Shown in pieces: positions 1 through 33,839 of a stretch of 33,839 nt of DNA. The DNA lies in NCBI GenBank assembly GCA_029856445.1, contig JAHQWY010000004.1, positions 1-33,839 of the forward strand. Reading direction: 5' to 3'. This stretch comes from Promethearchaeia archaeon (GTDB taxonomy: Archaea; Asgardarchaeota; Lokiarchaeia; Sigyniarchaeales; SOKP01). Under the pieces are notes generated by a model that saw nothing but the letters and a program-made list of their open reading frames with translations, was not told the origin of the DNA and made no database searches. Both the position numbers and the translations under genes were made by a program. The number at the start of each line of letters is the position of its first letter. The stretch's first letter is position 1.

Positions 1-35
1 TGAATAGACAGATCTATTAATAAGTAAGTGAAAAA

Positions 36-139
36 TAGCCCAGCACGGATTCGAACCGTGGTCCAGGGGTTCAGAGCCCCCGATGCTTGACCATTTTACT
101 ATTGAGCAATAAATATGCCCAATTCTACACTACTGGGCT
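36..139 (-). tRNA. tRNA-Gln(CTG) with about 31-nt intron in the D-arm (intron approx. 94-124)
   Basis: Reverse complement has acceptor AGCCCAG/CTGGGCT, T-arm ACGG-TTCGAAT-CCGT and anticodon stem-loop GGGGG-CTCTGAA-CCCCT. Removing AATTGGGCATATTTATTGCTCAATAGTAAAA gives a standard 73-nt archaeal tRNA-Gln (GTGTAG|TGGTCAAGCATC). Confidence 0.9.
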
Positions 140-370
140 ATTTAAAATGTTTTTCTAATTGTTATAATTTTATTTTTGTAAAAAATATTTGCTATTTAAT
201 AAAACTTGAAGATAAATACTGTAAAACAAGTATAATATAAGTAATTATTAATCCCTTTTTTTTGATCAAATAAGATAAATTTATTTATAAGGATCGATAT
301 TACTTAACTTGGATTACACAATTCGATTTGGAGGATTCAAAAAGATATCAGTTTCAAAAACTAATTTTTT

Positions 371-411
371 AAACCCCGTGACTGAAAAAAAAACCCCGTA
401 AACTGAAAAAA
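371..411. repeat. Two-copy imperfect tandem repeat AAACCCCGTGACTGAAAAAA / AAACCCCGTAAACTGAAAAAA
   Basis: Direct reading; about 20-21 nt unit in an AT-rich intergenic region. Confidence 0.8.
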
Positions 412-516
412 ACTTTTTAACAAAAATTCCTCCTATGTGTGATCCAACCTTTTTTAGATTAAAATAAATATATGATATTAGTATAATATTTTCACTTTGA
501 GAAAAGCTAAATCTTT

Positions 517-1725
517 TTAACCAGATTTATCATTAAATAATTCAAAAATATCGCTAAAATATTTATCAGACATACCAGCAATATAATCTCTAACGATTAA
601 AGTCAATTTATTACTTTCTTTAAGAGGTTGGAAATAAGACCTACAATTTTTATCATCAATATATTCTATATGGTCTCTAAAAATAGGAGAATCATAATTA
701 TTCTCTTCTAAATCTTTTAAACATCTAGTAAAAATTAATTCAAACTTGTTTCTTAGGTTATCCACAAAATTTTTTTCGTGTGAATTTTTTTTAAAGAGAT
801 CTCGTCGAGTATATATTTTTTCATAATTAAAAGCTTTAAGTTCTTTTAAAGCTTCAAAAATTTTGTCAGAATAGCCAATAACGTCATTATCAAGGCTATA
901 ATTTAACAAATCTGTTATAAGAGTATTAATTATTTTAGCATTTGTATTCCCTAATACTTCTTTACAAAATTTTGGGATTTCATTTCGATTTATTAGTTTT
1001 AATAAAATAGCATCTTCAATATCCCTTCCAATATAACTTATGGTATCAGCAAATCTTACTGCTATTCCCTCATAAGACATTGGTATTCTTTTTATTTCAT
1101 CTTTATCAAAACAATCTGCATATTCTTTAAGATGATCTTCCCAAGTTTTTCCATTACGTTTAGCAGGTTTTAATTTCTGTTCATTAACTTCCCCATCATG
1201 ACAAAGAATACCATCTAGAACTTGTAATGTCAAGTTAAGTCCATTAGCCGGTTTTTCGGGAAATCTTTTTTCAAGATGAGAAAGCCATCTTATACCTTGA
1301 GCATTATGGCTAAAATTTCCCATATTGTATTCTCCACTAAGGTCATTTAATATTTCCTCTCCAAGATGCCCAAATGGAGAATGTCCTATATCATGCCCTA
1401 AAGCTATCGCTTCTATTAAATCAGTATTCAATCTTAAGACACGTCCGATCTGCCTGCTGACTCTTGATACTAAAGTAACATGAAGAGATCTATGTGTAAT
1501 ATTAGCGTTATTGATATCAAAGAATACTTGAGATTTATCTATGTATCTAGCAAATGATTTGCTATGAACAATGCGATCTACATCTCGAAAGAAAGGAGGA
1601 CGTATATCTTCACTTTCATCTTTATAGTATCTAGTTGCTTCTGCATCTATTATCCCGTGAATTCCCACATTAACATCTCTCTTCATCCGCGCTTGCAATT
1701 GCTCAGTTGTTTTCTTATGCATCAC
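517..1725 (-). CDS. HD-domain dGTPase-like triphosphohydrolase
   Basis: Motifs FRDVDRIVHSKSFARYIDKSQVF, ITHRSLHVTLVSRVSRQIGR, ALGHDIGHSPFGHLGE and RFADTISYIGRDIEDA match dGTPase-type HD proteins. Start may be the ATG at 1722. Confidence 0.88.
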   Translation of the reverse strand: MMHKKTTEQLQARMKRDVNVGIHGIIDAEATRYYKDESEDIRPPFFRDVDRIVHSKSFARYIDKSQVFFDINNANITHRSLHVTLVSRVSRQIGRVLRLNTDLIEAIALGHDIGHSPFGHLGEEILNDLSGEYNMGNFSHNAQGIRWLSHLEKRFPEKPANGLNLTLQVLDGILCHDGEVNEQKLKPAKRNGKTWEDHLKEYADCFDKDEIKRIPMSYEGIAVRFADTISYIGRDIEDAILLKLINRNEIPKFCKEVLGNTNAKIINTLITDLLNYSLDNDVIGYSDKIFEALKELKAFNYEKIYTRRDLFKKNSHEKNFVDNLRNKFELIFTRCLKDLEENNYDSPIFRDHIEYIDDKNCRSYFQPLKESNKLTLIVRDYIAGMSDKYFSDIFELFNDKSG

Positions 1726-1830
1726 TAAATTAAATCATTGTATAATTGTATTTAATATAAGATTTATATGATAAAAATAAAGATTTTTCTTATCTAAAAA
1801 TTTCGTTTATAATAATCTTTATTTTAGATA

Positions 1831-2778
1831 TTACCCAAATTTCATATCAATTGCATCGTAGGGGCATGCTTCTTTACATTTCAAGCAAAAATTGCACTCT
1901 CCTTTACCAGTAAAAAACTCAAAAGGTTCATCCAATATCCTTATTTGTTTTGGACAAATATTTTCACATATCCCACAATCGGATCTTCCTACGCATCTGA
2001 CGGGATTTCTTGTTAATTTTAGAAAAGAATATTCTGATACAGTTGAGGCAATAGCGGCAAAAGGGCAAAAATACCTACAATATACTCGTGGATACCATAC
2101 AGATAATATGATTATTATCAAATAGAAGAAAAATATTATAAATGTCACCAAATTAGAGAATAATGGTTGTAAGCTCCCCGTATTAATCATATCTTTTATT
2201 ATATTTGGAAAGAATACAAATATGTATTCTGATAAGGAAAAAAATCCCATTGGTTTTCTTCCAAAATCCCCAATGTTTGCTCTATAATCTACATAAAATT
2301 CATAATTTGTCGACATTGTAATTCCCAAAGGAAGTACAATAATTATAATCAAAATTACAAACGTATATTTAACTTTTAACAGTGATTTATGAGTATTGAT
2401 TTTTATACTCCTTTTAGGTGTAGGAATAGCTGCACATGCGTCTTGAATTGTACCAACAGGACAAACCCACCCACAAAAAACACGATTGGTAAGTAATAGG
2501 ATAATTATTAAAGCAGCAATTAAAAATACTGGAAAAATTCCATCTACGATAAAATAAAAAATATACTCCAAAATCCCTGCTCCACTCGAAATTGGATTTC
2601 TTGGGGAATTTAAAATAGGAAGTACTTTTACAAGGCTTTCCATACTTAATAAATTTATACTAAAAATTAATTCTAAGAGAATATAATTAATTATTATAAA
2701 AGCAATGATCTGAACGATATGTCTAGATATTGTCGTTCGATGATTTTTGATATTTATTAGAAAGCTTTTAATATTCAA
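1831..2778 (-). CDS. Membrane 4Fe-4S protein, NapH/polyferredoxin-like
   Basis: CGWVCPVGTIQD and CRYFCPFAA transmembrane cysteine motifs, plus two C-terminal ferredoxin clusters (CGICENICP, CNFCLKCKEACP). Confidence 0.85.
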   Translation of the reverse strand: MNIKSFLINIKNHRTTISRHIVQIIAFIIINYILLELIFSINLLSMESLVKVLPILNSPRNPISSGAGILEYIFYFIVDGIFPVFLIAALIIILLLTNRVFCGWVCPVGTIQDACAAIPTPKRSIKINTHKSLLKVKYTFVILIIIIVLPLGITMSTNYEFYVDYRANIGDFGRKPMGFFSLSEYIFVFFPNIIKDMINTGSLQPLFSNLVTFIIFFFYLIIIILSVWYPRVYCRYFCPFAAIASTVSEYSFLKLTRNPVRCVGRSDCGICENICPKQIRILDEPFEFFTGKGECNFCLKCKEACPYDAIDMKFG

Positions 2779-2948
2779 AAATTACCACTAAATATTTAAT
2801 TAAAAAAGTTAATTAATACTGTTTAAAAAAATTAATTCTTCTCTTAAGAAATGTTATAAGGAGAAAAAGAGCTATTTGAGTTAATTTTATGCAGATTCTT
2901 TTATCTTTCTAATCCGCTAATAAACAAAGCAGGTTGTGGAAAGTTTAT

Positions 2949-4859
2949 TTACTTCAGTAAAACTGTTTCCAAATTCACAGGACTTTTTGTTTGTTTCCTT
3001 AGTTTTTTATGTATCATCGTTGATAAGCTTACACATTTAGAAGCTTCTCCATGATTTACTATTATGGATTTAGGTCTTGGCTGAATTCGTCTTAAAAACT
3101 GTGAGATTTGACTACGTGAGGAATGTCCTGAAAACCCTTCAAGCGTAAAAGTTTTTAGATTTATTTTAACAAGTTGAGTACGTCCTTTCGCATCTACATA
3201 AGTAAACTCTCGAAATCCCTTTTGAATTCTTGAGCCTAAAGTTCCGTTTACTTGATAGGAAACAAAAATAAGAGTATTTTTAGGATCATTTGCCATTTCT
3301 CTTAAATATTGTACAGATGGGCCACCTATAAGCATTCCACTTGTGGCTAAAATAATACAAGGTCCACCTTTAATTATATCTAATCGTTCATCTTGCGCCG
3401 AGACTGTTTCAAAATAATCACTTAAAAAGGGATTTTTTCCTTGATGTAAAATTTTCTCTCTTAAATCGCTACTTAAAAAGTCTGGGTTGGCTGTATGTAT
3501 TGCTGTAGCTTCACTAATTAATCCATCGATGAAAATTGGAACTTTATCAATAAATCCTTTATCAATATATTCTTCAAGTACAATTAAAAGCTCTTGAGCA
3601 CGTCCAACTGCAAGAACTGGAACTAAAACTTTTCCTCCTCTTTTAAGGGTAGAATTTAAAATCTGTTTCAATTCCTTTTCAGATTCTTGTCTACTTGGGA
3701 TACGATCTTGAGGTCCGCCATATGTTGATTCTATTAATAAGCTTTCAACTCTAGGAAACTTTACTGTCGCTTTTTCTAATAATCGAGTTTTTTGAAATTT
3801 AAAATCTCCTGTATATACAAAATTATAATCTCCCTTACCAAAATGCAAATGAATCATCGATGAACCTAGAATATGACCAGAATTATGAAGTGTTAATTTA
3901 ATATCGGGAGCAATATCAGTTACCTTTCCCCATGAAAGCGGTATAGTATGAAGAACCGTTTGTTTAACATCTCTTTTAGAATATGGTAAAGGTGTTCCTT
4001 CCTTTTCACATATTTGAATAAAATCTAGTTGCAACATTGTGGCTAAATTACGTGTAGGTAGAGTACAATAAACTGGACCACGATACCCATATTTATAGAG
4101 AAAAGGAACAAGACCACAATGATCTAGATGGGCATGAGATATTATAATAGCATCAAGATCTCTTAAAGAGAATTCGGGTATATCGAAAAATGGAAATTTA
4201 TCATTAGGATTCCCTATATTTAATCCTACATCTAATAAGACACTACTATCTCTCGTCTGCATTAATATGCAAGACCGTCCTACTTCACGAAAACCACCTA
4301 ATGCTGTTAATCTTATATTTAAATCCTTAAAAAGGGGTGGTCTATGAATTCTTTTACCAATTTCTAATAGTATATCCTTTTGGGTTTGTCTTTCTTTTTT
4401 AAGCATACCTCTAATTAATTGAATAGTTCTAGATGTAAGTGGAGGTGTCCTGATGGTTTTGGGTTGCCAAAATGTATTCGATCGGATTTCTTTTAAATTA
4501 ATTCCCTTTTTGCCAATTACAAGCCCAGGTTTTCCGGATTCAATTATTACCTCACCGCGTGTGTGATCAAACTCAATTGCGCTAATTTCTGCATCTTCAT
4601 TGACCAAATTTCTTATATATTCTTCAGTTTCCGCAGGATCCTTACGCTTGTCTACATTCCAACGAAAAACCACACGTTTTCTCATGGTTTTAGCTAAGTC
4701 TTTCAGAATTGTAGAGCTTTCAATAGCATCTACATCTGAATTTTCAGAATACACAGCAATTTCAGGTCCCTCAAATTCAATTTTATTAACAATTATTTCA
4801 GGTGGAAGGTTATTAATAATTTCTTCTCTAATTCGTAAAAGTTCTCCTTCAAAACTCAT
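2949..4859 (-). CDS. KH-domain/metallo-beta-lactamase/beta-CASP ribonuclease aCPSF1
   Basis: N-terminal KH region (GKPGLVIGKKGINLKEI), HAHLDHCG metallo-beta-lactamase motif, GHILGSSMIHLHFG, LLIESTYGG, SGHSSRSQI and C-terminal VNHGE. Confidence 0.95.
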   Translation of the reverse strand: MSFEGELLRIREEIINNLPPEIIVNKIEFEGPEIAVYSENSDVDAIESSTILKDLAKTMRKRVVFRWNVDKRKDPAETEEYIRNLVNEDAEISAIEFDHTRGEVIIESGKPGLVIGKKGINLKEIRSNTFWQPKTIRTPPLTSRTIQLIRGMLKKERQTQKDILLEIGKRIHRPPLFKDLNIRLTALGGFREVGRSCILMQTRDSSVLLDVGLNIGNPNDKFPFFDIPEFSLRDLDAIIISHAHLDHCGLVPFLYKYGYRGPVYCTLPTRNLATMLQLDFIQICEKEGTPLPYSKRDVKQTVLHTIPLSWGKVTDIAPDIKLTLHNSGHILGSSMIHLHFGKGDYNFVYTGDFKFQKTRLLEKATVKFPRVESLLIESTYGGPQDRIPSRQESEKELKQILNSTLKRGGKVLVPVLAVGRAQELLIVLEEYIDKGFIDKVPIFIDGLISEATAIHTANPDFLSSDLREKILHQGKNPFLSDYFETVSAQDERLDIIKGGPCIILATSGMLIGGPSVQYLREMANDPKNTLIFVSYQVNGTLGSRIQKGFREFTYVDAKGRTQLVKINLKTFTLEGFSGHSSRSQISQFLRRIQPRPKSIIVNHGEASKCVSLSTMIHKKLRKQTKSPVNLETVLLK

Positions 4860-5266
4860 AATTATTCATTTTTTTTTTCTAATTTCTGTATCTAGCTAAA
4901 TGATTATATTTAGAATCTGATTTATTCTCTAATAATTTGCCTATAAAGCAACAATCTCAATATATTAAAATACTTATTAATAACACTTGAAATTTTATTT
5001 ATATTTATATGTTCTAATTTTTTCTAAACACTATTATGAATAAATAGAATTCCATTCTCTTACAATTAACCTCAGTTAAAGGAGAGAATCGTTTTTAGAG
5101 TGAAATATTTCTAAATTTCTAAGATAGATATGAATTATTCAAATAAAAACATTATGATTATAAAAAAATAAAGAATTTGACAAGTTAAGAATATATAACT
5201 GGTTTCTAAATAATACTTTACTTTTATTTAGATATATTTTTTTGAAAATATTGATTAGTGTGAATT

Positions 5267-5899
5267 ATGAGTAAACTAAAAATTGGGGCTATTGCTAGCG
5301 GATCTGGATCAAATTTTGAAAGCATTGTTCAGTCATGTGAAGACGGTATTTTGAAAGAAAAAGCCACCGTAGAAGTTTTAATTTGTAATAAAGCAGGAGC
5401 ATATTGTATGGAACGAGCTAAAAACCACAATATTCCTTATTTTTTAATTGAATCAGATAAACATGAGGGAACAAGAGAAGAATTTGACCAAAAAATGATT
5501 GAAGTATTAGATCGGCATAATTGTGAACTAATAGTACTAGTAGGGTATATGCGTTTTGTTAGTGAATTGTTTATCAATCATTTTAAAGGAAATATTATGA
5601 ATATACATCCTGCCCTCTTACCTAGTTTTAAAGGAATGCATGCACATGAGGATGCTTTAAAATATGGGGTCAAAGTATCGGGAGTTACAGTACATTTTGT
5701 TGATATTCATGAAGATCATGGCCCAATCATTATCCAGAAAGCAGTCCCAGTTTTTGATACAGACACTAAAGAGACTTTAGGGGCAAGAATTCTAAAATGG
5801 GAACATAAAGCTTTTCCAAAAGCAATTGAACTTTTCTGTGATAGACGGTTACACGTTGATGGGCGGATTGTTAGAATAGATGGGCAAGTAAATTTATAA
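5267..5899 (+). CDS. purN: Phosphoribosylglycinamide formyltransferase
   Basis: ASGSGSNFESI, LVGYMRF, NIHPALLPSFKGMHAHEDAL, GVTVHFVDIHEDHGPII. Confidence 0.93.
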   Translation: MSKLKIGAIASGSGSNFESIVQSCEDGILKEKATVEVLICNKAGAYCMERAKNHNIPYFLIESDKHEGTREEFDQKMIEVLDRHNCELIVLVGYMRFVSELFINHFKGNIMNIHPALLPSFKGMHAHEDALKYGVKVSGVTVHFVDIHEDHGPIIIQKAVPVFDTDTKETLGARILKWEHKAFPKAIELFCDRRLHVDGRIVRIDGQVNL

Positions 5900-5917
5900 A
5901 TTTTTTCATTAAATAAA

Positions 5918-6017
5918 GGGAAATGATTTTAATGCGCTTTCTGACCCAACGGATTAAAATAGTTTTTGAACTGTTTTCAAAATGACGAAGATCTTGAGTA
6001 GCGAGAAATCATTTCCC
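5918..6017. ncRNA. Candidate structured RNA or intergenic stem-loop of unknown class
   Basis: Perfect 12-bp inverted repeat GGGAAATGATTT (5918-5929) / AAATCATTTCCC (6006-6017), internal CGCT/AGCG pairing, and apical hairpin TTTTGAA-CTGTT-TTCAAAA. Confidence 0.5.
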
Positions 6018-6116
6018 TCCTTTTATGAGTTATCCTTCGAAATAAGTAAACGCTAAAGTTTTAATCAAATTAATTATAATCATTAATAAATATTTAGATA
6101 CCTGTTATATTTGAGT

Positions 6117-8306
6117 ATGCCTCGTAGAAAGGAAATCACTGAAATACTTAATTTAATGGAAAAAACTCAAAATATTCGCAACACTGCTTTAGCTGGTCAT
6201 ATAGATCATGGTAAAACCACGCTTTCTGATTCATTACTAAGTGAAGCAGGTTTTTTATCGCCCGATCTAGCAGGTGAAGCACGTGCTTTAGATTATCTTG
6301 AGGAAGAACAGCAACGCGGAATAACTATGAAATCTGCTAATATTTCATTATACTATGAGAAATCACTTGAAGGTCATGAGCCTTTTGTTATTAATTTAGT
6401 TGATACTCCCGGTCATTTAGATTTTAGTGGTAAGGTAACTCGAGCTCTAAGACTTATTGATGGAGTTGTAATTGTTGTCGATGCTGTTGAAGAAATAATT
6501 ACTCAATCCGAGACAGTTATTAAACAAGCATTACAAGAAGGAGTAAAGCCAGTCCTTTTTATCAATAAAGTTGATAGGTTAATTAGAGAATTAAGACTTT
6601 CAGATGATGAGATCAAGGAAAAGTATATTAGAATAATAAAATCCTTTAATAAGTTAATTGATCGATTTGCTGATCCTCCATTTAATAAGAAGTGGAAGGT
6701 GTCACCATTATCTGGAAACGTTGCTTTTGGATCAGCGCTTCATAAATGGGGATTCACTCTAAATATTTTAGAAAAATCTGATTTAACTTTTAAAGATATT
6801 AGAGAAAGATATAAAAAGGACACGTACACAAAAGAAAGTTATTCAGACTTAACTCAATATTTTCCGATTCATAAAGCAATATTAGAAATGGTTGTAGACC
6901 ATTTACCAAATCCAATTGAAGCTCAAAAATATAGAATAGGAAAAATATGGGATGGAGATCTAAATTCTGATTTAGGAAAAGCGATGATTAACTGTGATCC
7001 TGATGGGCCATTAATTATCTGTTTAAGTAAAGTGCAAGCCGATAAACATGGTCTAGTTGCTACAGGAAGAATATTTTGTGGGAGTTGTGCTAAAAAAAGT
7101 GAAATTTTTCTTATAAATGAGAATAATTTTGAAACGATTCAAAGAATTGCTATTTTTATGGGGCAAAGAAGAGAACAAGTTGATAAAATCCCCGTGGGTA
7201 ATATTGTAGCAATTGAGGGTTTGAAACTTATTAGAAGTGGTGAAACCATCATTGATAGTAATCATATTAATGGTATGGTGCCATTTGAAAGTGTTAAGTA
7301 CGTAACTACTCCAGTAGTGACTGTTTCGATTGAACCAGAATATCTTAGAGATTTGGATAGAATGAAAGAATTAATTGAGAATATATTAATAGAAGATCCA
7401 AATCTAAAATTTGAGATCAATGAGGAAACAGGAGAATTCTTATTATCTGGAATGGGTCCTCTTCATCTTGAAGTCACAGCTAACGAGATAGGAAAGAGAG
7501 GTGTAAATATTACTGTATCGGATCCAAGACCCGTCTTTAAAGAATCTTGTCGACATAACTCTTCTTCTATAGAAGTAAAATCTTCTGAAAGTAAAAATAT
7601 TTTAAAACTAAGTGTAGAAAGATTAGACAAGAAAACAGTCAGATTTTTCCAAAATATTGATTACAGAACAATCAAACCTTTTAATGTTTTAAAAGAGGTC
7701 TTAAAGGAGAATACAGGTTTAAGCAATAAAGAGGCTGAAAATTTTTGGATATGTGATGATGATCAAAATATAATAATATACGATGTAGGTAATGATTTAG
7801 ATGAATCGTATAAAAATGCAATAATTGAAATATTTAAAAAAATAAAATTAAGTGGACCGTTATGTAACGAGAAACTTGCCGAACTAAAAATAAGAATTGA
7901 GGATTTATTTATTGATACTACTCTACAAGATAGCGTTTTTAATGATTTATCTATTATGTTTTATGAAGCAATAAAAAAAGGATTAATGGAGGCAGAATTA
8001 ATTCTATTAGAACCGATTTATCATACGATAATACAGCTTCCTCCTGATTATATTAAAAATACTGTCTCATTACTTTCAAAATATTCTGCAAAAATTAAGA
8101 GTATTGATCAAGAAAAGGAATACCAAGCGATTATTGAAATTCTTTTATCCGTCCGTAATTCTATAAAATTTGCTGAAGACATACGAAGTTCGACTTCTGG
8201 AAGAGCTTTTTGGCAAAATGAGTTCCATGCATTCATGGAGGTCCCGAAACATGAATCTCAACGAATTATTGAAAGTATAAAATTTTTAAAAGGATTAACT
8301 TGGTAA
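6117..8306 (+). CDS. EF-2 paralogue (aEF-2p-like) without diphthamide motif
   Basis: AGHIDHGKTTLSD P-loop, DTPGHLDF, NKVDR, LSGMGPLHLEV and SGRAFWQNEFHAF are EF-2 hallmarks. The domain IV position of the diphthamide HRGPAQ loop reads IDTTLQDSVFNDLSIM. The ATG at 6117 is preferred over the TTG at 6111. Confidence 0.93.
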   Translation: MPRRKEITEILNLMEKTQNIRNTALAGHIDHGKTTLSDSLLSEAGFLSPDLAGEARALDYLEEEQQRGITMKSANISLYYEKSLEGHEPFVINLVDTPGHLDFSGKVTRALRLIDGVVIVVDAVEEIITQSETVIKQALQEGVKPVLFINKVDRLIRELRLSDDEIKEKYIRIIKSFNKLIDRFADPPFNKKWKVSPLSGNVAFGSALHKWGFTLNILEKSDLTFKDIRERYKKDTYTKESYSDLTQYFPIHKAILEMVVDHLPNPIEAQKYRIGKIWDGDLNSDLGKAMINCDPDGPLIICLSKVQADKHGLVATGRIFCGSCAKKSEIFLINENNFETIQRIAIFMGQRREQVDKIPVGNIVAIEGLKLIRSGETIIDSNHINGMVPFESVKYVTTPVVTVSIEPEYLRDLDRMKELIENILIEDPNLKFEINEETGEFLLSGMGPLHLEVTANEIGKRGVNITVSDPRPVFKESCRHNSSSIEVKSSESKNILKLSVERLDKKTVRFFQNIDYRTIKPFNVLKEVLKENTGLSNKEAENFWICDDDQNIIIYDVGNDLDESYKNAIIEIFKKIKLSGPLCNEKLAELKIRIEDLFIDTTLQDSVFNDLSIMFYEAIKKGLMEAELILLEPIYHTIIQLPPDYIKNTVSLLSKYSAKIKSIDQEKEYQAIIEILLSVRNSIKFAEDIRSSTSGRAFWQNEFHAFMEVPKHESQRIIESIKFLKGLTW

Positions 8307-8311
8307 AGGGT

Positions 8312-8760
8312 TCATTTTCTACCAAATTTGATAATTTCACTGGATATAGAATAATTTGGTAAAATTGAATTCGCATAACCCTTTTCTGCGGCGATCTTCG
8401 GCATAGCAAATAAAATACATGTTTCCTCGGATTCTGAAATTGTTTTTCCACCGACTTTTTGAATAGAACCTAACCCCTCAACACCATCAGAGCCCATACC
8501 AGTTAATAATACTCCTAATGCTCGATCCCTATACACTCTTGCTGCCGAAAAAAATAATATATCTATAGAGGGCTTCCTGTTGATCCAATAACAAAAATGG
8601 CGATAATATTTTGAATTAGGGGTACACCTATTCCTTTCTGGAATATTACATTAAACGTAGCTTCTACATCTATATGTGAAATTTTAACTAAACCGATTCC
8701 TAGCATTTCCATTGCTAGCGTATTTTCTCTAGAATTTTGATAATTTTCCATGATTATCAT
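8312..8760 (-). pseudogene. Degenerate CheB methylesterase domain (internal deletion plus frameshift)
   Basis: Frame pieces AIFVIGSTGSP | KPSIDILFF | SAARVYRDRALGVLLTGMGSDGVEGLGSIQKVGGKTISESEETCILFAMPKIAAEKGYANSILP match the start and end of the CheB catalytic domain. The middle is missing and a one-base shift lies at a T-run. Confidence 0.75.
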
Positions 8761-9286
8761 TTACTTCATGCCTAAACTTGGTTATAAAGTTAAATCTTTG
8801 TATTTTTTATCCATTTCACATATTCGAAATAAACTTATTCCAACTAAGACACATGGTAAAGTTCCTAGATAATTAATAATTTTCACCATTTTTCTTCTAA
8901 TATTCATTCTTTCTGAGCTCCTTTCAAACTATAGTTTTTATATATTTTGTGGTAAGAATTCTTTTTTTTTGTGTCTTTACAGGTGGTGTTGTAGAAGAAT
9001 TATAATAGAATCTGTATTTAAATCTTTTTGTTGTAAGACTTTTTTGTACTTTTGATCGTTTTAATATTTTTAGCACATTATTTATATATAACCAAAGTGT
9101 TATTACCACTTAAATTAATTTGTTAAGACAAAGATTTATATTTTTGAAGAAAATTACATATTAAAGTTAATTTTGAACACAAATAAGTGTTTAATAAAAG
9201 GAAAATCTTTTCAAAATTCCTTAAATGTGATTTAACTTAATGAATGACTATAGGCCATAATAATAACATTACCAAACGGAATAAAT

Positions 9287-9931
9287 ATGAGTTCTACTGA
9301 ATTTTATAAAGAAATTCTTATAAAATTTCCAATATGTAAAGAAAGTCGAACATTGAAATTACCCATTAAAATTATAAACCAAAGTAAGCAATTAACAACA
9401 GTATCAATCCCTTTAGGAATAAATTGTGAACATAGCTTTCAAGCTTTTGTTGATAAAAATTTTGTTGTTAGGGGATATCAAACAGTAGATTTCGATTTTT
9501 CGAAAATGGAACTCTATGAAACCAGTACTAATGTTCTTAAAAAAAAGGAAGAAAGTGATGTTGAAGGTAATAATTTCACTTCTATGAAAATATTTCAAAA
9601 TATGATTCAACTATTACGAGATTGTGTGGATGATAAAGAGATAATTGGAAGTGGCATTTTCAGTGAAGAAGGAAAAGTGTTATATTCTTCATTACCTCAG
9701 ACGACACTATTTAACACAATGAGGGAATTTGAAGTTAGAAGTGAAAGAAACCTGGTGAGTGTTACTCATATGTATTTAGAATTAGAAAATAGAGAAAAAT
9801 TTATTTCTAAATTCATAGAGATTGAGGGAGTAAAAATTAATATAGTTTTAATGTTTTCTTTTAGAGTAAAATTTGGAATGGGAAATTTACACCTTAGAGA
9901 TTTATTAAGAAAAGTAGAAAAACTAAATTAA
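9287..9931 (+). CDS. Hypothetical protein, Asgard-type N-terminal domain plus probable Roadblock/LC7-like C-terminal domain
   Basis: N-terminal SIPLGINCEHSFQAFVDKNFVVRGYQTVDFDF; C-terminal IIGSGIFSEEGKVLYSSLP...KFGMGNLHLRDLLRKVEKL has the Roadblock pattern. Confidence 0.6.
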   Translation: MSSTEFYKEILIKFPICKESRTLKLPIKIINQSKQLTTVSIPLGINCEHSFQAFVDKNFVVRGYQTVDFDFSKMELYETSTNVLKKKEESDVEGNNFTSMKIFQNMIQLLRDCVDDKEIIGSGIFSEEGKVLYSSLPQTTLFNTMREFEVRSERNLVSVTHMYLELENREKFISKFIEIEGVKINIVLMFSFRVKFGMGNLHLRDLLRKVEKLN

Positions 9932-10229
9932 TCTTCTAAAATTTATTCCCTTTTTACACATCTTTTTTTCCCCCAAACGAATGTAAGAAAGCATTAATGT
10001 GAAAAATTCATTAAGATATGTGAAAAATTAGATAGTTATACTTTCAATAAAATATCTCAAAAATATCAATGGATTGACATTTTTCCCACAAATATAATTC
10101 CAAACTAGAAGATCAGACTTTTTCGCATACAAACTTGTTCTTTAGGAAATAAAACCGAAAACATTTAATAGTTAAAATATAATTATTATTCAAATATAAT
10201 TTTGAGTAAATTATAAATTGTGAATTATA

Positions 10230-10484
10230 ATGTCGACTATGGATGAAAAAATAAATAGAAAATTTCTTCTTATGAATGATATCTTAAAAAATATTTATGA
10301 TATTCTCGAATTATTTAAACCATTACTAGAGGTAATGTTAAAAATGGAAAAAGTTGAACAATATAAAAAAAGTGGTGTTTTTGAAAAAGCAGCTTCTCTA
10401 TTTGGAGAAATTTCTGTGCTATGCAAAGAAATAGAAAATGATTCACCTTCATTGAACCTATTCTTGGAAAATCTAGGAAATTAA
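10230..10484 (+). CDS. Small predicted helical protein, unknown function
   Basis: ORF of 84 aa with ATG start, no overlap with another gene; no family recognised. Confidence 0.4.
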   Translation: MSTMDEKINRKFLLMNDILKNIYDILELFKPLLEVMLKMEKVEQYKKSGVFEKAASLFGEISVLCKEIENDSPSLNLFLENLGN

Positions 10485-10604
10485 ATCCCGAATCCAAAGC
10501 TATTAATCCTATTTTAAAAATGTTGATATTAATATTTGTTTCATTAAATACAGATGCCTTTTGATTAATTAGGATTTTTTTATTCAAAGCAGTAATACTT
10601 ACAA

Positions 10605-10675
10605 TGCGCCCGCCGGGAATTGAACCCGGGACGCTGGCTTGGGAAGCCAGCATATTACCACTATACTACGAGCGC
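10605..10675 (-). tRNA. tRNA-Gly(CCC)
   Basis: Reverse complement GCGCTCGTAGTATAGTGGTAATATGCTGGCTTCCCAAGCCAGCGTCCCGGGTTCAATTCCCGGCGGGCGCA; complete cloverleaf, anticodon CCC. Confidence 0.96.
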
Positions 10676-10890
10676 TTTAATTAAAATGTAAGGATATTTT
10701 ATAATAATTTGGGTTATTAATTAAATCTTTTTGAAATGAGAAAATATCGAGATTCTATGATTTAAGGTTTTTTCCTGGTATCTGATTTCTGATTGATTTG
10801 AATGACTTTCCAACTATTAAGATAGAAGTTTTAAGTGTTACTTCTTTTTTTTTTACATTCTTGAAATGATTTTATATTTTAATAAAGTGA

Positions 10891-11550
10891 ATGGCTATAA
10901 GAATATCAACTAAAAATAGTGAAAGTGTTCAACATCCCATTCCATTAGGTGTTTATGGGTTATTATCAATTACATTTGGAATTATGGGGGATTTATTAGC
11001 ATATATCTTTTACCCCGGCTACAATTTCATGGAGAGAGCAGTAAGTTCATTATGCAAAGGACCAGGAGGTCTATTTTTTCAAATAGGATCAGTTATATCA
11101 GGAATTTTTGCTATTCCCTTTGTTATATATTTAAACAATTCCTTCAATCCAGATTATATAGAAGAGAATCTTAAAAAAAAGGCAATAACAGTGGCACTTA
11201 TTTCTTGTACGTGTTTAATAATATTGGGGATTTTTTGTGGGTCTAATCCTAAAATAGCATTAATACATGGTATTTCGGCGTTTACAAGTTGGATTTTCGG
11301 ATTATTTTATATTACTTTATTTAACATTTTTATGTTAAGAGACCCTAAATATTCTAAATCACTTTCCTTATTTGGATTTTGTGTTACTTTTCTCCTTGCA
11401 TTATTTTTGGTTTTATTTTTTTCAGCTTTCGTACCATTTCTACATTTTTTAGTAGTAATATTACCTTCTATTGAGTGGATTAATACTATTGCAATAATAG
11501 TTTGGTATTTTATAATTTCAATTTATACACTCATTAAAAAGGTTAATTAA
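10891..11550 (+). CDS. DUF998-like membrane protein
   Basis: Hydrophobic; FYPGYNFMERAVSSLCKGPGGLFFQIGSVISGIFAIPFVIYL is characteristic. Confidence 0.7.
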   Translation: MAIRISTKNSESVQHPIPLGVYGLLSITFGIMGDLLAYIFYPGYNFMERAVSSLCKGPGGLFFQIGSVISGIFAIPFVIYLNNSFNPDYIEENLKKKAITVALISCTCLIILGIFCGSNPKIALIHGISAFTSWIFGLFYITLFNIFMLRDPKYSKSLSLFGFCVTFLLALFLVLFFSAFVPFLHFLVVILPSIEWINTIAIIVWYFIISIYTLIKKVN

Positions 11551-11597
11551 AGTAAAATCATAAATTTTTTTAACATATAAATTGTTGAGTAATTATT

Positions 11598-12269
11598 ATG
11601 GAAAAAGCAAACAAATATTTAGATACACTTTACGATACTGTACCTGGTTATATCTTTGGGTTATTAACATTTCTTATTGGCTTTTCTGGTTTTATTTTAG
11701 CTCTTATTTTCTCTCCAGATTATATATTGTGGGAGAAATCCATAAGTGTATTAGGACACAAAAAAGGCGGAATTTTTTCCAGAATGGGATTAATAATTTC
11801 GAATATTATAGCAATACCTTTTGTAATTTATCTTGGAAGATCTCTAAAAGATGAAAATGTGAATGAAAAAGTTAGAAAGATCGGAATTGGCGCGGGAATC
11901 TTTGTTTCTGTAAGCGCTGTATTAACGGGTGCCGTGTCGGGAGGAATTCTTAGTGGTTGGCATGGTTTATTTGCACTTCTAAGCTGGATGGGTGGTAATG
12001 TAGTTTGTTCAATTTTTGGATATACGATGCTAAGAAACCCAAAATATTCAAAATTCGCCGCATATTTTAGCTTTATAGTAGCTGGTATTTTTGGTTCTTA
12101 TCTTATACCTTTTTTCATCACTAACTTTTGTAGTGCTTTTCCAGATATATGTAAAACATTTGGGGATAAAGTATATACAATAATGCCTATATATGAATGG
12201 ATTGTTATGTTTTCAATTCTTTTTTGGTATCTGTTTTATTCGATTTATATATTTTATAAAAAGATTTAA
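11598..12269 (+). CDS. DUF998-like membrane protein, paralogue of the preceding gene
   Basis: FSPDYILWEKSISVLGHKKGGIFSRMGLIISNIIAIPFVIYL aligns with the preceding ORF. Confidence 0.7.
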   Translation: MEKANKYLDTLYDTVPGYIFGLLTFLIGFSGFILALIFSPDYILWEKSISVLGHKKGGIFSRMGLIISNIIAIPFVIYLGRSLKDENVNEKVRKIGIGAGIFVSVSAVLTGAVSGGILSGWHGLFALLSWMGGNVVCSIFGYTMLRNPKYSKFAAYFSFIVAGIFGSYLIPFFITNFCSAFPDICKTFGDKVYTIMPIYEWIVMFSILFWYLFYSIYIFYKKI

Positions 12270-12303
12270 TTATTATTAATATAAAAAAAAAGTGAGAGAT
12301 TCC

Positions 12304-12978
12304 ATGACAGATTTGAATTACGAAAAAGATATAAAAATTGATATACAGGATGCACTCATAGTTGTTGACATGCAAAATGATTTTATACCAGGTGGATCAT
12401 TAGCAGTAGAAGAGGGAGATCTTATAATAAAAGACATCAATAAAGTTGGTAGAAAATTCAAAAAAAGTAAAGCCTTAGTTGTTTTTACTCAAGATTGGCA
12501 CCCCCAAAATCATAAATCCTTTGCCAGTAATCATCCAGGTAAAAATCCTGGTGATGAGTTCACATCTGAAGATGGAGCAATTGGACCTGTGTTATGGCCA
12601 GATCATTGCGTGCAGAATACAAAAGGTGCTAAATTTCATAAGAATTTAAAAATAGATTTGGGAGATAGAATAATTCAAAAAGGAATGAATCCAGAAGTAG
12701 ATAGTTATTCAGGTTTTCAGGATAATGATAGGAAATCAGAAACAGGTCTTAGGGAATATTTAAACTCAGAAAATATTAAGCGAATTTTTATATGCGGATT
12801 AGCATTGGATTATTGCTGTTATTTTACTGCTATAGATGGATTTGATTTTGGTTATGATGTGTATTTCTTAGTTAACTTGACAAGAGGGGTTGATTTGCCA
12901 GAAGGGAACGTAAAAAACGCCTTGGAAACCATGAAAGAAAAAGGTATCAAATTCGTAACAACAGAGAGTTTCATATAA
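12304..12978 (+). CDS. pncA: Nicotinamidase / isochorismatase-family amidohydrolase
   Basis: ALIVVDMQNDFIPGGSLAV, TQDWHPQNHKSF, WPDHCVQNTKGAKFH, CGLALDYCCYFTAID. Confidence 0.92.
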   Translation: MTDLNYEKDIKIDIQDALIVVDMQNDFIPGGSLAVEEGDLIIKDINKVGRKFKKSKALVVFTQDWHPQNHKSFASNHPGKNPGDEFTSEDGAIGPVLWPDHCVQNTKGAKFHKNLKIDLGDRIIQKGMNPEVDSYSGFQDNDRKSETGLREYLNSENIKRIFICGLALDYCCYFTAIDGFDFGYDVYFLVNLTRGVDLPEGNVKNALETMKEKGIKFVTTESFI

Positions 12979-13018
12979 ATAATAAAGATTTTTTTTAATC
13001 TTACTTTTAATTCAATTA

Positions 13019-13495
13019 ATGTTAACAAAATTTCCTTATAAATCCGTATTAATTATATGCAGTACAAATACTGCGAGAAGTAGGATAGCAGAGGGTTATT
13101 TAAGAGATTTTTTCTCAAAAAAGAATATTGATATTGATGTTAATTCCGGAGGAATTTCTTCCCATGCTAGAGATGGAATGCTTATTTCAATGGATGCAAA
13201 ATTAGTTATGGAAGAAATTGGGATTAAATTATCAGATACATCTATGTCTATTGACTTGAAAAAAAGACCTGAGTTAATAAAGAAAGCAGATCTTATTCTA
13301 ACATTAACAGAGAAACATATAAAGGAAATTCATGAATTAGTTGACATTGATCATAAGGAAATTTACACGATAAAAGAGTTTGGTGGAAAATCGGGAGATA
13401 TTATAGATCCAAGCATGAAAGAAGAGATTTTTAAGCAGGTCAGAGACGAAATAATCGAGTGTTTAACAGAAGGATTAAAAAACTATTCATTTTAA
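13019..13495 (+). CDS. Low-molecular-weight protein tyrosine phosphatase-like protein
   Basis: P-loop CSTNTARSRIAEG near the N-terminus; C-terminal D-P (IIDPS). Confidence 0.82.
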   Translation: MLTKFPYKSVLIICSTNTARSRIAEGYLRDFFSKKNIDIDVNSGGISSHARDGMLISMDAKLVMEEIGIKLSDTSMSIDLKKRPELIKKADLILTLTEKHIKEIHELVDIDHKEIYTIKEFGGKSGDIIDPSMKEEIFKQVRDEIIECLTEGLKNYSF

Positions 13496-13498
13496 AAT

Positions 13499-14362
13499 AT
13501 GATTGAATATATCATCATCGCATTAATCCAAGGTTTATTCGAATGGCTTCCTATTTCCTCCTCAGGCCAAGTTATGATTGTATCCACGAATTTTTTTAGT
13601 ATATCTCCTAAAGATGCCTTTAGTCTTGCAATATGGTTACATTTGGGTACTACAATGGCGGTTTTGTTAAAATTTAGAGGAGATTACATAAGAATAATAA
13701 AAACAGTAATTCAAAAAAGACCGGATGAAACTGAGAGTGATATCGATAAAGAAAGTGTAATTAAAAAGAGGAATTGGATAATTTATGGAACGATAGGGAC
13801 TGGAATAACAGCTTTACCTCTTTATTTCATTTTTAAAATTATACTTTTGGATGCTTTTACCGCTACTCAAGGAGATTTAATTACTCTTTTTATCTCAGGA
13901 TTATTAATATTAACAGGTATAATAATAATTAAAACTAGAAAGATATTTGGTAATCAAAAAATATCGAATATCTCTAAAAAAAAGGTAAGAAAAGATAGTT
14001 TTTTATCAGGACTTGTCCAGGGATCTTCTATTTTGCCTGGTATATCTCGTTCTGGGGTAACTGTTTCAACAATATTATTAGAAAAATATGAACAAGAGAG
14101 TGCTTTAAGATTGAGTTTTTTAATGTCAGTTCCAGTTGTTATTGCTTCTATTATTGTAGATATTTTATTTGGTGAAGGTTCAATATTTGGATCTTTAGAT
14201 CTATCTACTATTATTATAACAACTTTAATCAGTTTTCTGATAGGATATATGACAATAGAGATATTATTACGAATAGCAAATAAAATTAATTTTGGTTATT
14301 TTTGTATATCATATGGTATAATTGCTTATCTTATTACAATTCCCTTTATAATATTTTCTTAA
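13499..14362 (+). CDS. uppP: Undecaprenyl-diphosphatase (BacA/UppP family)
   Basis: QGLFEWLPISSSGQ and QGSSILPGISRSGVTVSTILL signatures in a polytopic membrane protein. Confidence 0.9.
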   Translation: MIEYIIIALIQGLFEWLPISSSGQVMIVSTNFFSISPKDAFSLAIWLHLGTTMAVLLKFRGDYIRIIKTVIQKRPDETESDIDKESVIKKRNWIIYGTIGTGITALPLYFIFKIILLDAFTATQGDLITLFISGLLILTGIIIIKTRKIFGNQKISNISKKKVRKDSFLSGLVQGSSILPGISRSGVTVSTILLEKYEQESALRLSFLMSVPVVIASIIVDILFGEGSIFGSLDLSTIIITTLISFLIGYMTIEILLRIANKINFGYFCISYGIIAYLITIPFIIFS

Positions 14363-15252
14363 AGAGCTAGAATATAGTCTTTTATAAATTTGGTTATTAT
14401 TTTTTCAATATTAGGTATCCCTTTAAAACTTGGAAAGTCATTTAAATCAATAAGATATAATTTATTCTGGTCAATCGGCTTAACTAAGTCGAAACCAAAA
14501 ATTTTAAGCTTTAATTCCCTTGAAAGAATTTTTGAGAGTTTTCTAATATCTTCAGTAATTTTAAATTCTTCACGTTTAATCAAGCCTACATCAATATTTT
14601 CTGGTTTTTCTCTTAAATATATATAGATAGGATTTTCTCTTTTTATCCCAAAAACCTTATCACCGATCACATATACTTTTCGCTCAAATCCATCACATTC
14701 TATAAATTTTTGGATATATACATCATAATTTAGGAATTGTTTATATCTTTCACAAAACTTGTTTATCTCCTCTATATTTTGAACTAAAAAATTAAATCGG
14801 TTATATTTATCATGTTGATAATGGCTCTTAATAACTATTGGTAATTTAGGTGAAGCCCATTTCTTAAATTTATTTTTATCTAATAAAGAATGATTCCAGG
14901 AATTAGGCATTAAAAAATTCTCTAAATCCCCTGAATGTATTTCTAATGCTTTTCTTAAAGCATGGTCTAGAGCAATTTTATTTTTACACATTAAAATAGT
15001 GTCAATGTCATGGAGAGTTGGAATATTATAAAGCTTAGCATAATGCAATAAATCTATAGAGCATTCGTTCCTTATCTTTACAATCATTAGATCTGCATTT
15101 TTAAAGAACATTGGCATGTCTGAAAGACAAAAAAAATCTTTTTGTGGATCATGAAAAATGAATTCAAAATTTTTGATTTGTTTTAAATTATTTATTATGT
15201 GTGAAATAACTTCATGATCCTGCCTTGCAGAAAACACTATTTTTTTTACCAT
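14359..15252 (-). CDS. ATP-grasp protein, ITPK-like (candidate inositol phosphate kinase A)
   Basis: VYIQKFIECDGFERKVYVIGDKVFGI ... LSRELKLKIFGFDLVKPIDQNKLYLIDLNDFPSFKGI resembles ITPK1 VVQNFINHNAVLYKVFVVGES ... ALGVSLFGIDI...AVIDINAFPGYEGV (recalled). Confidence 0.75.
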   Translation of the reverse strand: MVKKIVFSARQDHEVISHIINNLKQIKNFEFIFHDPQKDFFCLSDMPMFFKNADLMIVKIRNECSIDLLHYAKLYNIPTLHDIDTILMCKNKIALDHALRKALEIHSGDLENFLMPNSWNHSLLDKNKFKKWASPKLPIVIKSHYQHDKYNRFNFLVQNIEEINKFCERYKQFLNYDVYIQKFIECDGFERKVYVIGDKVFGIKRENPIYIYLREKPENIDVGLIKREEFKITEDIRKLSKILSRELKLKIFGFDLVKPIDQNKLYLIDLNDFPSFKGIPNIEKIITKFIKDYILAL

Positions 15253-15479
15253 ATAATCATTAAAAAACTATCTATTTATTTAAAGCATTAATATTTAAAA
15301 AAAAAAGGATTAAACTCAAACTTTTGTTATATTAATTACCAATTTTTTTTGGTACCCCATGAAACTTTTTAATTCTTCGTTTTTACGCCTTAAGTGTAAG
15401 TTTTAACTCGAATTCAAACAATGTTTCAAAAATTTTTATCAAAATGATTTAAATATTTTAGTTTTATATAATCACTAAA

Positions 15480-16571
15480 ATGGCTAATAAAATTAATGTG
15501 GCTTTAATCGGAATTGGGGATGTCGCAAGTGCATTAGTACAAGGTTCTGAGAATTATAAAAAAAATCCCGATAAGATTCTCGGTTTACTACCAGAAATAA
15601 CTCAATATAAGATTAATGACATTAATTTTGTTGTTGGATTTGACGTTAATTCTAATAAAGTTGGTAGAGATTTAAGTGAAGGGATATTTTCTGAACCAAA
15701 TTGCAATATGAAACTTTATCAACCAGATTTTTTAAATGCTCAAATATTAAAAGGTCCCGTACTGGATGGTTTGGATAGTAATTTAAAAAAGATTGTTCCT
15801 GTTTCTGAAAATCAAATTGTAGTTGATGTATCAGAAGAAATGAAAAAGCGAGATGTAGACGTAGCTGTAATATTACTCCCTACTGGAAGCCATAAAGCAG
15901 TGAAATTTTATGCTTTGGCTGCTCTTGAAGCTGGAGCATGTGTAATTAATGGAATGCCCTCTCAGGTTGCTAAAGACCCTGAAATAGTAAAAAAAGCAGA
16001 AGAATTAAATTTATCTCTAATTGGTGATGATGTAAAATCTCAAATAGGAGCAACAATAATTCATAGATCTCTAGCTAATCTTTTTCCAATGAGAGGCGCA
16101 ATCCTCGATAGAACAATCCAATTAGATTGGGGTGGATGTAGTGATTTCTGTAATTTATTGTCTCCTATGCCCAATGGTGAATTAAGATACGAAGAAGGAA
16201 AAAGACAATCAAAAACAGAGTCAGTAATAGCAAACTTACCAAATAAAGATAAGGTGCAATGTCAAATTTCTGCTGTAGATTATATTCCATTCTTAAAGAA
16301 TCAAAAGGAGGCTTATATGAGACTGGAGGGTAGAATTTTTGGGGGTGCTCCTGTACGAATAGATATTACGATGTTTGTAGAAGATGGTAATAATTCTGCA
16401 GGAATTATAGCAGATTGTATCAGAATAAGTAAAATTGCGAAAGATAGAAACATTGGAGGAGTTCTCCATTCGGCTTGCTCCTTCTTTACTAAACATCCTC
16501 CAGAACAACTAGAGGATTTTATCGCCAAAAAAAAGCTTATAGAATTCATAGAAAATAGAAGCAGTCATTAA
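15480..16571 (+). CDS. ino1: Inositol-3-phosphate synthase
   Basis: NVALIGIGDVASALVQG Rossmann start, VINGMPSQVAKDP, LIGDDVKSQIGATIIHR, QLDWGGCSDFCNLL. Confidence 0.93.
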   Translation: MANKINVALIGIGDVASALVQGSENYKKNPDKILGLLPEITQYKINDINFVVGFDVNSNKVGRDLSEGIFSEPNCNMKLYQPDFLNAQILKGPVLDGLDSNLKKIVPVSENQIVVDVSEEMKKRDVDVAVILLPTGSHKAVKFYALAALEAGACVINGMPSQVAKDPEIVKKAEELNLSLIGDDVKSQIGATIIHRSLANLFPMRGAILDRTIQLDWGGCSDFCNLLSPMPNGELRYEEGKRQSKTESVIANLPNKDKVQCQISAVDYIPFLKNQKEAYMRLEGRIFGGAPVRIDITMFVEDGNNSAGIIADCIRISKIAKDRNIGGVLHSACSFFTKHPPEQLEDFIAKKKLIEFIENRSSH

Positions 16572-16604
16572 TTAATTGAAAAAATAAATAATATTACTTT
16601 AATT

Positions 16605-17513
16605 CTAAACCTCAACTGTAGCCTTTAATAATTGCTGTCTTAGAGCAACTAGGTTATAAATGTAATCTGAAATTAGACTCACTGCTTCAGGTATACTTCT
16701 AAAACTTGGAAAATCATTTACGTCCACTATATAGGGTATTCCTTCTTTTGTTAATATATAATCTATTCCAAAAATAGTCATACCTAATTTCCTTCCTAAT
16801 CTTAACACCCTTCGCTTTAATTGCTTTTCTATAGGTACCCTGATATGTATGAGTTCGAGAGGAGATAATTCTGTTATATTTTGCAACCGATTAAAAGAAG
16901 TTATAGAAACAGCCCATCGATCAATTACATAGATTTTATACATTATATCAAACTCGCCTAAATATTCCTGAAAAAATAAGTTATTGCTTTTAAACTCAGC
17001 TGTTAACTTTTTAAATTGATCTAGATTTTTTGCTATTCCTAATATTCTATCATTTTTAGGAAGAGATGGTATATTGTGAGTATTTAATTTAATAATAACA
17101 TTTTTTCCTTGATTGAATGCTTTTTTTGCTTCCTGATAAGTATGATAAATTTGTGGAATATTCAATTTCCTGCATTTTTGTTTAATGAAATTAAAAGTTT
17201 CAATTCTACTTTCACAAATTTTAACCGAATTTTGGCTATTTAATAAAGGAATATCGGGAGCAAATTCGTTTATGGCATTATAAATTATATGGTTTGATTC
17301 CTCAGATAACAATTTTAAAATAATTAATGAAATTGGATACCTTTTTAATTTTTTCTTGAAATATTTAACATTAAAATTATCAGATCCTGGTTTAAAAAGG
17401 TTTATTATAGAGATATTATAGTTTTTACTACAGAATTTCTTGATCTCTTGAAAGATTTCAAGATCACGATTACAAATAGCACCAATATAAATCCTATTGA
17501 GCTTATTTGACAT
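16605..17513 (-). CDS. ATP-grasp protein, ITPK/RimK-like (candidate inositol phosphate kinase B)
   Basis: LFFQEYLGEFDIMYKIYVIDRWAVSI ... RLGRKLGMTIFGIDYILTKEGIPYIVDVNDFPSFRSI. Confidence 0.72.
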   Translation of the reverse strand: MSNKLNRIYIGAICNRDLEIFQEIKKFCSKNYNISIINLFKPGSDNFNVKYFKKKLKRYPISLIILKLLSEESNHIIYNAINEFAPDIPLLNSQNSVKICESRIETFNFIKQKCRKLNIPQIYHTYQEAKKAFNQGKNVIIKLNTHNIPSLPKNDRILGIAKNLDQFKKLTAEFKSNNLFFQEYLGEFDIMYKIYVIDRWAVSITSFNRLQNITELSPLELIHIRVPIEKQLKRRVLRLGRKLGMTIFGIDYILTKEGIPYIVDVNDFPSFRSIPEAVSLISDYIYNLVALRQQLLKATVEV

Positions 17514-17756
17514 AGTAAAAACCCTATTATTTTGATAATCTATGAATAAATTATGGTATTTAAATATATTGATTGTAAGCTGGAATTTTAATCTTTTAAT
17601 TCTGGTTTATATATATGAATTTTATATTTCAGTAAATTTTTTTTGAAATTTAATCTATATAATTAGCTATATCACTCGAATTTATATTACTATTTGATTT
17701 TATAAAATATTAAAGTATTAGATTATTTCTTAAATAAAGCTTCTAAGGTTAATTAT

Positions 17757-18572
17757 TTGAAAAAAATAGGAATAATTATTGATAAATATCATTTAAAATA
17801 TAAAGTATCTGAATTCTTGAAATATTTACGAAGTAAAGCAGATATAAAAATATATACCGAAGAAACTTTTCTTCTAGAAAGCTCTAAGAAAGATTTTGAT
17901 GAAAATTTATTCTTTGTTAAAGGAAAAGGAGATCTAATACTAGCTCTTATAAATCTAATTGAGAACCTAACTAACATCCCTGTTATAAATTCTTACAAGG
18001 GAAATTGGCTTGCAATTAATAGGTTTTTAAATAGTGTGGTTTTAAGAAGAATTGGCATTCCTATACCAGATTTTTCGTTAAATCCTAAAGGAAGTATTCC
18101 ACCATTCAGCGATTATATTATAAAAAATATTATTGACCAAAAAAATTATAAATTTAAACCAATTGTACATAAAGAGAATGGACGATTGCAAGTGGCTGAT
18201 GAGAGAGCATTAAATGAAGTAGATAAGGTGGATCCAAAATATAATTATCTTTATTATCAGAAATTTATTAAGAGTAAATGGGAATACAAAATCTATGGGA
18301 TTGGGGATGAGATTTATTTTTATAAACAAATACCTATTTTAATAAATCCTAATAAAACAGAATCAAGAAGGGAGATTGAAAGAAATCCTGAATTAGAAGA
18401 ATATTGTTATAAAGCTATGGAAGAAATGGATTTAAAATTAACATCTCTAGATTTTTTGAAATCAAAAGACCAATTTTTTTTAACGGATATTAATTGCACC
18501 CCAAATTTTAATTATATTAAAAATGGCCCTAAAATTGTGGCAGATTTTTTATTAAATCAAGCAAAAATATAG
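17757..18572 (+). CDS. ATP-grasp protein, divergent ITPK/RimK-like (C)
   Basis: LYYQKFIKSKWEYKIYGIGDEIYFYKQ ... MDLKLTSLDFLKSKDQFFLTDINCTPNFNYI; TTG start. Confidence 0.65.
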   Translation: MKKIGIIIDKYHLKYKVSEFLKYLRSKADIKIYTEETFLLESSKKDFDENLFFVKGKGDLILALINLIENLTNIPVINSYKGNWLAINRFLNSVVLRRIGIPIPDFSLNPKGSIPPFSDYIIKNIIDQKNYKFKPIVHKENGRLQVADERALNEVDKVDPKYNYLYYQKFIKSKWEYKIYGIGDEIYFYKQIPILINPNKTESRREIERNPELEEYCYKAMEEMDLKLTSLDFLKSKDQFFLTDINCTPNFNYIKNGPKIVADFLLNQAKI

Positions 18573-18586
18573 TTGTTCTAGAGAAG

Positions 18587-19381
18587 ATGAAGATCGGAAT
18601 TTTGTCAAAAAGAAAAACAATGTTTACAGGTAAACTAAAAGAAAATTTAGAGAATAGAGGATTTACAGTCAAAATTTATACTCTTGAAAACTTAATTATA
18701 AATGAAAATCTTCTAAATAATGATTTCTATATTTTAAAGTCAAAAAACCTTTTTTTTCTTTATGCAGGTTATTATCTAGAAGCTAATGATATTCCAGTTA
18801 TTCCTAAGCCCGAAGTCTCTTTTATACAAAAAAATCGAATTCATTCTAATTTTTTGATGAAAAAAATAGGTATATTGACTCCTGAAATCTATTTAGGCAC
18901 ATTAGAAACATTTAGAAGTGAATTAAGTGAATATCCTTATATTTTAAAACCAATTATGGGATCAGGAAGTAAGGGTGTTAAAATAATTAGATCAAATGAA
19001 GATTTCAAGATGGTTAATGATAAAATTTTATACTTAGAAAAATATATTAAAGGTGTTCATTACAATGTTTATTTCATTGATGATAGTATTTGTACTTTGA
19101 TAAAGCCCCCATTATCCGATGAACATGTTGAAATGAAAAAAATTGATACTCCTGACGACGTTGAAAAATTGATTAAAAAGTGGAAATCCTATTTCAATGG
19201 GGATGTTTTATTTGGGCATTTGGATATTGTGAGAGAAGAGTTCAGTGATAAGTTATATGTTGTAGATCCAGGATCTTTTCCTGAATTTACAAACTGGAAG
19301 TGTATTGGATCTCCAGTTGATAAAATCTGCAATATAATCTTAAATCAAGTTGAAATGACTAGAAGCCAGAATAGTACATAA
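18587..19381 (+). CDS. ATP-grasp protein, divergent ITPK/RimK-like (D)
   Basis: YPYILKPIMGSGSKGVKII, ILYLEKYIKGVHYNVYFIDDSICTLIKPP, LFGHLDIV...LYVVDPGSFPEFTNW; only 14 nt after gene C. Confidence 0.65.
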   Translation: MKIGILSKRKTMFTGKLKENLENRGFTVKIYTLENLIINENLLNNDFYILKSKNLFFLYAGYYLEANDIPVIPKPEVSFIQKNRIHSNFLMKKIGILTPEIYLGTLETFRSELSEYPYILKPIMGSGSKGVKIIRSNEDFKMVNDKILYLEKYIKGVHYNVYFIDDSICTLIKPPLSDEHVEMKKIDTPDDVEKLIKKWKSYFNGDVLFGHLDIVREEFSDKLYVVDPGSFPEFTNWKCIGSPVDKICNIILNQVEMTRSQNST

Positions 19382-19397
19382 TAAGGAATAAATTTTT

Positions 19398-20366
19398 ATG
19401 AGTTCACAAAAAGAGATTGAAAAATCTAAGATTTATGGAGAAAAACAGAAAGTTAGATTATATAAAATAAAACATTTCATCTTTGATTTTGGAGGAGTAT
19501 TAATTGAAAAAACGTTTGTATTAAAAAATTTACTTGATATACTTGAAGCAGATTTGAATGTTACTCTTCCTCGATTAGAAAATTCATATATCAGAAAAGT
19601 CAGGCGTAATTTAAGTTCTGGGAGAATTTCATCAAAAGAATTCTTAGAAAATATTCTAAATAAATTCTATTATCCATTTCAGAAAGTTGATGGAGCCCTA
19701 CCCCCTAAAAAAGTAAATTGTGAGTATTATGTGGAATTGTGGTTTGACTTATATTCACAAGTCACACATTTCTCCTCAGATATGGCAGAAATAATTGAAC
19801 GGCTGCATCAAGCAGGATATACAGTTAGTTTAATGTCAAATACTCACGATATTCATGCTAAATCCAATATGTTAAAGGGATTTTATGATACATTTGATCA
19901 TGTTTTCCTTTCAAATGAAATCGGTTTTATCAAACCAGATATGGAGAAATATAAATATGTTATGAAAAAATTAGATACATCCCCAAAAAAATGCGTATTT
20001 ATCGATGATAAAATCAAAAATCTAGTTCCTGCAAGAGAATTAGGTATTATAGTAATTAGGTTTGAGTCATTTGAGAAATTTAAAAAAACTTTGAACGAAT
20101 TAGGAATAGGAGATATAAGTAAGGATTTACGACAAGAAATAAAGCAAAAATATAAAAAATACAAGAAGACGAAAAAGGATTATAAAAAGGCTAAAAAAGA
20201 ATATAAAAAAGCCAAGAAAGAGTACTTAAAGAAGAAAAGCAAATCTCTCAAAAGAAGATTAGAATTTCAACGAAAAAGAGCAAAATATCATAAATTAAAA
20301 TCTAAGTATAAAAAGGAACGAGAAATTAAAAAAGATGAACTTGTAAGCAAGATTAGGATTAGTTGA
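19398..20366 (+). CDS. HAD-superfamily hydrolase with Lys-rich coiled C-terminal tail
   Basis: HFIFDFGGVLIE, SLMSNTHDIHA, LSNEIGFIKPDMEKYKYVM, CVFIDDKIKNLVPARELGI; tail KKYKKTKKDYKKAKKEYKKAKKEYLKKK... Confidence 0.85.
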   Translation: MSSQKEIEKSKIYGEKQKVRLYKIKHFIFDFGGVLIEKTFVLKNLLDILEADLNVTLPRLENSYIRKVRRNLSSGRISSKEFLENILNKFYYPFQKVDGALPPKKVNCEYYVELWFDLYSQVTHFSSDMAEIIERLHQAGYTVSLMSNTHDIHAKSNMLKGFYDTFDHVFLSNEIGFIKPDMEKYKYVMKKLDTSPKKCVFIDDKIKNLVPARELGIIVIRFESFEKFKKTLNELGIGDISKDLRQEIKQKYKKYKKTKKDYKKAKKEYKKAKKEYLKKKSKSLKRRLEFQRKRAKYHKLKSKYKKEREIKKDELVSKIRIS

Positions 20367-20381
20367 AGGTTTTTGAAAAAT

Positions 20382-21488
20382 TTAATTTTCCCCTTCCTTT
20401 TCTTCTCCTTTGTTGAAATCTTCTACTTTTTGCATTATTGACTCAGATGGTGTTGGAGTTAAAGGTATCTTTTCATACACCTCTATAAATTTAACATCAT
20501 CAATCTCTTCAGCCATGTGAGATTGTAGATCCATAGCTAGGCCAAATTTAAGATATGTTAAGTTCTGGAAAAGAAACATTTTTGGAATAGTAATCTCAAG
20601 AGTTTTATTCTTAGGAATATAACTAACTTGAAAATCAGAAATATTTTCAGCAGGGATTCCTTTGTTAATCATAAAGTATTCTATTTTCTCATTGAAATCG
20701 TCTATTTTATCAATGATTTCTAAATTATAATCTACACTCTGTCCAGCTAATGGATGATTATAATCTATAATAACTCTCCCCTGTACAACATTTGTTACAG
20801 TCCCTCTTTGCATTTGACCTTGAGTTTGCTTAACAAATTCTTGGCCGATTTCTGGATTTTTTCCCTCGTTTAATCTTCTAAATTTAGCTATTCCTATTCT
20901 TTCAATTTTTTGAGGATCTCTCTTTCCATACGCTTTAGAGGGAGGAATTCTTACTGATCTTTTTTCAAAATATTTCATTTCTTTAATAAATTCAGTAAGT
21001 CCCTCGTTTAAAAATCCCGGTTTACCGACGATTACAAACTCAGGAGTGTACATCCCTTGTTTTGCTTTATTTTCATCATATATACCTGCCTTTTTCGCAT
21101 CTTCTTCAGAAGAAACCCTAAAGATAGTACCTTTTTGAGTACGACCCGTTATTTTTATTAAGATGAAATCTCCTTCTTCAACTTCTTTTCCTTGTAATTT
21201 TTCTTTCTTCTCTTCTAATTTTTTTAATTCCTCTTGTGCTTTTTCTTCTTCTTTTTTCTCTATAGCTTCTTCCTTTATTAACTCAGCTGAATCATCTTTA
21301 GTAGATTCATTCAATAAGTTTTTAGCATTTTCAACTAATTTTTCAGCAGTTGCTTTCCCAATACCCTTAAGGGTAGTTAACTCATCAATATTTGCATTTG
21401 CGAGTTTTTCAACAGAATCTATGCCTGCTTCTTTAAGCGTATCTTCTTTCTTACCTACTCCTTTTACGTCACTCAAATTAAAATTCAT
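20382..21488 (-). CDS. Long-type archaeal FKBP peptidyl-prolyl isomerase with N-terminal helix-hairpin-helix domain
   Basis: N-terminal VKGVGKKEDTLKEAGIDSVEKLANANIDELTTLKGIGKATAEKL; then charged linker; then FKBP/SlyD-like region with PPSKAYGKRDP and VQGRVIIDYNHPLAGQSVDYNLEI. Confidence 0.9.
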   Translation of the reverse strand: MNFNLSDVKGVGKKEDTLKEAGIDSVEKLANANIDELTTLKGIGKATAEKLVENAKNLLNESTKDDSAELIKEEAIEKKEEEKAQEELKKLEEKKEKLQGKEVEEGDFILIKITGRTQKGTIFRVSSEEDAKKAGIYDENKAKQGMYTPEFVIVGKPGFLNEGLTEFIKEMKYFEKRSVRIPPSKAYGKRDPQKIERIGIAKFRRLNEGKNPEIGQEFVKQTQGQMQRGTVTNVVQGRVIIDYNHPLAGQSVDYNLEIIDKIDDFNEKIEYFMINKGIPAENISDFQVSYIPKNKTLEITIPKMFLFQNLTYLKFGLAMDLQSHMAEEIDDVKFIEVYEKIPLTPTPSESIMQKVEDFNKGEEKEGEN

Positions 21489-21583
21489 AATTAACCCATA
21501 ATATTAAATTCAAAGATTTAGAATAAAGAGTTGGATTCTTAAATATTTAATTACTTTTAGATTTTTCTAATTTTAAATTTCTA

Positions 21584-22696
21584 TTATGATACTGGTTCGT
21601 ACAGAATTCCTAAAGATTTTGCATATCTTTTTACCTCTAGTATTTCTTGTGAAGTAGGCCTTCTATTTATTTCTGAGAATTGATAAGCCTTGTACTGAGG
21701 ATGATATTGTCCCATAATATTCACAACAGCTTTTGGGATTTCTTTAGCTACAAAATCTAATATAGGTTTTGAACAACATTCTATATGTTCAGGCATTACA
21801 AGATGACGAATTATTATTTCACCACTACCATCATCATGAATTCTTTTATGATTACGAGAAATAATATCAAAATAGTTATCTATACCAGAATATTTTTTAG
21901 CACATTTATTATTTCCATACTTCCAGTCTGGCAACCAAAAATCCATCAAATCAATGATTAAAGATAAGGCCTTGTTAGATAAAAAGAAATTTGAATTCCA
22001 CAATTGAGTGATATTACATGTTTGATGATTTAGGCTTCCTATTATTGTATGGATATTTGGAATTGGATCTCCTCCAACATAATTTATGTTAATTGCTCCT
22101 TTATCAACTAGTTTATCTGCAATAGTAGCTAATTTTTTAACATCAACTTTTTGAGCGATATCATCAAGATTTCGTTTCCCCTTCCATGATTGAGAAATAT
22201 CATAATTTTGACAGAAAACACAGCCAAAATTACATCCCTGGAAAAAAATTGTACCACTAGGGATTAAAGGTGCCTCCTCACCCATATGTAGAAATGCTGA
22301 AGATACATATGAATCTTTAGTAATTAAACAATATCCTTTTTGTCCATCAATCCTATTGACTTCACATTTACGTTCACAAAAAATACAACTTTCAAGATAT
22401 TTATTCGCAATAGTTTCTGCTAAATGTATATAAGAAGGAGAGGAAGTTTTACGATATTTAATTCTTTCAGTGTCTTCCTCTATCAATTCATTAAATTCCA
22501 GAGATTTTTCATGTAAAAGTATTTCAAGATGTTCTAAAGAATCATTTGGACTAAAATCACATTCGATAGTTTTAGCAATCAAATATCTTGCTATTTCATC
22601 CCCATCAATGATCCCTCGGTACCTAGAAAAACGTCTAAGAATTTCCTTATTTTGCCAAACAGACATGGAATCTGGTCTTAGAACTCTAAAAACCAT
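21584..22696 (-). CDS. Radical SAM protein, PflA/PflX-like (COG1313-type)
   Basis: CIFCERKCEVNRIDGQKGYC, IFFQGCNFGCVFCQNYDIS (CxxxCxxC context), NYVGGDPIPNIHTI, DFWLPDWKYG. Confidence 0.88.
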   Translation of the reverse strand: MVFRVLRPDSMSVWQNKEILRRFSRYRGIIDGDEIARYLIAKTIECDFSPNDSLEHLEILLHEKSLEFNELIEEDTERIKYRKTSSPSYIHLAETIANKYLESCIFCERKCEVNRIDGQKGYCLITKDSYVSSAFLHMGEEAPLIPSGTIFFQGCNFGCVFCQNYDISQSWKGKRNLDDIAQKVDVKKLATIADKLVDKGAININYVGGDPIPNIHTIIGSLNHQTCNITQLWNSNFFLSNKALSLIIDLMDFWLPDWKYGNNKCAKKYSGIDNYFDIISRNHKRIHDDGSGEIIIRHLVMPEHIECCSKPILDFVAKEIPKAVVNIMGQYHPQYKAYQFSEINRRPTSQEILEVKRYAKSLGILYEPVS

Positions 22697-22721
22697 AATA
22701 TAAGTTAGATAAATTAATTAA

Positions 22722-23453
22722 TTAAACCTCGAAAGATAACCATTCAATAATATTAGTTAAAAATTTTAAATTGTCACCTGCATCAAGTCCGAAATCTCCA
22801 TCCTCAGTAAGCCAATCAGAGGAACCAATAGTCACACATCTCCCTTCATAAAACTCAGAAACAGCACAAATAGGTACAGGACCAAGTGCACTGACTTCAT
22901 CATCAATATAATATTTAAATTCTGATTTTTCTGAAGTTATTATTATATCATCTACATCTTCTTCCGAAATTGTAAAGAATGTACAATTGGGTAAAACTAA
23001 CTCTGTAATTCCCTCTGTAATTGGGTGATTGAATAACTCAGTTATTAATAGATTTCTTTTCTTCACTAGAAAGTTAGAGGGGGCTTCATGAATGATGCCA
23101 TTCCAAAACCTTCGAACTCCTGTTACCTTATACAGGACTCTAATTGATCCTTGTTTCATTGGTATATCTCTATCTCCTCCATCTCCACTTGTTAAAAAAA
23201 GTCCCCCACCTTCACCAATGAATCTTTTAACAGCTTTTAATTCAGTCTGTGTGAATTTATCATCCTTTCCATTTTGAGTATGTTGAATATTTCCTATAAA
23301 TAAAATATCAAAATCTTCAAGCATATCAAAATCTATCGGTCCCTCATTTTTATCAATGTAATCTATTTCATAATCATCTTCATCTAAGGAAAATTCTGGA
23401 AATTCTTCTATTTTTTCTCTGTGGGATAAATCTACTAATATTTTGTAGCTCAA
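22722..23453 (-). CDS. GATase-like/GIFT (IFT52-like) domain protein
   Basis: DILFIGNIQHTQNGKDDKFTQTELKAVKRFIGEGGGLFLTSGDGGDRD ... HPITEGI resembles the GIFT/DUF4350 type fold. Confidence 0.5.
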   Translation of the reverse strand: MSYKILVDLSHREKIEEFPEFSLDEDDYEIDYIDKNEGPIDFDMLEDFDILFIGNIQHTQNGKDDKFTQTELKAVKRFIGEGGGLFLTSGDGGDRDIPMKQGSIRVLYKVTGVRRFWNGIIHEAPSNFLVKKRNLLITELFNHPITEGITELVLPNCTFFTISEEDVDDIIITSEKSEFKYYIDDEVSALGPVPICAVSEFYEGRCVTIGSSDWLTEDGDFGLDAGDNLKFLTNIIEWLSFEV

Positions 23454-23710
23454 TTTGTTGTCACCCTAAATCCCAATTTCGGTTCTACTTATTCTAGTCT
23501 TATTCGTTTATTCTTAGTTCTTACACGAGGTTTTTCTATCTTAAGATAAAGTAATTAACTTTTATAAACGTATGTAATAATTATAATTTTGTTTATTATA
23601 ATACTAATTTCTAATTTTCTTTTTTAAATTTTATTAAAAAAGAATATAGAACATAAAATTTAAATAAAAGGAGAGTAAATTAATAAGGGTTTATTATCTA
23701 AATGACAACT

Positions 23711-24406
23711 TTATATGGGTATAAACTCACGTTCAGCTGGTCCCTCTTTTTTGACAACAGCAATGTCTATCCCATTCCCTGATGCCATATCTCGAATAAT
23801 ACTGGAGCTAACAGCTTTTTTTATGATTTCCTTACCCTCTTTAATAATTAAATTATCTTTATATTTAGCTTCTAAAACACCATAAGAAAAATTTTGACCA
23901 CTACCTACAGCACAAAATTTTTCTGGGAGTATTGAGCCATAGGCTCCTATTTGTAAAAGGCTAGGACCCTCATTTTCCGTGACTCCACCTAAGATAAGTC
24001 CAACTTCAAAAGGAAACATTTTATTGGAATATAATATATTTGATAAAAGTTTTCCTGCAGATTTTACCATTATGGGCTTATTATCATGTGCCAGTTGATA
24101 TATTGTGGTTTCTGCACGCAAAACATCCACAAGGTATTGTGCATCAGCAACGCCTCCCGCAATGGTCATCCAGAGATGATCTTGGATCATATGAAGTTTT
24201 TTGGAGGTTTTACTTGCTACAAAATAAGCCATTGATGCTCTTTTATCTGTTCCTAAGATAACAGCATCCTTACAAATTAAACCAACTGTAGTAGTACCAG
24301 TTTTAAAAGTTTTTGATTCAAAATTGTCTTCTTGATTTGGTATCTTATTAATTTCTAATCCATATTTCTTCAAAAACTCATAATTTAATTTTTCTTCATT
24401 CCTCAT
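23711..24406 (-). CDS. psmB: 20S proteasome beta subunit
   Basis: Propeptide followed by TGTTTVGLICKDAVILGTDKRAS; IAGGVADAQYLVD; GSGQNFSYGVLEAKY. Confidence 0.94.
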   Translation of the reverse strand: MRNEEKLNYEFLKKYGLEINKIPNQEDNFESKTFKTGTTTVGLICKDAVILGTDKRASMAYFVASKTSKKLHMIQDHLWMTIAGGVADAQYLVDVLRAETTIYQLAHDNKPIMVKSAGKLLSNILYSNKMFPFEVGLILGGVTENEGPSLLQIGAYGSILPEKFCAVGSGQNFSYGVLEAKYKDNLIIKEGKEIIKKAVSSSIIRDMASGNGIDIAVVKKEGPAEREFIPI

Positions 24407-24500
24407 AATTTCATTAAAGAACTTATAATTTAATAAATTTCCTCTAATTTAATATAAATACTAGTTCATAATATTAAGTTTAAAGATGTGATTGTTTAGA

Positions 24501-25679
24501 ATGTATGATGTAGTAATTTCAGGTGCGGGACCCGCAGGATCAAAATGTGCTGAAGTCCTTGCTAAGGAAGGATACAAGGTTGCTTTAATAGAAAGAAATA
24601 CTGAGTGGCGAAAACCCTGTGGGGGTGCTATAAGCTCAAGAGTATTAAAATATTACCCTCAGTTACGTAATTTGAATTTGCTGCCTATTACAGGAATAAG
24701 TATGTATTCAGGAGATTATTATCAATTAAAATATTCATGGAAAGATATAAGAGAACCATCTTATACAGTAGATAGATTAGAATTTGATAATGTTATAAGG
24801 GACATAGCAGTAGATGCGGGAGTTGAGCTTTTTGATAAAAATTTATCTTTTGATTTTTTGTATAAACAACATCATAAAATTGGTGTAAAGACTAAACACA
24901 ATAATGAAATTAAAGAATATTTAGGAAAGATTATAATAATCGCTGATGGAATGGGCTCTAAGTTGGCCATCAAATCTGGAATGAGAAATAAATGGAAGAT
25001 CGATGAAATAGGGTTATGTAAATGTGCTATTATGGAGGGAATGAATTACCTTGATAAAACCTCAATATCACTTTTCTTTCGAAAATATAAAGGATATAAT
25101 TGGATTTTCCCTTTAGATGAAAAACGTTTCAATATCGGATGTGGTACTTGGTTAGAGACGAATCGCATATATAATATAAATCAAGTGTATGAAAATTTTC
25201 TAAATGATCCTTTTCTAGAGAAATTTTTTCCAAATAGGGATTTTAAAGAAATATGGAGGGGATCTTATCCTTTACCAGCCTTAGGGGTGAAAGAAAACAG
25301 TCTTTTTAAAGACAACATTTTAATGATCGGGGATTCTGCTGGATTTGTGTCGCCTATTAGTGGTGAAGGGATATATGCAAGTATTGTATCTGGTCATATT
25401 GCTGGAGAAACAGCCATACTTGCTTTAGAAAACGATGATTTTACCAGCAACACATTAAAGAAATATAAATCTCATCAAAATATCAAAAAAATTAGAAGAA
25501 AGTTCAAAATAACCTCTTCAATGGTAGATTTTTTTTATGAAAATAATGGTAAAAATCTCTCTAATATGTTTTCTCTAGCTAAAACGGATAAAGATGTTAA
25601 TGAAATGGTAATTAACATGTTTTTATTTAACCAACCTCCTTCTAGAGAATTTCTTTTAAGACTAAAATCAATACCTTAA
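24501..25679 (+). CDS. Geranylgeranyl reductase family flavoprotein
   Basis: YDVVISGAGPAGSKCAEVLAKEGYKVALIER, KPCGGAIS, NIGCGTWL, ILMIGDSAGFVSPISGEGIYASIVSGHIAGE. Confidence 0.9.
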   Translation: MYDVVISGAGPAGSKCAEVLAKEGYKVALIERNTEWRKPCGGAISSRVLKYYPQLRNLNLLPITGISMYSGDYYQLKYSWKDIREPSYTVDRLEFDNVIRDIAVDAGVELFDKNLSFDFLYKQHHKIGVKTKHNNEIKEYLGKIIIIADGMGSKLAIKSGMRNKWKIDEIGLCKCAIMEGMNYLDKTSISLFFRKYKGYNWIFPLDEKRFNIGCGTWLETNRIYNINQVYENFLNDPFLEKFFPNRDFKEIWRGSYPLPALGVKENSLFKDNILMIGDSAGFVSPISGEGIYASIVSGHIAGETAILALENDDFTSNTLKKYKSHQNIKKIRRKFKITSSMVDFFYENNGKNLSNMFSLAKTDKDVNEMVINMFLFNQPPSREFLLRLKSIP

Positions 25680-25719
25680 AAACGATAGTTTTAAAATAAT
25701 TTTAAATAATATTTGTTAA

Positions 25720-26655
25720 ATGGTTGACTTATTTGGTTTATTATTTACATTTTATGCTGTATTTGTTTGGGCAATAGCGTCCCTTGTTTATAAAGCGGGA
25801 CTGCAGAAAACAGAACCTAAGGCAAATTTATTTTTTAGGCTATGTTGTGTATCTCTCGGTACTTTTATCTTTTCCTTGTTTTTTGGAAGTTACTATTTTT
25901 TCAGCAGTTTAACTAAAGTAGAGTTAGTTTGGTATTTAATAGCGTCTCTTATATCTGGTTTAAGTGTCACAGCTGGAGATTTACTTTACTACATGTCATT
26001 AAAGAAGATAGATGCTTCTCGTGCTTATCCTCTTGTTCAACTTTCACTTATCTTTATAATTCCATTTAGTATACTTTTTTTTGGTGATAAATTAAAAGTT
26101 TCAATAATTTTGGGGGGAATTTTTTTTCTGTCTAGTGTTTTTATATTAAGTTCTAAAGATAAAGTAAAAAAGAATGAGTTAAATGAAAATACGAAGGATA
26201 AGAACCATGAAGAAGTCATTATTGGAGCTTTATTTGCACTTGCTGCTGCCTTTTTATGGGCTATCGCAATTCTTTCATTTAACCAGGCAAGAATTCTCTC
26301 TGGTGATGTATTTATTACAAATTTTATAAGAGTCTTCATGGCTTGTATAATACTTTTTCCTGTTGGATTGTTCTTTCCTGTATATTACTCAGGTTTTAAA
26401 AAGCAAAATCGAAAACATTTAAAATCTTTTGTATTTATTGGAATCGCAGGAATATTATCATTGGGATTTGCGGATACATTGTATTATAAGGCAGTAGAAA
26501 TTAATGGGTTAATTTTAACATCATTAATTTCAATAAATACCCCTATATTAAACCAAATCTTTTCAATTCTATTTTTAAAAGAGAAATTTCGAAAAAAGTT
26601 TTTCATTGCTGTATGCTTGATAATAATAGGTAACTATTTTGTCCTATTTTTTTGA
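25720..26655 (+). CDS. EamA/DMT-family transporter
   Basis: Ten-TM pattern with duplicated halves; DASRAYPLVQLSLIFIIPFSILFFGDKL and NTPILNQIFSILFLKEKF. Confidence 0.85.
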   Translation: MVDLFGLLFTFYAVFVWAIASLVYKAGLQKTEPKANLFFRLCCVSLGTFIFSLFFGSYYFFSSLTKVELVWYLIASLISGLSVTAGDLLYYMSLKKIDASRAYPLVQLSLIFIIPFSILFFGDKLKVSIILGGIFFLSSVFILSSKDKVKKNELNENTKDKNHEEVIIGALFALAAAFLWAIAILSFNQARILSGDVFITNFIRVFMACIILFPVGLFFPVYYSGFKKQNRKHLKSFVFIGIAGILSLGFADTLYYKAVEINGLILTSLISINTPILNQIFSILFLKEKFRKKFFIAVCLIIIGNYFVLFF

Positions 26656-26793
26656 TTGAGGTAATATTAATTTAAAAGATTTTGGTTATTATCTGATATC
26701 TTAAATTCTAAAAAAATAAACAATAACATATAAAATTGAATAAAATTATTTAATTATTAAAATTCAATTTTCTAATTTTAAAATGAAAAGATT

Positions 26794-27459
26794 ATGATTA
26801 ATATTATACATAAGACTAAACTTCGAGCTGATAAATATATCTCTGGCTTCTTGGTAATATCATACATTACATTTGCATTATTTTTTAGAGTAGAAGCATT
26901 TTTGGTGTTGATAGTTTATCCTTTTGTAGCATTGTTTTTTTATGGAATTTTGAAGATTGTTAGTAGTGTTGACAAAAGAAATAGAGGAGATGGACATAAT
27001 CTTAATAGATTTTTACTTGGAATTATTTCAATATTCTTTTCATTAGCATTTTTATTTTTTATTATTAATCAACCTAATATTTCGTTTCTAACTATAATTA
27101 ATATCTCAGCTTTACCCATATTAATTGTAGGTTTTGCAGCTATAGTTAAAGGAAGATTTGTTAGTATTTATTCAAAAAAATGGCGTATACTTAATATTGG
27201 AATTGGGATAATAACTGTTGGTTTCTCAATCGAAGCTTTAATATCTTCATATTTTATTTATCAGAATTTGGCTTTATTTAATTTAATCTCCCTTTTTGTC
27301 ATTCTCTTTGCAAATATATTAAGTAGAGCTGCGTTATATTTAAGTGAGTATGGATTATCATTAATGCATCTAAGAAATTTTAAAATCTTCTTTTATATAA
27401 TCTCAGATTATTTGATATTTGTTAATCATGAAGGAAATCTTGTTTTAGAAAAATTTTAA
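26794..27459 (+). CDS. Polytopic membrane protein, unknown function
   Basis: 221-aa ORF with strongly hydrophobic segments; no family recognised. Confidence 0.55.
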   Translation: MINIIHKTKLRADKYISGFLVISYITFALFFRVEAFLVLIVYPFVALFFYGILKIVSSVDKRNRGDGHNLNRFLLGIISIFFSLAFLFFIINQPNISFLTIINISALPILIVGFAAIVKGRFVSIYSKKWRILNIGIGIITVGFSIEALISSYFIYQNLALFNLISLFVILFANILSRAALYLSEYGLSLMHLRNFKIFFYIISDYLIFVNHEGNLVLEKF

Positions 27460-27643
27460 CAGAAAAATATAGAAATTTTTCTCTTTAATTCTTTTTTATT
27501 ATTCTTGACTATGTTACAAATACTTCCAAAATTCACATTATTCAAATTTATAAATAATAAATAATAAACATTATATCAAACCATACTACTTAATTTAATG
27601 TATTATTATAAAAAAGTCTCAATAAATAAAAAACTGATTCAAC

Positions 27644-28756
27644 ATGACTGATATTCATTTTAATAAAGAGAAAGGCTCTCAATTAACATTATTTACTCCC
27701 GGACCCGTTCATATCCCCGAAAGAGTTTTAAAAGAATTAGCAAAACCAAACGATACTCATAGGTCTAAACCCTATTCAGAAATGCATCAAATTGCCATTG
27801 AAGGGCTTCAAAGATTATTATATACTAAAAGTGAGTGTTTATTAGCAACTTCAAGTGCAACAGGTGTTATGGAAGCATGTGTTAGAAATTTAATTAATGA
27901 CGGTGAAAACGCATTATTCTTATCAATTGGAGCCTTTGGTGATAGATGGTATGATATTGGAATATCAAATGGTAAAAATGCTATAAAAGAAGGAGTTGAA
28001 TGGGGTCATGCTATTACTAGTGAGTTCATTAAAGAAATAATGGATAGAGAGACCTATTCCGTAGTTTTTATTCAAGCAAATGAAACCTCTACAGGTGTAT
28101 ATAATCCTATTGATAAAGTAGTTCCTGCAATAAAAGATTACGGCTCATTGGTGTGTGTAGATGCAACTTCTTCAATGGCAGGTATTAAAGTTGAAGTTGA
28201 TAAATTAGGAATCGATGTTTGTTTAGCTTCAGTCCAGAAATGTTTTGCCTTACCTCCAGGACTAGCTGTTTGTTCTGTATCAGATGCAGCTTTCGAAAAA
28301 GCAGAAAAAGTAAAAAATAGAGGATTCTATTTCGATTTTATTGGAATGAAGAAAAGTAATGCAAAGCATCAAACTCCAGCTACACCAGCTATCCCACAAA
28401 TAAGAGGATTAACGGCTCAATTAGATTATATATTAAATGAAGAAGGTTTGGAGAAAAGATTTGAAAGACATGAACAACTTGGAAAACGAACACGGAAATG
28501 GGTTCACGAGATGAATCTTGAAATGTTTCCTGAGAAGGGATATGAATCAAATACAGTGTCAACTATAAATAACTCATTAAATCTTGATATTCCAAAGATG
28601 GTTTCAATGCTTTTAGGGAAAGGGTATAGAATTGTCAATGGATATGGAAATCTTGTAAATAAAACGTTCCGAATTGGCCATATGGGAGAAATAACACTTA
28701 ACGACCTTGAAAAAATGTTAAAAATTCTTTCTGAAATAATAAACGAGTTAAAATAA
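27644..28756 (+). CDS. Class V aminotransferase (serine-pyruvate/alanine-glyoxylate type)
   Basis: LFTPGPVHIPERVLKEL, HRSKPYSEMH, VDATSSMAGIKVEVDKLGIDVCLASVQKCFALPPGLAV (PLP lysine), FRIGHMGEI. Confidence 0.93.
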   Translation: MTDIHFNKEKGSQLTLFTPGPVHIPERVLKELAKPNDTHRSKPYSEMHQIAIEGLQRLLYTKSECLLATSSATGVMEACVRNLINDGENALFLSIGAFGDRWYDIGISNGKNAIKEGVEWGHAITSEFIKEIMDRETYSVVFIQANETSTGVYNPIDKVVPAIKDYGSLVCVDATSSMAGIKVEVDKLGIDVCLASVQKCFALPPGLAVCSVSDAAFEKAEKVKNRGFYFDFIGMKKSNAKHQTPATPAIPQIRGLTAQLDYILNEEGLEKRFERHEQLGKRTRKWVHEMNLEMFPEKGYESNTVSTINNSLNLDIPKMVSMLLGKGYRIVNGYGNLVNKTFRIGHMGEITLNDLEKMLKILSEIINELK

Positions 28757-28890
28757 TTTAAAATATCATCTTTTTTTATTAACTTTTTAAAGGAAAAAAA
28801 AGAATAAAGAAATATTAAAAATACTTCAAAATTCAATAAATATATGAAAAAAACAATACGATATACTTAAAATAAATCCATGTGATAAAG

Positions 28891-29826
28891 ATGAAAATAT
28901 TAATTAGTGATAAACTTGAAGAAGAAGGTATAAAAATATTTGAAGATAATGGATTTGAGGTTTCTAAAAAATTTACAATAACACACGACGACTTAAAAAA
29001 AGAAATAAAAGATTATGACGGAATTGTTATCCGTTCTAGAACAAAGTTAACTTCTGAAGTGTTAGATAATGCAAAAAATTTGAAAGTTATTGGTAGAGCG
29101 GGAGTTGGATTAGACAATGTTGATAGAGAAAAAGCTGCTGAAATGAATATAGAAGTTTTGAACACTCCCGAAGCACCTGCAGTATCTGTTGCAGAATTGG
29201 CTCTAGGCTTGATGTTATCATTAGCAAGGAAAATTTCTCATGCTGATCGTACAACTCACCAAGGCCAATGGAACAAAGATCAGTATTTAGGATATACATT
29301 GAAAGGAAAAAAACTTGGTTTAATCGGATTCGGAAATATAGCAAAACACTTAGCAAAAATTACACTCGCAATGGGAATGAAAGTTGGAGTTTACTCTCGG
29401 TTTAGCAAAGGTAAAGTAGCTATAGATGAAGCTAAAGAAATTGGATGTTTTATTTATAATTCAATTGAGGATTTAGTGAAAGATGCTCAAATAATATCAT
29501 TACATCTTCCTGCTACGCCTCAAACTGAAAATATAATCAATGAAGACATAATTAAACTTATGAAAAAAGATGCAATAATTATTAATACTGCCAGAGGTAA
29601 TTTAATAGACGAAAAAGCGTTATTAAAAGCATTAGAAAATAAAATTATTTCGGGTGCTGCTCTTGATGTTTATCGTGAAGAACCTCTTAAAGATTCAGAA
29701 TTAATTAAAAATACAGAAAATCTAATACTCACTCCTCATATCGGAAGTCAAAGTATTGAAAATCAAATTGCTGCTGCAACTATGATTGCAGAAAAAATGT
29801 CTGAATTTCTAAAGAATTTTAAATAA
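28891..29826 (+). CDS. serA: D-3-phosphoglycerate dehydrogenase (short form without C-terminal ACT domain)
   Basis: VIGRAGVGLDNVDREKAAEMNIEVLNTPEAPAVSVAELALGLMLSLAR, LGLIGFGNIAKHLAK, IINTARGNLIDEKALLKAL, LTPHIGSQ. Confidence 0.9.
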   Translation: MKILISDKLEEEGIKIFEDNGFEVSKKFTITHDDLKKEIKDYDGIVIRSRTKLTSEVLDNAKNLKVIGRAGVGLDNVDREKAAEMNIEVLNTPEAPAVSVAELALGLMLSLARKISHADRTTHQGQWNKDQYLGYTLKGKKLGLIGFGNIAKHLAKITLAMGMKVGVYSRFSKGKVAIDEAKEIGCFIYNSIEDLVKDAQIISLHLPATPQTENIINEDIIKLMKKDAIIINTARGNLIDEKALLKALENKIISGAALDVYREEPLKDSELIKNTENLILTPHIGSQSIENQIAAATMIAEKMSEFLKNFK

Positions 29827-29835
29827 TTAGAATAT

Positions 29836-31038
29836 TTAATACTCTTTTAAATCATGTAAAACTAATCCTGAAAGAACTTTTGGGTCAAACCAGGTAGATT
29901 TAGGGGGCATTACACCTCCCTTATCTGCAATCGATTCTATATCTCTAATATCTACTGGATATAAATTAAAAAATAAATCATTTCCTTTTTCAGTTATATA
30001 TTTTTCCATTTCTTTAGGATCCAGTAGACCTCCGACGAAGAAAATATTTTCATCGGCACGTGGATCAGTGATACTTAAGATAGGCTCTAATACTTTCTCC
30101 TGAAGAATAGTAACATCTAAAGATTCTTGTTTAGTTTTAAATTTTCTATTTTTAATTCTAAGTTTATACCATTTACCCATTAAACACATAGCAATCTCAT
30201 TTTTCTCTACGGGATTAAAAGCACTTTCTTTTAATTCTATATTAAATATCTCTTCTAATTTCTTTAAGAATTCTTTTTCAGATATTGGAAGTTTTCTAAC
30301 AACCCGATTATATGGTAAAATGCGAATTTGATCATCGGAAGCTACATATGCTAATAAATATTGCCAGGGTTCTTCAGAATTTTTTTCTTTAATGGATTTT
30401 TTCATTTGGATTTTACGATATTCAGCAGCACTCGCCGCCCTATGATGTCCATCAGCTATATATAATTTTTCTTTTTTAAATAAAGCTTTTAATGTGGTGA
30501 TAATAGTAGAATCAGTTTCTTGCCATAAGATATGCTCATAATCATATTTTTTAAAATTAAATTTAGGTTTTCCTTCTTTTATTTGCTCAATTATGCGATT
30601 TATTTTCTTATTTGCTTTAAAAACAGTCCAAACTAAACCAGCTGCTACATTTGTTGCAACTATATGATTTGTTCTATCTTTAAGGGGCTTTTCTCGAGTA
30701 TGTTCGTGTTTCACAATATTACCCTCCTCATAATCTTTAAGGGAGATTCCAATTATTAACCCTTGATGACTGAAATGAGCAGATTCTTGGCGATACACAA
30801 AAATACTAGGTGTTTTTTCTTGCTCTATTATTTTTTTATCTTTAAACATATTATATGCTTTAGTAGCGTTTTCATAGACCTCATTACCTTCTCCATCGGG
30901 TAAAATAAGATGTATTAATGAATTAGAAAGCTTCTTTAATTCTAATTCCTCATCCTTGCTAATTATATCATAAGGATTAGTGCAAAATTCTTCTGGATTA
31001 ATAGGGATATAAGGTGTGAGTGGAGATACATGTACCAT
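29836..31038 (-). CDS. DUF1015 family protein
   Basis: PLTPYIPINPEEFCTNPYDIIS, LYIADGHHRAASAAEYRK, ILPYNRVV. ATG at 31038 (MVHVSPLTP) is preferred over the longer ORF, which overlaps the Ogt gene. Confidence 0.85.
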   Translation of the reverse strand: MVHVSPLTPYIPINPEEFCTNPYDIISKDEELELKKLSNSLIHLILPDGEGNEVYENATKAYNMFKDKKIIEQEKTPSIFVYRQESAHFSHQGLIIGISLKDYEEGNIVKHEHTREKPLKDRTNHIVATNVAAGLVWTVFKANKKINRIIEQIKEGKPKFNFKKYDYEHILWQETDSTIITTLKALFKKEKLYIADGHHRAASAAEYRKIQMKKSIKEKNSEEPWQYLLAYVASDDQIRILPYNRVVRKLPISEKEFLKKLEEIFNIELKESAFNPVEKNEIAMCLMGKWYKLRIKNRKFKTKQESLDVTILQEKVLEPILSITDPRADENIFFVGGLLDPKEMEKYITEKGNDLFFNLYPVDIRDIESIADKGGVMPPKSTWFDPKVLSGLVLHDLKEY

Positions 31039-31097
31039 AATATTAAATAGAAGTTGTAAGTTTTTATAATAATTTCGATAGTTATTAATATAGATTT

Positions 31098-31622
31098 TTA
31101 TATTTGATATCCTTCTAATTTTAATAATTGTTTTTTTAGGTTGGTTTCCCACGTTTTATCTGATTTTCCCATAAAACCTCCGAGTTCTCCACTTTTTCTT
31201 AGTACTCGATGACACGGAACAACTAACGGAATTGGATTTGATTTACAGACATTTCCTATAGCTCTATAAGCTTTTGAGCCAATTTCTTTACCAATTTTTG
31301 AATATGATGTTGTTTCACCAGGTTTAAGGTTAATAAGATTATTAACAACGTTTTGAGAAAAATTTGATGGAAATTTTTCTTGTAGGTCTAATTCGATGCC
31401 TAAATCACTTACTCCTTCAAATAAATTGATTTTTCCTTCTAATAAGTAGTTGTTGATTAAATCTATTAAGTTTTGAACCTCTTTCCTTGAAATTTTATCA
31501 ATATCTTCTATTAATTTAAGGTCATTTAGTCCAACAAAGTCATTTACATCATTCTTATTTTTAAATAAATGAATTTCTTTCAACTTTATTTTATTACGGT
31601 TCTCTATTTCTTCAAAAATCAT
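31098..31622 (-). CDS. ogt: Methylated-DNA--protein-cysteine methyltransferase
   Basis: TSYSKIGKEIGSKAYRAIGNVCKSNPIPLVVPCHRVLRKSGELGGFMG contains the PCHRV active site. Preferred start MIFEEIENRN at 31622; ORF extends to 31679. Confidence 0.93.
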   Translation of the reverse strand: MIFEEIENRNKIKLKEIHLFKNKNDVNDFVGLNDLKLIEDIDKISRKEVQNLIDLINNYLLEGKINLFEGVSDLGIELDLQEKFPSNFSQNVVNNLINLKPGETTSYSKIGKEIGSKAYRAIGNVCKSNPIPLVVPCHRVLRKSGELGGFMGKSDKTWETNLKKQLLKLEGYQI

Positions 31623-31852
31623 AAGAATGATGACGTTTAAAGGAGTTGGTTTAAAACAAACTGTAAGAATTTTTATCACCTTTTACAATTTAATACTAGA
31701 GATGATGAATTATCTTTCAATTTCGAAAATTATTTAAAACTAATCGCTCTTAATAGTTATAAGTTTCTATTAGAAAAAAAAAATAAATATATTTGCTAAA
31801 TTAACATTTTATACTATTTTATTTTTAATTATTAATTGAGGGTAAATTAACT

Positions 31853-32857
31853 GTGTCAAAAGATTTGAGAGATGTATTAGATGGAATTGAATCCAGTGAA
31901 AAGAAAACTGCTATTCTGCAATCCAAAGTAGATAAACTAACGGCACTAGTAGAACGTCAAAAGAGAATTGTTAGCGAACAAGAGGCTATAATTGAACAAC
32001 AAAAAGCTAAACTCTCTAAAATGAGCGATATTCCAGAAGATATACTCGAATTAAAAGAATTGATTGGTGCGCAAAGACAACAACTTAATGAGAAAGAACT
32101 TGAGCTAGAATATGCCAAGGGAGAAATCGCTCAATCTCAAAAAGAACTTGAATTAGTGAAAAAACAAATTGTACCTACCCAAAAGAAATTGGAAGAATCT
32201 TATGAAACTATTGGAAATTTAAGAGCAGAAATAGCTGAAAAAACTTCAGAAGTACTACTACATAAAGAAGCAAGGAAAGGACTAGAAAATAAAGTTCAAG
32301 AACTTCAAGCATTTACAGATAAATTTAAGGAAGAACAAGTTAAGATTATATCGGAAATGGAAGCAAAACGCTTAAAAGAAACACAAGAATTAAAATCGAA
32401 ACTTAATCAACTTGATCAAATATTATTAGACAGCAAATTAGTTTCTACAGAGAGAGATTCCGAAGCAAAAGATGCTGTGTCTAGATTTGAACAAATGAAA
32501 AATAAACATGAAGAGTTGATAAATAAAGTTGGGGAATTAAGTGATAAAAATAGAGAAGCAAATGCTGAAATCGAACGTTTAAATAAAAAAATTGTAGAAA
32601 TTCAAGAATTTCACAAAAATAATATTGATAAAATCAATTATTTTGATAAATTAAAACCCTTAATGGAAAAAGAAGTACTTTTCAAAACTTTCCTAATAGT
32701 TGAAGAAGTAGGAGCAATAACTTTAGAAGATCTCCGATCCGCTATCGGTTCTCCTATTGTTTTAGTCAAAAGAAATGTTCAGGATTTGGAAAAAGCAGGT
32801 CTTCTTGAAACTAATGAACAGGGTAAAATTGTAGTCAAAGAAATTAAAAATAACTAG
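31853..32857 (+). CDS. Long coiled-coil protein with C-terminal winged-helix-like domain
   Basis: GTG start; about 250 aa of E/K/Q-rich coiled coil, then MEKEVLFKTFLIVEEVGAITLEDLRSAIGSPIVLVKRNVQDLEKAGLLETNEQGKIVVKE. Confidence 0.75.
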   Translation: MSKDLRDVLDGIESSEKKTAILQSKVDKLTALVERQKRIVSEQEAIIEQQKAKLSKMSDIPEDILELKELIGAQRQQLNEKELELEYAKGEIAQSQKELELVKKQIVPTQKKLEESYETIGNLRAEIAEKTSEVLLHKEARKGLENKVQELQAFTDKFKEEQVKIISEMEAKRLKETQELKSKLNQLDQILLDSKLVSTERDSEAKDAVSRFEQMKNKHEELINKVGELSDKNREANAEIERLNKKIVEIQEFHKNNIDKINYFDKLKPLMEKEVLFKTFLIVEEVGAITLEDLRSAIGSPIVLVKRNVQDLEKAGLLETNEQGKIVVKEIKNN

Positions 32858-32945
32858 TCAAACTTATCCTATTTCATTTTAAGGTTTTTATAATCCACAT
32901 ATCAACTTCTAAAATCTATAAAAAAAGGAATATAATAAAAAATTT

Positions 32946-33323
32946 TTATACACTCGCTAGTTGGTTATATAATCCAGGTAAAACCTCTCGAAATGTATCA
33001 TCTGGGATTTTCTCAAGAATTTCTGCGGCAATTGTCTTCAATACCTCTCGATATTTTCCAGGTTTTTCATCTCTTCGAAGTATAAGGGCAACAACATAAT
33101 TCTCAACTGAAATAAAATCTTGTCCTACTCCAGAGAAAAATGATACTACTTTATTATTCTTAAGTGCGATGCTGGCAAAACCAGGTTTGAGACTCTGATA
33201 TCTATGACTTGAATAAACTTGCGTGAGTAAATTGTTTGTTATCTTTAAAGTCTCAGGATAAAACCCTTCATTTATTGGGCCAATTTCATTATCCCAGCGA
33301 ATTACAAGAATACCTACAGGCAT
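32946..33323 (-). CDS. Small longin/Roadblock-like protein
   Basis: MPVGILVIRWDNEIGPINEGFYPE ... FASIALKNNKVVSFFSGVGQDFISVENYVVALILRRDEKPGKYREVLKTIAAEIL has the longin/profilin-like alternation. Confidence 0.5.
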   Translation of the reverse strand: MPVGILVIRWDNEIGPINEGFYPETLKITNNLLTQVYSSHRYQSLKPGFASIALKNNKVVSFFSGVGQDFISVENYVVALILRRDEKPGKYREVLKTIAAEILEKIPDDTFREVLPGLYNQLASV

Positions 33324-33586
33324 AATATTTAACCATATAATTTATCTATTATAAGATAATAATCTAAATCTATAAGTACAAGTTAATAAATTGTGAATAT
33401 GATATTATTTTAATAGATTCTACTTATTTATTTCTTTTTGTTTTTTCTTAAACCTTATCTAACCATTAATATCAAAAGGTTAAGAAAAATTTAAATTAAA
33501 ATTATAACTTTGAATTATTGTTACCCTTAAAAGCCATTAATAATATTTTTAGAGCTTTTAAAAGATATAATCTATTTCTTAACATT

Positions 33587-33752
33587 GGAGGGGTTACCGA
33601 GTTTGGTCAATTTGACTACAGTATAAAAGGCCATATTAAATGCTTGATTGGGTCAAGACTATAGGTGCTGGACTTAAGATCCAGATACCACAGCCATGGC
33701 TTTGGTAGGACAATGGCAAAGGCCTTCGAGAGTTCGAATCTCTCCCCCTCCA
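33587..33752 (+). tRNA. tRNA-Leu(TAA) with predicted D-loop intron (approx. 33611-33662) and probable second intron in the variable arm (within 33685-33727)
   Basis: Acceptor GGAGGGG/CCCCTCC, T-arm GAGAG-TTCGAAT-CTCTC, anticodon arm CTGGA-CTTAAGA-TCCAG. The gene is 166 nt; about 52 plus about 29 nt excess leaves an 85-nt class II tRNA. Confidence 0.85.
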
Positions 33753-33839
33753 CATAATTTATTCAATTTTTTCATCTCTAACACATTTTAACTCTCTTAC
33801 ATAGGTTTCCCACATTCAATGCAGTATTTGAAGTTTTCT

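Follow-up and report, generated by a model that had tools for sequence, protein, structure and literature searches.

The question raised by this locus is what an elongation factor 2 (EF-2) homologue without the diphthamide loop does in an Asgard archaeon. The window, i.e., the whole stretch of 33,839 nucleotides that was analysed, comes from a draft genome bin (505 contigs, 94% completeness, 6.4% contamination). The open reading frame extends from 6111 to 8306 on the forward strand and encodes 731 residues from a TTG codon or 729 from the ATG at 6117; its orthologues start at a Met that matches the latter (MPRRKEI...), and residues are numbered from it here. On the evidence below, the protein is almost certainly a full-length GTPase of the EF-2 family and the Lokiarchaeal orthologue of the second Asgard EF-2, EF-2p.

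All five G motifs and the SGRAFW motif are intact, and the original prediction was right on this point. It had also described a domain IV tip without the canonical diphthamide loop, and the alignment agrees: conventional archaeal EF-2 reads LHEDPVHRGPAQI and the window EF-2p reads FIDTTLQDSVFNDL, with Asp605 under the diphthamide His. There is no His in residues 586–625 of the protein, and no conserved His aligns in the loop. The coordinates given for the tip (7889–7960) were a few bases off and out of frame, the string being encoded at 7896–7961. The ending at KGLTW without the usual tail was correctly recognized; the protein stops two residues after KGL, whereas conventional EF-2 continues for roughly 12. 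In a profile search the match to TIGR00490 (aEF-2) is full-length and scores 654.6 bits, under the equivalog cut-off of 738.45 bits, which the canonical paralogues of its relatives (class B, see below) do not reach either. Every Pfam EF-2 domain was found, domain IV barely above its cut-off. An AlphaFold2 model generated from a 27-sequence alignment has a pLDDT of 84 and a pTM of 0.74, and domain IV is folded in it. The best matches of the model among solved structures are archaeal EF-2s; Snu114 chains, too, are matched at significant scores.

Table 1 Features of the window, and insertions in the EF-2 genes of relatives.
Feature	Position	Strand	Genomes or loci	Remark
FttA/aCPSF1 (KH, metallo-beta-lactamase, beta-CASP)	2949..4859	-		Divergent conserved neighbour
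purN-like formyltransferase	5267..5899	+		Upstream of EF-2p; conserved neighbour within family f1 only
EF-2p coding sequence	6117..8306	+		729 aa from ATG 6117; TTG at 6111 also possible
G1/P-loop GHIDHGKT	6195..6218	+		Intact; first residue A to G relative to other EF-2s
G2/switch I RGIT	6315..6326	+		Intact
G3/switch II DTPGH, including catalytic His	6402..6416	+		Intact, uninterrupted; intron site in some relatives
G4 NKVD	6564..6575	+		Intact
Domain IV tip region IEDLFIDTTLQDSVFNDLSIMF	7896..7961	+		Residues 594–615; without diphthamide loop
Codon GAT (Asp605)	7929..7931	+		At diphthamide His position, from alignment
Domain V motif SGRAFW	8196..8213	+		Intact
Insertion before IDHGKTT, P-loop			G007, G013, G018	Class B
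Insertion inside DHG/KTT			G021	Class B
Insertion at MTDSD/DEEQ, switch I			G001, G006, G007, G009, G011, G017, G022, G146, G148	Class B
Insertion two codons before MTDSD/DEEQ site			G026, G030	Class B
Canonical EF-2 genes with insertions			L084, L085, L088, L092, L093, L099, L125, L126, L127, L129, L130, L131, L167, L168	
Insertion at DTPGH/V			G053, G054; L110, L111	EF-2p-type genes
Insertion at DTPGH/V			G047, G057; L051, L052	Conventional EF-2

The closest loci all belong to MAGs of Candidatus Lokiarchaeota and provide 15 orthologues with 66–84% identity in the best segments. All of these likewise lack the tip and end in a short tail, which, together with the purifying selection described below, rules out chance or sequencing error. 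Gene order is the same in most of these loci (HD-domain phosphohydrolase, 4Fe-4S protein, FttA/aCPSF1, purN, EF-2p). The adjacency of purN and EF-2p (5267–8306 in the window), with a gap of about 200–260 bases, is kept in most loci of family f1 and was not found outside this family. A link between this adjacency and the PurH–EF2 complex was considered and rejected, since the adjacency is confined in this way and the neighbour is PurN-like, not PurH. The window also carries genes for tRNA-Gln (ctg) at 35–109 and tRNA-Gly (ccc) at 10605–10675, both on the minus strand.

Conventional archaeal EF-2s (Sulfolobus, PDB entry 8hl1; Thermococcus; Methanoperedens, PDB entry 6u45) share the fold, G motifs, domains I–V and an SGRAFW-type motif with the window EF-2p. 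The latter is only about 40% identical to them, lacks the HxDxxHRG tip and the C-terminal tail, and falls below the TIGR00490 cut-off. From the Asgard EF-2p of Narrowe et al. (2018, GBE 10:2380), as that work is summarized in two later papers (PMC10307638, PMC9887622), nothing essential differs: it is the same second EF-2, with the diphthamide residues missing and no dph genes, and the window gene is a further Lokiarchaeal member.

The phylogeny places the window protein with EF-2p. In a quick tree (LG+G4) built from 67 sequences without eukaryotes, the EF-2p-type proteins (class A) form one side of a branch with an SH-aLRT support of 96, and class B, the canonical paralogues, form one side of another with a support of 100. 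Class A spans many Asgard families, and its tips range from half-decayed (HKNPELRDSSQI in family f13) to unrecognizable. In class B the tip His persists within HxDPxHT, and conventional EF-2 (HEDPxHRGPAQ) is found in Asgard genomes that have dph genes. The class B proteins occur in the same genomes and belong to the same family as EF-2p, but are only about 30–34% identical to it, keep their own tip His as HEDPRHT and have a longer C-terminal tail. In four EF-2p proteins from order-level relatives (L114, L115, L138 and L124) domain IV contains some 25–35 extra residues, which are rich in lysine and arginine in L114.

The presence of two EF-2s is associated with the loss of diphthamide synthesis. 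Dph1/2 was detected in 22 of 228 Asgard genomes, and two or more matches to EF-2 domains IV–V were found in 1 of these 22 compared with 132 of the 206 dph-negative genomes (Fisher p = 3.6e-8, uncorrected for phylogeny, with incomplete bins depressing the dph-negative figure). Dph5 shows the same picture over 58 relatives. Both Dph1/2 and Dph5 are absent from the genome of the window, and positive controls were detected in four archaea; such an absence in a single MAG can mean incompleteness, but the pattern persists over hundreds. The tip, the tree and the absence of dph genes thus all support the original assignment to the reported EF-2p type without a diphthamide site. The survey agrees with the literature on Asgard EF-2p. 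Archaea without dph often have a second EF-2 that lacks key residues (PMC10307638, citing Narrowe 2018), and two EF-2 orthologues were already present in the last Asgard ancestor (PMC9887622, citing Narrowe 2018). The finding therefore belongs to a known family, for which the survey of 228 genomes sharpens the link between the loss of diphthamide synthesis and two EF-2s: EF-2p is an ancient EF-2 paralogue that is retained beside canonical EF-2 in Asgard archaea lacking diphthamide.

Two observations concern the distribution of dph genes. Beyond families f18 and f19, Dph1/2 was detected in G057, G130 and G132 (f10), G134–G136 (f22) and G058 (f11); a 2023 paper reports dph genes among Asgard archaea only in Hodarchaeales (PMC10307638), and these occurrences may reflect new lineages, taxonomy or misbinning. 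G047 (L052, L101, L103), assigned to the same order, has dph genes and a conventional EF-2 that falls in the tree with the EF-2 of another family; its contamination of 9% suggests a mixed bin.

The original prediction proposed to search this genome for a canonical EF-2, and on this point the outcome is divided. No second EF-2 was found in the bin with its 505 contigs and 94% completeness, although most relatives carry both copies, including the single-contig genomes G004 and G009. In relatives, about 22 kb separate EF-1A from the class B EF-2 (MVKVKN...), which lies behind aIF5B. The contig of the bin that carries EF-1A (C119) follows the gene order of G002 and G010 until it ends ahead of aIF5B; contig C96 carries the gene order on and ends inside aIF5B. 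The gene that lies downstream of EF-2 in relatives is on contig C415, with the match starting from base 728. Because, by synteny, the canonical EF-2 locus would fall between C96 and C415, an assembly gap is the best explanation for its absence from the bin.

EF-2p is under purifying selection. Between neighbours, dN/dS is 0.07–0.14 overall, 0.05–0.11 in domains I–III and 0.10–0.40 in domain IV; the tip by itself has too few residues for a reliable estimate. Where a genome has both paralogues, the divergence of class A relative to class B increases in the order domain III (1.17), G (1.37), V (1.51), II (1.62), IV (1.76) and tip (2.71). EF-2 domains can be assigned to a side facing the 30S subunit and a side facing the 50S subunit; going by the divergence ratios, the 30S-facing parts of EF-2p are the most relaxed. 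A similar comparison was made at 114 universal positions, defined by a conservation of at least 90% in class B and likewise in conventional EF-2. Lokiarchaeal EF-2p has lost 9 of 13 of these in domain IV and 11 of 101 in the remainder (Fisher p = 1e-5), i.e., 5 of 71 in the G domain, mostly by conservative changes, 0 of 8 in domain II, 1 of 8 in domain III and 5 of 14 in domain V. The GTPase motifs are intact across EF-2p as a group. The tip is the least constrained part, with no universal His or Asp kept.

These analyses show that the GTPase centre and the five-domain fold have been retained and that the domain IV tip is degenerate. The residue analysis thereby separates the part given up, the decoding-centre contacts, from the part kept, the GTPase, and makes it a testable question whether EF-2p works on the large subunit. 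Our preferred reading, which we hold tentatively and would not yet call probable, is that EF-2p is a ribosome-directed GTPase freed of decoding-centre work that acts in large-subunit tasks, most plausibly the release of aIF6. EF-2p would still dock on the large subunit at its GTPase-associated centre (sarcin–ricin loop and stalk) and hydrolyse GTP; without the tip it would make no usual contacts in the decoding centre and would not be a routine translocase. Elongation would be carried out by class B. The housekeeping translocase role fits this canonical paralogue, which has retained the tip His and whose gene clusters with those of EF-1A and aIF5B. Freed from elongation, EF-2p would most likely take on one of the large-subunit jobs that EF-2 also does in archaea with a single copy. 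The most plausible is the release of aIF6 from newly made or recycled 50S subunits, together with their quality control, comparable to the part of eukaryotic EFL1. The single-copy EF-2 of Sulfolobus frees aIF6 from the 50S subunit, and archaea lack EFL1 (PMC8024482). Since this activity of EF-2 is known and requires docking on the large subunit rather than the tip, which we infer to be dispensable for it, a role in maturation or recycling is favoured.

Several results count against a large-subunit role: (i) The EF-2p loci include no neighbouring genes that hint at ribosome assembly. (ii) The losses in domain V indicate that large-subunit contacts are not fully kept. (iii) No specific sequence affinity or length likeness to EFL1 was found. 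Codon bias compared with EF-1A gave no expression signal, and canonical EF-2 ranked lowest. EFL1 is also an EF-2-derived GTPase and the proposed likeness in IF6 release would be one of function, given that EFL1 has about 1120 residues compared with 729 and that EF-2p shows no specific affinity to it. A stronger version is doubtful at present: after diphthamide loss, the role of archaeal EF-2 in aIF6 release and maturation would have passed to EF-2p as a GTPase devoted to the large subunit, and Asgard archaea would thus have arrived, independently of eukaryotic EFL1, at the same division of labour a second time.

Other roles were weighed against the same evidence. EF-2p could be an auxiliary translocase that carries out elongation without diphthamide on special mRNAs, on stalled ribosomes or under stress. 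Its five-domain architecture is whole, domain IV is a folded unit, SGRAFW is kept and all domains are under purifying selection, and bacteria retain EF-G paralogues, some of them for special conditions. However, the tip, which acts in the decoding centre, is precisely the part that is least constrained and has lost every universal His and Asp, while the other copy keeps its tip nearly unchanged, and we consider this role somewhat unlikely. The PurH and aEF2 complex that dimerises 50S subunits in Methanosarcina acetivorans (PMC13324472) raises the prospect of a dormancy factor parked on inactive 50S or 70S ribosomes. PDB entry 9ou7 is among the closest structures to the EF-2p model, and at nearly every locus in family f1 a gene for a purine-pathway formyltransferase precedes EF-2p at a distance of about 200 bases. 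This role is nevertheless unlikely, given that the neighbour resembles PurN rather than PurH, that the adjacency does not extend beyond f1, and that the GTPase motifs, which are intact and highly conserved, suggest a protein that is active and does not merely block.

Orthology to a eukaryotic EF-2 paralogue is highly improbable. Both EFL1 and Snu114 also lack diphthamide, and the matches of the model to Snu114 chains are significant, but the score ratios to eEF2 (about 0.63 for EFL1 and 0.69 for Snu114) are close to those of Thermococcus EF-2 (0.58 and 0.65), and the corresponding PDB chains have 1120 and 972 residues. It is scarcely credible that EF-2p is the only EF-2 of the organism or a decaying duplicate. 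The lack of a second copy in the bin and the degenerate tip would fit either, but the canonical locus is expected in an assembly gap with a contig end on either side, and close relatives, the two single-contig genomes among them, have both copies. A pseudogene is rejected by a dN/dS of about 0.1 and by the spread of the group across many families.

The comparison with relatives also revealed probable introns in EF-2 genes. In at least 14 Lokiarchaeal genomes, the class B gene contains an in-frame stop within a short insertion at a GTPase motif (Table 1), and in-frame translation of the GTPase motifs in this core translation gene would require that the insertions be removed. The insertions are 30 bases long in class B and 29–33 in the others, and most have in-frame stops. 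Most of the insertions that were folded form a central helix of 4 bp with 3-base bulges on opposite strands, the bulge–helix–bulge signature of archaeal tRNA introns. In the cases checked, the conserved protein is recovered by cutting after the second of the three bulge bases, with the exact junction ambiguous or hand-fitted for G021 and G057. Four class B segments have fold z-scores in the range of -3.6 to -4.9, the G053 segment has one of -1.97 and an intronless homologue one of +1.65. Over eight related sequences, pairing is 94% compared with 26–47% for slid partners, and two pairs have changed on both sides. The splicing endonuclease family PF01974 was found in all 11 genomes tested. The control gene EF-1A contains no insertion in the genomes checked, the stops listed beside it lying outside the gene, and the window EF-2p itself has no insertion of this kind. 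Judging from sequence and predicted folding, the insertions are probably mRNA introns that are spliced by the tRNA endonuclease.

This matters because, as of 2009, experimentally confirmed introns in archaeal protein genes were limited to cbf5 (PMC2738675). The literature searched contained no report of introns in EF-2, which does not in itself prove novelty; this by-product is possibly more novel than EF-2p itself. The DTPGH/V position carries an insertion in two EF-2 lineages (L110 and L111; L051 and L052), through either shared ancestry or repeated insertion. One canonical EF-2 gene, L125 in G007, has two insertions, one at the P-loop and one at switch I.
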